Shown here one piece after another: positions 1-64,000 of a DNA stretch of 64,000 nt. Both the position numbers and the translations under genes were made by a program. The notes under the pieces were generated by a model that was given only the letters and a program-made list of their open reading frames with translations, made no database searches and was not told the DNA's origin. Each line of letters begins with the position of its first letter. The first letter of the stretch is position 1. Origin of the DNA: Pseudomonas sp. ATCC 13867 (lineage in GTDB: Bacteria > Pseudomonadota > Gammaproteobacteria > Pseudomonadales > Pseudomonadaceae); contig NC_020829.1 in the NCBI RefSeq assembly GCF_000349845.1, positions 4,595,001-4,659,000 of the forward strand, read 5' to 3'.

Positions 1-68
1 TTCATATTTGCATTTGACGCCCCTGATAAGATGGCGCGCTGCCATTTCACGTTCTGGAACTGAAGTCG

Positions 69-1490
69 ATGCTCCACCGTCGCGCCGCCCTGCTCGTACC
101 GCTGCTTTCCGTCCTCGCCCTTGCCGCATGCAAGCCGGAGACCTCCCGGCATGCCGTGGCCGAGCCGGGCGAAGCGCTTTCCGGCGGCGCCGCCACGGTC
201 GGCCAGAGTGATCGCAATGCCTACTCCATGCCCTCGGCCAACCTCACGCCGAGTCGCCGCCTGGACTTCAGCGTGGGCAACAGCTTCTTCCGCAACCCCT
301 GGGTGATCGCCCCGTCCACCACCACCGCGCGTGACGGCCTGGGCCCGCTGTTCAACACCAACGCCTGCCAGAACTGCCACATCAAGGACGGTCGCGGCCA
401 CCCGCCGGAGCCCAATGACGTCAACGCCGTCTCCATGCTGGTGCGCCTGTCGATCCCGGCCGGACCGGAAGATGCGCGCACCCTCAAGCGCCTCGGCGTG
501 GTGCCCGAGCCGGTGTACGGAGGCCAGTTGCAGGATTCGGCGATCCCCGGCGTGGCGCCCGAAGGCAAGGTGCGGGTGGACTACCAGCCGGTGCCGGTGA
601 CCTTCAAGGACGGCACCGTGGTCGAGCTGCGCAAGCCGACCCTGCGCATCAGCAACCTCGGCTACGGCCCGATGCAGACCAACACCCTGTTCTCCGCACG
701 CATCGCCCCGCCGATGATCGGCCTGGGCCTGCTGGAATCCATTCGCGAGGAGGACATCCTCGCCAACGCCGACCCGGACGACGGCAACGGAGACGGAATC
801 CGTGGCCACGCCAACCAGGTCTGGGACGATGCGCGCAATCAAACCGCGCTCGGCCGCTTCGGCTGGAAGGCCGGGCAGCCCAACGTCGCCCAGCAGAATG
901 CCCACGCCTTCTCCGGTGACATGGGTCTGACCAGCGACCTGATCCCCACCGATGACTGCACCGAGGCCCAGGTCGACTGCCGCAACGCCCTCGATGGCGG
1001 CAAGCCGGAAGTCAGCCAGCGCATCTTCGACCAGGTCGCCTTCTACGCCCGCAACCTCGCGGTGCCGGCACGGCGCAAGGTCGACGACCCGCAGGTGCTG
1101 ACCGGCAAGGGGCTGTTCTTCGACAGCGGCTGCAGCAGTTGCCACACCCCGAAATTCACCACCGGGCCCAACGCCGCCGAGCCGGAGCTGGCCAACCAGG
1201 TCATCCGTCCCTACAGCGATTTGCTGCTGCATGACATGGGCGACGGTCTCGCGGACAATCGCCCGGAATTTCTTGCCAGCGGGCGCGACTGGCGCACGCC
1301 GCCGCTGTGGGGCATCGGCCTGACCGAAACGGTCAACGGCCACACCCAGTTCCTCCACGACGGCCGCGCCCGCAACCTGCTCGAAGCCGTGCTCTGGCAC
1401 GGCGGCGAAGCCGAAGCGGCCAAGCAGCGCGTACTGACTTTCGACGCCGGGCAGCGCGATGCCCTGCTGGCGTTCCTGAACTCACTCTAA
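69..1490 (+). CDS. Di-haem DUF1111 lipoprotein (MauG/CcpA-like 'thiol oxidoreductase')
   Basis: Predicted periplasmic lipoprotein of 473 aa in the DUF1111 family, which is related to di-haem peroxidases. Basic residues and a hydrophobic stretch lead to a lipobox ending at Cys21 (LAAC). Two c-type haem motifs are visible: CQNCH at residues 100-104 and CSSCH at about 355-359. The substrate is unknown. It is the first of three genes in line: an imelysin-like lipoprotein starts 15 nt downstream and a DUF1513 protein follows. This trio is recurrent in Pseudomonas, and a role in periplasmic iron or redox handling is inference. The ATG at 69 gives a complete signal peptide. Its promoter may lie outside the window. 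Confidence 0.88.
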   Translation: MLHRRAALLVPLLSVLALAACKPETSRHAVAEPGEALSGGAATVGQSDRNAYSMPSANLTPSRRLDFSVGNSFFRNPWVIAPSTTTARDGLGPLFNTNACQNCHIKDGRGHPPEPNDVNAVSMLVRLSIPAGPEDARTLKRLGVVPEPVYGGQLQDSAIPGVAPEGKVRVDYQPVPVTFKDGTVVELRKPTLRISNLGYGPMQTNTLFSARIAPPMIGLGLLESIREEDILANADPDDGNGDGIRGHANQVWDDARNQTALGRFGWKAGQPNVAQQNAHAFSGDMGLTSDLIPTDDCTEAQVDCRNALDGGKPEVSQRIFDQVAFYARNLAVPARRKVDDPQVLTGKGLFFDSGCSSCHTPKFTTGPNAAEPELANQVIRPYSDLLLHDMGDGLADNRPEFLASGRDWRTPPLWGIGLTETVNGHTQFLHDGRARNLLEAVLWHGGEAEAAKQRVLTFDAGQRDALLAFLNSL

Positions 1491-1505
1491 GGAGCCGAGC
1501 CGAAC

Positions 1506-2567
1506 ATGTTCCGCCCCCGTCTACTGATCACCAGCCTCGCCATCGCCCTGGGCGCCTGCGCGCCCACCGACCCGCAGGCCACCACCAGCGCCACGCTGGC
1601 CCAGCAGGTGATCCTGCCGACCTACAGCCGCTGGGTGGACGCCGACCGCGCCCTGGCCGCCAGCGCCCTGGCCTACTGCCAGGGCAACGAGGACCTGGCC
1701 AAGGCCCGCGCCGACTTCATGGCCGCGCAGAAGGCCTGGGCCGAGCTGCAGCCGCTGCTGGTCGGCCCGCTGGCCGAGGGCAACCGCGCCTGGCAGGTGC
1801 AGTTCTGGCCGGACAAGAAGAACCTCGTGGCGCGCCAGGTCGAGCAACTGCTCAACAGCGGCAACGCGATTTCTCCGGCGACCCTGGATAAGTCCAGCGT
1901 CGTGGTCCAGGGTCTGACCGCCTACGAATACATCCTCTACGACGCCAGGATCGACCTGGCCAACGCCGAGACCAAGGCGCGCTACTGCCCGCTGCTGGAA
2001 GCCATCGGCAACCACCAGCAGGCCCTGGCGGAGAACATCCTGGCGCAGTGGAAGCAGGACGGCGGCATGCTCGCCCAGCTCTCCAAGTTCCCCAACGAGC
2101 GCTACGCCGACGCCCACGAAGCCATCGCCGAACTGCTGCGTGTGCAGGTCACCGCGCTGGACATGCTGAAAAAGAAACTCGGCACCCCGCTGGGCCGCCA
2201 GAGCAAGGGCATCCCGCAGCCGTTCCAGGCCGAGGGCTGGCGCAGCGATGCCTCCCTGGCGAGCCTCGACGCCAGCCTGACCGGCGCCCAGGCGCTGTGG
2301 AACGGCACCGACAACAAGGGCCTGCGCGTCCTGCTGCCGGCCGAGCAGAAAGACCTGGCGGGCAAGATCGACGCGGCCTACGCCGATACCCACGGCAAGC
2401 TGAAGGCCATCGACCGGCCGCTGAGCGAACTGCTCAAGGACAACGCCGGCCTCAAGCAACTGAACGAGTTGTACGACAGCCTCAACGTCGTCCACCGCCT
2501 GCATGAAGGCGATCTGGCGAAAGCTCTCGGTGTGCAGCTGGGCTTCAACGCCAACGACGGCGACTGA
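1506..2567 (+). CDS. Imelysin-like (M75 family) lipoprotein
   Basis: 353-aa predicted lipoprotein with a lipobox ending at Cys18 (LGAC). The body is the all-helical imelysin fold type, a family linked to periplasmic or outer-membrane iron uptake and once described as peptidases. The family motif GxHxxE appears to be represented by GLTAYE at residues 136-141, so Thr replaces the His; metal binding or peptidase activity as described for the family is therefore doubtful here. It sits 15 nt after the di-haem lipoprotein gene and 24 nt before the DUF1513 gene, so the three are probably one transcript. A member of this family (IcmP) is encoded near this locus in P. aeruginosa (from memory). Confidence 0.82.
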   Translation: MFRPRLLITSLAIALGACAPTDPQATTSATLAQQVILPTYSRWVDADRALAASALAYCQGNEDLAKARADFMAAQKAWAELQPLLVGPLAEGNRAWQVQFWPDKKNLVARQVEQLLNSGNAISPATLDKSSVVVQGLTAYEYILYDARIDLANAETKARYCPLLEAIGNHQQALAENILAQWKQDGGMLAQLSKFPNERYADAHEAIAELLRVQVTALDMLKKKLGTPLGRQSKGIPQPFQAEGWRSDASLASLDASLTGAQALWNGTDNKGLRVLLPAEQKDLAGKIDAAYADTHGKLKAIDRPLSELLKDNAGLKQLNELYDSLNVVHRLHEGDLAKALGVQLGFNANDGD

Positions 2568-2591
2568 TCGAGAACCAACGAGGTGAACGCC

Positions 2592-3686
2592 ATGTTGCGA
2601 CGTCACGTGATCGGCCTGGGCGGCCTGCTGCTCGGCGCCCTGACCTTCGGCGGCTGGACGCTGTCGCGCAAGGGCAGGGAGCCCCTGCTGCTGTCCGCCC
2701 GCGACGACGCGGATGGCAAGCACTACGCGGTGGGCTACCGCCTGGATGGCAGCCGCGTGTTCGCCACGCAAGTGGGCCTGCGCTGCCACGACATCGTCCA
2801 GCACCCCAGCCTGCCGCTGGCGCTGTTCGTCGCCCGCCGGCCGGGCCGGCAGAGTTACCTGATCGACCTGGACGATGGCCGCCTGCTGCAGACCCTCGAC
2901 TCGCAGGCCGACCGCCACTTCTACGGCCACGGCGTCTGGCACAAGGACGGCGAGTGGCTCTACGCCACCGAGAACGACACCGCCGATCCGGGGCGCGGCA
3001 TGCTCGGCGTGTACCGTTTCGACGGCGAACGCCTCGCGCATGCCGGCGAAGTCTCGACCCACGGCCTCGGCCCGCACCAGGTGTCGTGGATGCCCGACGG
3101 CGAGACCCTGGTGGTCGCCAACGGCGGCATCCGCACCGAAGCCGAAAGCCGCGTGGAGATGAACCTCGACGCGATGGAACCGAGCCTGGTGCTGATGCGT
3201 CGCGACGGCAGCCTGATCTCCAAGGAAACCCTGCCCCAGCAGATGAACAGCGTGCGCCACCTGGCCATCGCCGCGGACGGCACCATCGTCGCCGGCCAGC
3301 AGTACATGGGCGATGCCCACGACCACGCCGACCTGCTCGCCATCAAGCGTCCCGGCGAAGCCTTCCAGCCCTTCCCGCTGGCCGACGGGCAGCGTCTGGC
3401 GATGACCCAGTACACCGCCAGCGTCGCCATCCACAGCGACCTGCGCCTGGTGGCACTGACCGCGCCGCGCGGCAACCGTTTCTTCATCTGGGACCTGGAC
3501 ACGGGCGCCGTGCGCCTGGACGCGCCACTGCCCGATTGCGCCGGGGTCGGCGCAGTGAAGGACGGTTTCGTCGTCACCTCCGGGCAAGGCCGCTGCCGCG
3601 TCTACGACTGCCGCAGCGAACGCATCGCCGGCACTCCGCTGGAACTGCCGCCGGCATTCTGGGACAACCACCTGCACCTGACCTGA
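2592..3686 (+). CDS. DUF1513 periplasmic beta-propeller-like protein
   Basis: 364-aa protein of the DUF1513 family, a predicted periplasmic seven-bladed-propeller type fold of unknown biochemical role. The N-terminus has a twin-arginine-like pair (MLRRH) followed by a long hydrophobic segment, so export by Tat or Sec is likely. The ATG at 2592 is preferred: GAGGTGA at 2580-2586 is a strong Shine-Dalgarno five bases before it, and the upstream in-frame GTG at 2583 lies inside that ribosome-binding site. It is the last gene of the di-haem/imelysin/DUF1513 unit, consistent with a shared function, probably iron related (inference). Confidence 0.82.
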   Translation: MLRRHVIGLGGLLLGALTFGGWTLSRKGREPLLLSARDDADGKHYAVGYRLDGSRVFATQVGLRCHDIVQHPSLPLALFVARRPGRQSYLIDLDDGRLLQTLDSQADRHFYGHGVWHKDGEWLYATENDTADPGRGMLGVYRFDGERLAHAGEVSTHGLGPHQVSWMPDGETLVVANGGIRTEAESRVEMNLDAMEPSLVLMRRDGSLISKETLPQQMNSVRHLAIAADGTIVAGQQYMGDAHDHADLLAIKRPGEAFQPFPLADGQRLAMTQYTASVAIHSDLRLVALTAPRGNRFFIWDLDTGAVRLDAPLPDCAGVGAVKDGFVVTSGQGRCRVYDCRSERIAGTPLELPPAFWDNHLHLT

Positions 3687-4059
3687 ACGCCCGCTCCGAA
3701 CGATCGCCACGCATCGGCCCGCGCCGAGGAAGGCCCGTCCGGCGAGTTCGCCGACATTCTCCACACGCTCAGCGCCTGACGTTTCAGCCACACGGATGTG
3801 GCCCCCTTCTTCGCGACGCACCGTTTCGGCGCAGTACTTCGCCGGTAAATCGACATCGACGGGAAGCGTCTTGTAATGACGGACCTTTGACTCCCCGGGA
3901 AACTAGGAATAAGGTGCCGGATTGCGCCCCGCAACGGGGCGTCCCCCGTATCGGCTTCAGAGCCTGATCGACACCCCGCGAAACGGAAGGCCGTCCGGCT
4001 GCCCCTGGACGAGCGCATCGCGGCGGATTGCTGCCAGGCACGTACCAAGGAACAGGAAG
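3687..4059. other. Intergenic region upstream of mexV
   Basis: A 373-bp stretch without a convincing gene. It contains the candidate mexVW promoter/operator at 3883-3915, described separately. The in-frame extension of mexV upstream of 4060 has no start with a ribosome-binding site and no membrane segment, so I read it as untranslated leader. Confidence 0.5.
3883..3915 (+). promoter_or_regulatory. Candidate mexVW promoter with MerR-type dyad
   Basis: TTGACT (3887-3892) is followed 17 nt later by TAAGGT (3910-3915). The arms ACCTTTGACTCC and GGAATAAGGT form an imperfect inverted repeat, with ACCTT at 3883 mirrored by AAGGT at 3911. This resembles promoters of MerR-family regulators, such as the mercury operon promoter (TTGACTCC...GGA..TAAGGT), but the spacer here is 17 rather than the usual 19-20 nt. 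The regulator is not identified. Confidence 0.35.
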
Positions 4060-5172
4060 ATGTTGCGCCGCATGCTGATCATGCTGGGCGTGGTTGCCGT
4101 CATCATTGCGGTGCTCGCCGGCTCGAAGTACCTCTCCATCCAGAAACAGATCGCCCTGTTCTCGGCTCCGCGGCCACCGGTCAGCGTCACCGCGACCGAC
4201 GCCGTGCAGCGTGACTGGCAAAGCCGCCTGCCGGCCATCGGCACCCTGCGCGCCATCCAGGGTGTGACGGTCACCGCCGAAGTCTCGGGCATCGTGCGCA
4301 GCATCCAGTTCATCTCCGGCGACAAGGTGAAGCAGGACCAGCCCATCCTGCAGATGGATGACGACGTCGAGCAGGCCACCCTGCGCAGCGCCGAGGCGGA
4401 CCTCGGCCTGGCCCAGGTGGAGTACAACCGTGGCCGCAACCTGATCGACCGCCAGGCCATTTCCAGGAGCGACTACGACCGTCTCGCGGCCCAGCTGAAC
4501 CGCTCCACCGCCACCGTGGCACAGCTGCGCGCGGCGCTGGCGAAGAAGCGCATCCTCGCGCCCTTCGACGGCACCGCCGGCATCCGCCGGGTGGACGTGG
4601 GCGACTACGTCTCGCCGGGCACCGAGATCGTCACCCTGCAGGACCTTTCCACCTTGCTGGTCGACTTCTTCCTGCCGGAACAGGACTTCCCCCTGCTCAA
4701 GACCGGCCAGGCCGTCAGCGTGAGGGTCGCGGCCTACCCCGGACAGCGTTTCGAGGCGCGCATCGAGGCGATCAGCCCACGGGTGGACAACGAGACCCGC
4801 AACCTGCTGGTCCGCGCCAGCATGGGCAACCCCGACGGCAAGCTGCTGCCGGGCATGTTCGCCAACCTGGAAGTGCAGCTGCCCGACAGCGCGCCGCGCA
4901 TCGTGGTCCCGGAAACCGCCGTGGCCTTCACCCTCTACGGCAACTCGGTGTACGTGGTCGGCCCGCAGAAGGACAAGGACGGCATGGTGCAGACCAACGA
5001 CAAGGGCGAACCGGCCCTGGCCGTGGAGCGCCGCTTCGTCAAGACCGGCGAGCGCCGCGAAGGCAGCGTGGTGATCGTCGAGGGCCTGAAGGCCGGCGAG
5101 CGGGTCGTCACCTCCGGCCAGCTCAAGCTCGACAGCGGCACGCCGGTGGCGATCGTTCCGGACGCACAGTAA
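4060..5172 (+). CDS. mexV: RND efflux periplasmic adaptor MexV
   Basis: 370-aa membrane fusion protein linking an inner-membrane RND pump to an outer-membrane channel. One N-terminal hydrophobic segment (about residues 3-24) anchors or exports it, followed by lipoyl/hairpin and beta-barrel domains typical of HlyD/AcrA adaptors. The start at 4060 is chosen because AGGAAG lies directly upstream and the protein then begins with the membrane segment. The gene sits immediately upstream of an RND transporter whose length equals MexW, and the preceding DUF1513 gene matches the PAO1 order (PA4373-PA4375, from memory), which supports mexV over other adaptors. In P. aeruginosa MexVW works with OprM; no outer-membrane partner is encoded here. 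Confidence 0.87.
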   Translation: MLRRMLIMLGVVAVIIAVLAGSKYLSIQKQIALFSAPRPPVSVTATDAVQRDWQSRLPAIGTLRAIQGVTVTAEVSGIVRSIQFISGDKVKQDQPILQMDDDVEQATLRSAEADLGLAQVEYNRGRNLIDRQAISRSDYDRLAAQLNRSTATVAQLRAALAKKRILAPFDGTAGIRRVDVGDYVSPGTEIVTLQDLSTLLVDFFLPEQDFPLLKTGQAVSVRVAAYPGQRFEARIEAISPRVDNETRNLLVRASMGNPDGKLLPGMFANLEVQLPDSAPRIVVPETAVAFTLYGNSVYVVGPQKDKDGMVQTNDKGEPALAVERRFVKTGERREGSVVIVEGLKAGERVVTSGQLKLDSGTPVAIVPDAQ

Positions 5173-5183
5173 GAGACAGCAGT

Positions 5184-5204
5184 GCCCTCGCCTCCGGCGA
5201 GGGC
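5184..5204 (+). repeat. Hairpin between mexV and mexW
   Basis: A perfect 9-bp inverted repeat, GCCCTCGCC and GGCGAGGGC, around a TCC loop lies in the 114-nt gap between mexV and mexW. It has no following T-run, so it is more likely an mRNA-processing or stability hairpin than a terminator. Confidence 0.6.
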
Positions 5205-5286
5205 AACGAGAGTCAACGGATTTCGCGAGCCAGAGCCACACGGCATGGCCGACGCGCAGCCAATCCGACCAGGAAGGATTGAGAGC

Positions 5287-8200
5287 ATGTTCACCGATCC
5301 CTTTATCCGTCGCCCGGTGTTGGCGACCGTGGTCAGCCTGCTGATCGTCCTGCTCGGCATGCAGGCCTTCAGCAAGCTGGTGATCCGCGAATACCCGCAG
5401 ATGGAAAACGCGCTGATCACCGTCACCACCTTCTACGCCGGGGCCAACGCCGAGACCATCCAGGGCTACATCACCCAGCCGCTGCAGCAGAGCCTGGCCA
5501 GCGCCGAAGGCATCGACTACATGACCTCGGTGAGCCGGCAGAACTACTCGGTGATCTCGATCTACGCGCACATCGGCGCCAACACCGACCGCCTGGTGAC
5601 CGAGCTGCTGTCGAAGATCGGCGAGGTGAAGACCCAGTTGCCGCCCGACGCCGAAGACCCGGTGCTGGACAAGGAAGCCGCCGACGCCTCGGCGCTGATG
5701 TACATCAGCTTCTTCAGCGAGCAGATGAACAACCCGCAGATCACCGACTACCTGTCGCGCGTGGTACAGCCCAAGCTGGCCACCCTGCCGGGCATCGCCG
5801 AGGCCGAGATCCTCGGCAACCAGGTCTTCGCCATGCGCCTGTGGCTGAACCCGGTGAAGATGGCCGCCTATGGCATCACCGCAGGGGACATCGACAACGC
5901 GGTGCGCCAGTACAACTTCCTCTCCGCCGCCGGCGAGGTGAAGGGCGAGCTGGTGGTCACCTCGGTGAACGCCTCCACCGACCTGAAATCCCCGGAAGCC
6001 TTCGCCGCCATCCCGCTCAAGACCGAGGGCGACCGCCGCGTGCTGATGAGCGACGTGGCGCGCATCGAACTGGGCGCGGCGAGCTACGACGCGGTCAGCT
6101 CGTTCAACGGAATCCCCTCGGTGTACATCGGCATCAAGGGCACGCCCAGCTCCAACCCGCTGGACGTGATCAAGGAAGTCCGCGCCAAGATGCCCGAGCT
6201 GGAAGAGCAACTGCCGCCGGGCCTGCAGGTATCCATCGCCTACGACGCCACGCGCTTCATCCAGGCGTCCATCGACGAGGTAGTGAAGACCCTGGGCGAG
6301 GCGATCCTGATCGTCATCGTGGTGGTCTTCCTGTTCCTCGGCGCGCTGCGCTCGGTGATCATCCCGGTGGTGACCATCCCGCTGTCGATGATCGGCGTGC
6401 TGTTCTTCATGCAGATGATGGGCTACTCGATCAACCTGCTGACCCTGCTGGCGATGGTGCTCGCCATCGGCCTGGTGGTGGACGACGCCATCGTGGTGGT
6501 GGAGAACATCCACCGCCACATCGAGGAGGGCAAGACGCCGTTCCAGGGCGCCATCGAGGGCGCGCGGGAAATCGCCGTGCCGGTGGTGACCATGACCATC
6601 ACCCTGGCCGCCGTGTACGCGCCCATCGGCTTCCTCAGCGGCCTCACCGGCGCGCTGTTCAAGGAGTTCGCCTTCACCCTGGCCGGTGCGGTGATCATCT
6701 CCGGCATCGTAGCCCTGACGCTGTCGCCGATGATGTGCTCGCGCCTGCTGCGCCACGACGAGAACCCCAGCGGCCTGGCCCATCGCCTGGACCTGATCTT
6801 CGAGGGCCTGAAGGTGCGCTACCAGCGCGCCCTGCACGGCACCCTGAACAGCCGTCCGGTGGTGATTGTCTTCGCCGCGCTGGTGCTGGCGATCATCCCG
6901 CTGCTGATGATGTTCACCCACAAGGAACTGGCCCCGGAGGAAGACCAGGGCATCGTCTTCATCATGGCCAACGCGCCGCAGACCGCGAACCTGGACTACC
7001 TATCCAAGTACACCGCCGAGTTCGAGGACATTTTCCGCAAGTTCCCCGAGTACTATTCGGCGTTCCAGATCAACGGCTACAACGGCGTGCAGACCGGTAT
7101 CGGCGGCATGCTGCTCAAGCCCTGGGACGAGCGCGAGCGCAGCCAGATGGAGCTGCTCTCGGCGGTACAGGCAGAACTGGACAAGATCCCCGGCCTGCAG
7201 ATCTTCGGCTTCAACCTTCCGTCGCTGCCGGGCACCGGCGAGGGCCTGCCGTTCCAGTTCGTGATCAACACCGCCAGCGACTACCAGTCGCTGCTGCAGG
7301 TGGTCGAGCGGGTGAAGAAACGCGCCGAGGAATCGGGCAAGTTCGCCTTCCTCGACCTCGACCTGGCGTTCGACAAGCCGGAACTGGTGGTCGACATCGA
7401 CCGTGCCAAGGCCGCGCAGATGGACGTCACCATGCAGGACCTGGGCGTCTCCCTGGGCGCGCTGCTGGGCGAGGGCGAGATCAACCGCTTCACCATCGAC
7501 GGGCGCAGCTACAAGGTGATCGCCCAGGTCGAGCGCGCCTACCGCGACAATCCGGGCTGGCTGAGCAACTACTACGTGAAGAGCCGGGGCGGCCAGCTGA
7601 TCTCGCTGTCCACCCTGGTGACCTTCCACGAGCGCGCGCGGCCGCGCCAGCTCAACCAGTTCCAGCAGCTCAACTCGGCGATCATCTCCGGCGTGCCGAT
7701 GGTCAGCATGGGCGAGGCCATCGACACGGTGCGCGGCATCGCCGAGCAGGAATCGCCGCGCGGCTTCTCCTTCGACTACGCCGGCGCCTCGCGGCAATTC
7801 GTGCAGGAAGGCAGCGCGCTGATGATCACCTTCGCCCTCGCGCTGGCGGTGATCTTCCTGGTGCTGGCGGCGCAGTTCGAGAGCTTCCGCGATCCGCTGG
7901 TGATCATGGTCACCGTGCCGCTGTCGATCTGCGGCGCGCTGATCCCGCTGTTCCTCGGCCTGTCGAGCCTGAACATCTATACCCAGGTGGGCCTGGTGAC
8001 GCTGATCGGCCTGATCAGCAAGCACGGCATCCTCATCGTCGAGTTCGCCAACCAGCTGCGCCACGAGCGCGGGTTGTCGGTGCGCGAGGCGGTGGAGGAA
8101 GCCGCGGCGATCCGCCTGCGCCCGGTGCTGATGACCACCGCCGCGATGGTGCTGGGGGTAATCCCGCTGCTGCTCGCCACCGGCGCCGGCGCGGTGAGCC

Positions 8201-8343
8201 GCTTCGACATCGGAATCGTGATCGCCACCGGCATGAGCGTGGGCACGCTGTTCACCCTGTTCGTGCTGCCGTGCGTGTACACGCTGCTGGCCAAGCCGGA
8301 CCCGAAGCCCGTCGGAGACAACGCCCCGGCCTCGGCGCACTGA
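5287..8343 (+). CDS. mexW: RND multidrug efflux transporter MexW
   Basis: 1018-aa inner-membrane proton/drug antiporter of the HAE-1 RND family, the same length as P. aeruginosa MexW as I recall it. It begins with the usual MFTDPFIRRPV amphipathic segment before TM1. The proton-relay Asp pair is visible in the TM4 region (LVVDDAIVVVENIHRH), and the TM10-side Lys motif appears as SKHGILIVEF. The ATG at 5287 is preferred to upstream in-frame starts because AGGA precedes it and family members start here. It forms an operon with mexV and ends just before a bidirectional terminator. MexVW exports several antibiotic classes in P. aeruginosa (established for that species). Confidence 0.92.
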   Translation: MFTDPFIRRPVLATVVSLLIVLLGMQAFSKLVIREYPQMENALITVTTFYAGANAETIQGYITQPLQQSLASAEGIDYMTSVSRQNYSVISIYAHIGANTDRLVTELLSKIGEVKTQLPPDAEDPVLDKEAADASALMYISFFSEQMNNPQITDYLSRVVQPKLATLPGIAEAEILGNQVFAMRLWLNPVKMAAYGITAGDIDNAVRQYNFLSAAGEVKGELVVTSVNASTDLKSPEAFAAIPLKTEGDRRVLMSDVARIELGAASYDAVSSFNGIPSVYIGIKGTPSSNPLDVIKEVRAKMPELEEQLPPGLQVSIAYDATRFIQASIDEVVKTLGEAILIVIVVVFLFLGALRSVIIPVVTIPLSMIGVLFFMQMMGYSINLLTLLAMVLAIGLVVDDAIVVVENIHRHIEEGKTPFQGAIEGAREIAVPVVTMTITLAAVYAPIGFLSGLTGALFKEFAFTLAGAVIISGIVALTLSPMMCSRLLRHDENPSGLAHRLDLIFEGLKVRYQRALHGTLNSRPVVIVFAALVLAIIPLLMMFTHKELAPEEDQGIVFIMANAPQTANLDYLSKYTAEFEDIFRKFPEYYSAFQINGYNGVQTGIGGMLLKPWDERERSQMELLSAVQAELDKIPGLQIFGFNLPSLPGTGEGLPFQFVINTASDYQSLLQVVERVKKRAEESGKFAFLDLDLAFDKPELVVDIDRAKAAQMDVTMQDLGVSLGALLGEGEINRFTIDGRSYKVIAQVERAYRDNPGWLSNYYVKSRGGQLISLSTLVTFHERARPRQLNQFQQLNSAIISGVPMVSMGEAIDTVRGIAEQESPRGFSFDYAGASRQFVQEGSALMITFALALAVIFLVLAAQFESFRDPLVIMVTVPLSICGALIPLFLGLSSLNIYTQVGLVTLIGLISKHGILIVEFANQLRHERGLSVREAVEEAAAIRLRPVLMTTAAMVLGVIPLLLATGAGAVSRFDIGIVIATGMSVGTLFTLFVLPCVYTLLAKPDPKPVGDNAPASAH

Positions 8344-8346
8344 ACG

Positions 8347-8374
8347 AAAAAGCCCCGCTGATGCGGGGCTCCTT
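8347..8374. terminator. Bidirectional terminator between mexW and the MFS gene
   Basis: AGCCCCGC and GCGGGGCT pair around a TGAT loop. The A-run before the stem gives a strong U-tract when read on the minus strand, for the MFS gene, and CCTTTCT gives a weaker one on the plus strand, for mexW. The two genes converge here. Confidence 0.8.
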
Positions 8375-8436
8375 TCTGGAGGCGGATATGGCCCGCCCCC
8401 AGCTCCTAAGGATCATCCGGGGCAGCAATGCCCCGG

Positions 8437-9801
8437 TCACGCCGGCTGGCGCTGCATCGCGCCGCTGGGACTCTCCCCTTTCAGGCTCCAGCTCTTGAGA
8501 TGTTCCACGCTGTCGCGATAGGGCTTGAGCCCCCGCGCCAGCAGGAAGGAACCGGCCAGCAGCGCCACCAGGCTCACGATGAGCAACGAGTAGCGCAGCG
8601 CCATATCGTCGGCGAACACATAGTCGGTCACCAGGGCAATGGCGGTCGGGCCGACGCCCAGGCCCAGCAGGGTGACCACGAACAGGTAGATGGCCGAAGC
8701 CTGGCCGCGCATGGAATTGGGCATGATTTCCTGGATCGCCGCCGGTGCGACGCCGAACGGCATGCCGAGGCAGAACACGATGGGCGCCATCAGCGCCGCC
8801 GCGGCATTGCCGCTGTCCAGCAGCGGGTAGACCAGGGTGAAGGGGATCGCCAGGATCGCCGCCAGCAGGCCTACGCGCATGTTGGCGTCGGTACGTCCGC
8901 GCTTGGCCCAGTAGTCCGCCAGGCGACCGCCACTGACGATGCCCAGGCAACCGAACACCGCGACGATGCTGCCGTACACCACGCCCACATGGCCGGCATC
9001 CCAGCCGTAGGTGCGAACGAAGAAGGTCGGTATCCAGGCGCCGCTGCCGTAGCTGGCGAAGGAAATGCAGGCGAAGCCGAAGTTGTGGCAGATCACCGTC
9101 TTGCGGTTGGCGCGCAGGTAGGCGCCCACCTCGCTCATCGGCACCACCACGCCGGCCCCCGCGCCGCGCCGGGTCGGCTCCTTCACCGCCAGCATCAGCA
9201 GGGTGAAGAGCACACCGGCGGCGCCCAGGAGCAGGAAGATCAGCTGCCACGGCCGCACTTCGCCGAGGATCGGCAGGTGCACGTCGCCCTGGGCCGAGGC
9301 GAACTTGATCACCAGTCCGCCGAGCAGGAAGGCCAGGCCCGAGCCGAGGTAGATGCCCATCGAATACACGCTGATGGCGGTGGCGCGGCGCTGGGCCGGG
9401 AAGCTGTCGGCGATCAGCGAATAGGCCGCCGGCGACAGCGCCGCCTCGCCCACGCCGACGCCGACGCGGAACAGCAGGAAGTGCCAGTACTGCCGGGCCA
9501 GGCCACAGGCGGCGGTCATGGCGCTCCAGACCAGTACGCCGACGGTGATCAGCCCGCGCCGGCTGCGGCTGTCGGCCATGCGCCCGAGCGGGATGCCGCA
9601 CAAGGTGTAGAACAGCGCGAAGGACAGGCCCATCAGCAGGCTCATCTGCGTGTCGCTGATGTCCAGGTCGCGACGGATGGGGCCGACCAGCAGGTTGAGG
9701 ATCTGCCGGTCGATGAAGGACAGGACATAGGCGACCATGAGGATCGCAACCGTGGACCAGGCCACGGCACTGGAGGGGTAGCCGTTATTGTTGTTGTGCA
9801 T
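8437..9801 (-). CDS. MFS transporter (Spinster-like)
   Basis: 454-aa major facilitator with about 12 hydrophobic segments. The TM1 region (VLSFIDRQILNLLVGPIRRDL) and the loop-2 signature G.MADSRSRR resemble the Spinster/aromatic-acid group of MFS proteins. The substrate cannot be told from sequence. The gene stands alone on the minus strand, convergent with mexW, with a good terminator. No regulator or catabolic gene is adjacent, so context does not help to assign a role. Confidence 0.8.
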   Translation of the reverse strand: MHNNNNGYPSSAVAWSTVAILMVAYVLSFIDRQILNLLVGPIRRDLDISDTQMSLLMGLSFALFYTLCGIPLGRMADSRSRRGLITVGVLVWSAMTAACGLARQYWHFLLFRVGVGVGEAALSPAAYSLIADSFPAQRRATAISVYSMGIYLGSGLAFLLGGLVIKFASAQGDVHLPILGEVRPWQLIFLLLGAAGVLFTLLMLAVKEPTRRGAGAGVVVPMSEVGAYLRANRKTVICHNFGFACISFASYGSGAWIPTFFVRTYGWDAGHVGVVYGSIVAVFGCLGIVSGGRLADYWAKRGRTDANMRVGLLAAILAIPFTLVYPLLDSGNAAAALMAPIVFCLGMPFGVAPAAIQEIMPNSMRGQASAIYLFVVTLLGLGVGPTAIALVTDYVFADDMALRYSLLIVSLVALLAGSFLLARGLKPYRDSVEHLKSWSLKGESPSGAMQRQPA

Positions 9802-9969
9802 GCCGGGCTCCTGAATGCCGCCAACGCGGCGATGGCGATGGGGAGAAGCGCAGGGTAGGCACTGAGGACGAGCGGCGCGCGCACTATCAGGTCTCTGAAT
9901 GCGGGCGTTGGCCGTTGGCTGATGGATGGGCGGTCAAGGATTGGCCGAGGGGTTTTGCTGGAAACACTT

Positions 9970-10060
9970 GCAGGAGCGAGCTTGCTCGCGAACAGACTAT
10001 CCGACGGCTCCGGTGCCAAGCGGGTTCGCGAGCAAGGACTGGGCGCCCCCTCGGTCCTAC
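9970..10060. repeat. REP/BIME-like repeat (degenerate right arm)
   Basis: The left unit GCAGGAGCGAGCTTGCTCGC starts at 9970. The right unit has TTCGCGAGCAAG at 10025-10036 and GTCCTAC at about 10054, with inserted bases between them. This is the common Pseudomonas extragenic palindrome; an intact version occurs at 62229-62307. It lies in the 277-bp gap between the MFS gene and hemH. Confidence 0.75.
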
Positions 10061-10078
10061 AAAGAGCTGAGCCTGCGC

Positions 10079-11101
10079 TCAGATCACCGTCGGCATCCGC
10101 TCGCACAGTTTCGCCAGCGCCTTGGCCCACAGCGCCTGATCGTTCAGGCAGGGCACCAGCACCAGTTCTTCCCCACCCGCCGCGCGGAACTGTTCGCTGC
10201 CACGCTGGCCGATTTCCTCCAGGGTCTCGATGCAGTCGGCGACGAAGGCCGGGCACATCACCAGCAGGCGCCTCACTCCCTGCTTGCCGAGCCTGTCCAG
10301 TTGCGCCTCGGTATAAGGTTCGATCCACTTGTTGCGGCCCAGGCGCGACTGGAAGGACACCGACCAGCGCCCGTCCTCGAGCCCCGCGCCCACGGCGAAA
10401 TCCTCCGCCGTGCGCAGGCACTGGCTGCGGTAACAGACCGCCATAACGTCCTCGTGCACACCGCGGCTGGAGCTGGCGGTGAGGTCGTGGCCCTTGTCCT
10501 TCACCAGCTTGCGGATGTGCGACTCGGGCAGGCCGTGGAAGCTCAGCAGCAGGTGGTCGTAGGGTTGCGCAAGGTAGGGCTTCACGCTGTCCACCAGCGC
10601 CCGGCGGTACTCCGCCTCGGCGTAGAACGGCGGCAGCACCTTCAATTCGAATTTCAGGCCGCGCTCGCGCATGACCCGGCGCGCTTCCTCGATGGCGGTG
10701 GTGGTGGTGCTGTCGGCGAACTGCGGGTAGAGCGGCGCGAAGGTCACCTGGGTGACGCCCTGCTGGCTCAGGCGCAGCAGGGCCGACTCGATGGACGGCT
10801 CGCCATAACGCATCCCCAGCTCCACCGGACCGTGCGGCCAGTGGGGACGGATCGCCTCCTGCAGGCGACGGCTGAGCACGATCAGCGGCGAACCCTCGTC
10901 CCACCAGATCGATGCGTAGGCATGGGCCGACTCCTCGGGACGCTTGCGCAGGACCAGCGACACCAGCAGGCGGCGGATCGGCCACGGCAGGTCGATCACA
11001 TAGGGGTCCATGAGGAACTGATCGAGGTAGCGGCGCACGTCCTCGACCTGGGTGGAAGCCGGAGAGCCCAGGTTGACCAGCAGGAGGGCGTTTTGGGTCA
11101 T
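10079..11101 (-). CDS. hemH: Ferrochelatase
   Basis: 340-aa ferrochelatase, which inserts Fe2+ into protoporphyrin IX in the last step of haem synthesis. The N-terminal LLVNLGSP motif, the catalytic-His segment [10 protein letters not shown] and the C-terminal PCLND are all visible. The ATG at 11101 gives [14 protein letters not shown], is preceded by AAGGAC and matches the usual Pseudomonas length; an upstream in-frame start would add eight residues. It lies downstream of the TIGR01777 epimerase on the same strand with a 112-bp gap, an order also seen in other pseudomonads. Confidence 0.95.
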
Positions 11102-11213
11102 GCAATGTCCTTGGAATCGGTTCACGATCTCGCCGGGCGGGCCCGGTGGGGCTGCGCAGTTTACACGCAGCGGTTTGCCGCACGGCCTGTCGCCGTTGCC
11201 GCAGGGCGGCGGC

Positions 11214-12116
11214 TCAACGCTCGCGCAACACGTCCGCCAGGGCGTCCGGCAACTCGGTGAAGCGGAACGTGAAGCCCGCGTCGAGCAAACGGCGCGGCAC
11301 CACGCGCTGCCCGCCCAGGAGCAATACCGACAGCTCGCCGAGCATCAGGCGCAGGGCGAAACCGGGCACGCCCAGTACGGCCGGCCGGTGCAACGCGCGC
11401 CCCAGCTCGCGGGTAAAGTCCCGGTTACGGACCGGCTGCGGCGCGCAGGCATTATAAGGACCCTCGGTATCGGCCCGCTGCAAAAGAAAATCGATGAGGG
11501 CGATCTGGTCTTCGATATGGATCCAGGACATCCACTGCCGGCCGTCCCCCAACTGGCCGCCCAGCCCCATGCGGAACGGTGGCAGCAGGCGCTTGAGAAA
11601 GCCGCCCTCGGGCGCCAGCACCAGCCCGGTGCGCACCAGCACCACGCGAACGCCTAGCGCCTCGGCTTCCCGGGCGATCTGCTCCCAGGCCAGGCACAGT
11701 TCGCTGGCGAAATCCTCGCCGGCCGCCGCGCTGTTTTCCTCCAGCGGACGTTCACCGGCATCGCCGTACCAGCCCACCGCCGAGCCATTGATCAGCACGC
11801 TGGGACGCTGGCTCCGGGTTTCCAGCCAGGCCACCAGACGCTCGGTCAGCCCGACCCGGCTGCCCCACAGCAGCGCCTTGCGCTTCGCGCTCCAGGGTTT
11901 GTCGGCGATCGGCTCGCCGGCCAGGTTGACCACCGCGTCCAACGGCCCATCGCCGTAGTCCTGGAAATCGGCGATCCCGCGCACCGTCTCACCGCATAAC
12001 GCCGCGACCCGCTGCGGCTGGCGACTGAGCACGGTCAGGCGGTGCCCGGCGGCACTCCACTGGCGGCACAGGCGGCGACCTATCAGCCCGGTACCACCGG
12101 TCAACAGAATATGCAT
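11214..12116 (-). CDS. TIGR01777 family NAD(P)-binding epimerase (YfcH-like)
   Basis: 300-aa extended short-chain dehydrogenase-like protein. The Rossmann motif GGTGLIG occurs at about residues 6-12, and the family-specific SRVGLTERL and [11 protein letters not shown] segments are visible. Its reaction is unknown. The ATG at 12116 follows GAGGAG by a good spacing, so I prefer it to an upstream in-frame start. It is divergent from the renalase-type gene at 12388; the 271-bp gap between them holds the first TTGTACA operator. In other Pseudomonas genomes this gene sits between hemH and the photolyase cluster (from memory). Confidence 0.83.
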
Positions 12117-12314
12117 GGCGAACTCCTCGTCAGCGTGTTCCACCTACCATCAGTCTGGACGAAACAGCGGCGCTCGCACCTGCCCGGACAACGCTGAGCG
12201 TCTACGCTGTATTTGCCGGGACCGGCCGCGCCCATTCATGAAGGAACCGATGAGGCGGAGAAGGTTCCGATGATCGGCCCCCTGCCGATCACGGGTGCAA
12301 TGGCAGTCAGACGA

Positions 12315-12361
12315 TTGTACAGATCAAATCATTTGTACAAGCCATGCGCGCTCGTTACTCT
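12315..12361 (+). promoter_or_regulatory. LitR/CarH-like operator and promoter upstream of the renalase gene
   Basis: TTGTACA (12315-12321) and TTGTACAA (12333-12340) lie 18 nt apart. The second box could serve as a -35 (TTGTAC) followed after 17 nt by TACTCT (12356-12361), placing transcription start about 20 nt before the ATG at 12388. A regulator bound here would block the -35. TGTACA cores are typical of operators bound by CarA/CarH/LitR-type MerR regulators, and one such gene lies at 14319. Confidence 0.6.
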
Positions 12362-12363
12362 GA

Positions 12364-13371
<1,008 letters not shown>

Positions 13372-13376
13372 TCCTC

Positions 13377-13403
13377 GCCCCCTCTCCCCTTGGGAGAGGG
13401 GGC
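13377..13403. terminator. GC-rich hairpin after the renalase gene
   Basis: A perfect 12-bp inverted repeat, GCCCCCTCTCCC and GGGAGAGGGGGC, around CTT. There is no T-run, so it may be a dispersed Pseudomonas repeat used as an mRNA 3' end rather than a classical terminator. Confidence 0.5.
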
Positions 13404-13478
13404 AGAACAGCGCCTGCCCCATCGCCCGCTCGCCCTGCCTTTGCGTGGGAGCTGACACGCACCTATGCTTATCAAGAG

Positions 13479-13505
13479 TTGTACAACACAATTTGTCTTG
13501 TACAA
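13479..13505 (+). promoter_or_regulatory. Second LitR/CarH-like operator, upstream of the YbgA-like gene
   Basis: Two perfect TTGTACAA palindromes (13479-13486 and 13498-13505) are 19 nt apart and end 17 nt before the ATG at 13523. A possible promoter just upstream is TTGCGT (13441-13446) with TATGCT (13464-13469) at a 17-nt spacing, so bound regulator would lie at or downstream of the transcription start. The same box pair occurs at 12315-12340. Confidence 0.6.
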
Positions 13506-13522
13506 GAAATCGGTCAGCCCAG

Positions 13523-14302
13523 ATGCCTGTTCCCACGCCCAGACCCCAGCTCGCCATCAGCCTCGACCTGCTGAACGCACTCAGCGAACACCAGGCCCCG
13601 CGCCTGTGCCTGGAAGTGCTTGGCCGACATTTCGACTTCGTTCCGCTGCCCCCGGAAATCGTAGACGCCGGCGATCCGCCACAGGCCGCACCGTTGCAGA
13701 ACGTCTGCGGCTATATCGTCACGCGCCAGCCGTCAGGCGCGCCGCACAACGAAGCCTTGCACGCGACGCACCCGGAGCGGCCGGTGGAAGAGGAAAGCCG
13801 GCTCGACGACCCGGTATTGCGCGAGAACTTCCTCACCCGCGTCTTCGCCTGCGCCGCCTGGCAGGCCCTGTGTGCGCAAGGCCTCACTCGTGCCGGCCTG
13901 ATCGCCTTCCACTCGCGCTACAAGTACCAGTTGATGGCGCACAACCCGCGCCAGTACCGTCTGCTCGGCCAGCGCCTGGCGACCCTCGGCAGCCAGCCGC
14001 TGGACAGCTTTGCCGCCCGCTACATCCGGGACTTCATGCAGGCGCTGGCGAGCTGCGCCAGCCGTGGTAGCCACAGCAACGTGCTGCAGCACCTGGCCGG
14101 CTACCTCAAGCGCGACCTGCCCGCCCTGGAGAAGTCGGAGCTGCAGCACCTGATCGACCAGTACCGCTGTGGCGTAGTCCCGTTGGCGGCACCGCTCAGC
14201 CTGCTGAAACAGCACTTTCGTCGATATCCCCATCCCTACCTCCAGGACCAGGCCTACCTGCAACGGCAGCCGGAAGGCCCGGGCCCACGCGCCACTCCCT
14301 GA
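13523..14302 (+). CDS. YbgA-like DUF1722 protein with degenerate DUF523 N-terminus
   Basis: 259-aa protein. The C-terminal part (about residues 95-235) is a DUF1722/YbgA domain (DDPVLRENFLTRVFA, FHSRYKYQLMAHNP). The N-terminal part corresponds to a shortened DUF523 domain: the usual ISxCLLG is ISLDLLN, so its conserved Cys is lost, and only the NVCGY remnant of the CGF motif remains. Its function is unknown; the family is habitually linked to photolyase genes. The ATG at 13523 gives MPVPTPRPQLAIS; no clear Shine-Dalgarno is seen. It precedes the MerR gene by 16 nt and probably starts the transcript with merR and phrB. Confidence 0.75.
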   Translation: MPVPTPRPQLAISLDLLNALSEHQAPRLCLEVLGRHFDFVPLPPEIVDAGDPPQAAPLQNVCGYIVTRQPSGAPHNEALHATHPERPVEEESRLDDPVLRENFLTRVFACAAWQALCAQGLTRAGLIAFHSRYKYQLMAHNPRQYRLLGQRLATLGSQPLDSFAARYIRDFMQALASCASRGSHSNVLQHLAGYLKRDLPALEKSELQHLIDQYRCGVVPLAAPLSLLKQHFRRYPHPYLQDQAYLQRQPEGPGPRATP

Positions 14303-14318
14303 CACGACATCCGAGCCC

Positions 14319-15260
14319 ATGCATCCCGATCACCCGCACCGCGAAACGGACGACGATTACCGCCAGGCCCTGGCCGACGGCTGGCTGCCCATCCGAGAGG
14401 TGGCGCGGCGCACCGGGGTCAACCCCGTCACCCTGCGCGCCTGGGAACGGCGCTACGGGCTGGTGGCGCCGCAGCGTACGCCCAAGGGGCATCGCCTCTA
14501 CTCGGAGGCGCAGATCACGCGTATCCAGGCCATCCTCACCTGGCTGGGCCGGGGCGTGGCGGTGAGCAAGGTCCGCGCCCTGCTGGACAACCCCGCCCCG
14601 GCCTCCGTCGCGCCGGACGCCTCCCCCTGGGACGATCTGCTGCAACACTGCATCGACGCCATCGGCCGGATCAGCGAGCGCCAGCTCGACGAACTGTTCA
14701 ACGGCGCACTGGCGATCTACCCCGCGCATACCCTCTGCGAACACCTGATGCTGCCCTTGCTGGAGCAACTGGAACGACGCTGGCAGGGCCAGTTCGGCGC
14801 GCAACTGGAGCGGGTATTCTTCCACGGTTGGCTGCGCAGCAAGTTCGGTACCCGCCTCTACCATCACAACCGCCAGCAGCGCGGCGCGCCGCTACTGTTG
14901 ATGAACCACTCCGAACTCCCGCTGGAACCGGGGCTCTGGCTCAGCGCCTGGCTGGCCAGCAGCGCCGGCTGCCCGCTGGAAGTCTTCGACTGGCCGCTGC
15001 CACCCGGTGAACTGGCCCTGGCGGTGGAACGCCTGAAGCCACGCGCGGTACTGCTGTACTCCAGCCAGACGCTCAATCTCGCCCAGTTGCCGCGCCTGCT
15101 GGCCGGTGTCGAGTGCCCCCGGTTGCTGGCCGGAGCCGCCGCGCGCATCCACCAGGAACAACTGGCCGAGGTCGCGGCGCCGCTGCACCTGGCGCAGGAC
15201 CCGGTCGGCGCCCTGCAATGCCTGCGCGAACTCGGCCTGCTCAACGGGGAGCTGGCATGA
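14319..15260 (+). CDS. MerR-family regulator, LitR class II-like
   Basis: 313-aa regulator. A MerR winged-helix DNA-binding domain occupies about residues 22-92 (REVARRTGVNPVTLRAWERR, then TPKGHRLYSEAQI). The C-terminal half aligns by eye with the helical bundle and cobalamin-binding fold of CarH/LitR, but the DxHxxG motif that ligates B12 is not present: the region reads NHSELPLEPG. That is the pattern of class II LitR proteins, which in P. putida work with a separate LOV-domain photosensor; none is encoded here. Candidate targets are the TTGTACA boxes at 12315 and 13479. Its stop overlaps the phrB start (ATGA). Confidence 0.82.
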   Translation: MHPDHPHRETDDDYRQALADGWLPIREVARRTGVNPVTLRAWERRYGLVAPQRTPKGHRLYSEAQITRIQAILTWLGRGVAVSKVRALLDNPAPASVAPDASPWDDLLQHCIDAIGRISERQLDELFNGALAIYPAHTLCEHLMLPLLEQLERRWQGQFGAQLERVFFHGWLRSKFGTRLYHHNRQQRGAPLLLMNHSELPLEPGLWLSAWLASSAGCPLEVFDWPLPPGELALAVERLKPRAVLLYSSQTLNLAQLPRLLAGVECPRLLAGAAARIHQEQLAEVAAPLHLAQDPVGALQCLRELGLLNGELA

Positions 15261-16675
15261 GGCGACAGCTCGTCTGGCTGCGCACCGACCTGCGCCTGCG
15301 CGACAACAGCGCACTCGCCACCGCAGCCGAACGCGGGCCGGTCATCGCTGTATTCCTGCTCAGCCCCGGGCAATGGCGCATGCACGACGATGCCGCCTGC
15401 AAGGTGGACTTCTGGCTGCGCAACCTGCGTGAGCTACGCGCCGGGCTTGCCGAACTCAATATCCCGCTGCTGGTGCGCACGGCGGATCGCTGGAGCGATG
15501 TCCCCCGCGTGCTGGCCGAACTCTGCCGCAGGCATGGCATCGAGACGGTGCACGTCAACGAGGAATACGGCCTGCACGAAGCCCGCCGGGACGCCGCCGT
15601 GAAGCGCGAGCTGGCCAGCCAGGGCGTCGACCTGCGCAGCTACCTCGACCAACTGCTGTTCGCCCCCGGCACCCTGCTCACCAAGGGTGGCAGCTACTTC
15701 CGGGTCTACAGCCAGTTCCGCACGCTCTGCTACCAGCGGCTCAAGCTGGGTATCCCTGCCTTGCAGGCGGTGCCGGGCGCGCAAGCGCCGCTTGGTCTGG
15801 CCAGCGATCCGCTGCCCAAATGCCTCGAGGGCTTCGAAACACCGCCACCCCAGTTGCGCGAGCACTGGCCGGCGGGCGAAACCGAGGCCCACGACCGCCT
15901 GGACGCCTTCGCCGACGCACACCTGGGGGTCTATCACCAACGCCGCGACTTCCCCGCCAGCGCAGGCACCAGCCAACTCTCGCCCTACCTCGCCGCCGGA
16001 GTGCTCTCCCCGCGCCAGTGCCTGCACGCGGCACTGGCCAGCAACCACGGCAAGAGCAGCAGCGGCGCGCTCAGCTGGATCAACGAACTGCTCTGGCGCG
16101 AGTTCTACAAGCACATCCTGGTCGGTTTCCCGCGTGTAAGCCGTCACTGCCCTTTCCGCGAGGACACCGAAAGGCTGAACTGGCGCCACGACCGCAACGA
16201 CCTGGAAGCCTGGCAGCAGGGCCGCACCGGCTTCCCGCTGATCGATGCGGCGATGCGCCAACTGCTCGCCACCGGCTGGATGCACAACCGCCTGCGCATG
16301 GTGGTGGCGATGTTCCTCACCAAGAACCTGCTGATCGACTGGCGCGAAGGCGAACGCTGGTTCATGCGCCACCTGATCGACGGCGACCTGGCGGCGAACA
16401 ACGGCGGCTGGCAGTGGAGCGCGTCCACCGGCACCGACGCGGTGCCCTACTTCCGCATTTTCAATCCAATCGCTCAATCCGAGCGCTTCGACCCGGACGG
16501 TCGCTTCATCCGCCGCTGGCTGCCGGAACTGGCCGGGGTGGAAGGCCGCGCGGTGCACGATCCGTCACGGCTGGGGCTGTTCGGCGCGGCAGGTTATCCA
16601 CAGCCGATGGTCGATCTTTCCGCCACGCGGGCGCGAGCGCTGGACGCCTTCAAAAGCCTCTGCGCGCAGCGCTGA
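15257..16675 (+). CDS. phrB: Deoxyribodipyrimidine photolyase
   Basis: 472-aa class I CPD photolyase. The N-terminal antenna domain starts [16 protein letters not shown]. The C-terminal FAD domain shows [15 protein letters not shown] and the conserved [15 protein letters not shown]...PYFRIFNP region. It uses blue light to split cyclobutane pyrimidine dimers. The start ATG overlaps the MerR stop by 4 nt, indicating translational coupling, so the repair enzyme is made with its probable light-responsive regulator. Upstream in-frame codons belong to the MerR coding frame shadow and were rejected. Confidence 0.95.
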
Positions 16676-16697
16676 CGCTCCAGGGAAGCCGGCGCGC

Positions 16698-16850
16698 TCA
16701 GGCCTTTTCCTGTCGGGCCGCCACCGCCACCTCGATGAAGGCGCGCGCGGCGAAGGTCTGGTAGGCCCCCTTGCGTTGCATCGGCACCGCACCGCCGCGC
16801 GCCGCAGCCGCATCGGGTCCAGCTCGATGGCGGTAAGCTCCGGGTACCCC
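16698..16850 (-). pseudogene. LysR-family (probably CynR) C-terminal fragment, frameshifted
   Basis: The minus strand here reads a typical LysR C-terminus: [17 protein letters not shown] in one frame, then [18 protein letters not shown] in the next, so there is a frameshift near 16795. Everything upstream of about 16850 is missing; the sequence there becomes cynS on the opposite strand. Since cynR is normally divergent from cyanase genes, this is probably the tail of a deleted cynR. Confidence 0.65.
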
Positions 16851-17191
16851 TTGACGATGGTCCACGAGAAATTCGACGACTGCATCATCAGCGCCATCAA
16901 CTTCAAGCTGGACGTCAAGAAGGTCGAGGATCCGGAAGGCGGCTCCCGCGCGGTGATCTGCGTAATTGCATCGCACTTGACCACCCAATTGCATTGCCGC
17001 TGACCAGTCAATTGCATTCGTACTGACCACCGTTTGCATCCGACCTGACCTGTACACGCCGAAGAGGCGACCGGCAGAGAACGGCCAGAAGCAGCCATCA
17101 CCCGATTTCACACCCATTTACACCCATTTCTAGGCTGGATGGCCTCAACTCAAATGGCCGTGTGCACTACAGCGCCACCGGCTGAGATCGG

Positions 17192-18802
17192 CCGATTCTG
17201 TTGAAAAAGTAGCTGCCACCCGATGCCGCCGGCAGAATCGCACACTCAGCTAGCGTGGGGGCAGGCAGCATGATGGGACAGTTACCGGGAGGGCAGGCGC
17301 GCCTGTTCTATTCGTTCAATCTGGAAGAGCACGTCCCGCCCCAACACCTCCTGCGCAGCATCGACCAGTGCCTGGATCTCAGTGACCTGCGCGCCCACCT
17401 GGCGGATTTCTACAGCCCCATCGGGCGCCCCTCGATCGATCCCGAATTGATGGTGCGCATGCTGGTCGTCGGCTACTGCTATGGCATCCGTTCCGAGCGG
17501 CGATTGTGCGAAGAGGTGCACCTAAACCTGGGCTATCGCTGGTTCTGCCGGCTGGGCCTGGAGGATGAGGTTCCCAATCACTCGACCTTCTCGAAGAATC
17601 GCCACGGCCGTTTCCGTGACAGCGATCTGTTCCGCTGGTTGTTCAATGAGGTGCTGCGGCGCTGCATGGCGGCCGGCCTGGTCAAGGGTGAAGGGTTCGC
17701 CGTCGACGCCAGCATCATCAAGGCGGATGCCAGCCGGCAACGTGGGGTGGCGGGAGATGAGGTCGACTGGCGCGATCCGGCGCTCAGCACTCGCGCCGTG
17801 CGCGAATACCTCGAAGCCCTCAATGAGGAGGCGCTGGCAGAAGCCCTTCCCAAGAAGATTTCGCTCACCGATCCGCAGGCCCGTTGGACCGCAGCGCCCG
17901 GTGGCCCGGCCTTCTTTGCCTACTCCACCAACTACCTGATCGACACCGCGCACGGCGTGATCCTGGATGTGGAAGCCACCCCGGCGCATCGGCCTGCCGA
18001 AGTCGAGTCGACCAGGACGATGGTGGATCGTGTCGAAGCGCAGTTCGACCTCACGCCGGAGCGCCTCATCGGCGATACCGCGTATGGCACGGCTCCGATG
18101 CTGGCCTGGATGGTCGAAGAGAAGAACATCGAGCCGCACGTGCCGGTGTGGGACAAGACCGAGCGCAAGGACGACAGCCTTTCCAGCAATGACTTTCACT
18201 GGCATCAGGAGGCCAATGAATACCGCTGCCCAGCCGGCAAACCGCTACGCAGTGAATGGCGGGCCTTCACTCAGCAAAGATCGCGGGTGACCAAGGCCAA
18301 CACCATCATCTACCGCTCCAGCCAAGCCGACTGCACCACCTGCCCACTGAAAGCGAAGTGCTGTCCCAATACGCCGATCCGCAAGATCGTCCGCAGCATC
18401 CATGAAGCGGCTCGCGACGTGGCGCGACGCATCGCCAAGACACCGGAATATCTCGTCTCTCGCTGCGAACGAAAGAAGGTGGAGATGCTCTTCGCTCACC
18501 TCAAACGGATCATGAGACTCGACCGTCTACGACTGCGTGGCCTGACCGGTGCCACTGATGAATTCACCTTGGCGGCGACCGTGCAGAACCTGCGACGCAT
18601 GGCCAAGCTCATGCCTCACGGGCCACCGCTCACGGGATAGGTCCGCCTGCTGCGAGCAGAAACCCTCGAATTAACCTTCAAACCTGAGCCGGGACGCTCA
18701 GTAAAACGCCGAAAGACAACTTGAAGTGGCTTGCAGCCACTTCGAAAGCAGGTGCACTTGGCTGAGTGGCTGCCGCAGAACTGCCTTTTTCAACAGAATC
18801 GG
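17192..18802 (+). mobile_element. IS1182-family insertion sequence
   Basis: An element of about 1.61 kb with perfect 18-bp terminal inverted repeats: CCGATTCTGTTGAAAAAG at 17192-17209 and its complement at 18785-18802. The left outer flank forms the palindrome ATCGGCCGAT (17187-17196) with the terminus. It contains one full-length transposase gene and sits inside the IS21-like element. Confidence 0.85.
17270..18640 (+). CDS. IS1182-family transposase
   Basis: 456-aa DDE transposase. The N-terminal DUF772-type region (SIDQCLDLSDLRAHL...IGRPSIDPELMVRMLV) and the C-terminal zinc-like Cys cluster plus H-rich region (CTTCPLKAKCCP, then ERKKVEMLFAHLKR with the catalytic Glu) are typical. The frame is intact and probably functional. 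The start is ambiguous: ATG at 17270 follows a G-rich stretch; a GTG at 17255 would add five residues. It lies within 18-bp inverted repeats. Confidence 0.9.
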   Translation: MMGQLPGGQARLFYSFNLEEHVPPQHLLRSIDQCLDLSDLRAHLADFYSPIGRPSIDPELMVRMLVVGYCYGIRSERRLCEEVHLNLGYRWFCRLGLEDEVPNHSTFSKNRHGRFRDSDLFRWLFNEVLRRCMAAGLVKGEGFAVDASIIKADASRQRGVAGDEVDWRDPALSTRAVREYLEALNEEALAEALPKKISLTDPQARWTAAPGGPAFFAYSTNYLIDTAHGVILDVEATPAHRPAEVESTRTMVDRVEAQFDLTPERLIGDTAYGTAPMLAWMVEEKNIEPHVPVWDKTERKDDSLSSNDFHWHQEANEYRCPAGKPLRSEWRAFTQQRSRVTKANTIIYRSSQADCTTCPLKAKCCPNTPIRKIVRSIHEAARDVARRIAKTPEYLVSRCERKKVEMLFAHLKRIMRLDRLRLRGLTGATDEFTLAATVQNLRRMAKLMPHGPPLTG

Positions 18803-19068
18803 TCGATTGCAGTCGGTCGTGACTACGGTGTGACTGGTAAAGCCGCATGCAAGCGGTGGTCAGCACGAATGCAAATTCTTGGTCAGGAGGAGTGCAATCG
18901 GGTGGTCAAGTCAGTGCAATTACGCGGTGATCACCCTGGATGGCAAATACCTGCCGACCAAGCCGTTCTGATTTACCGCCGTCCCCCTGCAGGAGCGGAC
19001 TCACCAGCAGCCCGAAGCCAGGCACCTCGCTCTTCGCGAATAAGGGCCGCGCCTACAGACAGCGGACA

Positions 19069-19097
19069 CAAAAAAGCCGGACCCAGGGTCCGGCTTC
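19069..19097 (-). terminator. Rho-independent terminator of pagL
   Basis: GCCGGAC and GTCCGGC pair around CCAGG. Read on the minus strand the stem is followed by a run of six or more T, directly after the pagL stop. Confidence 0.85.
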
Positions 19098-19112
19098 TTC
19101 ATCAACGGTCCG

Positions 19113-19634
19113 TTACAGAGGCTGCGTGAAATACAGGCTGTAGGACTCGATACCGTCGTTGGGCTGGCCAAGACCTGCGTTGGAGTAGTGCATCGCGCGT
19201 ACGCCAACGGCCTGGCCGCCGTTGAACTTCAGGCCCGCGCCGAGGCGATCCTCGAAGGTCAGCGCGCCACCCAGGTCCTGGTCGCCCACTTCCGAGCCGG
19301 TGAAGGCGGCGATGCCGATGCCGGCCTCAAGGAAAGGTTTGACCGACTCACCGGAGAACTCGTACACGAATACCGGGGAGAACGACAGCGAATGGCGGCC
19401 ACCGGCACGCTCGCCAGCCGACCAGTAGGTGTAGCCGGCATCCCAATAACCGCTCAGATGCCCTGTGGAACTCTCCCACCAGCTCTTGTCCCAGTCGAAG
19501 CCCAGGCCCAGCCGATAGGTCATGTCGCCCTGGCCGGTCGCACCGACGGCGCCGGTCAGGCTGGCAGCCTGCGCACTCACGATTTGCCCCAGGGAGAGAG
19601 CGGCCAAAGCGGCCAGCGAGAGTAGTTTCTTCAT
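19113..19634 (-). CDS. pagL: Lipid A 3-O-deacylase PagL
   Basis: 173-aa outer-membrane beta-barrel lipase that removes the 3-hydroxydecanoyl group from lipid A. A signal peptide ends near residue 23 (SAQA-ASL). The catalytic His-Ser pair is visible as HYSNAG, and a downstream Glu in GIESYSLYF completes the expected triad. The length equals the P. aeruginosa precursor. It is a single-gene unit with its own terminator, adjacent to murI as in PAO1. In P. aeruginosa PagL activity belongs to adaptive LPS remodelling; no regulatory site is recognised here. Confidence 0.92.
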   Translation of the reverse strand: MKKLLSLAALAALSLGQIVSAQAASLTGAVGATGQGDMTYRLGLGFDWDKSWWESSTGHLSGYWDAGYTYWSAGERAGGRHSLSFSPVFVYEFSGESVKPFLEAGIGIAAFTGSEVGDQDLGGALTFEDRLGAGLKFNGGQAVGVRAMHYSNAGLGQPNDGIESYSLYFTQPL

Positions 19635-19749
19635 CGAAACATCCTTAATGAGAAAGCTGAATGAAAAATCCCCGCGAATAACCAGTTATTATAAGGCCAC
19701 TTCTCGAACTTGGCCGACAGACCAAAGTCGATTCCAGGTAAATTTTCCT

Positions 19750-20544
19750 TCAGCCGGTGAATGCGCTGACCGGCTCGTCGCTTCCCCACAATACCGGCAT
19801 GACCTGCTCCAGGGACTCCACTGGACCGCTCGTCCAGAACTCGGAGCGCATCGCCGGCCCCTCCGCCAACAGCTCGCGCACCCGCAACAGGCGCTCCAAC
19901 TGACGCGCCACGGCGGCGCCGGTATCGATCAGCGAGATGTCGTCCGCAACCAGCTCACGCAGTAACGGACGAAGGAACGGGTAATGGGTGCAACCCAGGA
20001 TCAGCGTGTCGCAGCCTTCGGCAAGCAACGGCTCGACGTAGTGCCTCAGCAGCTCGCGCGTCTGCGGCCCGCTCAAGTCGCCAGCCTCGATCCGCTCCAC
20101 CAGCCCCGGACAGGGCTGGGTGATCACCCGCACATCGCCCGCGAAGCGATCGAGCAACGCGGCGAAACGTGCGCTCTTGAGCGTGCCGGTGGTCGCCAGG
20201 ACGCCGACCACGCCGCTGCGGGTCGCCTCGGCGGCCGGCTTCACCGCCGGCTCCATCGCCACGATCGGCACCTGCGGGTACAGCTCGCGCAGGTCGGCGG
20301 CAGCGGCGGCGGTGGCGGTGTTGCAGGCCAGCACCAGCGCCTTGGCGCCACGGGCCAGTAGGAACTCGGCAATGGCGCGGCAACGTTCGCGGATGTAGTC
20401 GGGGGTCTTCTCGCCGTAGGGGACGTGTCCGCAGTCGGCGAGGTAGATCAGCGACTCGTTGGGCAGCCGGGCACGGATTTCGTGAAGGACGCTGAGCCCG
20501 CCGACGCCGGAGTCGAAGACACCGATGGGCGCGACGTCAACCAT
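19750..20544 (-). CDS. murI: Glutamate racemase
   Basis: 264-aa racemase supplying D-glutamate for peptidoglycan. The two catalytic Cys are in ACNTATA and LGCTHYPF, and the N-terminus shows [13 protein letters not shown]. The ATG at 20544 is chosen because it gives [13 protein letters not shown]; it overlaps the moeB stop by 8 nt (ATGGTTGA). It is the last gene of a tightly packed minus-strand run hemA-prfA-prmC-moeB-murI. Confidence 0.95.
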
Positions 20545-21292
20545 GCGCCACTCCGCACACGGCGCACTGCGGATCACGCTTGACGCGCAGTTCGCGGAAG
20601 CGCGTACCCAAGGCGTCGATCAGCAGCAAGCGTCCCACCAGCGGCTCGCCAAAGCCGGCCAGCAGCTTCAGCGCTTCAAGCGCCTGCAGGCTGCCCACCA
20701 GGCCCACCAGCGGGCCGACCACGCCGGCCTCGCTGCAGGTCAGTTCGGCTTCGCTACCGTGGCCGTAGAGGCAATGGTAGCAGGGGCTTTCCTCGCGGCG
20801 CGGATCGAACACCGAGAGCTGCCCTTCCAGGCGGATCGCCGCGCCGCTCACCAGCGGCTTCTTCGCGGCGACACAGGCGGCGTTCACCGCCTCGCGAGTG
20901 CCGAAGTTGTCGCAGCAGTCCAGCACCAGGTCCACCGCCGCCACGGCGGCGTCAAGGGAATCGGCGTCCAGCGCCTGGCGATGGGCGAGCAGTTTCACGT
21001 CCGGGTTCAACGCGGTCAGGCGAGCAATGGCTGAATCCACCTTACTCACGCCGACGCTGTCGGTGTCGTGGATGATCTGCCGCTGCAGATTGGTCAGGTC
21101 GACGCTGTCGAAGTCCGCCAGGTGCAACTCGCCGACGCCGGCGGCGGCCAGATACAGCGCCACCGGGGCGCCCAGGCCGCCGAGACCGACGATCAGCACG
21201 CGGCTGTCCTTCAGGCGCAGTTGGCCGTCGACGTCAATCTGCGACAGCAGGATCTGCCGGCTGTAACGCAGCAGTTCGTTATCGCTCAGCAT
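20537..21292 (-). CDS. moeB: Molybdopterin-synthase adenylyltransferase (MoeB/ThiF family)
   Basis: 251-aa E1-like enzyme that adenylates the C-terminal glycine of the small molybdopterin synthase subunit MoaD. The nucleotide-binding motif GLGGLGAP, the DLTNLQRQ segment and two CxxC zinc pairs (CYHC and the C-terminal CAVC) are visible. Its role in moco versus thiamine sulfur transfer cannot be separated by reading alone. The start overlaps the prmC stop by 7 nt and the end overlaps murI. Confidence 0.9.
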
Positions 21293-22116
21293 GTCCAGCT
21301 CCCGAGACTGATACGTTGGTGGCCGCCGAGATCGCGGCGGCTTTCCACGTGTGCAAAGCCACGAGTCAGCAGCAGGTCGCGCACGGCGTCGGCCTGGTCG
21401 AAGCCATGTTCGAGCATCAGCCAGCCGCCGTTCTCCAGGTGCGCGGGCGCCTGCTCGACGATCAGGCGGATGTCGTCCAGGCCGTCAGCCCCGGAGACCA
21501 GCGCGCTCGACGGTTCGAAACGCACGTCGCCCTGCGCGAGGTGCGGGTCGGCGCTGGGAATGTAGGGCGGGTTGCTGACGATCAGCGAGAAGCGCTCGCC
21601 GGCCAGCTCGGAAAACCACTGACTGGCGCGGAAGGCGGCGTTTGCCAGATCCAGGCGCTCGCGGTTGCGCTCGGCCAGGGCCACGGCCTCGGCCACGCGG
21701 TCCACCCCCAGCACTTGCCAGCCCGGACGTTCGCAGGCCAGGGCCAGGGCGATGGCGCCGGTACCGGTGCCCAGGTCGAGCACGCGGGCCGGCGTGGCCG
21801 GCAGCAGGTCGAGGGCGGTTTCCACCAGCAGTTCAGTGTCCGGGCGCGGGATCAGGGTGTGCGGCGCAACTTCCAGGTCCAGGCTCCAGAAACCCTGGCG
21901 GCCGAGGATGTAGGCCACCGGCTCGCCGGCCTGACGACGGGCGAGGAAGCTGTCGAACAGGTCGCGAGCCTCGCGGCTGACCACACGCTCAGGCCAGGTA
22001 CGCAGGAAACTGCGCGACTTGCCCAGCGCGGCGGCGAGCAGTAGCTCGGCGTCCAGACGCGCGCTGGGCGAGTCCGGCAGTTGCGCCTCGTTGAGCAGGG
22101 TCATGATGGTTGCCAT
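21286..22116 (-). CDS. prmC: Peptide chain release factor N5-glutamine methyltransferase
   Basis: 276-aa SAM-dependent methyltransferase (HemK) that methylates the Gln of the GGQ motif in release factors. The SAM-binding LDLGTGTGAIALALA and the catalytic NPPYI motifs are clear. It lies directly downstream of prfA, which encodes its substrate, with a 26-nt gap. The start at 22116 gives MATIMTLLNEAQL and the usual length; an ATG four codons later is also possible, and an upstream in-frame extension is low complexity. Confidence 0.94.
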   Translation of the reverse strand: MATIMTLLNEAQLPDSPSARLDAELLLAAALGKSRSFLRTWPERVVSREARDLFDSFLARRQAGEPVAYILGRQGFWSLDLEVAPHTLIPRPDTELLVETALDLLPATPARVLDLGTGTGAIALALACERPGWQVLGVDRVAEAVALAERNRERLDLANAAFRASQWFSELAGERFSLIVSNPPYIPSADPHLAQGDVRFEPSSALVSGADGLDDIRLIVEQAPAHLENGGWLMLEHGFDQADAVRDLLLTRGFAHVESRRDLGGHQRISLGSWTC

Positions 22117-22142
22117 CGTCGCTCTCTCAGTCGCCCGCTCTC

Positions 22143-23225
22143 TCAATCACCAAGCGCGGCCAACTGGTCGGCCTGGAACTCTTGCAGCAGGGGCTCGATC
22201 ACCTGATCCACCGCGCCTTCCATCACTTCCCCCAGGGAGTAGAGGGTGAGGTTGATGCGGTGGTCGGTCACCCGGCCCTGGGGGAAATTGTAGGTGCGAA
22301 TGCGCTCGGAGCGGTCGCCCGAACCGACCAGCAGCTTGCGCGTGCTGGCGATGGCCTGCTGGGCGGCGGCCTGCTGCTGGTCGTTGAGCTTGGCCGCAAG
22401 CCAGGCCATCGCCTTCGCGCGGTTCTTGTGCTGCGAGCGCTCTTCCTGGCATTCGACCACGATGCCCGAGGGAATGTGCGTGATGCGCACCGCCGAGTCG
22501 GTCTTGTTCACGTGCTGACCGCCAGCGCCGGAGGAGCGATAGGTATCCACGCGCAGGTCGGCCGGGTTGATCTCGATGGCCGCCTGCTCGTCCGGCTCGG
22601 GCAGCACCGCCACGGTGCAGGCCGAGGTGTGGATGCGCCCCTGGGATTCGGTTTCCGGCACGCGCTGCACGCGGTGGGCACCGGACTCGAACTTGAGCTT
22701 GGCGTAGACATTGTCGCCCTCGACCCGGGCGATCACCTCTTTATAACCGCCGTGCTCACCCTCGTTCTCGGACATGATTTCCACGCGCCAGCCCTGCCTC
22801 TCGGCATAACGCGAGTACATGCGGAACAGGTCGCCGGAGAAGATCGCCGCCTCGTCGCCGCCGGTGCCGGCGCGGATTTCCAGGAAGACGTTACGGCCGT
22901 CGTTGGGGTCCTTGGGCAGCAGCATGCGCTGCAGGCGGTCCTCCAGGTCGACCAGTGCGGTCTTCGCTTCCGCGACTTCCTCCTCGGCCATCTCGCGCAG
23001 GTCCGGGTCGCTGTCCTTGAGCAGCGCCTGGGCGCCCTCCAGGTCCGACTGCACCTTGCGGAACTCGCGGAAGGCAAGGAAGACCGGCTCCACTTCCGCG
23101 TATTCGCGGGAGTAGGCGCGGAACTTGGTCTGGTCGCTGATCACCTCGGCGTCCCCCAGAAGCGCGGTGAGCTCTTCGTAGCGGTCGCTGAGGATGTCCA
23201 GCTTTTTCAGGAGGGACGCTTTCAT
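22143..23225 (-). CDS. prfA: Peptide chain release factor 1
   Basis: 360-aa class I release factor reading UAA and UAG. The GGQ catalytic motif occurs in [18 protein letters not shown]. The start overlaps the hemA stop by 4 nt (ATGA), so translation is coupled. The length is standard. Confidence 0.97.
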
Positions 23226-24490
23226 CGCTTGTCAGTGCCCTCCTCGAGGGCGAACAGTTCCTGCGCGACGGCCAGCGCATCGATGCGGCCCTCGGCGGAG
23301 AGTTTCTTCATCTGCACGCTGGGCGCATGCAGCAACTTGTTGGTCAGGCCACGGCTGAGCTGGGCGATCACTTCCATCGGGTCGGCGCCGTTGGCCAGCA
23401 GGCGCTGGGCCTTCTGGGTTTCCTCGTCGCGCAGGCGCTCGGCCTGCTGGCGGTAGGCGCGCAGCACGTCGACGGCGGCCAGTTCGCGCAGGCGCGCCAT
23501 GAAATCGACGACGCCATCGCCCACCAACTCCTCAGCGGCCTGGGCGGCGCCCTGGCGGCTCTTGAGGTTCTCGGCGACCACCTCGTGGAGATCGTCGACG
23601 CTATAGAGGTAGACGTCTTCCAGCTCGCCGACTTCCGGCTCGATGTCGCGCGGTACGGCGATGTCGACCATGAACATCGGCTTGTGCCGGCGCTGCTTCA
23701 GCGCGCGCTCCACCGCACCCTTGCCGAGGATCGGCAACTGGCTGGCGGTGGAGCTGATGACGATGTCGCTGTTGACCAGTTCGTCGGGCATGTCCGCCAG
23801 CAGGATGGCGCGAGCGCCGAACTGCTCGGCCAGCTGGCTGGCGCGCTCCAGGGTACGGTTGGCGACCACGATGCGCTTCACGCCCTGCTCATGCAGGTGG
23901 CGCGCGACCAGGGTGATGGTCTCGCCGGCGCCGATCAGCAGTGCCTGGCTGCGGCTCAGGTCGCTGAAGATCTGCCGGGCCAGGCTCACCGCGGCGAAGG
24001 CCACGGACACCGGGTTCTCGCCAATGGCAGTGTCGGTACGCACGGTCTTGGCGGTGCTGAAGGTGGCCTGGAACAGGCGGCCGAGCATCGGGCCGATGGT
24101 GCCGGCTTCACGGGCCACGGCGTAGGCGGATTTCATCTGGCCGAGGATCTGCGGCTCGCCGAGCACCATCGAGTCCAGGCCGGCGGCGACGCGCATCATG
24201 TGGCGCACCGCTTCGTCGTCCTGGTGGACGTAGGCGCAAGCGCGCAGGTCGTCGATGCTCAGGTTGTGGTAATCGGCCAGCCAGGCCAGCACGTCGCCGG
24301 CATCCGGATGCTCGATCTCCAGGTAGAGCTCGCTGCGGTTGCAGGTGGAGAGGATGGCGGCTTCGCGGCTGGACGTCAGACGGCAGAGCAGTTGCAAGGC
24401 CTCGACCATCTGCTCGGGAGTAAAAGCCACGCGCTCGCGCACGGCCACGGACGCGGTCTTGTGGTTGATACCGAGGGCAATGAAGGCCAT
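23222..24490 (-). CDS. hemA: Glutamyl-tRNA reductase
   Basis: 422-aa enzyme of the C5 pathway that reduces glutamyl-tRNA to glutamate-1-semialdehyde, the first committed step of tetrapyrrole synthesis. The catalytic Cys lies in STCNRSELY, and the NADPH-binding region reads [15 protein letters not shown]. The start at 24490 gives [15 protein letters not shown] and the normal length; the longer frame upstream is non-conserved. It heads the hemA-prfA-prmC-moeB-murI run and is divergent from the TPR lipoprotein gene across a 189-bp promoter gap. Confidence 0.96.
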
Positions 24491-24679
24491 GCAGAGTCGC
24501 TGAGCTGATCGGAAAGCCCGCAATTGTCCTACGTCGCCCAGTGAAGGACAACCACCCGCGACGTAACGCACACTGCAAATCGTATACAAGGCCCGAAGCC
24601 ACGCTTGCCCATTGGGATTGCCACATTCCTTATGTCATGATGGGTCCCATTTCGCAGGTTAGGTCACCGTCCTTCCTCT

Positions 24680-26404
24680 ATGAACAAGTCTCTTGCGCTG
24701 CTGACTGCTCTGCTGCTGCTCGGCGGCTGCCAGTCCCTTTCCCATAAAACGCCGGATGGTTCTTCCGCCGAGAAGGACAAGGCCGTCGCCGCCCAGAAGG
24801 ACCGGAAGTACGGCTCCTTCAGCGAAGAGACCCTGTACTCGCTGCTGGTGGCGGAGCTCGCCGGCCAGCGCAACCGCTTTGACATCGCCCTCTCCAACTA
24901 CGTCGAGCAGGCCCGCGCCACCCAGGACCCAGGGGTCGCCGAGCGCGCCTTCCGCATCGCCGAATACCTGGGCGCCGACCAGGAAGCCCTGGATACCTCG
25001 CTGATCTGGGCCAAGGCCGCACCGGACAACCTCGACGCCCAGCGCGCCGCCGCCATCCAGCTGGCGCGCACCGGGCAGTACGACGAATCGATGGTGTACA
25101 TGGAGAAAGTCCTCAACGGCCAGGGCGACACCCATTTCGACTTCCTCGCGCTGTCCGCCGCCGAGACCGACCCGGACACCCGCGCGGGTCTGCTGCAGAG
25201 CTTCGATCGCCTGTTGAAAAAGTACCCGGACAACGGCCAGTTGCTGTTCGGCAAGGCCCTGCTGCTGCAACAGGACGGCCGTCCGCAGGAGGCCCTGCAC
25301 CTGCTGGAAGACAACGCCGCCAGCAAGCACGACGTCGCCCCGCTGCTGCTGCGCGCGCGCCTGCTGCAAAGCATGAAGCGCAGCGACGAAGCGCTACCGC
25401 TGCTCAAGAACGGCATCAAGGAACACCCGGACGACAAGCGCGTACACCTCGCCTACGCCCGCCTGCTGGTGGAACAGAACCGCCTGGACGAAGCCAAGGC
25501 CGAGTTCTCCGCGCTGGTCGAGCAGTTCCCCGATGACGACGACCTGCGCTTCTCCCTGGCGCTGGTCTGCCTGGAAGCCCAGGCCTGGGACGAGGCCAAG
25601 GTCTACCTGCAGGAACTGGTCGAGCGCGACAGCCATGTCGACGCCGCCCACTTCAACCTGGGCCGCCTGGCCGAGGAGCAGAAGAACCCGGAAACCGCCC
25701 TCAAGGAATACGCCCAGGTCGGCCCCGGCAACGACTTCCTTCCGGCGCAACTGCGCCAGAGCGAAATCCTGCTCGACCAGAAGCGCATCGACGAAGCCTC
25801 CCGCCGCCTCGCCGAAGCCCGCGATCGCCAGCCGGACTACGCCATCCAGCTGTACCTGATCGAGGCCGAGGGCCTGTCCAACCGCGACCAGGTCGACCGT
25901 GCCTGGAACGCCATCCAGCAAGGCCTCAAGCAGTTCCCGGACGACCTCAATCTGCTCTACACCCGCTCCATGCTCGCCGAGAAGCGCAATGACCTGTCAC
26001 AGATGGAGCAGGACCTGCGCCTGATCATCCAGCGCGAGCCGGACAACGCAATGGCGCTCAACGCGCTGGGCTACACCCTGGCCGACCGCACCACCCGCTA
26101 CAGCGAGGCCCACGACCTGATCCAGAAGGCCCACTCGCTGAACCCGGATGACCCGGCCATTCTCGACAGCCTGGGCTGGGTCAACTACCGCCTGGGCAAC
26201 CTCAGCGAAGCGGAAACCTACCTGCGCAAGGCGCTGGAACGCTTCCCCGACCACGAAGTCGCCGCCCACCTGGGCGAAGTGCTCTGGGCCCAGGGCAAGC
26301 AGAGCGAAGCCCGCAAGGTGTGGGCCGCCGCCCTGCAAGCCCAGCCCGACAGCACCGTCCTGCGCGACACCATGAAGCGCCTGACCGGCTCTGGAACCCT
26401 CTGA
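24680..26404 (+). CDS. TPR-repeat lipoprotein
   Basis: 574-aa predicted lipoprotein with a lipobox ending at Cys17 (LGGC). Most of the mature protein is tetratricopeptide-like helical repeats; the clearest are near the C-terminus (NALGYTLADRT..., DSLGWVNYRLGNLSEAETYLRKAL). It matches the conserved Pseudomonas protein PA4667, found next to lolB (from memory). Its role is unknown; an outer-membrane scaffold function is inferred from lipobox and TPRs. No good Shine-Dalgarno is seen upstream of the ATG. lolB follows after only 3 nt, suggesting one operon. Confidence 0.85.
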   Translation: MNKSLALLTALLLLGGCQSLSHKTPDGSSAEKDKAVAAQKDRKYGSFSEETLYSLLVAELAGQRNRFDIALSNYVEQARATQDPGVAERAFRIAEYLGADQEALDTSLIWAKAAPDNLDAQRAAAIQLARTGQYDESMVYMEKVLNGQGDTHFDFLALSAAETDPDTRAGLLQSFDRLLKKYPDNGQLLFGKALLLQQDGRPQEALHLLEDNAASKHDVAPLLLRARLLQSMKRSDEALPLLKNGIKEHPDDKRVHLAYARLLVEQNRLDEAKAEFSALVEQFPDDDDLRFSLALVCLEAQAWDEAKVYLQELVERDSHVDAAHFNLGRLAEEQKNPETALKEYAQVGPGNDFLPAQLRQSEILLDQKRIDEASRRLAEARDRQPDYAIQLYLIEAEGLSNRDQVDRAWNAIQQGLKQFPDDLNLLYTRSMLAEKRNDLSQMEQDLRLIIQREPDNAMALNALGYTLADRTTRYSEAHDLIQKAHSLNPDDPAILDSLGWVNYRLGNLSEAETYLRKALERFPDHEVAAHLGEVLWAQGKQSEARKVWAAALQAQPDSTVLRDTMKRLTGSGTL

Positions 26405-26407
26405 TCC

Positions 26408-27043
26408 ATGCGTTTACGTCATCTGCTCGGGGCCGCCACCCTCGCCCTGCTCGCCGGCTGCTCCGGCCTCGGCACCCACGAGTCCCTGGAAGGCCAGGGC
26501 AATGCCACCGCCTGGAGCGCCCACAAGGCGCGCATCGCCACCCTCGACGGCTGGCAGATCGACGGCAAGGTGGGCATTCGCGCGCCCAAGGACTCCGGCA
26601 GCGGCACCCTGTTCTGGCTGCAGCGCCAGGACTACTACGACATCCGCCTGTCCGGTCCGCTGGGCCGTGGCGCGGCGCGCCTGACCGGGCGCGAGGGCGC
26701 GGTGACCCTGGAAGTCGCCGGCCAGGGCCGCTATGAGGCCGCCTCCCCCGAAGAGCTACTGGAGCAACAGATGGGCTGGCGCCTGCCGGTTTCCCATCTG
26801 CTCTGGTGGATTCGCGGCCTGCCCGCGCCGGACAGCAAGAGCCGCCTGACCCTGGACAGCGACAGCCACCTGGCCAGGCTCGAACAGGACGGCTGGGACG
26901 TGGAATACACCCGCTACAGCGAGCAGAACGGCTACTGGCTGCCCGAACGCCTGAAGCTGCATGGCCAGGATCTGGACGTCACCCTGGTGGTCAAGACCTG
27001 GCAGCCGCGCCAACTGGGCGCCAGCCAGGCGGGCCAGCAGTGA
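26408..27043 (+). CDS. lolB: Outer-membrane lipoprotein receptor LolB
   Basis: 211-aa lipoprotein (lipobox LLAGC, Cys18) that accepts lipoproteins from LolA and inserts them into the outer membrane. The conserved W-rich segment ([11 protein letters not shown]) and the [10 protein letters not shown] region fit the family. It lies between the TPR lipoprotein gene and ispE, and its stop is one nucleotide from the ispE start, the standard gammaproteobacterial order. Confidence 0.92.
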
Positions 27044-27044
27044 C

Positions 27045-27893
27045 ATGCGGGACCGCCTGACCCTGCCGGCGCCGGCCAAGCTCAACCTGTTCCTGCACAT
27101 CAACGGCCGCCGCCCCGACGGCTACCACGAGCTGCAGACCCTCTTCCAGTTCCTCGACCACGGTGACGAACTGCACTTCGCCCTGCGCGAGGATGGCGAA
27201 ATCCGCCTGAACACCGAGATCGAAGGCGTTCCCCACGACAGCAACCTGATCGTCAAGGCCGCCCGCCGGCTGCAGGAGCAATCGGGGTGCCGACTGGGCG
27301 CCGATATCTGGCTGGACAAGCGCCTGCCAATGGGCGGCGGCATCGGCGGCGGCAGCTCCGACGCCGCCACCACCCTGCTCGGCCTGAAGCACCTGTGGAA
27401 TCTCGACTGGGACGAAGAGCGCCTCGCTGCCCTGGGCCTGACGCTCGGCGCCGACGTGCCGGTGTTCGTGCGAGGCCGCGCCGCGTTCGCCGAAGGGGTC
27501 GGCGAGAAGCTCACGCCGGTCACGCTGGAGGAGCCCTGGTTCCTCGTCGCCGTACCGCAAGTCTTTGTCTCCACAGCAGAAGTTTTCTCCGATCCCGAGT
27601 TGACACGGGATACTCCGCCCATTAAAGTTCGCAGCCTTCTCGGGGTGGACGGTCATAACGACTGCCAGCCGGTCGTCGAGAAGCGTTACCCGGATGTACG
27701 TAACGCACTGATCCAGCTAGGTAAATTTACCGAAGCGAGATTGACCGGCACCGGAGCTTGTGTATTTGGGAGCTTCCCAAATCAAGGCGATGCTGATAAA
27801 GTTCGCCGCCAACTTCCGGCCACTCTGCCGAGTTTTGTCGCCCAGGGGCGTAACATCTCGATGTTGCACCGCAAGCTGCAAAGCCTGGTCTGA
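27045..27893 (+). CDS. ispE: 4-diphosphocytidyl-2-C-methyl-D-erythritol kinase
   Basis: 282-aa GHMP kinase of the MEP isoprenoid pathway. The N-terminal [10 protein letters not shown] and the phosphate-binding loop [13 protein letters not shown] are visible. The start ATG at 27045 is one base after the lolB stop (TGAcATG). The last 300 bases are noticeably richer in A and T than the rest of the gene, probably because promoter elements for the downstream tRNA-Gln genes lie there (inference). Confidence 0.95.
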
Positions 27894-27923
27894 GAAGAAG
27901 CAATGTAATCGGTTGTACGATAC

Positions 27924-27998
27924 AGGGGCGTCGCCAAGCGGTAAGGCAGCAGGTTTTGATCCTGCCATGCGTTGGTTCGAATCCAGCCGCCCCTGCCA
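27924..27998 (+). tRNA. tRNA-Gln (anticodon TTG), first copy
   Basis: 75-nt cloverleaf. Acceptor AGGGGCG pairs with CGCCCCT, the anticodon loop TTTTGAT carries TTG, the T loop is TTCGAAT, and GCCA is encoded at the 3' end. It is identical to the copy at 28061. Confidence 0.97.
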
Positions 27999-28060
27999 TT
28001 AACCCACAGGGTTCAACGTACAGCGTCAACGAACACATTGCTCCGCAAGTTGTAAGCTAC

Positions 28061-28135
28061 AGGGGCGTCGCCAAGCGGTAAGGCAGCAGGTTTTGATCCT
28101 GCCATGCGTTGGTTCGAATCCAGCCGCCCCTGCCA
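28061..28135 (+). tRNA. tRNA-Gln (anticodon TTG), second copy
   Basis: Identical in sequence to the tRNA at 27924-27998 and 62 nt downstream of it, probably in one transcript with it. It has the same acceptor, anticodon loop and encoded CCA. Confidence 0.97.
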
Positions 28136-28187
28136 TTTTCTTCTGGCTCAACCGGGCCTACCCTCAAGCCGACACAGGTACCGCAGC

Positions 28188-29129
28188 GTGTCCAAAATGA
28201 TGGTTTTCACGGGGAACGCCAACCCCGATCTGGCACGCCGTGTCGTACGGCAGCTGCATATTCCCCTCGGTGACGTTTCTGTCGGTAAATTCTCCGACGG
28301 CGAAATCAGTGTCGAAATCAATGAAAATGTTCGTGGTAAGGACGTTTTCCTGATCCAGCCGACCTGCGCACCGACCAACGACAACCTGATGGAACTGGTG
28401 GTAATGGCCGATGCCTTCCGCCGCTCCTCGGCGACTCGTATCACGGCAGTCATCCCCTACTTCGGTTATGCCCGCCAGGATCGCCGTCCGCGCTCCGCCC
28501 GCGTGGCCATCAGCGCCAAGGTCGTTGCCGACATGCTGACCGTCGTAGGCGTCAACCGCGTTCTCACCGTTGACCTGCACGCCGACCAGATCCAGGGCTT
28601 CTTCGACATCCCCGTCGACAACATCTACGGCTCGCCCGTACTGGTCGACGACATCGAAGACCAGCGCTTCGAGAACCTGATGATCGTCTCCCCGGACATC
28701 GGTGGCGTGGTGCGTGCTCGCGCCGTCGCCAAGTCCCTGGGTGTGGACCTCGCCATCATCGACAAACGTCGTCCGAAGGCCAACCAGTCCGAAGTCATGC
28801 ACATCATCGGTGATGTCGAAGGCCGTACCTGCGTACTGGTCGACGACATGGTCGATACCGCCGGCACCCTCGGCCACGCCGCCAAGGCTCTGAAAGAGCA
28901 CGGCGCCGCCAAGGTCATCGCCTACTGCACCCACCCGGTGCTGTCCGGCCGTGCCATCGAGAACATCGAGAATTCCGTACTGGACGAGCTGGTGGTGACC
29001 AACACCATCCCGCTGTCCGCTGCTGCGCAAGCCTGTGGCCGCATCCGCCAGCTGGACATCGCTCCGGTTGTCGCTGAAGCCATGCGCCGCATCAGCAATG
29101 AAGAATCGATCAGCGCCATGTTCCGCTAA
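28188..29129 (+). CDS. prs: Ribose-phosphate pyrophosphokinase
   Basis: 313-aa PRPP synthetase making 5-phosphoribosyl-1-diphosphate for nucleotide, His and Trp synthesis. The PRPP-binding loop reads [11 protein letters not shown] and the Mg/ribose-5-phosphate region [11 protein letters not shown]. The start is GTG at 28188 (giving [14 protein letters not shown]), which matches the usual protein; ATG codons three and four residues later are weaker choices. AGGT lies about 12 nt upstream. Confidence 0.95.
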
Positions 29130-29183
29130 GGCGGGACAGCGCTGACGTAAAGCGCCCCGTCACGCCGATGGGGCATTAGCAAA

Positions 29184-29231
29184 ATCGCCCGAACGCTGGT
29201 CGCAAGCGTCCGGGCGATCTTGTCATTTTGG
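29184..29231 (+). terminator. Hairpin between prs and rplY
   Basis: ATCGCCCG and CGGGCGAT (29184-29218), extended by AACGCT and AAGCGT, form a long imperfect stem, followed by CTTGTCATTTT. It may terminate prs or sit in the rplY leader; the gap is 112 bp. Confidence 0.6.
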
Positions 29232-29241
29232 AGAGTGTGAA

Positions 29242-29856
29242 ATGGTTGATTTTGTACTGAATGCACAAGAGCGTTCCGACCTGGGGAAAGGTGCGAGCCG
29301 CCGCCTGCGTCGTAACGAAGGCCTGATCCCGGCTGTGGTTTACGGTGGCGAGAAAGCCCCGCAATCCCTGACCCTGGAACTGCGCGAAGTGTCCAAGCTG
29401 CTGGAAAACGAGGCTGCCTTCAGCCACGTGATCACCCTGAACGTCGGTTCCGCCAAGGAAACCGTACTGATCAAGGCCCTGCAGCGTCACCCGTCCAAAG
29501 GCTTCGTCATGCACGCTGACTTCCAGCGCGTCGTTGCCGACCACAAGCTGACCGCTCACGTTCCGCTGCACTTCCTGAACGAAGCGACCGCTGTTGGCGT
29601 CAAGACCGGTGGCGGCGAGATCTCCCACGTGATCGCCGAAGTCGAAGTTTCCTGCCTGCCGAAAGACCTGCCGGAATTCATCGAAGTCGACCTGGCCAAG
29701 GTAGAACTGGGCCAGATCGTTCACCTGTCCGACCTGAAACTGCCGAAAGGCGTAGAGCTGGTGCAACTGGCCCACGGTAACGACCTGGCCGTCGCCAACA
29801 TCCACGCTTCCCGCGTAGTGAAAGAAGAAGGTGAAGGCGAAGCTGCTGCCGAGTAA
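29242..29856 (+). CDS. rplY: 50S ribosomal protein L25/Ctc
   Basis: 204-aa two-domain L25: the N-terminal 5S-rRNA-binding domain (about residues 1-95, with [22 protein letters not shown]) and a C-terminal TL5/CTC beta domain. GGAGAG precedes the ATG. It sits between prs and pth as in most gammaproteobacteria. Confidence 0.95.
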
Positions 29857-29893
29857 TCGCGCGCACCATTGCCTTTAAGGAAGGGGCCCCGTC

Positions 29894-30478
29894 GTGACTG
29901 CCGTACAACTGATCGTTGGCCTGGGAAATCCAGGCCCGGAATACGACCAGACCCGGCATAACGCAGGGGCCCTTTTCGTTGAGCGACTGGCGGACGTGCA
30001 ACGCGCGAACCTGTCTCTCGACAAGAAGTACTTCGGCCTGGTCGGTAAATTCAGCCACAAGGGCCGCGACGTTCGTCTGCTCATCCCCACCACCTACATG
30101 AACCGCAGCGGCCAGGCCGTGGCGGCGCTCGCCGGATTCTTCCGCATTCCGGTCGAAGCCATCCTGGTGGCCCACGACGAACTCGACATGCCCCCCGGCG
30201 TCGCCAAGCTCAAGAAGGGCGGCGGACACGGCGGGCACAACGGACTGCGCGACATCATCGCCCAGCTCGGCAACCAGAACGGTTTCCATCGCCTGCGGCT
30301 TGGCATCGGCCATCCGGGGCACAGCAGCCTGGTCTCCGGCTTCGTCCTCGGCCGCGCCCCGCGCTCCGAGCAGGAACTGCTCGACACCAGCATCGACTCC
30401 GCCCTCGGCGTGCTGCCGGAAATGCTCGACGGGGACTGGACCCGCGCGATGCAGAAGCTGCACAGCCAGAAGGCCTGA
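29894..30478 (+). CDS. pth: Peptidyl-tRNA hydrolase
   Basis: 194-aa enzyme that cleaves peptidyl-tRNA to recycle t[21 protein letters not shown] (catalytic His included), PTTYMNRSG and [11 protein letters not shown] are the family signatures. The start is GTG at 29894, with AAGGAAGGGG upstream; the length matches other pseudomonads. Confidence 0.96.
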
Positions 30479-30517
30479 TCACACCTCTTTTCCGCCACCT
30501 GGCGCGAGGGACCTAGC

Positions 30518-31618
30518 ATGGGATTCAACTGCGGCATCGTCGGCCTGCCCAACGTCGGCAAGTCCACCCTGTTCAACGCCCTGACCAAATCCGGCATCGC
30601 GGCGGAAAACTTCCCCTTCTGCACCATCGAGCCGAACAGCGGCATCGTGCCGATGCCCGACGCCCGCCTCGATGCGCTGGCCGAGATCGTCAAGCCGGAG
30701 CGCGTGCTGCCGACCACGATGGAATTCGTCGATATCGCCGGCCTGGTAGCGGGCGCCTCCAAGGGTGAAGGCCTGGGCAACAAGTTCCTCGCCAACATCC
30801 GCGAAACCGACGCTATTGCCCACGTCGTGCGCTGCTTCGAAGACGAGAACGTCATCCACGTTTCCAACAGCGTCGACCCCAAGCGCGATATCGAGATCAT
30901 CGACCTCGAACTGATCTTCGCCGACCTCGACAGCTGCGAGAAGCAACTGCAGAAAGTCGCGCGCAACGCCAAAGGCGGCGACAAGGACGCTCTCGCACAG
31001 AAAACCCTGCTGGAAAAGCTCATCCCCCACTTCAGCGAAGGCAAGCCCGCCCGCTCGCTGATGAAGCACATGAGCGATGACGAGAAGCGCGCCGTGCGTG
31101 GCTTCCACCTGCTGACCAGCAAGCCGGTCATGTACATCGCCAACGTCGCCGAAGACGGCTTCGAAAACAACCCGCACCTGGACGTCGTGCGCGCCATCGC
31201 CGAAGAAGAAGGCGCCATGGTCGTACCGGTCTGCAACAAGATCGAAGCCGAGATCGCCGAACTGGACGACGGCGAAGAGAAGGACATGTTCCTCGAAGCC
31301 CTCGGCCTCGAAGAGCCCGGCCTGAACCGCGTGATTCGCGCCGGCTACGAACTGCTGCACCTGCAGACCTACTTCACCGCCGGGGTGAAGGAAGTCCGCG
31401 CCTGGACCGTCCGCGTCGGCGCCACCGCCCCGCAGGCCGCCGCCGTGATCCACACCGACTTCGAAAAAGGTTTCATCCGCGCTGAAGTCGTCGCCTACGA
31501 CGACTTCATCCAGTTCAAGGGCGAACAGGGCGCGAAAGAAGCCGGCAAATGGCGCCTGGAAGGCAAGGACTACATCGTCAAGGACGGTGACGTAATGCAC
31601 TTCCGCTTTAACGTCTAA
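30518..31618 (+). CDS. ychF: Redox-regulated GTPase/ATPase YchF
   Basis: 366-aa Obg-family P-loop protein that prefers ATP and binds ribosomes. The G1 motif [14 protein letters not shown], the G3 DIAGLV and a C-terminal TGS domain (about residues 280-365, ending [10 protein letters not shown]) are visible. It follows pth, the conserved gene order, and ends with a strong terminator. Confidence 0.96.
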
Positions 31619-31637
31619 GCCCCCGCCAGACCCGACA

Positions 31638-31667
31638 AAGCCCCGGCCACTCGCCGGGGCTTTTTCT
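31638..31667 (+). terminator. Rho-independent terminator of ychF
   Basis: AAGCCCCGG and CCGGGGCTT pair around CCACTCG, followed by TTTTTCTT. Confidence 0.92.
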
Positions 31668-31756
31668 TATGGCCGCCCTGCCCCGCCGCTCATCGTGCAA
31701 ATCCCTTGCGACCGGCTAAACGATTGATAGATCAGAACAATATTCAAGAAAAGGGG

Positions 31757-31785
31757 TTGACACCCCCCTTCGATCTGCGGAAAAT
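31757..31785 (+). promoter_or_regulatory. Promoter of tRNA-Met
   Basis: TTGACA (31757-31762) with GAAAAT (31780-31785) after a 17-nt spacer, ending 11 nt before the tRNA. This is a near-consensus sigma-70 site. Confidence 0.7.
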
Positions 31786-31796
31786 GCGCGCCACTC

Positions 31797-31873
31797 GGCT
31801 ACATAGCTCAGTCGGTTAGAGCGCAGCATTCATAATGCTGATGTCCCAGGTTCAAGTCCCGGTGTAGCCACCA
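31797..31873 (+). tRNA. tRNA-Met (anticodon CAT), prophage attachment site
   Basis: 77-nt cloverleaf: acceptor GGCTACA with TGTAGCC, anticodon loop TTCATAA, T loop TTCAAGT, encoded ACCA. The acceptor begins with a paired G-C, so it is an elongator type. Its 3' half from 31828 is repeated perfectly at the far end of the prophage (45179), so integration leaves the gene intact. Confidence 0.97.
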
Positions 31874-31900
31874 TACAAAACAAAGGGTTAGCGAAAGCTA
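31828..31900 (+). repeat. attL: attL: 73-bp direct repeat at the tRNA-Met 3' end
   Basis: This stretch, from ATTCATAATG in the anticodon arm to GCGAAAGCTA beyond the tRNA, recurs base for base at 45179-45251. It contains the tRNA 3' half and the AAAGGGTTAGCGAAAGCTA hairpin arm after it. It marks the left boundary of the prophage. Confidence 0.93.
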
Positions 31901-31923
31901 GCCCTTTTTTGTTTTGGCCGGCA

Positions 31924-31951
31924 GACTACAAACCGACTACATCCTGTCTAC
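31924..31951. repeat. Arm-type direct repeats inside attL
   Basis: GACTAC (31924), GACTAC (31935) and GTCTAC (31946) recur every 11 nt, starting 24 nt after the att core. Helically phased repeats near a core are typical of integrase or excisionase arm sites. The same array appears outside attR at 45275. Confidence 0.55.
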
Positions 31952-32048
31952 GCGCCGCAAACAAACCCCATGAATGTCATTCCGCAGGGGGGTTCTCAGA
32001 GCGGTCGGCCGTGTCTCTTTCCTGCCTCCCCTGTTCCTCAATCCAGCC

Positions 32049-32444
32049 TCAAAGGTCACCCAATGGAATCTCACGGGATGGCTCGTTGGCTCGCTCCTTC
32101 ACACGCTGAACGAGAAAAGCATCGTCCTGGGCCTCGATCGTCGCGAGAACTACCAGCGGCTTGATGTCGTGCTCAATCTGTTCCCCGCTGGCAGCGTAGG
32201 CAGTTGCCAGGGCGTATTCACTTTGCAGGTTCATCCAGAACTGGGCGGACGTATCGAAGTAGCGTCCCAGGCGGATAGCCATGTCTGCCGTGATCCCGCG
32301 ACGCTCACGGACGATATCGTTGACGGTCGGTGCCGAGACATTGAGGGCACGAGCCAGCGCAGCCGGAGTGATGTCCAGCTCCTGCAGGAACTCTTCGCGC
32401 AGAATTTCCCCTGGATGGATGGGGCGCATACCGTTGGTTGTCAT
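32049..32444 (-). CDS. higA: Antitoxin HigA
   Basis: 131-aa HTH antitoxin. The N-terminus MRPIHPGEILREEFLQEL and the HTH around residues 28-50 (LARALNVSAPTVNDIVRERR) are classic HigA. It is the second gene of the higBA pair (toxin first) and is expected to bind the TTAACGTTAA operator at 32745 and to neutralise HigB. It lies between attL and the integrase, thus inside the prophage. PAO1 has higBA beside the equivalent tRNA (from memory). Confidence 0.93.
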   Translation of the reverse strand: MTTNGMRPIHPGEILREEFLQELDITPAALARALNVSAPTVNDIVRERRGITADMAIRLGRYFDTSAQFWMNLQSEYALATAYAASGEQIEHDIKPLVVLATIEAQDDAFLVQRVKERANEPSREIPLGDL

Positions 32445-32456
32445 GGTCCACCTCCC

Positions 32457-32735
32457 TCAGTGGTAATCCACTATCTCGACCTGCGTGGGGCCTGCATCCG
32501 TCCAGACGAAGCAGATGCGCCACTGGTCGTTGATCCTGATGCTGTGCTGGCCAGCTCGATTGCCCTGTAATGGCTCCAGGCGATTGCCCGGTGGAGAGCG
32601 CATGTCTCGAAGCTCAGTGGCAGCATGCAGCATCAGCAATTTGCGGGTTGCGACGTTGAGAATCGCACTCCACCGCTTGGAGGTTCCCGTCTCGAACAAC
32701 GAGCGGGTCTCTTCGCATCTAAAGCTCAGGATCAA
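32457..32735 (-). CDS. higB: Toxin HigB
   Basis: 92-aa RelE-superfamily ribosome-dependent mRNA endonuclease, the same length as P. aeruginosa HigB. GNRLEPLQGNRAGQHSIRIN and QWRICFVW are the characteristic core strands. It precedes higA by 12 nt. Transcription starts within or before the operator that overlaps the end of the integrase gene. Confidence 0.93.
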   Translation of the reverse strand: MILSFRCEETRSLFETGTSKRWSAILNVATRKLLMLHAATELRDMRSPPGNRLEPLQGNRAGQHSIRINDQWRICFVWTDAGPTQVEIVDYH

Positions 32736-32744
32736 TTTTAATCC

Positions 32745-32763
32745 TTAACGTTAAGCGTTAACG
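32745..32763 (-). promoter_or_regulatory. HigA operator, overlapping the 3' end of the integrase gene
   Basis: Two overlapping palindromes, TTAACGTTAA (32745-32754) and TTAAGCGTTAA (32751-32761), lie just upstream of higB. P. aeruginosa HigA is reported to bind TTAAC-GTTAA palindromes, so autoregulation is likely. The integrase stop codon (32751-32753) lies inside the operator. Confidence 0.75.
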
Positions 32764-33779
32764 TGATCTGAGGATACCAGAGGACGAGCCGGGGTCAACT
32801 GGTAGCCCGACTGAGTGAGCGGAGAAAAACGCATTGCGGACTCCAGGTGCTCTGGCGACAGGTGCGCATAGCGCATGGTCATTGTGATCGACGAGTGCCC
32901 CAGAATTCGCTGCAAAGTCAGTATGTCCCCTCCTCCCATCATGTAGTGACTGGCGAAGGTGTGACGGAGGATGTGGGTTAGCTGGCCCGGTGTTTGGAAT
33001 CCACAGCGCTCATAAGCACAGCGAAAGGCGGCCCTGCAGGACATAAACAGGCGGCCCGTTCCAGGCATACCCACCTTGAACATCAGTTGCTCCAGCTCTG
33101 CCGGGATCGGCACAGATCGGCTCTGACGGTTCTTGGTCCGGTGGTAGTGGACCTTTCCTCCATGCACTGCGCCACGGGCGATACTCTCGGCCTCATCCCA
33201 GCGAGCACCTGTAGCGAGGCACAGCAGTGCAACCGGGTAGGTGTGGTTGTTCGTGCTGGCCTTGCACTCCTCAAGCAACTGGGCGACCTGATCCAGGGTG
33301 AGGAAGGTCAGTTCGACCTGATCAGTCTTGATCTGCCGAACGTTGGCCAGTGGGTTCGCCTTGTGCCATGAGCCGAGGCGGATCAGCTCGGAGAAGATGG
33401 CCGACAGGTAACGCTGTTCGTGGTTGACCGTTTCCGGCTTCACTTCGGTCAGACGACGTTGCCGGTAGCGCGCCCACGCGAGCGAATCGAACTCGAAGGC
33501 CAGCGGATCTCCGAGGCGTTGGGCCAATGCTTCGCAACGAGCCAAGCGCTGCTTGCCGTCTTTCAGGGTGCAGCCGTGGAGGTCATACCAGACCTTTACC
33601 AGATCGGTGAGACGATCATCCAGCGGGCGGCCTGTCTCGCCTTTTACGGCAAAGAAATCCTGCTCGTAACGAATCGCGGCGGACTTGGTAGGAAATCCGT
33701 ACTTCCTGACTCGACGACCGGAGCGACCATTCTCGTAGAAGTCAGCCGTCCAGGTCTTTCCCTCTTTGCGCGCCGTCAT
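32751..33779 (-). CDS. int: Tyrosine-type phage integrase
   Basis: 342-aa site-specific recombinase. The catalytic residues are visible in order: Arg in GARWDEA, His-x-x-Arg in HILRHTFASH, His in LGHSSITMTMRYAHL and the Tyr within the same segment (RYAH). An N-terminal SAM-like core-binding domain covers about residues 50-150. It recombines the tRNA-Met 3' end. Its start overlaps the stop of the replication gene by 4 nt, so it is expressed at the end of the phage transcript, as in Pf4. Confidence 0.93.
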   Translation of the reverse strand: MTARKEGKTWTADFYENGRSGRRVRKYGFPTKSAAIRYEQDFFAVKGETGRPLDDRLTDLVKVWYDLHGCTLKDGKQRLARCEALAQRLGDPLAFEFDSLAWARYRQRRLTEVKPETVNHEQRYLSAIFSELIRLGSWHKANPLANVRQIKTDQVELTFLTLDQVAQLLEECKASTNNHTYPVALLCLATGARWDEAESIARGAVHGGKVHYHRTKNRQSRSVPIPAELEQLMFKVGMPGTGRLFMSCRAAFRCAYERCGFQTPGQLTHILRHTFASHYMMGGGDILTLQRILGHSSITMTMRYAHLSPEHLESAMRFSPLTQSGYQLTPARPLVSSDHVNA

Positions 33780-35068
33780 ATCGCGTAGCCCCGCCTGATG
33801 TAGCGATCATTGATCAATCCAATGACGTGCTTTTCGAGGTCGCGAGTGCTGTAGCCCTTGGCCGTATAGTGGTCTTCGATCACGTGCCAGAAGGGAAGCG
33901 TTCTCCCGACCTCAAGCGCTTTTTTTGGCGGGATGCGCTCCCGTGCGATCAGGCTGGCGAATTGGCCCAGGAACATTTCGCAGTTCTTGCCGGAGAAGCC
34001 CTGGGCGGTCTTGTAGTAGCGGCGGTACTCGGTGCGCTCGATGAGCGGGTCAGCCTCCACCTGCACTTTGGTATCGAGGCTGATCAGCGACCAGAAGGCG
34101 TCGAAGATCCCTTCCCGGGAAATCAGCTTGTAGTTGTCGCAGGCGTACTGCCAGAGGCCCTGAAGGTGCGGGCAAAGGCCCTCATAGGTGCGGCAGCCGA
34201 TCACCTCGCCAGAGGTCATCGTGGAGCCTTCGGAGAACTGCTGGACGATGGAGTGGTGGAAGCGGAACTCGATACGCCACACGGTTTCCAGTGGGTTGAA
34301 GGCGGGTTCGCCATCACCGAAGGGATCACCGTTGAGGGAGGCCCAGACGGATTCCCAATAGTCGAGTTTGTCGGTCGCTCTCGCCTGCAGCGTCTTGTTG
34401 TACAGGCACATCTGCAGGCCGTTGGCCGAGCCGAACATGAAGGTCTCACCACGCCCATACACCGAGGCGTTGCCGTCGAACTCGATGCGGTCGATACCGC
34501 TGATCTGGCGTACACGCCGGGACCGGCAGTGCATGCGATCCACGAAGTCTGCAGGCGGGGTCCAGCCCTGCACGTCGAGGGCGATATGGACGGCGCATTG
34601 GTTCACTTCACAGGCCGAGAGAACGCCAGCGGCCAGGTCATCGAGTACGCCCTGCAGGATCTTCGGATCGGCACCGTCCAGGGCGTGCGGGGAGACTTCG
34701 ATCTTGAGGTGCGGGCCGATGTTCTCCAGCTTCACGTTATGGTTCTTGATCAGCAGGATCAGACCCATGTCGGCGTTCTGCAGGCGGTACTGGTAGCCCG
34801 AATCCCGGCCAATACGGCCTTTGGCCCATTTGTAGCCGGCGAAGTTGACGATATCTTCGGGCTCATCGAACAGCGCCATCACTTCCGGGCGGATCATGCC
34901 GTTGTACAACTGCCGCACGGTATCGACGCCACAGCGCAGCAGGCGCACACCCGACAGGTCGACAAATCTGCCGTTGCTCGGGTCCATGAAAATCCGTCCT
35001 TCGGACGACTCATAAAAGTCCCCGTTCTCCTTGAGGATCAGGCGGAGGGGGTGAATCGGCTTTTTCAT
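33776..35068 (-). CDS. Phage replication initiation protein (gene II/X type)
   Basis: 430-aa protein corresponding to the Pf replication initiator (PA0727-like), which nicks phage double-stranded DNA to start rolling-circle synthesis. The family assignment rests on position, length and the N-terminal pattern; I can see HIALDVQG and several conserved Tyr (TEYRRYYKTAQG) but do not assign the catalytic residue. It follows zot after a 146-nt gap and overlaps int by 4 nt. Confidence 0.85.
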   Translation of the reverse strand: MKKPIHPLRLILKENGDFYESSEGRIFMDPSNGRFVDLSGVRLLRCGVDTVRQLYNGMIRPEVMALFDEPEDIVNFAGYKWAKGRIGRDSGYQYRLQNADMGLILLIKNHNVKLENIGPHLKIEVSPHALDGADPKILQGVLDDLAAGVLSACEVNQCAVHIALDVQGWTPPADFVDRMHCRSRRVRQISGIDRIEFDGNASVYGRGETFMFGSANGLQMCLYNKTLQARATDKLDYWESVWASLNGDPFGDGEPAFNPLETVWRIEFRFHHSIVQQFSEGSTMTSGEVIGCRTYEGLCPHLQGLWQYACDNYKLISREGIFDAFWSLISLDTKVQVEADPLIERTEYRRYYKTAQGFSGKNCEMFLGQFASLIARERIPPKKALEVGRTLPFWHVIEDHYTAKGYSTRDLEKHVIGLINDRYIRRGYAI

Positions 35069-35214
35069 GTTTATTACCCTTCAATGAGGTTTATTGAGGT
35101 GGGTGATCGCTAGTTATCCGACGTGTTACAGGGTCGTCGGCCGCGCCGCGCCGAGCGCCGTTTGCGGTTGGCCTCGTACCTCGGCTCAATCCGCAAAACG
35201 GCGCCGCCGCCGCG

Positions 35215-36429
35215 CTAGTTGCTGCGCCAGGGGCGCGCTGGGTACTCGCTGTCGGGGACGATGGTCAGTTGCGTCGCTGCGGGCTGCGCATCGGCCTGTA
35301 GTCGTTCGCTGGTGGGGGGTGGCAGCGGCGATGCGGCAACGGCTGATTGCTGCCCCGAGCGCGGATCGAGGCCGTTACGGTCGGGCAGCGTAGGATCGAA
35401 GTAGCCGTCCCTGGCGACGGTCAGGCAGAAGTCGAAGGCCGTCGCCACCTTGGTGCCCTGCTGCGTGTAGCACTGACAGGATTTACCGTCCTTCACGGTG
35501 TGTTGTGGTCGCCGGGCAACGAGGCGCGGGTCGCCGGTGGACAGGCAGTACAGCCGCGGGTGGGCAACGGGCTTGGTCAGTTCGTCGTACACCGGCGCCG
35601 AGGACGGCAAGTCCGGGACGCGAGGCTTGCGGCGTTCCAGGTACTGCGCGGGGGTGACAACCTTGGTCTCGCCATCGCCCGTGGGTTTGATCAGCGCGCC
35701 GACCGCCGAGGACACCTGATCGACCACGCCCTTGTCTGCGCCGTTCGGTGTCGTGGCGCCGGTCGCCGCGCTGGCCGGGGTGGCCGACTTGCTGCCTTCC
35801 GCGTAGCGCTCATAGGCGCGGTACACCATGAAGGCCGCGCCGATGATCACGGCCAGCGCCAGGATCATTTTCTTCGGCGGCTTGAAGGCGAAGTGGTGAT
35901 TGGCCTTGGTGCTGGTGTAAACGCCGAAGTACTTCTTATCGAGCTTGAGCGTGGTCTTGTCGGCGTCCTTGAAGCTGGTCTTCTTCTCCACCGCTTCGAT
36001 CACGGCTTCGGATTCGAAGCGCAGCAGTTGCTGACTCTTGAACACCCGCCAGTAGTGGATATGACCGTTGCACAGGCGGCGCAGATGCACGTCGATGTAG
36101 CGCGGGTCCTGGGTGACCAGATGCACTTCGTGGCCCTGATGGCGCATGATCTCGAAGCGGCTGATATGCTCCGGCGGTTTCTGCCGGGGGTCGCGGACGC
36201 CGAACCAGCCCTGGGCCTCATCCACGACGATGATCGCATCGGGTGGTAGTTCGTACCATTTGTACGGGTCGTCGAACCCGAACCACGCCGCCTGCAACTG
36301 GTCGGTCTTGAGGTCGGCCACGTTGTGGTAGTAGACGACCCGGCCTTCCCTGTGGGCCTTCTGATCGACTTCGCGGATGGTGTTGAGGGTCTTGCCGTGG
36401 CCGGGTTTGCCGGTGCGAATGTAGAGCAT
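35215..36429 (-). CDS. zot: Zot-like assembly ATPase (gpI)
   Basis: 404-aa inner-membrane ATPase that drives extrusion of filamentous virions. Walker A is GKPGHGKT (residues 7-14) and Walker B is IIVVDEAQGWF (near 66). One membrane segment (about 195-215, MILALAVIIGAAFMVYRAYE) separates the cytoplasmic domain from a Pro/Ala-rich periplasmic tail of about 190 residues. It lies 12 nt downstream of the gpVI-like gene. Confidence 0.92.
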   Translation of the reverse strand: MLYIRTGKPGHGKTLNTIREVDQKAHREGRVVYYHNVADLKTDQLQAAWFGFDDPYKWYELPPDAIIVVDEAQGWFGVRDPRQKPPEHISRFEIMRHQGHEVHLVTQDPRYIDVHLRRLCNGHIHYWRVFKSQQLLRFESEAVIEAVEKKTSFKDADKTTLKLDKKYFGVYTSTKANHHFAFKPPKKMILALAVIIGAAFMVYRAYERYAEGSKSATPASAATGATTPNGADKGVVDQVSSAVGALIKPTGDGETKVVTPAQYLERRKPRVPDLPSSAPVYDELTKPVAHPRLYCLSTGDPRLVARRPQHTVKDGKSCQCYTQQGTKVATAFDFCLTVARDGYFDPTLPDRNGLDPRSGQQSAVAASPLPPPTSERLQADAQPAATQLTIVPDSEYPARPWRSN

Positions 36430-36441
36430 GGCGCATCCCCC

Positions 36442-36771
36442 TTAGGCGTCGATGTAGTCGCGGCCCGGAGGATTCCAGACCCGCTTGCGTTGTCTGCCGG
36501 AGGCCTTATCCATGCCGGAGAGCACCATGCGGGTGACCACAGCGGCGAGGAACATGTTGATGCACACATCGAAGTTAGCGAGACCGAGTATCTGCTGAAT
36601 GGCAAGGCCCACGGAGCCCATCTTCGACTGGACGTAACTGCGCACCATATCCAGCAGCAGGTTGGAGCCGACATAAGTGACAAAGCCGACTCCGAGCGCT
36701 CGCAGAACCATCTTCACCAGCGGGCCGACGATCATGATCAGCAGCTGTACCAAGAACAGGAATTGCATCAT
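36442..36771 (-). CDS. DUF2523 minor coat protein (gpVI-like)
   Basis: 109-aa, strongly hydrophobic protein with about three membrane segments, as expected for the tip protein gpVI/DUF2523. Its start overlaps the coaA stop by 4 nt (36768-36771), and zot follows immediately. This is the standard position in Pf phages. Confidence 0.85.
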   Translation of the reverse strand: MMQFLFLVQLLIMIVGPLVKMVLRALGVGFVTYVGSNLLLDMVRSYVQSKMGSVGLAIQQILGLANFDVCINMFLAAVVTRMVLSGMDKASGRQRKRVWNPPGRDYIDA

Positions 36772-38228
36772 TCACCTCCAAAGGCGCGGCCCACGTAGAG
36801 CGCGCAGAAGACACTGGTGCCGATGAGGATCAGCACACCGAGATCGGACGCAGCGGCACACAACGGCTCATAGGTGAACGCGAAGGTCCGACCGCCGTTG
36901 GTTCGCAGAGAGAAGGTCTTGTTGGGCGGGCAACTGGCGGGCAGGAAGCGCGTGCCGCTGTTGAGGAAGGACGGGGCCTCGACTTCGAGGTCTTCGGCTA
37001 GCTGGAACTTGTCACCCTGGACGGCGGCCTCGATTTCGCCCTTGTGCTTCTCGAAGTCGCCTTGTTTCTCCACCTCGCAACGCAGCTTCTTCTGCTGCTG
37101 GACCATCGCGCAGTCGATGGCGTCGCCTGCGCACTGGAGCGGCGCGTCGCAGTCGTCGGTGCCGGAGGCTTTTCGCTCGGGCTCTTCCTCTTCTTCCTTG
37201 TCTTCCTCGCCGGGCTTGTCGCTGGCCTTGCAACCGGTGCCGGTACAGGTAGAGGACTCGCCGCCGGAGGTGCCATCGGCATTGGTCTTGCTGGTGCCGT
37301 TGGTGACGCTGGTGGTCGAGGAGCAGGCGTTGACGCCGCTGCAATTCGTCGTTGTGGTGGTGGTCGTCGTGCTGGTGGTGGAGGAACCGTCGCTGGCCGT
37401 CTGTTCGCTGACCTCGGTCTTGGTTTCGGTTTCCTTCTTGGACGGGCTGGGCTTGCCCTCTGTGCAGCCGAACTGACCGTTGACCTCGCCGCACTGCATG
37501 TTGCCCGGCTCCTTGAAGGCATCAGTGGCAAGGCAGCTGTAGTGGGTACGACCTTCGGCGTCAGTGACCTTGTTGGTGCACTCGTTGGACTTTTCGCGGG
37601 TGGGTAGCGTGGCGGGTGGAACGTTGGGCGTGGGGTCGGTATTCGGACACGCGACGCCGTTGCCCCTGTAGCGAAACACGCAGAAGCCGGAGTTCTGATC
37701 GTCACCTTCCATGAAGCGATAACAGCGGCTGGGGGCTTCGCCGGTCGAGGCATATTGGCAGGAGCCTTGGCAAAGACTTCCCGGCGGTTCGGTGCGGGTG
37801 TTCTGCAGAACAACGCCGCCTTCGCTCAGGGTGCCGATCTTGTGTTGATGCTCCACCATCTGGCCGATGGTGGGTTCGCACTTGTCCGGCTCGGGAGCTT
37901 TGCATTCGCCTGCGGTCGCGTCATACAGCTGGGGCGCGGTACAGCCGTTACCGTAGCGAACCAATTGTCCTGAATGATCAGCAGTCTTGCCGGTGGACTT
38001 GGTAAGGGTCTGGTAGTAGCAAGTACCCGAAGAGCCAGACACTGAAACCGACAGCATCGTATCTACGTACAAACTGTCGGAGCGGTTCCAGTAGTCCAGC
38101 ATCAGCTGACACGCCCCGGCGGGAGACGGGGACTTGGTGATGTTGTAGCCGTAGTACTGCCAGTAATAGTCCTCGGCCTGAGCGGTGCTCATCGTCAGTG
38201 CCAGCAGAAACAGGACCAGGGCACGCAT
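36768..38228 (-). CDS. coaA: Adsorption/attachment protein CoaA (gpIII-like)
   Basis: 486-aa virion tip protein for pilus or receptor binding. A signal peptide is visible (MRALVLFLLALTMSTAQA) and a C-terminal membrane anchor (about residues 460-480, DLGVLILIGTSVFCALYVG). The middle holds many Cys, a Ser/Thr-rich linker near residue 300 and an acidic stretch near 345 (EEDKEEEEEPE). The start at 38228 gives the signal peptide; the frame upstream lacks one. CoaA evolves fast, so receptor specificity cannot be predicted. Confidence 0.88.
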   Translation of the reverse strand: MRALVLFLLALTMSTAQAEDYYWQYYGYNITKSPSPAGACQLMLDYWNRSDSLYVDTMLSVSVSGSSGTCYYQTLTKSTGKTADHSGQLVRYGNGCTAPQLYDATAGECKAPEPDKCEPTIGQMVEHQHKIGTLSEGGVVLQNTRTEPPGSLCQGSCQYASTGEAPSRCYRFMEGDDQNSGFCVFRYRGNGVACPNTDPTPNVPPATLPTREKSNECTNKVTDAEGRTHYSCLATDAFKEPGNMQCGEVNGQFGCTEGKPSPSKKETETKTEVSEQTASDGSSTTSTTTTTTTTNCSGVNACSSTTSVTNGTSKTNADGTSGGESSTCTGTGCKASDKPGEEDKEEEEEPERKASGTDDCDAPLQCAGDAIDCAMVQQQKKLRCEVEKQGDFEKHKGEIEAAVQGDKFQLAEDLEVEAPSFLNSGTRFLPASCPPNKTFSLRTNGGRTFAFTYEPLCAAASDLGVLILIGTSVFCALYVGRAFGGE

Positions 38229-38230
38229 GC

Positions 38231-38302
38231 TCAGACCCGCCCGAAGAACACCACGGCGAATGCCAGGGTGGTGACGATGAGGACAAACCACTGCACGGAC
38301 AT
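38231..38302 (-). CDS. 23-aa hydrophobic phage peptide
   Basis: A small frame reading MSVQWFVLIVTTLAFAVVFF plus GRV, essentially one membrane segment. GGAG lies 8 nt upstream of the ATG and the stop is 2 nt before coaA, so it is well placed for expression. By size and position it could be a minor coat peptide of the gpVII/gpIX type. Confidence 0.65.
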   Translation of the reverse strand: MSVQWFVLIVTTLAFAVVFFGRV

Positions 38303-38319
38303 GGCGGGCTCTCCAGAAG

Positions 38320-38342
38320 AAGAACCCCGCCGGAGCGGGGTT
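38320..38342 (-). terminator. Terminator downstream of coaB
   Basis: AACCCCGC and GCGGGGTT pair around a 4-nt loop, followed on the minus strand by CTTCTTCTGG. Filamentous phages commonly place a partial terminator after the major coat gene so that it is made in excess. Confidence 0.7.
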
Positions 38343-38371
38343 CGGTGCTTCGGCTTTCAGGCCGGGTGGGG

Positions 38372-38614
38372 TTACAGGGCGCGGCGCATGTACTTGAACG
38401 CCGCAGCGGCGACCAGCACGGCGAACACGGCCCAGCCGATGGTGTTGGTGTCTTCACCGGCGGTGGTCAGCGCGGCGGTCGCTTCGGTCGGGACAGCGCC
38501 GTAGGCGGTGGCGGCCAGGGTGGAGCCGACAGCGGCGATACCCACCACCGTTTGGCGAGCGCGACGGCCGTAGCCTGCGGCGCGGTTTTGCAGCTGGGTT
38601 TTGAGTTGCTTCAT
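38372..38614 (-). CDS. coaB: Major coat protein CoaB (gpVIII-like)
   Basis: 80-aa precursor. A long basic signal sequence (RRARQTVVGIAAVG...) is probably cleaved near residue 39-40, leaving a helix of about 41 residues: an acidic N-terminal part (VPTEA...GEDTNT), a hydrophobic core (IGWAVFAVLVAAAAF) and a basic C-terminus (KYMRRAL) that contacts DNA. This is the coat protein pattern of filamentous phages. GAGGT precedes the ATG at 38614; the longer frame upstream is a shadow. Confidence 0.92.
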   Translation of the reverse strand: MKQLKTQLQNRAAGYGRRARQTVVGIAAVGSTLAATAYGAVPTEATAALTTAGEDTNTIGWAVFAVLVAAAAFKYMRRAL

Positions 38615-38628
38615 GGGTGTTACCTCGC

Positions 38629-38841
38629 TTACTTGAGCAGTCGTTTCAGGACCAGGAAGCCGAAGGCGATGCAGAACAGCGCGAGTACATCGCCGCGCAG
38701 TTCCGCCACCTGATCCCAGGTGAGTGCAGAGCCGAACTCGCTCTGCATTTCCTCGCGGGTGAAGACCGTCAGGGTGCCGGTGCAAATGGCGGAACCATCG
38801 GCACCGAGCGCCCAGTTGCCGTCGCAGGCGAGAAAATTCAT
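38629..38841 (-). CDS. 70-aa phage membrane protein
   Basis: Starts [13 protein letters not shown] and ends with a hydrophobic segment ([20 protein letters not shown]), so a single C-terminal membrane anchor. Its start overlaps the 28-aa gene stop (ATGA) and it precedes coaB by 14 nt. A similar small gene occurs at this position in Pf phages; its function is unknown, perhaps a minor coat component. Confidence 0.75.
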
Positions 38842-38924
38842 AGGAAGCGCGCCACGCCATCGACCCAGCCCCACAGGTAGCCGGTGGCGAGGCCCACGAC
38901 GAAGAGGGAGAGGTACTTAGTCAT
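38838..38924 (-). CDS. 28-aa phage membrane peptide
   Basis: Reads [20 protein letters not shown] followed by VDGVARFL; one membrane segment. It lies 15 nt after the ssDNA-binding gene and overlaps the next gene by 4 nt, so it is clearly part of the phage operon. Comparable in size to Pf minor coat proteins. Confidence 0.7.
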
Positions 38925-38939
38925 GGCTGTGCTCCCGGA

Positions 38940-39377
38940 TTAGCTCTTGGCCGAGTCGCCGGGTTTGTCGGCGGCGGTGGGTTTATCGGTGGTCGGCTGT
39001 TGAGTCGGGCGCTGGGCCTGCGGCTGAGCGGCGGGACGAGCGGTCGGAGTCGGTGCGCTAGCTTCTTTGCCCACGGCCAGTAGTTCGGTCAGCACTTGGG
39101 TATTGGTGGTGCGACCAAAGCGATCCTGGGTGGGGCGAACAACGCTGGCGAACTTGCAGAGCACCGGAGCGCCTTCGAAGACGATGGAATCCAACAGGGT
39201 CGGTTCGACGTTGTATTCGCTGATCTCGAAGCCCTTGGCGTTGCCGCGAGCGGTTTCCGGGATCGGGGAGATGGCCTGGACGCTGGCGAAGATCTCGCCG
39301 GACTTCGTGGAGGTGTAGGTATCGGTCTTGGTGACCCAGAGTTCGACTACGCCGCCAGTGGTTGCAAACATGTTCAT
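38940..39377 (-). CDS. Phage single-stranded DNA-binding protein (gpV-like)
   Basis: 145-aa protein that coats the viral single strand before assembly. An N-terminal OB-type beta domain (about residues 1-105) is followed by a Pro/Gln/Thr-rich tail (PTARPAAQPQAQRPTQQP) and an acidic-basic end. AAGGAG precedes the ATG. It is the first gene of the structural operon, in the Pf gene order. Confidence 0.85.
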   Translation of the reverse strand: MNMFATTGGVVELWVTKTDTYTSTKSGEIFASVQAISPIPETARGNAKGFEISEYNVEPTLLDSIVFEGAPVLCKFASVVRPTQDRFGRTTNTQVLTELLAVGKEASAPTPTARPAAQPQAQRPTQQPTTDKPTAADKPGDSAKS

Positions 39378-39746
39378 CTGAAGCTCCTTTTGCCTTTTTC
39401 GGGCATGAGTTGGCCCGCTGCTGCAATTCGGCTTGTTTGCCGTTAATTCAGCGGGGATGGATAAGTGGTCATTTGCTGCCAGTCAGAACCGCTCTAAATA
39501 GAGGGTTTCAAGTAACTGACGGGATCTACTTCAACACAAAAACAAGCACAAAAACCGTCGATAGATATTTATCAAAATGGAACCTATCGCTCTGAAACAG
39601 CAAGGTTTTTCAAGGTTTAAGTGCCCCCTGACTGATAGGAGTTGTTAATCACACCAAGGGCTCTGCCCTTGTCATCCCGCTCTCGCCGCCGAGGGCTCAG
39701 GAGCGCGGGGCGGTGGAGCTGCCCCTCACTCCCGAGCGGAGGCTAT
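39378..39746. other. Non-coding gap with hairpins, candidate phage replication origin
   Basis: 369 bp without a convincing gene. It holds a perfect hairpin CAAGGGC-TCT-GCCCTTG (39655-39671), further GC-rich inverted repeats around 39685-39725 (GGGGC...GCCCC) and an AT-rich stretch near 39530-39590 that could contain the promoter for the ssDNA-binding operon. Filamentous phages keep their origin and packaging signal in such a gap. Confidence 0.5.
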
Positions 39747-39953
39747 TCAGGGCGGGGGACGGTCAAGGGTGCGCTTCGCCCGGCGCTCCGTTTGTCCGAA
39801 CGATAGAGCGTGTTCGGACAAGCCGGTGCGGCGGCCCTGGACCTGATTGGCCCAGGTGGGGATGGTGTGGCGAGCGTGATAGCGGCCCACCAGCAGGGCG
39901 AAGACGATGAGAACGGACCAGAAGATCAGGTGCGGGATCGGGTTAGTGATCAT
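39747..39953 (-). CDS. 68-aa phage protein with one membrane segment
   Basis: Starts MITNPIPHLIFWSVLIVFAL, a single hydrophobic helix, followed by a basic tail (residues 25-68). It follows the Cys-rich 110-aa gene after 3 nt and is the last gene before the origin-like gap. Function unknown. Confidence 0.6.
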   Translation of the reverse strand: MITNPIPHLIFWSVLIVFALLVGRYHARHTIPTWANQVQGRRTGLSEHALSFGQTERRAKRTLDRPPP

Positions 39954-40443
39954 GGCTCAGCCCTCCCACTCGAACGATTCGTGGATAGGTACGAAGGGCG
40001 TGGGTCTGCCGCTGTCGTAGACAACGTGCCAGTACTTCGGCGGACGGCGCGCGGGCATGTGTTTGTCGCAGGTAAAACCCCGTTCCACCCGGTAGGTCGA
40101 GTGGATCGAGCGCCACACTCCAGCGACCTTCGCCATCACGATAACTACGGTGAAGACGCGCGTAGGGCGGCATTCGGTGCATCGTGTGGATCGGCAGGGA
40201 CTGGATTTCGCCAGTTCGCGACGGGACCAGCAGACAGAGCAGTCGCAGTCCAACGGATGCGGTCGGTGCAGGTACTTGCTCGGCAGCATCGGCGGGCACC
40301 TCCCCTTCGAAGCTCTGTTGAAGGCGGAAGACCAGTTCGGCGTTCAGGGAGCGAAGAGAAGCTTCGGCAGCTTGCTCAACCTGAGAGCGCAGAGCCGGAG
40401 GCATGCGCAGCTTGAACTGAGAGAAGGACCGGGCGTCATTCAT
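39943..40443 (-). CDS. Arc-family DNA-binding protein (3' end uncertain)
   Basis: The first 55 or so residues (MNDARSFSQFKLRMPPALRS...SLRSLNAELVFRLQQSFE) are a clear Arc/Mnt ribbon-helix-helix domain. Beyond about residue 70 the frame stays open to 39943 but its composition becomes Arg/Pro/Leu-rich and it runs across the 110-aa gene, as a shadow frame would. Either the real stop was lost by frameshift or the genes overlap. The start overlaps the excisionase gene by 8 nt. A transcriptional regulator of the phage is likely. Confidence 0.55.
   Translation of the reverse strand: MNDARSFSQFKLRMPPALRSQVEQAAEASLRSLNAELVFRLQQSFEGEVPADAAEQVPAPTASVGLRLLCLLVPSRTGEIQSLPIHTMHRMPPYARLHRSYRDGEGRWSVALDPLDLPGGTGFYLRQTHARAPSAEVLARCLRQRQTHALRTYPRIVRVGGLSHDH
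39957..40289 (-). CDS. 110-aa Cys-rich Pf-type hypothetical protein
   Basis: The N-terminus has a CDCSVC cluster (Cys15, 17, 20) and a further CRSTRCTEC, suggesting a small metal site; the C-terminus reads KYWHVVYDSG. Its composition looks genuine rather than random. It overlaps completely the distal part of the Arc-like frame, so at most one of the two frames is used in this stretch, or they are truly overlapping genes. Role unknown. Confidence 0.6.
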   Translation of the reverse strand: MLPSKYLHRPHPLDCDCSVCWSRRELAKSSPCRSTRCTECRPTRVFTVVIVMAKVAGVWRSIHSTYRVERGFTCDKHMPARRPPKYWHVVYDSGRPTPFVPIHESFEWEG

Positions 40444-40708
40444 CGTCGTAATCCCCCTGGCAGAAGATCGACTTCCCCCGGTCGAGGTCGCGGCGGATTT
40501 TGTGAAGGTTGATGACGCGGCGGCGGCCGATCTTGGCGGTCGGCACGGTCTTGGTTTCGACCCAACCGCGCACCACGTCTTCGGTGATCTCTTCCAGGCC
40601 CAGCATCTGAGCGAATACCGCCTGTGAGCAAAACGGCGCGGAGCGGAAATCCGTAACCTTTTCGACAGCTCCCGTGACCGTGAACCCCACAATTCCAGAC
40701 TCTTCCAT
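40436..40708 (-). CDS. Pf-type excisionase/HTH regulator (XisF-like)
   Basis: 90-aa protein with a winged HTH near residues 38-75 (EITEDVVRGWVETKTVPTAKI, then GRRRVINLHKIRRDLDRG) ending GDYDDE, which resembles the Pf4 excisionase XisF4 as I remember it. Such proteins promote excision and early phage transcription. It is the first minus-strand gene, divergent from the repressor genes, with operator-like palindromes between them. Confidence 0.78.
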   Translation of the reverse strand: MEESGIVGFTVTGAVEKVTDFRSAPFCSQAVFAQMLGLEEITEDVVRGWVETKTVPTAKIGRRRVINLHKIRRDLDRGKSIFCQGDYDDE

Positions 40709-40750
40709 GAAATGCTCCTATAATCGCGCTTGAGTAAACGACGATTTAAA

Positions 40751-40778
40751 TGTACCGGTTACATGTGCAATGGGTACA
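40751..40778. promoter_or_regulatory. Palindromic operators between excisionase and repressor
   Basis: TGTACCGGTTACA (40751-40763) and TGTGCAATGGGTACA (40764-40778) are adjacent imperfect palindromes with TGT...ACA ends, in the 115-bp divergent region. They are likely binding sites for the repressor(s) and form the lysogeny switch. Confidence 0.55.
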
Positions 40779-40823
40779 TCTGAAAACCAATCAGTGCACT
40801 AGGGAAATTTCCGGTAGATCTGT

Positions 40824-41096
40824 ATGAGTGAGGGAATTACAGAGAGGGGCCTTCAGTTACTGGAAATGGCCAGTATTAAGGCATTAGCTGACGCCGGAGA
40901 GACGGACTATGTTCGTTGGCAGAATATAAAGCGCGGAAGGTCCAGGTTAGGTGCCGACGAAATTGAGATATTGGGCAGGGTCTATCCACATTATCGTTGG
41001 TGGTTGATGACCGGCGAGGTACGCCTGGATATGCACCAAACCAGCCCAGCCTACGATTTAGCCAATGCAAGCTTGCACGAACCCAGCGCGGGATAG
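40824..41096 (+). CDS. Pf-type phage repressor, copy 1
   Basis: 90-aa protein of the small Pf repressor type: a compact HTH region (ALADAGETDYVRWQNIKRGR), then EIEILGRVYPHYRWWLMTGE and a QTSPAYD tail. It is divergent from the excisionase gene, the position of the Pf4 immunity repressor. It is paralogous to the next gene: HYRWWLMTGE matches HYALWLISGR, and SPAYDLA matches SPEYDEA. Confidence 0.78.
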   Translation: MSEGITERGLQLLEMASIKALADAGETDYVRWQNIKRGRSRLGADEIEILGRVYPHYRWWLMTGEVRLDMHQTSPAYDLANASLHEPSAG

Positions 41097-41150
41097 AGCT
41101 GACAAGGAAGGCAGCACTGCGCTGGTTTAGCCGATAGGACATACCATGAG

Positions 41151-41420
41151 ATGGACTCGGTACGAAATAGAGCGCTCCAACTGATCCGAACGCTTGGTCC
41201 TAAGCATCTCAGTGAGCTCGGCGGAAAGAACTACGACCGCTGGAGAAATATCAGCAGTGGGAAGATCCGGATTAGTACTGAGGAGGTCGGCATCTTGGCC
41301 GACGCATATCCTCATTACGCGCTTTGGCTAATCTCGGGACGGACTGAGCCAGAGCATGGCCATCGCAGCCCTGAATATGACGAAGCTGATCGAAACTTGG
41401 CCGGACACGACGCGGGATAG
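41151..41420 (+). CDS. Pf-type phage repressor, copy 2
   Basis: 89-aa paralogue of the preceding gene (SELGGKNYDRWRNISSGKIR, EEVGILADAYPHYALWLISG, HRSPEYDEADRNLAGHDAG), 54 nt downstream and in the same orientation. The two differ at most positions of the HTH region, so they probably read different operators. One could be the immunity repressor and the other an acquired or diverged copy. Confidence 0.72.
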   Translation: MDSVRNRALQLIRTLGPKHLSELGGKNYDRWRNISSGKIRISTEEVGILADAYPHYALWLISGRTEPEHGHRSPEYDEADRNLAGHDAG

Positions 41421-41654
41421 AGATTACTCAGACGGTAGCTAGGCGCTGGTTCGCCCGAGAGAAATCCGCCAGGAAGGAATGAAGCAAAAGCACAGGCAAG
41501 CCTGCTACAGCTAGTAAGTCGGTGAAGCGCATGACCAGGGAATAGGTACCGCTCTCCGCATTTCAGTTTTTTCCGATTGACGCTGGATGCCGCGAGCATA
41601 TGGTCTGGCTAAGCCCCTATTTGCCGGACTCAATCAACTCTCCGCTACAAGGAC

Positions 41655-42076
41655 ATGAATCAGATGAAAACCATACTGACCAGCCTGCCATCCTGAGCTG
41701 TGCCACCCTCGCATCCGCCGAAGAGAAAACCGCCCTCACCGAAGCCGCCGAGGCGATGAAACCCATTATCGAAGTCCCCGCGAACTACGTTCAGAAAAGC
41801 ATCATGCAAAGCCTTGCCAACGGGAAAGGCCCGATGGCAGAAGGCTCCAGGAAAAACCTAGAAATGCAGGCTCAACGGAAGAAGGAAGCTAACCGAGGTG
41901 TGCGCAGGTCTATGAAGGAATGTATCAAACCAGGGAATGTCATCGATGATGATGTTAAAGAATGCACTGAAGGTTTACGCGAGAAAACATGGCAGCGCAG
42001 GCTTATTCATCTTCGGAAGACTGGACAAATGCCTCATACCACCTACTTGCACGAAATATCGCGAACGTTGCGCTAA
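41655..42076 (+). pseudogene. Secreted protein gene with an early frameshift
   Basis: AAGGA precedes the ATG at 41655. Its frame starts MNQMKTILTSLP and then stops; one frame over, from about 41680, the sequence continues PAILSCATLASAEEKTALTEA and stays open to 42076. Joined, they give a typical signal peptide plus a small periplasmic protein with two Cys (KECIKPGNVIDDDVKECTEGL). A single-base indel near 41680 is the simplest reading, either a real mutation or a sequencing error. The 3' end overlaps the convergent membrane-protein gene by 74 nt. Confidence 0.5.
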
Positions 42077-42566
42077 ACACAAGAACAATAGAGTACATAA
42101 AAATCAGGTACCCAAAAAACCAAAAAACCCTGTTCCCGCAATGCACTATCTGATAGTACAAACTTGGAAGACCTGGAATAGTAAATTGCAATGACTTGAA
42201 GGTCAGAGCCACAAGCAAGGCAAGTGCTTGCATAACTATAAAATGCACGAAGGCCGAAACCAGCGACATAAATGGAGAAACTTTTGCCGAGCTTTTCTTA
42301 GCTATAAATCGACTAAACCCAGAGTCCATCCCTAGAAACACTGCAAACCCGGCCAAAGTAAATCCCAAGATGGTAGGAATTGAAGATATAACAGTATCCC
42401 ACCACCCCAAGCCGGACCAAGCCCCGTAGTTCAATACCGTCAAGGCAAAAGCTAGCCAAAAGTAGAAGGAAGAAAATAGCGCGCGGAATCCGCCATATCC
42501 TTCCCAGTACTTACCCCAGACCTTTCTAACGCCTTCGTAGTCTTTTCTTACCGAAAAGAAAATCAT
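42003..42566 (-). CDS. 187-aa four-TM membrane protein of the prophage cargo operon
   Basis: I do not recognise the family. The protein has about four hydrophobic segments: around residues 29-50, 58-80, 100-125 and 148-172; the N-terminus is basic (VRKDYEGVRKVWGKYW) and the C-terminus acidic (QSSEDE). It starts 2 nt after the DUF4747 stop, with its TGAGGT ribosome site inside that gene's end, so the two are translationally coupled. The DNA is far lower in GC than the chromosome. A membrane effector role is a guess from context. Confidence 0.75.
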   Translation of the reverse strand: MIFFSVRKDYEGVRKVWGKYWEGYGGFRALFSSFYFWLAFALTVLNYGAWSGLGWWDTVISSIPTILGFTLAGFAVFLGMDSGFSRFIAKKSSAKVSPFMSLVSAFVHFIVMQALALLVALTFKSLQFTIPGLPSLYYQIVHCGNRVFWFFGYLIFMYSIVLVFSATFAIFRASRWYEAFVQSSEDE

Positions 42567-42568
42567 AT

Positions 42569-43450
42569 TTACCTCAATATCTCTCTATTCACCTCATCAA
42601 CCTTCTCATAAAACGCATCAAACTCAGACATTAAGTTTGGGTTGTATTTCGCAGTCACATGCAACGGAGTGTCCTTGGTTGAAAGAAACTGTTTAACATT
42701 ATCCTCATCCTTGCCCTCAACCATAACATACCCATTCTCTTCTGCCACCCCCGCCAGGGCCCTAACATCTTCATCGATTATCAAACCAACGTTGTTTGCC
42801 TCCAAAAACTCCATTCGTTGAGTTTTCGCATTCATCTTATTTAGCCGCTCCAGGATATCTTCCTCGAGGTCCTCATGATCATCTGGATTTGGCCGATCAA
42901 TCTCAAGCTTAAGCTTTGAAATTCTTTTCAAAGAAAGCATTACTTCAAGGCTATTGGGGTCAGGCTGTACAGTTATGCTCAGCTGACCAAACTCAGCAAA
43001 CTCAGGCCGTGAAAAGATCTTCAAGAAGAAGTTCTTTACCAGATTGGGCGAAAGACTGTGCTTCGGCTTTCCACTAATGAAATAGAAACGATGCCCTTTC
43101 GGATAAAAAATATACTGAAATCGTTTGAAGTGCGGCTTCAAGTGCTCGGGTATCACTAACTCAGCCACATCTTCATTAGTAGCCTCATCCATATCCCTAA
43201 GATTAAACCAAGCCTCTGCCGCATCTAATTTCAAAAATTTATACAACTCCCCTCGAACACCATCCATCGGGTTATCTTTATTGAGATATCGACAAGAACC
43301 CAAAAGCAGAGCCTCATCTCCTCGAATCTTTGCATCAAATTTCCCATTAGCCATAAGTCGCAGCATCTCAACATACTTCAACGGAGTATGTGGCTGGAGA
43401 ACAACATTTAATGCACTGATATGAATAGCGGAGGTGCGAACTCTAGGCAT
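42569..43450 (-). CDS. DUF4747 family protein
   Basis: 293 aa, within the usual length of DUF4747 proteins. The N-terminus (VRTSAIHISALNVVLQPHTPLKYVEML), the KRFQYIFYPKGHRFYF strand and the IDRPNPDDHEDLEE motif agree with family members as I remember them. No enzymatic motif is known. It lies between the 194-aa gene (39 nt upstream) and the membrane protein gene (2 nt downstream) in low-GC DNA, inside prophage cargo. A part in phage defence is inference from location and partners. Confidence 0.75.
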   Translation of the reverse strand: MPRVRTSAIHISALNVVLQPHTPLKYVEMLRLMANGKFDAKIRGDEALLLGSCRYLNKDNPMDGVRGELYKFLKLDAAEAWFNLRDMDEATNEDVAELVIPEHLKPHFKRFQYIFYPKGHRFYFISGKPKHSLSPNLVKNFFLKIFSRPEFAEFGQLSITVQPDPNSLEVMLSLKRISKLKLEIDRPNPDDHEDLEEDILERLNKMNAKTQRMEFLEANNVGLIIDEDVRALAGVAEENGYVMVEGKDEDNVKQFLSTKDTPLHVTAKYNPNLMSEFDAFYEKVDEVNREILR

Positions 43451-43489
43451 AGAACATCCCCATAAAAAAAGTTAAAGAAACCAATATCT

Positions 43490-44074
43490 TCAAACGTGAG
43501 GCCAAAGCGACTCAACATACGCCAACTCCGCATCGATCAAAGGCGCACCAATTGATGCCGCTGACACAAAAAGCTTAGAGTTCCTGACATCCAAGACCCC
43601 AAATTTTATATCAGGATATTCGGCCAGCGTAATCCCCATCAAGGATCCAACAATATCAACCCTCAACTTACTTAGCGGATCCGCCTTAAGATATAGTTTT
43701 ATCACATGAGGTTCACCGTTAATAAGAAGCCCCAGCTCAGGGTTAACAGAGACAGAAAAATCGTTATAATTATAAAAATTGCGCGGCGGATCAAACCACT
43801 CTAACTCTTTTCTTCCCCACCATTTCCTATAGCCCTCGACCACCTCGGAATAGTTTTCAACTTTATGAGGAGGCAATGCAGCCAATATATCCTGAAGTGA
43901 ATCCTTACCTTCCCCCTCCGAATGAATCTCGACGATCCCATCCCTAAATCTTTTATAATAGTCTGTAGCCGGCTGATAGGCGTCTCTATTTTTAATCTCC
44001 CGCACCTTAGTCGCTTTGGGTGTTCCCGCCTTAGAAACCAAATCAACCAAATCTGTCAAGGATAGAACAGGCAT
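43490..44074 (-). CDS. 194-aa unknown protein of the prophage cargo operon
   Basis: Not recognised. Soluble, no signal or membrane segment; rich in aromatic residues in the middle (YRKWWGRKELEWFDPPRNFYNYNDF), followed by an alternating strand pattern (FSVSVNPELGLLINGEPHVIKLYLK) of beta type, ending in AYVESLWPHV. The ATG at 44074 follows AGGAGA; an upstream in-frame TTG is less likely. It lies between the Mrr-like gene (49 nt upstream) and DUF4747, all on the minus strand and low in GC. Confidence 0.72.
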   Translation of the reverse strand: MPVLSLTDLVDLVSKAGTPKATKVREIKNRDAYQPATDYYKRFRDGIVEIHSEGEGKDSLQDILAALPPHKVENYSEVVEGYRKWWGRKELEWFDPPRNFYNYNDFSVSVNPELGLLINGEPHVIKLYLKADPLSKLRVDIVGSLMGITLAEYPDIKFGVLDVRNSKLFVSAASIGAPLIDAELAYVESLWPHV

Positions 44075-44123
44075 ATTAAATATTCTCCTATCGTGCGCTG
44101 ACAAAAAACGACACCATCCCCAA

Positions 44124-44981
44124 TCACGCTATATTTCTAACACCCCGACAAACAGGAAAATTAGTACACCCCCAAAACTCAGAACCTATATTTGAGCCGC
44201 GTTTAGCTTTCCTAATAACCATGTGCTCATTACACACAGGGCAACGGGGTGCTGAGGACAGATCAGTTGCTTTGTCGGTATTCCTGCTCTCTGGAGCAGC
44301 AGGTGTGGCTGTCGATCGGTTAGAAATCCAACGTTTAAGCAGCGCCCCATCAACCAACTGGATATTGCGCCCTTCCGCAAACGCCTTAGCTTCTGCGGTG
44401 TATCTGCCCGAACTGACAACAAAACCTCCCGCAGCCCCTTCCGCAGCCATAACACCAAAAAACTCGCGGATCACCGTGACGCCAACATTAATGGCTTTCC
44501 ACTGTTTGCACTGAACCAGATACTTGTCTGTTCCCAGGTGCAATACGAGGTCAACGCCGCCATCCGGCCCGTTGCCGCCCTTTTCGATAACGGTGAAGCC
44601 CTTGCGGCGGAAGGTCTCGCCCACCAGCTGCTCAAACTCGCGCCAGCTGATGCCATCAATGGTTTGCCCAGACTCTCTCGCATTCGCCACGTTTGCGCGC
44701 AACCGCTTACGTTCAGCCCTGGCAAGCACAGCGCCGATGGCGCCGATTACGAATACCGCAGGCAGCACAAACTGGCCGAAAAAGGCAAAGGTGCGGATAA
44801 GCTGACCAACAACAGACTGCCCCATCTGATGCAGATCCTTGGGAACTTCGGGTTGGCTGTTGGCGATAGGGTGAAGAACGAGCCAACTGCCCAGGGCAAT
44901 GAGCAGGCTTACCCACCAGGGCAAGCGGCTGGCAATCTCTATGAGGTCCTCGATGAGCGAGGTTCTGCGGCGACGAGCCAT
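44124..44981 (-). CDS. Membrane-anchored Mrr-type nuclease with C-terminal zinc finger
   Basis: 285 aa. Two membrane segments lie near the N-terminus (about residues 22-40 and 66-88). A restriction-endonuclease-like Mrr_cat domain follows (about 110-215): GGVDLVLHLG with the catalytic Asp and YLVQCKQWK giving the Q-x-K motif. The C-terminus carries a topoisomerase-type four-Cys finger (CPVC...CTNFPVC). Mrr-like enzymes cut modified or foreign DNA. The ATG at 44981 follows GGGAG. GC is near chromosomal, unlike the three genes after it, so it may have been added separately. Confidence 0.85.
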   Translation of the reverse strand: MARRRRTSLIEDLIEIASRLPWWVSLLIALGSWLVLHPIANSQPEVPKDLHQMGQSVVGQLIRTFAFFGQFVLPAVFVIGAIGAVLARAERKRLRANVANARESGQTIDGISWREFEQLVGETFRRKGFTVIEKGGNGPDGGVDLVLHLGTDKYLVQCKQWKAINVGVTVIREFFGVMAAEGAAGGFVVSSGRYTAEAKAFAEGRNIQLVDGALLKRWISNRSTATPAAPESRNTDKATDLSSAPRCPVCNEHMVIRKAKRGSNIGSEFWGCTNFPVCRGVRNIA

Positions 44982-45178
44982 CCCTGTCTCCCAAATACGC
45001 ATCCATTCATGGCCAGAGGCCATACAGGGAAGCTAGCGCGAGACGCTAGTACCAGTAAAGACTCTAGGGTGACTACATAAGGCCAATTGTCAGAAACAGC
45101 CTGTTGAAGTGAGGTTTTGTCGCCTTTGAAAGGCCCGGTTTACAAGGCTTCGGGGTAGCGCGGGGTAGCTCTCATGCG

Positions 45179-45251
45179 ATTCATAATGCTGATGTCCCAG
45201 GTTCAAGTCCCGGTGTAGCCACCATACAAAACAAAGGGTTAGCGAAAGCTA
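45179..45251 (+). repeat. attR: attR: 73-bp direct repeat
   Basis: Identical to 31828-31900 over 73 bp, containing the tRNA-Met 3' half without its 5' half. It marks the right boundary of the prophage. Confidence 0.93.
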
Positions 45252-45274
45252 ACCCTTTGTGCTTTCTGGGTAGT

Positions 45275-45302
45275 GACTACGAAGTGACTACGGCTTGCCT
45301 AC
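45275..45302. repeat. Arm-type direct repeats outside attR
   Basis: GACTAC (45275), GACTAC (45286) and GCCTAC (45297) recur every 11 nt, starting 24 nt after the att core: the same motif, period and distance as at 31924-31951, but on the host side of attR. This suggests the end of another element. Confidence 0.6.
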
Positions 45303-45335
45303 CAAGCCAAAACCTTCAAGCAATGGCAGGAAGCC

Positions 45336-45605
45336 ATGCGAAAACTAGCCAAATTTCTCTTCTGGCCAAGCCTCCTGATTGCGGGCATAGCATGGCTGTT
45401 CATGCTTGCTGGCGGGTTGGAATGCTATTTCTCTCCGCCCTCGCCTCCAGCCGCTTACAGTGGTTCTGCCCCCGCTTTTCTTCTCTGCATGGTGCCGATT
45501 GCATTTGTGACGTCTTGGGTATTGGTCCCAGCGATCGTCCTGGGCGGCTCGCCTTCTTCTGGCTGGATAAACCATCCCGAATGCATCTCATTTCCCTTGT
45601 CGTAA
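45336..45605 (+). CDS. 89-aa hypothetical membrane protein
   Basis: Starts MRKLAKFLFWPSLLIAGIAW after a good CAGGAAG ribosome site, with two hydrophobic segments (about residues 8-28 and 45-70). No family recognised. It lies between the repeated arm sites and the PIN-toxin gene, in DNA that is probably a remnant of an integrated element. Confidence 0.5.
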   Translation: MRKLAKFLFWPSLLIAGIAWLFMLAGGLECYFSPPSPPAAYSGSAPAFLLCMVPIAFVTSWVLVPAIVLGGSPSSGWINHPECISFPLS

Positions 45606-45667
45606 TAGCTCCAGGGCTATTACTTCTTCGCCAAGTTCTCTGGTAGCCGCCCTTCGTTCAAAGACGC

Positions 45668-46087
45668 TCAGCTACTCCAAGGATCAATTAGCACCACTCC
45701 GTAACTCTCGAAGTGTCGGACGTTTCGCGTAGCAACCTGCGCCCCATGCAGTTTGGCGATTGCAGCAATCTGCCCATCCGCCATATCGGCAATCCTTCCC
45801 TTGGCCTCACTCTCTGCTGCCAGCTCAGCGTAATGCACCGCTGCATCCGCATCGAAGGGCAGGATCCTGCCGGCGAAGTCCTCTTCGAACATGGCAATGG
45901 CCAGATCCTGCAGAGCTTGCCTGCGTTTCCCCTTCGGCATCCTGGCAATGCCATAAAGGATCTCAGCCACGGTGATCGAGCTGATAAGTAAATCCTGAGC
46001 GGGTTGAGCATCAATCCAAGCAACCACAGCCGGATCTGGCTTGGCCCGCATCAGCTCCGACAGGACATTAGTGTCGAGCAGGATCAT
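45668..46087 (-). CDS. PIN-domain toxin (VapC/FitB-like)
   Basis: 139-aa PIN-domain RNase. The acidic active-site residues are visible: MILLDTNVLSELM (Asp5), the Glu in ITVAEILYGI, and Asp in ADMADGQIAA. The plasmid-stabilisation subtype with MPKGKRR in the middle resembles FitB. Its start overlaps the antitoxin stop by 4 nt, so the pair is co-translated. Located just outside attR. Confidence 0.88.
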   Translation of the reverse strand: MILLDTNVLSELMRAKPDPAVVAWIDAQPAQDLLISSITVAEILYGIARMPKGKRRQALQDLAIAMFEEDFAGRILPFDADAAVHYAELAAESEAKGRIADMADGQIAAIAKLHGAQVATRNVRHFESYGVVLIDPWSS

Positions 46088-46329
46088 TCGTCGAAGTCCG
46101 CAGCCCGAGCCTTAGTCTTGCGAGCCGGCAGCTCGATATCAGCTCCACCGACAGATGCGAAGCGAGCATGAATCCGACTTCCCAAGCCCCTCCTTTTCTC
46201 GTCCCGAGAGAGCGCCTGAGCAAGGATCACACGGACCTCCTCTTCCATCGAGCGGCCATGGTTCGCAGCGACCACTCGGAGCTTGGCCTTGAGGTCTTCG
46301 TCTAGGTTTCTAATCGTGATGCTGGCCAT
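46084..46329 (-). CDS. Ribbon-helix-helix antitoxin (FitA/VapB-like)
   Basis: 81-aa antitoxin with an N-terminal RHH domain (MASITIRNLDEDLKAKLRVV...NHGRSMEEEVR) and a C-terminal tail that should wrap the PIN toxin. The ATG at 46329 is chosen because it starts the RHH strand; upstream codons in frame are unrelated. It precedes and overlaps the toxin gene. Confidence 0.88.
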   Translation of the reverse strand: MASITIRNLDEDLKAKLRVVAANHGRSMEEEVRVILAQALSRDEKRRGLGSRIHARFASVGGADIELPARKTKARAADFDE

Positions 46330-46454
46330 GACATTCTCCAGTGCAATCAATGAAATCACTGACATCATACGGGAGATTTCCGGGTCGTGTGAGCGGTCAG
46401 AGATACATGACAGGCTCCGATGGCTGGGCGATACACAACATCGCCTTAGCCTCG

Positions 46455-46690
46455 CTATCTGCCCTTGCACTCCCCCAAGGTAAACGTGATCTCCTCTCTC
46501 TTCCTGGTAGCAAGGAGCACGCGATCGCCATCTAGAAACGCAACCCCTTGCCCCTGCTCTAGAGCACATGGCGCTTTATTGAACATCTCAAATGTGTAGA
46601 GGAACCACTTGGTCTTGTCCTCCATAAATGAAACGTAGGCCGAATGGCTCCCTGCCCACCACTGGTAGCCAACAGTGGCGAGGGTTCTAC
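46455..46690 (-). pseudogene. Possible 3' remnant of an unknown gene
   Basis: An open stretch reads GYQWWAGSHSAYVSF, then MEDKTKWFLYTFEMFNK and ends GECKGR. It has no start with a ribosome site (first ATG at 46625 would give 56 aa) and no family I recognise, but its composition is protein-like. It may be the end of a truncated gene upstream of the antitoxin. Confidence 0.35.
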
Positions 46691-46743
46691 CCCGTTACCA
46701 CGGACATTTTCGAGTAAGCTCACGCTGAGCTGAAGGAGTGTTC

Positions 46744-46905
46744 ATGTCCAAGCGCAAGAGATACAGCACCCTTAAACAATCTTCTCACCAGATACTGATG
46801 GCTCGCGATCTGAACGAATGCCTTCGCCGCCCTATATTTGAGCTGTTCTCCGCCCTTGCCCCAGGGAAAGAGAAGCAATCGAGCATTGTCATTCCGATGA
46901 GATAA
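46744..46905 (+). CDS. 53-aa hypothetical protein
   Basis: Starts MSKRKRYSTLKQSSHQILMA after a good AAGGAG site. The first seven residues recall the start of IS3-family OrfA proteins, but the rest does not fit, so it may be a degraded fragment or a small unknown gene. It lies at the likely right edge of the accessory region. Confidence 0.35.
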   Translation: MSKRKRYSTLKQSSHQILMARDLNECLRRPIFELFSALAPGKEKQSSIVIPMR

Positions 46906-46926
46906 ACGCCGGAACACTCCAGGCGT

Positions 46927-47925
46927 TCAGCCCAACAGCTGCAACACACCTTGTCCGATCACCCGCGTCGTCTCCCCACCGAAGTCCACACTCCCCTCCT
47001 CCCGAAGGAAGCCATCCACCGCCGCATCGAGTCGGTCGGCCAGCTCGGGGCGCTGCCAGTGGTGGCGCAGGAGCATGCCAACGCTGAGGATAGCGGCCAG
47101 CGGATTGGCGCGGCCGGTTCCAGCGATGTCAGGGGCGCTGCCGTGGACGGGCTCGGCGAGGGCGATACCGTGACCGAGGTTGAGTGACGGGGCCATGCCC
47201 AGGCCGCCGCCCCAGTGGCTGGCGAGGTCGGAGAGGATGTCGCCGAAGAGGTTGCTGGTGACGATGAGGTCAAAGGCTTCAGGACGCTCCACCAGTTGCA
47301 GGGCGGCGACGTCGACCAGGCGCTCGTCGAGTACGTCGCTCCAGCCGTCTTCTACCAGCCGGTCGCGGCAGGTATCGCGGAACAGGCCGCAGCTGAGCGG
47401 AAGGACATTGGCCTTGTGTACCAGGGTGATGCGACGGGCGCCGCGCAGGCGGGCGATGCGCGAGGTGTCGGCGGCCAGGCGGTCGCAGGCGGCGCGGGTA
47501 ATGACTCGTTCGGCGATGGCCACGCCCTCGGATTCCCAGTGTTCGCGGCCGCTGTAGAGACCTTCGCTGTTCTCCCGCAGGATCAGCAGGTCAACGCCGG
47601 GATGGGGAGATACGTGCGGGCGAGAGCGCACCGGACGCAGATTGAGGCTGAGCGCCAGCTCCTGGCGCAGGGCGAGGATGGCGCTGCGGTAGCCTTCGAC
47701 ACGATGGCTGGGCGAGGAAACCGCACCGAACAGGCCGGCACCACAGGCGCGCAGGCGAGCCAGGGTGATGTCGGGCACCGAGACGCCGCGCCGTTCGAAG
47801 CATTCCCAGCCGGCTTCGGCCTCTTCCACCCGCAGATCGGGTATCAGCCGTTCCAGTACCTGGACCGCTACCGGCACCACTTCACGGCCGATGCCGTCGC
47901 CGGGAATCACGCACAACCGATGCAT
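46927..47925 (-). CDS. Isocitrate/isopropylmalate dehydrogenase family protein
   Basis: 332-aa NAD(P)-dependent beta-decarboxylating dehydrogenase. VIPGDGIGREV at the N-terminus, the Mg/substrate motif NLFGDILSDLA and the C-terminal EPVHGSAPDIAGTGRANP are clear. The substrate helix reads ALRQELALSLNLRPVRSRP, closer to homoisocitrate or tartrate dehydrogenases than to LeuB, so leucine synthesis is not assumed. The start at 47925 gives MHRLCVIPGDG. No pathway neighbours are visible, so the substrate remains open. Confidence 0.8.
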   Translation of the reverse strand: MHRLCVIPGDGIGREVVPVAVQVLERLIPDLRVEEAEAGWECFERRGVSVPDITLARLRACGAGLFGAVSSPSHRVEGYRSAILALRQELALSLNLRPVRSRPHVSPHPGVDLLILRENSEGLYSGREHWESEGVAIAERVITRAACDRLAADTSRIARLRGARRITLVHKANVLPLSCGLFRDTCRDRLVEDGWSDVLDERLVDVAALQLVERPEAFDLIVTSNLFGDILSDLASHWGGGLGMAPSLNLGHGIALAEPVHGSAPDIAGTGRANPLAAILSVGMLLRHHWQRPELADRLDAAVDGFLREEGSVDFGGETTRVIGQGVLQLLG

Positions 47926-48003
47926 CGCTGACCTCCGCTCGCCGCCGGTCCCCTCCATGATCCGCCCACGCCCCTCACGGAAGGACGCCGGCGGACAGTC
48001 GGC

Positions 48004-48648
48004 TCACACTTGTCCGAGCGGGCGCAGGCGGTATTGCGGTGGCAGTTGGCCAAGGCCGCTGACGGTGACGTTGAGGTCCTTCCAGCGGCCGTCCTTGATG
48101 CCGTAGATGCAGCCGTGCACGGAGAGCGGCTGGCCACGATGCCAGGCGTTCTGCACGATGCTGGTGTGGCTGACGTTGGCGACCTGCTGAATGACGTTGA
48201 GCTCGCAGAGGCGGTCGACCTTTTCCTCTTCCTTTTCGAACTGGGCGAGGTGGTCGCGGTATTCGTAGGCGAGGTCGCGGATGGTCCGCAGCCAGCCATC
48301 GATCAGGCCAAGCTGGCCGTGCTGCAGGGCCGCGCGTACACCGCCGCAGCCGTAGTGACCGGTGACCAGGATGTGCTTCACCTTGAGTACGTCGACGGCG
48401 TACTGGATGACCGACAGGCAGTTGAGGTCGGTGTGCAGCACGACGTTGGCGACGTTGCGGTGGACGAACAGGTCGCCTGGCAACATGCCGACGATCTCGT
48501 TGGCGGGGACGCGGGCATCGGAGCAACCGATCCACAGGTATTCCGGGGCCTGTTGCCGCGCCAGTTTGGCGAAGAACTCCGGGTCTTCCCGCGTGATCGC
48601 TTCCGCCCAGCGTTCGTTGTTGTCGAACAGCTCCTGCAGATCATTCAT
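48004..48648 (-). CDS. can: Beta-class carbonic anhydrase
   Basis: 214-aa enzyme converting CO2 to bicarbonate. The zinc ligands and catalytic dyad are visible: Cys42-x-Asp44-x-Arg46 (IGCSDARVP) and His98...Cys101 (GHYGCGGV). Length and pattern match E. coli Can and the P. aeruginosa enzyme at the equivalent locus (PA4676, from memory). It is 78 nt upstream of the dehydrogenase gene on the same strand. Confidence 0.93.
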   Translation of the reverse strand: MNDLQELFDNNERWAEAITREDPEFFAKLARQQAPEYLWIGCSDARVPANEIVGMLPGDLFVHRNVANVVLHTDLNCLSVIQYAVDVLKVKHILVTGHYGCGGVRAALQHGQLGLIDGWLRTIRDLAYEYRDHLAQFEKEEEKVDRLCELNVIQQVANVSHTSIVQNAWHRGQPLSVHGCIYGIKDGRWKDLNVTVSGLGQLPPQYRLRPLGQV

Positions 48649-48711
48649 GTTCGCTTCCTCATCGTTGGCTGCCGCACCTTACGCAGCGCACGCGCGCCTG
48701 ACAAGCTGCTT

Positions 48712-49956
48712 TCAGCGCGCCGCATTCAGACGCCACCAGCGCGGCGGGCGGAGAGTTTCCTGCCGCGCCAGTTGGTGCCAGGCGTCGTGCCAGGCTTGGG
48801 CCTCGGCGGCCAGGCGTGGCCAGTCCAGCGTGCGCCTGTCCAGTGCGGCCAGCAACTCGGTTTCCAGCCAGCCGTGGCTGGCGCGCAAGGCATCGGCGAA
48901 GCCGGGGTCGGCCAGGGCGCGCTGGTGCACGGCCTCGAAGCGCCACCAGAGGGATTCTTCCACGGCCGCGCCCTCGCGGCTGAGCAGGCCTTCGCCGGCG
49001 TCCGCCTCGAAGCCCAGGGGTTGGAACATCGACAGGCACGGCGCCGAAGTGCCGGTGGCGGCCATCCGCGGCGAACCGCCGTCGAGCCGGGCGATCAGGC
49101 TGGCAGTGGTCTGCGAGGGACGCCAGAAACTGCCAGCGTGCAGGCAGACCTGGCGATTGTCGTGACGGGAGAAACGATGTCCCCGGTGGCCGTGGCTGCG
49201 CAGAGCGACCACCAGCGCCAGCCAATCGATCTTCGCCGGGCAATGGGCGAGAAATTCCTGGTTGAGCTGCCGCCGTTGCCGCGCCCCGGCAACCCAGGGC
49301 AGCACGCGGCCATCGAAGGCGCGGCCGAAGTGGAAGTCGCCACGGCCATTCCAGCAGCCCAGCCGGCGCGCGTGGTCTTCCAGGTTGGGGCTGGCGAGGT
49401 CGTAGTCGTGGCCGAGAGTCAGGGCATTGGAGATCGCCCAACGCTCGACCTGCTTCGCCGCCCACAGCCGGCCGGCGGTCTCCAGTACCCAGGCTTCGTC
49501 GCGGTCGGCGATGAGGTAGCTGTTGTCGTAGCGCATACGCTTGTTGCGGTAGCCGGCCGGACCGCCCTGGCCGTGGCGCTCCAGCAGTTCAGTGATGACG
49601 GCCAGCGCCTCGCGCGCCGTCGCCGCGCGCTCGAGAGCCAGGCGCAACAGGTCCATGCCCAGCAGCGCCTCGCCATCGCGCCGGGTCAGGCGGGTGAACA
49701 CGGCTTCGTTGCCGATGGCCACGCCGCACTCGTTGACGCCCATCTCGGCGCCCCACAGCCAGGTCGGCTGGCTGAGGATGACGGCATGGCGCTGGGCGGT
49801 CTGAGGGATTTCCAGGTAGGTGGTGCGCACCGTCGCCGCCCGGTCGCCGTGCACGGCCGGCAGGCGAATCAGGCATTGCGGTTCGGCGGGCTCGCGGTCG
49901 CTGTTCTTGGCGAACCAGGTGGCCCCGCCGCTACGCAATACCAAGGTGTCGCACAT
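48712..49956 (-). CDS. C69-family/secernin-like N-terminal nucleophile hydrolase
   Basis: 414-aa protein beginning MCDTLVLRS, where Cys2 would be the N-terminal nucleophile after Met removal, as in C69 peptidases and secernins. Further family features are FAKNSDREPAEPQ, GVNECGVAIGNEAVF and YDNSYLIADRDEAWVLE. The substrate is unknown. The start at 49956 lies 26 nt inside the amine oxidase gene, so the two are co-translated and may act on related amide or amine compounds (inference). Confidence 0.8.
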   Translation of the reverse strand: MCDTLVLRSGGATWFAKNSDREPAEPQCLIRLPAVHGDRAATVRTTYLEIPQTAQRHAVILSQPTWLWGAEMGVNECGVAIGNEAVFTRLTRRDGEALLGMDLLRLALERAATAREALAVITELLERHGQGGPAGYRNKRMRYDNSYLIADRDEAWVLETAGRLWAAKQVERWAISNALTLGHDYDLASPNLEDHARRLGCWNGRGDFHFGRAFDGRVLPWVAGARQRRQLNQEFLAHCPAKIDWLALVVALRSHGHRGHRFSRHDNRQVCLHAGSFWRPSQTTASLIARLDGGSPRMAATGTSAPCLSMFQPLGFEADAGEGLLSREGAAVEESLWWRFEAVHQRALADPGFADALRASHGWLETELLAALDRRTLDWPRLAAEAQAWHDAWHQLARQETLRPPRWWRLNAAR

Positions 49957-51316
49957 ACGCCTCTCCCTCGTCTGCGGCGCCAAGCACTTCGCTCGCCGCC
50001 CGTTCCCCGGCCTCGACGGCCCCGTCGAAGTAACCCATCCAGCGCGTAGCCGTTTCGGTGCCGGCGAAATGCAGACGGCCATAGGGCTCGCGCAGCCGCG
50101 CGGCGCCGCTGGTCCAGAGCCCCGGCGGGAACAGCGCGGCATAGCAGCCGCGGGCGAAGGGTTCCTCGGCCCAGGACTTGTCCACGTAATCGATTGGCTT
50201 GAGCGCCTCCTCGCCGAAGTAGCGGGCGAAGCAGTCGAGCACCTGGCCACGCCGGTCGCCCGCCGGCCGCGCGTTCCACTGCCGTGCTTCGTCACCTTCG
50301 ATGAAGCCGAGCAGTACGCCGCGCGGGGAGTCGGGGATGCTGTTGTCGAAGGTCAGCCGTACCGGGCCGACTTCGCTGGTGGCCTGGCCGGAGAAACCCC
50401 GGTCGCGCCAGAACGGCATGTCGTACAGCGCCATGCACTTGATTACCGCGCCTTGCGGCAGGCGCTGCAGGAGCTGGTCGCGCCAGCTGGGCAGCAGTGG
50501 TTCCTGGGTGATGCGCAGCAATTGGGTCGGTGGGATGGCGAAGATCACCCGCGAGGCATGGTGCACGCCACGGTCGCTGACCAGTTCGACGCCGCTGTCG
50601 CTCTGTCGCACGGCGCGGATCGGCTCGCCGGTGTGCACCGCGTCGCCCAGGCGCTCGGCCAAGGTCTGGCAGATGCGCTGGGAGCCACCCTGGATGCGAT
50701 CCTGCTGCGCGCCGCCTTCGACGCCGAGCAGGGTGTCGAGGTTGGTGCCACTGCGGATGTAGAAGAGGACGTGGAGGAACGACAGGTCATGGGGGCTGGC
50801 GGCGAACACCGCGCCGCTCATCAGTTCGAACACCTTGCGCCCGGTGGAGGTGCGCACGTTGCGCCGCAGCCATTCGGCGAAGGTCAGGCGGTCCCAATGC
50901 TCAGCCTTGGGGTGCAGGCTGGGGTCGTTCAGGGAGATTTCCCGCGCCATGCGGTCCAGGCGTACGTGGGCCTGCAGCACGTCCAGCAGTGCATGGGGAG
51001 CGAAGCGGGGAATGGTGCCGTGATAGGGCTTCAGCCGGCCACCGAACAGGGTGAGATTGTCGCCCTGGTTCCATTGCGGAAAGGTCGACAGGTTCAGCTC
51101 GGCGAGCAGGGAAAGGATGCGCTCCTGGGTGGGACCGACCCATTGGCCGCCCACCTCGACCACTTCGCCGCTGGCGAAGCGATGGTTGAGGGTTCGTCCT
51201 CCGACGCGCTTGTTGGCCTCCAGCACCTTTACCCGCCGTCCGGCCGATGCCAGACGCCAGGCGGCGGTCAGCCCCGAAATCCCGGCGCCCACCACGATCA
51301 CATCGCTGCGATTCAT
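49931..51316 (-). CDS. Flavin-containing amine oxidase (MAO-like)
   Basis: 461-aa FAD enzyme. The dinucleotide motif VVGAGISGLTAAW (residues 7-19), the RVGGRT motif near 37-42 and the C-terminal flavin segment (GRLHFAGTETATRWMGYFDGAVEAG) are typical of monoamine or putrescine oxidases. Substrate not predictable. It overlaps the downstream secernin-like gene by 26 nt; a 372-bp gap lies upstream. Confidence 0.85.
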   Translation of the reverse strand: MNRSDVIVVGAGISGLTAAWRLASAGRRVKVLEANKRVGGRTLNHRFASGEVVEVGGQWVGPTQERILSLLAELNLSTFPQWNQGDNLTLFGGRLKPYHGTIPRFAPHALLDVLQAHVRLDRMAREISLNDPSLHPKAEHWDRLTFAEWLRRNVRTSTGRKVFELMSGAVFAASPHDLSFLHVLFYIRSGTNLDTLLGVEGGAQQDRIQGGSQRICQTLAERLGDAVHTGEPIRAVRQSDSGVELVSDRGVHHASRVIFAIPPTQLLRITQEPLLPSWRDQLLQRLPQGAVIKCMALYDMPFWRDRGFSGQATSEVGPVRLTFDNSIPDSPRGVLLGFIEGDEARQWNARPAGDRRGQVLDCFARYFGEEALKPIDYVDKSWAEEPFARGCYAALFPPGLWTSGAARLREPYGRLHFAGTETATRWMGYFDGAVEAGERAASEVLGAADEGEAYVRHLGIA

Positions 51317-51688
51317 GTTTGCGACCTTATGTTCTTGTTGTTATTGGGCTTAAGGGTAAGCCAGGAGTTGGTTTCAGAAAAACCCGGTCAGCGGGAAATT
51401 TCCTGGTTTTTGTGGGGGAGTCGTGGCGGCGGGTGGGATGGTGCTTGCGGGAGGCTCATCCGTGGTTCAGGGCGCGGGGAGATTCGCGGACGGAGTCCGC
51501 GCCTTCACGGCGTTTCTGGGTGGCGTGCCAAGGCAGCCTCTCACCCCCTCTCCCTCCGGATGAGGGGCTCTCGCAGGAGCGGATCTTATCCGAGATGTTT
51601 TCCGAACATCGGTACGCAGATTCAGGATTTCGCGGACAAGGCCCGATCCTGCGGAAGCGGGAGCCTGCCACCGAACCCCTCGGCCGAA
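51317..51688. other. Gene-free gap between the amine oxidase and rimI
   Basis: 372 bp with no credible gene. A short perfect hairpin CGCGGAC-GGA-GTCCGCG lies at 51485-51501, and further partial inverted repeats near 51540-51600 look like degraded extragenic repeats. The promoter of the amine oxidase gene should be at the left end. Confidence 0.5.
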
Positions 51689-52141
51689 TCAATCGACCAG
51701 GGTGCAGGCCATCACCAGTGCATCTTCGCGACCGCCGACCGCCGGGTAGTAACCACGGCGGCGGCCGATCTCGTTGAAGCCGTAGCGTTCGTAGAGTCGG
51801 TAGGCCGGCTGGTTGGACTCGCGCACTTCGAGGAAGCATTCCACCGCATTGAGCTCATGGGCCCGCTTCATCAGATGCTCCAGCAGGCGCAGGCCCAGAC
51901 CGCGCCCCTGGCTTTCCGGCTTGACGGTGATGTTGAGCAGGTGCGCCTCGTCGAGGATCAGCTGGATCACGCCGTGACCGACCTGCTGGGTGCCTTCGAA
52001 CATTACCCAGCATTCGTAGCTCTTCAGGCCATCGGCGAAGATGCCGCGCGTCCAGGGGTGGCTGAAGGCGGCGTATTCGATCTTGAGAACGGCATCGAGG
52101 TCCGCCTCGGTCATCGGGCGGAAGGAAACGGCATCGCTCAT
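51689..52141 (-). CDS. rimI: Ribosomal protein S18 alanine N-acetyltransferase
   Basis: 150-aa GNAT acetyltransferase. The acetyl-CoA-binding motif ESQGRGLGLRLLEHL and the C-terminal RRGYYPAVGGREDALVM region are characteristic of RimI. It overlaps the upstream psi-like gene by 4 nt, the same arrangement as holD-rimI in E. coli. Confidence 0.92.
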   Translation of the reverse strand: MSDAVSFRPMTEADLDAVLKIEYAAFSHPWTRGIFADGLKSYECWVMFEGTQQVGHGVIQLILDEAHLLNITVKPESQGRGLGLRLLEHLMKRAHELNAVECFLEVRESNQPAYRLYERYGFNEIGRRRGYYPAVGGREDALVMACTLVD

Positions 52142-52995
52142 GCGGTGATCTGACTCATCCAGCGTTGCCGAACACGGCGCATGGCGCGCCAGAGGTCGGC
52201 TTTCAAAGAGGGTTCTTCGGCCAGGCGCTCAAGGCCCGGCAAGGCCCAGGCGACGCCCAGGCCTTCGACTTGCAGCTCGCGCAGCAGGGACTCCTCGTCC
52301 GCCTCGCCGGCGTAGCGCACGGCGGGCATGCCGACCAGCCACAGGCAGCGACAGGGTGCGCCGTCTTCCAGGCGGGCGGCGACGAAGCCCTGGACGAACT
52401 CACGGGCGGCCTGCGGGCCCTGGTCCATGTTGCCGCCGGCGAGCAGCGGCCAGCGCACCGGTTCGCCCAGCAGTTGCGGGCTTTCCGGTAGGCCGGCGGC
52501 ACGCAGCAGATCCTTGAGCAGCAGATAGGCCGGGTCACGACTGGCCAGGGGCTCGCCGGTGGGCAACTCCACCAGCAGGACGCACTCGCCGGCACGCAGC
52601 AGTTGCAGGGCGAAACGCGGCGGTGGCGCGACCGGGACGCGGGCCACGGGCTCGGCTTCCGGCTCGGCCTGTTCTTCGGACTTCACAGGGACCGCTGGCT
52701 TGGCCGGCGCGCCCGCCTTGGGCAACAGGCGGGCGGCGATCGATCCGGGTTCGCCCATCGGCACGACAGCCGGAGCCGCAACCGGAGCGGCGTCGCGCCC
52801 GACGTCGGCGACGGGCGCCAGCGGCGCTTTCTCAACGACGATGGGCTCGGGCGTTTCCAGCAGTTCGGGGCGCGACGGGGCGGCGAACGGCAACGCCACG
52901 CGCGGCAGCCAGGTGGCGACCTGCATGGCGCCGAGGTAGGCGCGGCGGCGGGCTTCTTCGATCAAGGGACGGTTACCTGTAAGTGGAGCCTGCAC
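52138..52995 (-). CDS. DNA polymerase III psi subunit-like protein (cryptic HolD)
   Basis: 285 aa. The N-terminal half is low-complexity Ala/Pro/Glu-rich linker (about residues 35-125), preceded by a short conserved helix (EEARRRAYLGAMQVATWLPR). The C-terminal half is a compact domain (FALQLLRAGECVLLVELPTG...). It bears little resemblance to E. coli HolD, but it lies directly upstream of and overlaps rimI as holD does, and the equivalent P. aeruginosa gene (PA4679) has been described as a cryptic psi subunit (from memory). In that role it would link chi and SSB to the clamp loader. Confidence 0.65.
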   Translation of the reverse strand: MQAPLTGNRPLIEEARRRAYLGAMQVATWLPRVALPFAAPSRPELLETPEPIVVEKAPLAPVADVGRDAAPVAAPAVVPMGEPGSIAARLLPKAGAPAKPAVPVKSEEQAEPEAEPVARVPVAPPPRFALQLLRAGECVLLVELPTGEPLASRDPAYLLLKDLLRAAGLPESPQLLGEPVRWPLLAGGNMDQGPQAAREFVQGFVAARLEDGAPCRCLWLVGMPAVRYAGEADEESLLRELQVEGLGVAWALPGLERLAEEPSLKADLWRAMRRVRQRWMSQITA

Positions 52996-53062
52996 GGGCA
53001 GGCCGGCACATCGAGGCGGGATTGTCGCGTGAAACGCGTCGGGGGGAAAGGCCGGTCGGCGG

Positions 53063-53572
53063 TTACGGGGTACCGAAGATGTAGACGTTGCCGGTGAGCT
53101 TGACAGCGCCGGTGGCCTGGTAGGTGAGCAGGTTGGTCTGCTGCAGGCCGCTGGCGGCGACCTTGCCCTGGTTGGCGCCGCCCAGGGTGAACTGCAGGTT
53201 GGTGGCGCTGGCGTTGGTCAGGCCGATCTTCATGGCCTGGCGGTTGAACAGGGCGCCGTCGCCGTTGAAGCCGCTGGCGATGGTCACCATGTCCAGGCTC
53301 ATGCCGTCGAAGCTGAAGGTGCCTTTGATGTTGTCCAGCACGACGAAGCCGGTGCTGTTCAGCGGCTGGATCGCCACGCGCGCGCCGCAGCCGCCGGGGC
53401 AGCGGTTGTCGCCGGCCACCGGGGCGAGGTTGAAGTTGACGCTCAGGCTGACGCCGGCCTGGCCGCTGACATCGGACATCTCGCTGTCGTCCAGGCCGCG
53501 CATTTCGGCCTGGGCGCCCGCGGCGGCGAGCAGCAGCAGGACACTCAGGAACCGGCGAGACAGGCTGTTCAC
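53063..53572 (-). CDS. Secreted 'LDD..GQA' (DUF6160-like) protein, 169 aa
   Basis: A signal peptide (FLSVLLLLAAAGAQA) is followed by the shared motif MRGLDDSEMSDVSGQAGVSLS. The rest is beta-rich with repeated strands, and contains one CPGGC pair. It resembles a surface/secreted family found in Pseudomonas and Acinetobacter (DUF6160, from memory); function unknown. GAGGAG stands seven bases before a GTG at 53572, which I take as start; an ATG at 53587, overlapping the upstream stop, would add five residues. Third gene of a three-paralogue operon. Confidence 0.7.
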   Translation of the reverse strand: MNSLSRRFLSVLLLLAAAGAQAEMRGLDDSEMSDVSGQAGVSLSVNFNLAPVAGDNRCPGGCGARVAIQPLNSTGFVVLDNIKGTFSFDGMSLDMVTIASGFNGDGALFNRQAMKIGLTNASATNLQFTLGGANQGKVAASGLQQTNLLTYQATGAVKLTGNVYIFGTP

Positions 53573-53586
53573 GGCGATGCTCCTCA

Positions 53587-55158
53587 TTAGCGCGGCAGGT
53601 TGACGGTACGCACGTTCAGGTAGTCGATCCGCATGCCCCGGATGGCCTGGGAACCGATGTCGGTACCGCTGATGTTCAGGTTGCCGATGCTGATATTGCT
53701 CTTCTGTACGTTCTGGTAGAAGGCCTCGTGGTTGGCCCAGGTGACGCCCGGGGCGTTGAGTATGAGGTCGCCGTTGCTGGCGACGGTAAGGGTCGCCGGC
53801 TGGTAGTTGGCATCGCCCAGGTTGAGGTCGAAGTAGACATTCTTGGCCACGGCGCGGTTACTGTCGGAGCAGGTTTCGCAGCCGCTGAGGATCAGCTTGT
53901 CGGCGTACATCTGCAGGCTCATGGACAGTTTCATGCCGGCCTTGTCACCCCACAGGTTGAGGTAGGAGCCATTGAGGGTGAAGTTCTCCAGGGCGATGCC
54001 GAAGTAGTCCTGGCGGGTAGTCGTGGCGCCGGCGCCGCCACTGCCGTAGGCAACGCTGGGCAGGGTGAAGCGGGTCTTGATGCCGATATCCAGCCCCTGG
54101 ATACGGGTGCCGGCGGAGTTCTGCATGGCTCCGGCCACCAGTTGCACCGTGGAGACGTTCTTCTCGGTGCGGGTGACGGTGCCGCTGACACAGGTGGTGG
54201 CGCTACCGCCTTGCGCGCCACAGAGCTGGATGAACTTGTCGTAATCGCTGGCGCGCTGGCTGAGGGTGACGCCGTTGCGGCTGACGCTCCAGGCGGCGCT
54301 GAGGTTCTGTTGAGCGGCGGTGAGGCTTTCGGTGCTGCTGTTATAGGTGTCAACCGAGGCGTTGTAGTCCTTTACCGCGTTATTGGTGCTGCACGCGAGG
54401 ATCGCTCCGCAATCGTACTTTGCGCCGATGGTGGTGGGCCGGTCCGCACAGAAGATCAGCCCGCACACCTGCGCCGGAGCCGCGTTGTAGCGGGTGCTCA
54501 TGGTGCCGTAATTGGCCGTTTGCACGGCCTGAGCCGCTTCAACCTGGGCTTCTCGCTGGTTGACTACCACCATGTCGGCGTCGATGCCGCTCTTGAGGCT
54601 CACCATGTTGTTCGAATAGGTGGTCAGCAGCGTGTCGCGCTGGCTCTTCAGGGCGCTCAGTTCGGCACTGATCTTTGTCGTCGCCTGTGCCGGGTCGGTG
54701 CAGCCGGCGTCGCCATAGAGACAGCCCTGGTAGTAGGACCACAGGCCGAACTTGTGGGTATCGTTGATCGGGTCGGTCCAGGTCGGCGTCCGCAGTTGCA
54801 GCGCCTGCTGGCCGACGGGGATGTTGTCGCCGCTCTTGTACGCCACCGGGCCGAAGGTGAAGGGATGCATCGGCGTGCCCAGGTAAGCCTTGGTGTCCAG
54901 GGTTCCGCGCTGGCTGCCGGCGCCCTTGATGTAGGCACTGGTGATGTCGACCTGTACGTCCTGGTTGGCGCTGTTCTTCACCCCGGAGATCTTCGCCGTG
55001 GCGCTGGCCTGGTCGTAGCTGAAGCCATCGATGAAGAAGCCCAGGCCCGCGCCGCTGACCTCGCCCAGTTGATCGTCGTCCAGGGCCTGCATGGCCTGGA
55101 CGGGCAGGCAGAGGAGCCAACCGAGCAGGCCGGCGATGAAGGTGCGGCGCACTCCCAT
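53587..55158 (-). CDS. Secreted 'LDD..GxG' (DUF6160-like) protein, 523 aa
   Basis: Signal peptide (FIAGLLGWLLCLPVQA), then MQALDDDQLGEVSGAGLGF, the same motif as its two neighbours. The middle (about residues 170-320) is helical or coiled-coil-like and carries several Cys; the flanks are beta-rich. The ATG at 55158 lies 3 nt past the upstream gene's stop codon; an in-frame GTG at 55167 would overlap it. The stop overlaps the next gene's region. Export and a surface role are likely, but unproven. Confidence 0.7.
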   Translation of the reverse strand: MGVRRTFIAGLLGWLLCLPVQAMQALDDDQLGEVSGAGLGFFIDGFSYDQASATAKISGVKNSANQDVQVDITSAYIKGAGSQRGTLDTKAYLGTPMHPFTFGPVAYKSGDNIPVGQQALQLRTPTWTDPINDTHKFGLWSYYQGCLYGDAGCTDPAQATTKISAELSALKSQRDTLLTTYSNNMVSLKSGIDADMVVVNQREAQVEAAQAVQTANYGTMSTRYNAAPAQVCGLIFCADRPTTIGAKYDCGAILACSTNNAVKDYNASVDTYNSSTESLTAAQQNLSAAWSVSRNGVTLSQRASDYDKFIQLCGAQGGSATTCVSGTVTRTEKNVSTVQLVAGAMQNSAGTRIQGLDIGIKTRFTLPSVAYGSGGAGATTTRQDYFGIALENFTLNGSYLNLWGDKAGMKLSMSLQMYADKLILSGCETCSDSNRAVAKNVYFDLNLGDANYQPATLTVASNGDLILNAPGVTWANHEAFYQNVQKSNISIGNLNISGTDIGSQAIRGMRIDYLNVRTVNLPR

Positions 55159-55160
55159 GA

Positions 55161-56225
55161 TCAGCACCCCGACGCCTGGGCGCCCATGCAGGTCGGCTGG
55201 CGGGGCAGACCGCGCAGGGCGTCATAGAGGTTGATCAGGATCGGGTAAACCGCATTGGCGCCGCTACCCACCTTGGGGAAGTTGGCGTAGGCACCGGACT
55301 GGGTATCCACGAATTTGCCGACGTTGGCCATGTCCTGCCAGGGCACATTCTGGTTCTGCAGGGAGAAGAAGATGCCTTGGGCGCCGGCGTTGATATCGGT
55401 AGCGCCGGGTTGACCAATGTAGATGCTCTTGTAGTTGGTCAGGTTGAAGCAGGCATCCAGACCGAGGGTCTTGCAACCGTTGGCGGTGGTCAGGAGTGGA
55501 ATCAGGCCGGCCAGCAGGCTGTTCGGGTCGGTGGTGTTCATCGAGGTGCCCTTGGGGATACCGATCTGCTCCGCGCGGATGGTAGTCGCCTCCCCCGTGC
55601 CGGACTTGACCAGGCCGACCTCGGCCTCGATCTCGGTATCGCCGGCCACTGCCAGCAGCAGGCAGTTCACCAGGTTGGGGCAACCATTGCGGGTGTAGTA
55701 GTCGTAGGCGATGGACGCGGGACCGTAGATCTTGCCTTGCAGGTTGCCGGAGAGGGACTGGATGTCACCGGAGAGATAGCCCAGGGCCTTGCCGAAGCCG
55801 ACGCGCACACCCGCCAGTTCGCGGATGCCGCTGGCGTTGGTCTTGAAGGCGAACTCGACGAAGGGATCGCGCATCTGGAACGGATCCACCGCTGCGTCCG
55901 GGGAGTTTGCGTTGGTCACCCGCCCCAGGGCGAAGTTGTTGATCTGGATGTCCGCTGGCTGACCGGAGGCCGCGCCGCTGCGGGCGTAGTCGCCCAGCCG
56001 CAGTTCATCGATATTGGTGAGAATGCCAATATCGGCGCCGAAGTTCAGCCGGGTGTACTGGTAAGCCCCGTAGGTCAGGGCGTCCACGGTGAGCATCGCC
56101 TGTCCGGTGATGTTGGACAGCTCGCTGTCATCCAGCGATTCCATGCGGGCCTGGGCACCGCAAGCCAGCAGCAGGCCGCAGAGCAGGGCAGCGGCACGCA
56201 CGAGCGGGCCGGAAGACTGACGCAT
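55161..56225 (-). CDS. Secreted 'LDDSELS..GQA' (DUF6160-like) protein, 354 aa
   Basis: First of three paralogues. Signal peptide (AAALLCGLLLACGAQA) and MESLDDSELSNITGQAMLTVD directly after it. The mature part is beta-rich, with paired Cys near residues 181-188 (CPNLVNC) and about 263-271, and ends GAQASGC. The operon starts here; the upstream 236-bp gap to the next gene contains no other gene and should hold the promoter. Confidence 0.7.
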   Translation of the reverse strand: MRQSSGPLVRAAALLCGLLLACGAQARMESLDDSELSNITGQAMLTVDALTYGAYQYTRLNFGADIGILTNIDELRLGDYARSGAASGQPADIQINNFALGRVTNANSPDAAVDPFQMRDPFVEFAFKTNASGIRELAGVRVGFGKALGYLSGDIQSLSGNLQGKIYGPASIAYDYYTRNGCPNLVNCLLLAVAGDTEIEAEVGLVKSGTGEATTIRAEQIGIPKGTSMNTTDPNSLLAGLIPLLTTANGCKTLGLDACFNLTNYKSIYIGQPGATDINAGAQGIFFSLQNQNVPWQDMANVGKFVDTQSGAYANFPKVGSGANAVYPILINLYDALRGLPRQPTCMGAQASGC

Positions 56226-56461
56226 GGCACTCTCCTTTCCCGGCTCCCTGTTCCTGGGGGCCTGTTGTTATTCGTCCGGTCGAGCGGATCGCGACCTGGG
56301 TCGAGACTCGGCGCCGTGATGCCACTATAGGAATTAGCGGGTCGGGAGGGGCCGACCCATAGTCGAGTAAATCGCACCGGCCATCCAGGTACGGCCCTGT
56401 GCTGGAGGAAATCGCGGGCTCGATTGTTACCCATCGTCACACCCGCGTTACAGATATCGGT

Positions 56462-57067
56462 TCAGCGCTGGCGGAACAGTCCGATCAGGTGCTCGGCGAT
56501 GGCGCCCTTGATGGAGTTCAGGTTCAGTCGCGAGTGTGCCTGCAGCTTGGCGATGTTCAGGCGATGCAGATGCAGCGAGGGCATGCGCGCCTCGTACTCG
56601 CGCAGATCGCCCTTGACCAGCACCGGCAGGAAGGTGTCCTCACGCATCCGGTAGCGATTGATCAGCAGCTTCAGCCCGTCCTGGAACGGCAGCTCGCGGG
56701 ACGCCACCAGACGGTGCTCGCCAGGGACTTTCAGGTACAGGCCGCTGTAGCCCATCGTCTCGCCCGGCAGGATGTGGATGCCGGTGGGCTCCACCGCGTC
56801 GGCGGGGATGTCATGGAAAGTGTCGAACCAGGCCTGCTCGTCCGGGAGAATGGTGATCCCGCCTTCCTGGGTTTCCGGGATCACGAAGCTGTAGTTGCTG
56901 TAGAGCTTCTCGACATACGACGAATAGATGCACAAACGGTTTTCGAAACGCTGCAGGAAGGCGATGGCTTCGTTGCGGTCGGTGATGGCGTCCAGGTCCC
57001 AGTCGAGGTCGCTCTGGCGCTCCAGTTCGGCCCACCGGGCTTTGGCAAGTGCGGCGTCGTAGGTCAT
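56462..57067 (-). CDS. Conserved hypothetical protein, 201 aa
   Basis: No family recognised. Soluble, with mixed composition (ENRLCIYSSYVEKLYSNYSF, FHDIPADAVEPTGIHILPGE) and a C-terminal helix (LNLNSIKGAIAEHLIGLFRQ). It is divergent from mksF and matches the position of PA4683 in PAO1 (from memory). An association with condensin function is possible only by neighbourhood. Confidence 0.65.
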   Translation of the reverse strand: MTYDAALAKARWAELERQSDLDWDLDAITDRNEAIAFLQRFENRLCIYSSYVEKLYSNYSFVIPETQEGGITILPDEQAWFDTFHDIPADAVEPTGIHILPGETMGYSGLYLKVPGEHRLVASRELPFQDGLKLLINRYRMREDTFLPVLVKGDLREYEARMPSLHLHRLNIAKLQAHSRLNLNSIKGAIAEHLIGLFRQR

Positions 57068-57271
57068 GGTGGTAAATCAGTTGTCGTCCGACTGACTCTG
57101 GCAGAAAACATGCCAGAAAATTCAGCCATTTAGCGACGAGTTTCCGTGATCCATTTCACGCCGGGATCGCTCGTACCGTCGCTATCTGACGCGTTTCGTC
57201 ACTCTGTCGGCCAGCGCAGACCCTTTGCAGTACAATCGCTCCCTTTGTTCATTCCGGGCCCAACCAAGCCG

Positions 57272-58549
57272 ATGATCGACCCACGACGCGTACTCCGCGC
57301 CCTCGCCGAACACTGGGTGCTGCTCGAACCGCTGTGCGAGCGTTTCGACGCCGGCACCCTGAGCCTGGTGGAACTGCGCAACCAGCTCACCAGCCAACTG
57401 CCCGACAGCACCCCGGTGGACATCACCGCCCTGCTCGACCAGTGGGTGCGCCTGGACATCCTCGTCCCGGTGGCCAAGAGCCCCAACCGCTTCGAGCTGA
57501 ACGCGCAGATCCACGACTTCCTCGCCTACCTGCGTCAGGAACACCGCCTGGGCCTGTGCCTGGAGATCGAGGCCTACCTGCGCCACCTGGAACGCCTCGC
57601 CGGCTACATTCGCGACGCCTTCGAAGTGCGCGACGGCAACGACCTGTCCCGCCAACTGCGCCTGCTCGACATGCGCGTGCGCGACGTGCTGAAGAAGCTC
57701 GCCAACGACGAGCAGGCACTGGTCGCCGTAGCCGAGCGGGCGAAAACCCAGGACCGGCAGATTCCGCTGCGCCAGCGCTATGCGGAAGTCCTGGCGACCT
57801 GGGACGAATACGTCGAGCCGATGATCCAGCTGGTCTCCGCCGATGGCGCCTTCGAACAGGGCGTGCACCGCGTGGAACAGGTGCTGCTGCGCCTGCTCGG
57901 CGAACAGGCGCGCCTCGGCCAACTGGTGGACGACGACCAGTTGCTGCGTACCCACGCGCGCATCCTGGAAATGCAGACCACCGCCCAGCTCACCCTGCGC
58001 CGCGCCCGCGAACTACTGCTGCCGCTGCGCGAGGAAGCGCGCCGGCACAACGCGATCACCCGCGGCGCCGCCCTGGCGCTGTCGGTCATCCGCCGCAAGG
58101 GCATCGATGCCGTGCCGCAGGCCGCCCTGCCGATGTTCACCCGGCCGCAGAGCAACTTCCTGGGCACCGCCTCGCAGGTCGAGAGCTACGTCTTCGCCCT
58201 CGCCAACTTCCAGCCCAAGCCGGCGCATTTCCCCAAGGCCAGCGGCAATCGCAAGAGCGACGGCCCGCAGCGCTCGCCGCGCACCGCCCGGGAAATGCTC
58301 GACCGCTGCCAGGCCGCGCTGCCACTGCCGGACCTCATGCAGTGGCTGCTGGAGCAGGAGCCCGAAGGCGCGACCGACGAACTGCTCTACTGGTTCTCGC
58401 GTCTGTCGCGCGATGCCCGCTTCCAGCGCGACCGCCTCGATCGCCGCCAATACGACACTCTCCAGCACAGCGTCAGCCTGTGCTCCTTCGCCCTGATCGC
58501 CGGCCCGAGCGCTGGCAAGGACAGCAAGAGCGAATCGCATGCAGATTAA
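57272..58549 (+). CDS. mksF: Condensin kleisin subunit MksF
   Basis: 425-aa kleisin-like subunit of the MksBEF bacterial condensin. It starts MIDPRRVLRALAEHWVLLEPL with a winged-helix N-terminal region and a helical middle. The ATG at 57272 is chosen; the frame upstream is not conserved-looking. The stop overlaps mksE by 11 nt. In P. aeruginosa MksBEF helps chromosome organisation beside SMC-ScpAB. Confidence 0.88.
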   Translation: MIDPRRVLRALAEHWVLLEPLCERFDAGTLSLVELRNQLTSQLPDSTPVDITALLDQWVRLDILVPVAKSPNRFELNAQIHDFLAYLRQEHRLGLCLEIEAYLRHLERLAGYIRDAFEVRDGNDLSRQLRLLDMRVRDVLKKLANDEQALVAVAERAKTQDRQIPLRQRYAEVLATWDEYVEPMIQLVSADGAFEQGVHRVEQVLLRLLGEQARLGQLVDDDQLLRTHARILEMQTTAQLTLRRARELLLPLREEARRHNAITRGAALALSVIRRKGIDAVPQAALPMFTRPQSNFLGTASQVESYVFALANFQPKPAHFPKASGNRKSDGPQRSPRTAREMLDRCQAALPLPDLMQWLLEQEPEGATDELLYWFSRLSRDARFQRDRLDRRQYDTLQHSVSLCSFALIAGPSAGKDSKSESHAD

Positions 58550-59312
58550 TCTCACCGAAATGACCCAGCTCGCGCCGATCTTCCGCGAGCTGTTCAAGGG
58601 CTTCCACATCAGCCGCCGCGACCCGGAGCTGTACAGCCAGCTGTCCAACCAGCAGGACGCCTACCGCGCGCTGTTCCGCAGCCTGGGCTACGAGCTGGTC
58701 TGCGATACCCGCGGCTTCTACTACTTCGTGCCCGAGCAGATCGGCGCCCAGGTGAACAAGACCGCCCAGCGCCTGGCGCTGTTCACCTTCATCCTCGTCG
58801 AGCACCTGGCCGACCAGGGCCGCGACCCGCTGGCCGTCCTCGATGGCGGCAGCATCGGCCGCGACGAGCTGCCGCCGCTGCTGGAGAAGTACCGCGACCT
58901 GTTCCTGCAGGCCGAGGTGACCACCCAGGAAGAACTGGAAGAGAAGGTCATGCGCCGCCTCACCCAGCTCGGCTTCGCCGCCGAGGACAACGGCGTATAT
59001 CGCTTCCTGCCACCGATCCACCGCTTCCTCGACGTCTGCCTGTCGGTCCAGCAGGACCGCGACCTGGCCAGCAACCTGCACGCCAGCGAAATGCAGTTCA
59101 GCGCACCGGTGCTGATGGACGAAGACGACGAGCCGGTGGTGATCCTCGAGTCCTATGTGGACGTGCAGACTGCCGGAAACGAAGACGCCATCGTGGTGAT
59201 CGACGAACCGGCGGCGCCCGCTGAAGTTGCCACTGCTGCAGTTGCCGAAGAAGAGAGCGAAGAAGACGCCCTCGCCCGCGCCATCGCCGAAGAACAGGAG
59301 GCCCAGGCATGA
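58539..59312 (+). CDS. mksE: Condensin accessory subunit MksE
   Basis: 257-aa winged-helix (KITE) protein. The conserved body runs from MQINLTEMTQLAPIFRELFKG to about residue 185; the C-terminal 70 residues are acidic and variable (DEDDEPVVILE..., EEESEEDALARAIAEEQEAQA). It overlaps mksF upstream and mksB downstream (ATGA), so the three subunits are coupled. Confidence 0.88.
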   Translation: MQINLTEMTQLAPIFRELFKGFHISRRDPELYSQLSNQQDAYRALFRSLGYELVCDTRGFYYFVPEQIGAQVNKTAQRLALFTFILVEHLADQGRDPLAVLDGGSIGRDELPPLLEKYRDLFLQAEVTTQEELEEKVMRRLTQLGFAAEDNGVYRFLPPIHRFLDVCLSVQQDRDLASNLHASEMQFSAPVLMDEDDEPVVILESYVDVQTAGNEDAIVVIDEPAAPAEVATAAVAEEESEEDALARAIAEEQEAQA

Positions 59313-62155
59313 CCCAGGAACGCTACGGCATCCGCCGCTTCGCCCTGCTCAACACCGCCGGCTACAGCCTCGGCATCTTCCCGCTGGAACAGCCGCTGTC
59401 GGTGTACGGCGCGAACAACCTCGGCAAGTCGGCGTCGATCAACGCACTGCAGTTCCCAATCCTCGCGCGCATGTCCGACATGAGCTTCGGCAAGTACAGC
59501 CTGGAAGCCTCGCGCAAGTTCTACTTCGCCACCGACACCAGCTACATTCTCATCGAACTGGACCTGCCCCACGGTCGCCATGTGATCGGCGTCGGCGGGC
59601 GTGGTCCGGGCGGCGGCTTCGGCCACCAGTTCTTCGCCTACCAGGGCGAGCTGAATCTTGAGCACTACCAGAAGAACGGCACCTGCCTGCGCCTGCGCGA
59701 GCTGTACGCAAACCTCGAGCGCGAGGGCATCAAGTCCTACGAGCTCAAGCCCGACGAGCTGCGTCGCCTGCTGGTTGGCGGCCACACCTCGATCCCGCTG
59801 GACCTGACCCTGATCCCGCTACGCTCCACCAGCGAACAGAGCCTGAAGACCTTCCGCTCGCTGTTCATCAACCTGCTGCACATGCGCGAGATCACCGCCG
59901 CCAAGCTCAAGCAACTGTTCCTCGATGCCTTCGAGCACAGCCTGCGCTCGGGCAGCGTCGACTACATCGCCGCCTGCGAAGAAGCCTTCCGCGACGTGCG
60001 CCGCATGGAAGGCGACTACCAGGCCCTGGTCGCCGCCGGCCCCCTGGTCGAGGCACTGGCCAACGGCGTGCAGCAACGCGAACTGCTACGCGGCAAGATG
60101 CACCGCCTCTCGCCGCTGCTGGATAACCTGCTGGGGACCTGGGAAGACTATTCCGGGGCGCGCAAGGAAGAACTGGTCATCCAGGCCGAGCACTACCGCC
60201 GCGAGCAGGACGGCCTGCAGAACGAACAGCGCGGCAGCACTGCCGAACTGATGCGCCTGGAGCGCGAGATCAGCGAGATCCAGCGCTGGATGGGCGAACT
60301 GGCCGTGCTGAAGAACCGCTTCGCGCTGGTCGATGACGTCAAGGTGCTGGAGCAGCAACTGCTCGCCGCCAAGGACGCCCACGACGAACTGGCCGGCGCC
60401 CTGGCGCATTCCCGGCAGTTCTCCAGCGAAGACCTGGAAGAGCGCATGCGTGATCTGGAGAAACGCCTGAAGGGCGTCCGCCAGCAGCTCGAACACGCCG
60501 ACAACAACAGCTATGCCCGCCTGCGCGAGGAGTTCTCCCAGCAGGACGTGGAGCGCCTGATGCGCCTGTTCAACGGCGCGCTGTTCAGCCTGCCACTGGG
60601 CGAGAAAGGCGTGGACCTGGACGAGGCCGGCCAATGGGTAGGCAGCGTCGAGAAGATCCTCGATGCCTTCAAGGGCGAGCGCTTCGAAGTGCCCGGCCTG
60701 ACCATCGACCTGTCGCACATCGAGCCACCGGCCCTGCAAGCCCTGGCCGACCGCGCCGCCCTGCGCGACCAGAAGGAGCGCCTGGAGAAGGAGCTCAAGC
60801 AGCTCAAGACCCAGCAGGCCGTGGCCGCCGACCGCAATGCCAGCAAGGCGCAGGCGGACAAGCTGTACCAGGACGTGCTCGACGCGCAGAAGGCGCTGGA
60901 AGACTTCCGCCGGGCCCAGACCCTGAGCGCCGAGGAGCCGGCCAAGCTGGAACAGCTGGCACAACTGGAAGCGACCCAGGACGAGTTCAAGCGCTCCGCC
61001 GACGCCTTCACCGAGCGCGTCCAGCAACTGTCCGCCAAGCTGCAACTGGTGGGCCGCCAGCTCGCCGACCTGGAAGCCAAGCAGCGCACCCTCGACGACG
61101 CCCTGCGCCGCCGCCAACTGCTGCCCGCCGACCTGCCGTTCGGCACGCCGTTCATGGACCCGGTGGACGACTCGCTGGAGAACCTGCTGCCGCTGCTCAA
61201 CGACTACCAGGACACCTGGCAGGCACTGCAGCGCGTGGACGGCCAGATCGAGGCGCTGTACGCCCAGGTGCGCCTGAAGGGCGTCGCCAAGTTCGACAGC
61301 GAGGATGATCCGGAGCGTCGCCTGCAATTGCTGATCAACGCCTACGCGCACCGTACCGACGAAGCGCTGACCCTGGCCAAGGCGCGCCGCGCCGCAGTCA
61401 CCGACATCGCCCGGACCCTGCGCAACATCCGCAGCGACTACGACAACCTGGAACACCAGCTGGCGCTGTTCAACCGCGAGATCAACAAGCGCCAGGTGTC
61501 CAACCTGCAGAGCTTCCGCATCGTGCTGGCGCCGAACAAGGACGCGCTCAAGCACATCGACCAGATCATCCACAGCGCCGGCCAGTACGAAGAAGGCGAG
61601 AATCTCTCGGTCTTCGACTTGACCCAGAGCGCCGAGCAGGATGCGAAGAACGAGGAAGCCAAGGACTACCTGTCGCGCCTGGTGGCGGCGAACAACAACC
61701 AGTTGGGCCTGAAGGACCTGTTCGAATTGGCGTTCGAGATCACCAAGATGGGCGGCCAGCCGATCATGCACACCGATATCGACGGCGCGGCCTCCAACGG
61801 CACCACCATGACCATCAAGGCGCTGACCAACATGTACCTGTTGCTGCACCTGATGGACCGCGAACAGGCTGGCCGTGTACGCCTGCCCTACTACCTCGAC
61901 GAGGCAGCGGACATCGACGAACGCAACCAGTCGGCGCTGCTGGAGACCAGCCTGCAGCTGGGCTTCGTGCCGATCCTGGCGAGCGTGAAGCCGCAGGTCT
62001 CGGCCCAGGTGGCCATCGACCTGGAAGGCGGCAGCGGCCCCAGCGGCATCTACATCGACGAAGCGGACTGGAAGTTCATCCGCCGCCGCGCTCTCGATAA
62101 TGAGGGCGAAAAGTCCGCGCACCACGACGTGGAGGCCAGCGCCGAGCCGGCGTGA
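59309..62155 (+). CDS. mksB: Condensin SMC-like ATPase MksB
   Basis: 948-aa SMC-like protein. The N-terminal P-loop is GANNLGKSASIN (residues 32-43); long coiled coils flank a hinge (roughly 280-720); the C-terminal head carries SNGTTMTIKAL as the signature region and YYLDEAADIDERNQ as Walker B. No mksG nuclease gene follows, so this is the housekeeping condensin, not the Wadjet-type plasmid defence version. A strong terminator lies 16 nt after the stop. Confidence 0.92.
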   Translation: MTQERYGIRRFALLNTAGYSLGIFPLEQPLSVYGANNLGKSASINALQFPILARMSDMSFGKYSLEASRKFYFATDTSYILIELDLPHGRHVIGVGGRGPGGGFGHQFFAYQGELNLEHYQKNGTCLRLRELYANLEREGIKSYELKPDELRRLLVGGHTSIPLDLTLIPLRSTSEQSLKTFRSLFINLLHMREITAAKLKQLFLDAFEHSLRSGSVDYIAACEEAFRDVRRMEGDYQALVAAGPLVEALANGVQQRELLRGKMHRLSPLLDNLLGTWEDYSGARKEELVIQAEHYRREQDGLQNEQRGSTAELMRLEREISEIQRWMGELAVLKNRFALVDDVKVLEQQLLAAKDAHDELAGALAHSRQFSSEDLEERMRDLEKRLKGVRQQLEHADNNSYARLREEFSQQDVERLMRLFNGALFSLPLGEKGVDLDEAGQWVGSVEKILDAFKGERFEVPGLTIDLSHIEPPALQALADRAALRDQKERLEKELKQLKTQQAVAADRNASKAQADKLYQDVLDAQKALEDFRRAQTLSAEEPAKLEQLAQLEATQDEFKRSADAFTERVQQLSAKLQLVGRQLADLEAKQRTLDDALRRRQLLPADLPFGTPFMDPVDDSLENLLPLLNDYQDTWQALQRVDGQIEALYAQVRLKGVAKFDSEDDPERRLQLLINAYAHRTDEALTLAKARRAAVTDIARTLRNIRSDYDNLEHQLALFNREINKRQVSNLQSFRIVLAPNKDALKHIDQIIHSAGQYEEGENLSVFDLTQSAEQDAKNEEAKDYLSRLVAANNNQLGLKDLFELAFEITKMGGQPIMHTDIDGAASNGTTMTIKALTNMYLLLHLMDREQAGRVRLPYYLDEAADIDERNQSALLETSLQLGFVPILASVKPQVSAQVAIDLEGGSGPSGIYIDEADWKFIRRRALDNEGEKSAHHDVEASAEPA

Positions 62156-62171
62156 CCTTCCCGGCGTTGAA

Positions 62172-62204
62172 GCAAAAGCCCCGCAATGCGGGGCTTTTGC
62201 TTTT
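62172..62204. terminator. Bidirectional terminator after mksB
   Basis: GCAAAAGCCCCGC and GCGGGGCTTTTGC pair perfectly around AAT, giving a 13-bp stem with T-runs in both directions (TTTTGCTTTTCC on the plus strand). Confidence 0.92.
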
Positions 62205-62228
62205 CCGACGTCCCGCGGACCTGCTCTT

Positions 62229-62307
62229 GTAGGAGCGAGCTTGCTCGCGAACCACATAAAACACCGAAGCCCAGCAAGACTCCATTCGCGAGCAAGCTCG
62301 CTCCTAC
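62229..62307. repeat. REP/BIME repeat, intact inverted pair
   Basis: GTAGGAGCGAGCTTGCTCGC (from 62229, continuing GAA) and its perfect 23-bp inverse (62285-62307) flank a 33-bp spacer. It is the intact form of the degenerate copy at 9970. It lies between two convergent genes, the usual site for such repeats. Confidence 0.9.
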
Positions 62308-62379
62308 GAAAAGCTCCTCAGCCCGCAACGGGACATCAGAATAAAAAAGGGCCGTTCCCTTTTTCTGTTCGACGTTAAC

Positions 62380-64000
62380 TCAATTCGCCTTGCCCAGCGG
62401 AATCTTCGGCGCCCAGTCCAGCCACTCCTCGCTGGACTCGTCGAACAGCGCGAAGGTCTGCCCCGGCTTGGCCGGCGCACCCATCTCGGCATTGTTCGGC
62501 GTAGCGAAGGCAACGCCACCGGAGAGGATGGTTTCGAACGACTCGGTACGCACCTTCACGCCCTTGAACAGACCGGCATCCACCCCGACACCACTGGTGT
62601 TCCAGAACCGGCTGCCAGTGCGCACCAGCGGCGCGTACCGCGGTTCGATCAGAATGTGGATCAGCACCCGGTCGCCCGTCTCACCCAGCTCGAAGGAGGT
62701 CACCTTGCCGACCTGCACCTCGCGGTAGGTCACCGGCACGCCCGCCTTGAGCGAGCCGCGCCGGGATGCACTGAGGGTCAGGCGCAGGCCTTCGGCGTCC
62801 AGCAGGCGGTTCGGCTGACTGGCCAGCAGGTTGAAGGAGCCCTGTGCCTGCCCCGGCTTCTCGGCAGGCAGCACCTCGATGTACTGCCCACTGACGAGGG
62901 TACCCAGGTTGGACACACCGGAAAGCCCGACCTCCGGCCCAACCACCCAGAAGCGCGTACCCTGGCGTGCGATGCGATCCTCCGCACGGGTCAGGCGCGC
63001 CTTCATCTGTACGCCGCTCATGTCCTTGCTCAGGTCGACCTGCTCGACACGCCCTACTTCCAGGCCCTTGTAACGCAGCACGGTGCCTTCCTTCAGGCCG
63101 TCGGCGGTGCTGGCGCGCAGCTCGATCACCTGGCCCTTGGCATGGGCCGCGTCCTCGCTGTCGAACAGCGCGAAGCGACGCACCTTGGTCACTGGAGGCG
63201 CCTTGGGGTTCGGCGTATCGAAGGCGATCCCGCCGGCGATCAGGGTTTGCAGTGATTCGCTCTTGAGCTTGATGCCATCGAGCCCACCGCTGACGGTCAC
63301 CCCGCTGACGTTCCAGAAGCGCGTCGAGGTGTTCACCAGATTGGCGTACTCCGGCTCGACGTGCACACCAATGATCAGCCGCGACGGATCACGGCGAGAC
63401 AACTGGTAGCTCTGTACGCTACCCACCTTCATTTGCCGGTAGAGGAGCGGCGTCCCCACTTCCAGCGAGCCCAGCTTGTCGGTCGTCAGCACCAGGTGCA
63501 GTCCAGGAGAGTCCAGGTTCAGCGGCGGCGCCTTGGGGCGGATGACGAAGTCGCGGGTCGGCTGGCCGGTCTTGGCGAAACGCACACTGATGTAGTTGCC
63601 CTTCACCAGCGCTTCCAGGCCGGTGATCCCCGCCAGGGAAATGCTCGGCTTGACCAGCCAGAACTCGGTATCGCCATTGAGGAAGTCTTCGGTACGCGGA
63701 TCCATCGACAGCGACGCGGTGGCGCCGTTGAAATCCTGGTCCATATCGATGCTCTTCACGGTGCCGACCTGCACGCCGTTGTACATCACCGGCGTGCTGC
63801 CGGCGTTGAGCCCGCTGACATCGGTGACCTTGAGCCTGACGCTCAGACCGGCCTGGGCGGCATCGTAGTCCTCATAGAGGCGGAACGGCTTGGTCGAATC
63901 CGTTGGCGGGCTATCCGGATAGTTCTCCGGCGTCGCGAAGGCGATACCGCCCGCCGCAATGGATGCCAGTGACTCGGTACGCAACTTGAGACCGCTCAGG
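62380..64000 (-). CDS. Multi-MCE-domain intermembrane lipid transport protein (PqiB/LetB-like), partial
   Basis: At least 539 residues of a protein whose 5' end lies beyond the window. Four MCE units are visible, each with a G-x-x-V-x-Y-x-G-V-x-V-G core: MYNGVQVGTV, LYRQMKVGSV, RYKGLEVGRV and TYREVQVGKV. Conserved linkers read SLQTLIAGGIAF or similar. MCE proteins form periplasm-spanning tubes that move phospholipids. More than three MCE units and the lack of a C-terminal coiled coil favour LetB/YebT-like architecture over classic PqiB. It would normally follow a PqiA/LetA gene, outside this window. Confidence 0.88.
   Translation of the reverse strand, partial: LSGLKLRTESLASIAAGGIAFATPENYPDSPPTDSTKPFRLYEDYDAAQAGLSVRLKVTDVSGLNAGSTPVMYNGVQVGTVKSIDMDQDFNGATASLSMDPRTEDFLNGDTEFWLVKPSISLAGITGLEALVKGNYISVRFAKTGQPTRDFVIRPKAPPLNLDSPGLHLVLTTDKLGSLEVGTPLLYRQMKVGSVQSYQLSRRDPSRLIIGVHVEPEYANLVNTSTRFWNVSGVTVSGGLDGIKLKSESLQTLIAGGIAFDTPNPKAPPVTKVRRFALFDSEDAAHAKGQVIELRASTADGLKEGTVLRYKGLEVGRVEQVDLSKDMSGVQMKARLTRAEDRIARQGTRFWVVGPEVGLSGVSNLGTLVSGQYIEVLPAEKPGQAQGSFNLLASQPNRLLDAEGLRLTLSASRRGSLKAGVPVTYREVQVGKVTSFELGETGDRVLIHILIEPRYAPLVRTGSRFWNTSGVGVDAGLFKGVKVRTESFETILSGGVAFATPNNAEMGAPAKPGQTFALFDESSEEWLDWAPKIPLGKAN

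What the first reader, a model, noticed from the sequence alone, without database searches (positions are those of the whole stretch)
42003..44981. Candidate undescribed system: Mrr nuclease, 194-aa unknown, DUF4747 and four-TM protein in prophage cargo
Four minus-strand genes with gaps of 49, 39 and 2 nt lie in the accessory slot of a Pf-type prophage. The last three are strongly AT-rich relative to everything around and are not part of the Pf core. A cytosolic unknown, a DUF4747 protein and a coupled four-TM membrane protein look like sensor, adaptor and membrane effector, and a membrane-anchored Mrr nuclease with a zinc finger is adjacent. Prophage cargo slots often hold anti-phage systems. 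The defence function is inference; I know of no named system with this exact set, but could not search.
Basis: partly seen in the sequence, partly recalled or inferred. Interest (0 to 1): 0.78.

Follow-up and report, generated by a model that had tools for sequence, protein, structure and literature searches.

The report
RexAB-type phage-exclusion pair in Pf prophage
A filamentous prophage in a bacterial chromosome carries a swappable three-gene cassette: two of the genes look like a relative of phage lambda's classic RexAB system that shuts down cells attacked by other phages, and the third belongs to a widespread, still unnamed protein family built like a DNA-cutting enzyme.

Summary
The four genes, gaps, AT-richness and prophage setting are as described, but they are not one undescribed system. 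(1) DUF4747 + four-TM form a strict pair: 30 of 32 DUF4747 viral loci have the four-TM gene beside them (both misses at contig ends) and 36 of 38 four-TM loci have DUF4747 upstream. The DUF4747 model's best solved match is lambda RexA; no sequence link was found. In 13 of 34 loci an HTH gene lies upstream, recalling lambda's cI-rexA-rexB order. This is a RexAB-type pair, a known kind ('DUF4747/CarolAnn' in a 2026 paper). (2) Mrr belongs to the Pf backbone: a sibling prophage keeps it but has other genes in place of 42000-44142, the other three genes. (3) The 194-aa protein is a separate family (460 relatives) with a Cas4/RecB/Dna2-like PD-(D/E)XK fold but, by eye, no acid at the usual motif III place; its neighbours elsewhere include many defence genes (hand-picked set). 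It joins the pair here and perhaps in Metapseudomonas otitidis. The defence role is inferred, not tested.

The parts
42569..43450 (-). DUF4747 protein, 293 aa: RexA-type cytosolic sensor/activator (DNA-binding by analogy)
42003..42566 (-). Four-TM membrane protein, 187 aa: RexB-type effector
   Evidence: four hydrophobic segments (three by the stricter count); phrog_20580 1.9e-28; beside DUF4747 in 30 of 32 viral loci, DUF4747 upstream of it in 36 of 38, the window's own prophage counted in both
43490..44074 (-). 194-aa protein with Cas4/RecB/Dna2-like PD-(D/E)XK fold, altered motif III by eye; unnamed family
42000..44142 (.). cargo cassette: the stretch without nucleotide similarity to the sibling prophage L110, holding the three AT-rich genes
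   Evidence: blastn: window 41150-41999 and 44143-45182 match L110 at 88% and 82%, nothing between; GC 0.43-0.44
44124..44981 (-). Mrr_cat + Top1 zinc-ribbon protein with hydrophobic N-terminus, 285 aa; prophage backbone gene next to the att site, not part of the cassette
   Evidence: (phrog_33422 1.3e-128)
31828..31914 (.). attachment-site repeat, overlapping the 3' part of tRNA-Met
45179..45265 (.). attachment-site repeat, other end of the prophage
35215..40708 (-). Pf core: Zot-like protein, minor head protein, TspB-like protein, ssDNA-binding protein, PflM (DUF5447)
40824..41420 (+). two small genes (90 and 89 aa) that resemble one another and read like Cro-type repressors, cassette-distal border of the slot
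   Evidence: no Pfam hit; the repressor reading is by eye; similar genes at the same place in other Pf-type loci

Best explanation
The operative unit is the gene pair at 42003-43450, a RexAB-type exclusion module. The DUF4747 protein (RexA-type) sits in the cytosol as a DNA-binding dimer and senses a product of infection by a foreign phage (replication or recombination intermediates, or a phage protein). Once triggered it activates the closely coupled four-TM protein (RexB-type), which permeabilises the inner membrane, collapses energy supply, stops growth and aborts the infection. The pair rides with a separate 194-aa PD-(D/E)XK-fold gene in a replaceable cassette between a Pf-backbone Mrr gene and the repressor-like genes of a filamentous prophage. 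Shown here: the pair's conservation, the RexA-like fold of the model, four hydrophobic segments, the lambda-like gene order in many relatives, the cassette borders. Inferred from studied relatives: DNA binding, dimer, triggering, membrane permeabilisation, anti-phage effect.
Against: Profile comparison found no sequence similarity of the DUF4747 set to RexA (Prob 0.2, E 0.3), CarolAnn gp44 or Butters gp30, nor of the four-TM set to RexB or CarolAnn gp43; these references had 1-4 rows, so this is weak. The RexA structural match is distant (Foldseek TM 0.25, 9% identity). In the window the pair is not beside the repressor-like genes, and 21 of 34 DUF4747 loci show no HTH gene in the 900 nt upstream by eye (two of them start at the contig edge). 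In Butters the roles of the two proteins are reported to be reversed, so the effector assignment is not certain. No function was tested.
Confidence: 0.8

Rival explanations
1. A three-component variant: the 194-aa PD-(D/E)XK-fold protein is a functional partner of the RexAB-type pair, for example a DNA-end or branched-DNA binding sensor or a nuclease arm triggered together with the membrane effector.
For: It lies in the same unmatched block (42000-44142), with similar GC and GC3, same strand, 39 nt upstream. Proteins named Metapseudomonas otitidis that match the three genes at 81%, 84% and 79% share the same longest-contig length of 69156 (P0002, P0122, P0172), which suggests that the trio travels as a unit.
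Against: Only the window's own prophage among 32 DUF4747 and 38 four-TM viral loci holds a 194-aa gene within the fetched flanks; none of 58 genome loci of the 194-aa family shows DUF4747 in its flanks; in the window's family 4 of 398 genomes hold each and only the window's genome is in both lists. Adjacency in M. otitidis was not seen, only equal contig lengths.
Confidence: 0.2
2. Two independent defence genes share one cassette: a RexAB-type pair plus a stand-alone 194-aa defence protein, collected side by side as in a small defence island.
For: The 194-aa gene has no conserved partner over its loci and stands beside varied defence genes: 351 PADLOC models at E<=1e-10 among 65 neighbours, the 25 listed including Qat, Shedu, Druantia, Dpd, type I and II restriction and PsyrT, against 19 models (17 of them E1-E2) for 39 host ORFs of the window.
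Against: No assay. The 65 neighbours were picked by eye, favouring longer and recognisable proteins; models are redundant; the tool gives numbers of models, not of neighbours with a hit; the 39-ORF control is one chromosome region, includes antisense ORFs and is not matched.
Confidence: 0.55
3. One four-gene system including Mrr.
For: Same strand, 49 nt gap, adjacent.
Against: In L110/L187 (one contig) an 84%-identical Mrr sits at the same end of a Pf-type prophage next to genes with Nmad2, MazG_C and weak UDG domains, and in L188 a 65% Mrr stands near an AAA ATPase; nucleotide similarity ends at the cassette borders; Mrr GC is 0.55, not 0.43-0.44.
Confidence: 0.05
4. The pair serves prophage regulation (lysis-lysogeny bias, as reported for lambda RexA) rather than defence.
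For: RexA is reported to bias the lambda switch (passages); many DUF4747 pairs sit after repressor genes.
Against: Here the pair is in a cargo slot, on the other strand from the repressor-like genes, and the slot in relatives holds defence-type genes.
Confidence: 0.12

Closest known systems
Lambda RexA/RexB exclusion system
   Same: RexA-like fold of the first protein, four-TM partner encoded directly after it, prophage-borne; many relatives of the pair follow a CI-like gene
   Different: no detectable sequence similarity; in the window the pair sits in Pf cargo, not after the repressor; function untested
P. putida RexABpp (PP_5643-5644), PMC12894663 (abstract, three sections read)
   Same: Pseudomonas prophage, RexA-like DNA-binding protein + 4-TM protein, both needed for protection
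   Different: its sequences could not be fetched, so homology to the window pair was not tested; the paper is not among the five that hold the word DUF4747
CarolAnn gp44/gp43 and Sbash gp30/gp31; 'DUF4747/CarolAnn prophage system' (PMC6426606, PMC6426596, PMC13373217; passages)
   Same: cytosolic + 4-TM pair with a reported weak DUF4747 match; named among immune operons in 2026
   Different: hhalign gave no match to CarolAnn gp44/gp43 here; their RexA-like proteins are longer (370-372 aa)
Cas4/RecB/Dna2/MGME1-type PD-(D/E)XK nucleases, incl. Argonaute-associated ACE1
   Same: fold of the 194-aa protein over its whole length
   Different: by eye no acid at the expected motif III place (K125-L-Y127-L-K129); the window protein has no cysteine; no family model hits it
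KKP module of Pf prophages (PMC11341870; start of abstract seen)
   Same: anti-phage genes in a Pf prophage
   Different: kinase-kinase-phosphatase, a different set of proteins

Membership tests
RexAB-type exclusion system | adjacent pair: soluble protein followed by four-TM membrane protein | tested here: met
   conserved in 30 of 32 and 36 of 38 loci
RexAB-type exclusion system | soluble partner has the RexA fold | tested here: met
RexAB-type exclusion system | sequence homology to RexA and RexB | tested here: inconclusive
   hhalign found none, phmmer/hmmsearch against PDB sequences did not list RexA; reference profiles were tiny
RexAB-type exclusion system | gene order next to a CI-like repressor in a prophage | tested here: inconclusive
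   not so in the window; HTH gene upstream in 13 of 34 DUF4747 loci
RexAB-type exclusion system | DNA binding, membrane permeabilisation, phage exclusion, expression in the lysogen | not testable with these tools
   needs experiments
DUF4747 (PF15931) | match above Pfam's curated cut-off | tested here: met
   212 bits against 27
PD-(D/E)XK nucleases of Cas4/RecB/Dna2 type (194-aa protein) | fold | tested here: met
PD-(D/E)XK nucleases of Cas4/RecB/Dna2 type (194-aa protein) | catalytic D ... (D/E)xK residues | tested here: inconclusive
   conserved residues are H50, N110-P111-E112, K125/Y127/K129, D161, R163, E182 (numbering without the start Met); no D/E two residues before the conserved Lys; motif placed by eye from recalled family knowledge, no structure-based residue map was available
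single four-gene system with Mrr | Mrr co-occurs with the other three genes | tested here: not met
   Mrr with other cargo in 2 of 2 other viral loci found (nucleotide borders for one of them)

The most novel reading that the evidence does not exclude
The 194-aa protein founds an undescribed, widespread anti-phage family: a PD-(D/E)XK core of Cas4/RecB type in which the metal-binding acid of motif III has been replaced by a strongly conserved K-x-Y-x-K, with N-P-E and D-x-R as a new conserved site, so that it recognises or cuts phage DNA ends by a non-canonical chemistry or acts as a pure sensor; in this cassette it works as a third, DNA-end-reading component of a RexAB-type membrane system.
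Probability: 0.25. Interest if true: 0.7.

Novelty: new member of a known kind. Interest (0 to 1): 0.45.

Why it matters
It puts the oldest known abortive-infection system (RexAB) into a filamentous phage: a virus that leaves its host alive would protect that host, and itself, with a membrane-acting exclusion pair. It ties the Pfam family DUF4747 to RexA by a structural comparison and lists 48 distinct viral contigs with the pair, the window's own included, for finding what triggers RexA-type sensors, a long-open question. It also shows a replaceable slot in Pf-type prophages, and points to an unnamed PD-(D/E)XK-fold family found beside many defence genes.

Tried and rejected
Sequence links to RexA/RexB: hhalign of A2 against four RexA proteins and of A3 against four RexB proteins, and against CarolAnn gp44/gp43 and Butters gp30, gave nothing; phmmer and hmmsearch against PDB sequences gave no RexA. 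The link rests on fold, pairing and gene order.

Named-system search: no PADLOC model matched the 194-aa, DUF4747 or four-TM proteins at E<=1. tblastn of DUF4747 and of the 194-aa protein against 50,697 phage records: no match (records very near the window's genome may be left out there). Plasmids: two distant DUF4747 records, none for the 194-aa protein.

Conserved neighbours of the 194-aa gene: clustering within 4.5 kb gave no partner family; the 7- and 4-locus clusters overlap the gene itself in high-GC genomes (spurious ORFs), the rest are in 3 loci. Three loci share a DUF7946 protein and one has a Shedu SduA; not enough for a system. For the neighbour PADLOC scan, one search kept 44 of 58 genome loci (high-GC ones dropped) and listed 160 proteins; I passed 65 of them, from 42 loci, picked by eye with a lean to longer and recognisable ones, so it is not an unbiased sample. 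The control of 39 window ORFs contains antisense ORFs. The 99 slot clusters contain backbone, IS, integrase-like and doubtful ORFs besides cargo. MscL, Tmemb_185A and other weak hits of the four-TM protein are below cut-offs and were rejected. Promoter and terminator scans of the region gave no more sites than shuffles. Literature: DUF4747 is in 5 held papers (passages; the Salmonella one, only lists a gene); none of the 10 listed of 177 papers of a RexAB/Pf search held the word RexAB. ACE1 literature: nothing useful.

The organism: a 5,696,307-base single-contig genome. I recall, unverified, that this is the size of Pseudomonas denitrificans ATCC 13867.

Full report
What is there. The four genes are real and placed as stated. 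They lie at one end of a Pf-type prophage bounded by an 87-nt repeat, 31828-31914 and 45179-45265, that overlaps a tRNA-Met gene. The core is recognisable: Zot-like protein, minor head protein, ssDNA-binding protein, PflM. IMG/VR holds what is evidently the same prophage as a 13,378-base contig (100% identity for five queries).

The cassette. Comparing the prophage with a sibling, IMG/VR 2660238598 (L110), nucleotide similarity runs 41150-41999 (88%) and 44143-45182 (82%) and blastn finds nothing in between. The unmatched stretch, 42000-44142, holds the four-TM, DUF4747 and 194-aa genes (and the last codons of Mrr); in L110 the place is taken by ORFs of which three were scanned and hit Nmad2, MazG_C and, weakly, UDG. 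A second sibling (L111) breaks at 41992. So the three AT-rich genes (GC 0.43-0.44) form one replaceable block and Mrr is backbone: an 84% Mrr in L187 (same contig as L110) and a 65% Mrr in L188 stand by other cargo.

The slot. Of 80 Pf-type loci fetched with the ssDNA-binding protein (the best 80 of 164), 58 gave a repressor-like gene; with L188 added, 43 loci had at least 1500 bases beyond it. Their proteins of 120 aa or more fall in 99 clusters, the window's own and some backbone, IS and doubtful ORFs included; one representative of each was scanned: 263 PADLOC models match at E<=1e-10, the strongest of the 25 listed being Old 2.2e-236, HEC-01A 6.3e-162 and AbiLi 2.5e-90. The models are redundant (AAA ATPases hit many), and the tool does not count proteins with a hit. 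As a rough control 39 ORFs of the window outside the prophage, antisense ORFs among them, match 19 models, 17 of them E1-E2. Published work finds anti-phage genes in Pf prophages, the KKP module (PMC11341870; start of abstract).

The pair. DUF4747 relatives: 49 proteins, 32 viral loci. A profile of the four-TM protein hits beside the DUF4747 gene in 30 of 32; the misses L085 and L094 end at the contig edge. From the other side, 36 of 38 four-TM viral loci have DUF4747 upstream; the misses, L211 and L212, share one sequence type. The two sets overlap in 18 contigs, so the pair is on 48 distinct viral contigs, the window's own included; several are near-copies, so independent events are fewer. 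In genomes it is rare: 4 of 398 in the family, 1 of 369 in the class, the window's own genome counted in each. The most distant of the family hits, L004, has no four-TM profile hit but a 200-aa hydrophobic protein follows directly.

Gene order. In 13 of 34 DUF4747 loci (L002, L064-L072, L077, L083, L084) an HTH gene lies upstream within 900 nt on the same strand, in several with a small ORF between. Ten of the 13 were scanned: nine hit a CI-repressor or S24 domain, seven above Pfam's cut-off; L072 has only sub-threshold HTH hits. In other loci the upstream genes are others, some of them tail-gene-like by eye. In the window the pair follows the 194-aa gene.

How it most likely works. From RexAB studies (PMC11077077, PMC12894663, PMC6426596, PMC6426606; sections or passages): a DNA-binding RexA-type dimer senses infection and triggers a RexB-type membrane protein, ending in membrane damage and growth arrest. 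Butters gp30/31 works the other way round by report. I give 0.8 to a RexAB-type exclusion function of the window pair; all of the function is inferred.

Does it belong to the pair? Against: (one seen co-occurrence, the window itself). For: the shared cassette and the M. otitidis proteins with equal contig length. I take an independent defence gene in the same cassette as likelier (0.55) than a third subunit (0.2).

Verdict. A RexAB-type pair, new member of a known kind, in a Pf cassette with a separate unnamed PD-(D/E)XK-fold gene.

Noticed in passing
window 41600-42076 (+): ORF similar by eye to a 113-aa gene of a sibling Pf-type prophage with a signal-peptide-like start (L111 3820-4161); in the window the start region and the conserved part lie in different frames, so the copy looks broken; its 3' end overlaps the four-TM gene on the other strand.
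   Followed up: partly
window 45668-46344 (-): PIN-domain toxin and FitA-like RHH antitoxin pair just outside the prophage end.
   Followed up: no
L110 1619-4007: Pf-type cargo with Nmad2, MazG_C and a weak UDG-like protein: a possible nucleotide-modification-linked cassette in the same slot.
   Followed up: partly
L108 902-5868 and L174: Three-gene Pf cargo with an ORC-CDC6-like protein (884 aa, weak kinase hit below cut-off), kept in two prophages.
   Followed up: no
L014, L022, L024, L030: 194-aa family gene near a DUF7946/DUF7947 protein in three loci; in L030 beside a Shedu SduA nuclease and in L022 also a T5orf172 protein.
   Followed up: partly
L057, L058, L098, L099: Two adjacent genes of the 194-aa family in Polyangium loci; distant versions in IMG/VR L098 and L099 have some conserved residues changed.
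   Followed up: no
L211, L212: Four-TM gene without a detectable DUF4747 gene upstream, although another locus with a similar match, L214, has one; possibly a broken copy.
   Followed up: no
L086 6956-7856: DUF4747 gene split over two ORFs in one prophage; the four-TM gene follows.
   Followed up: no
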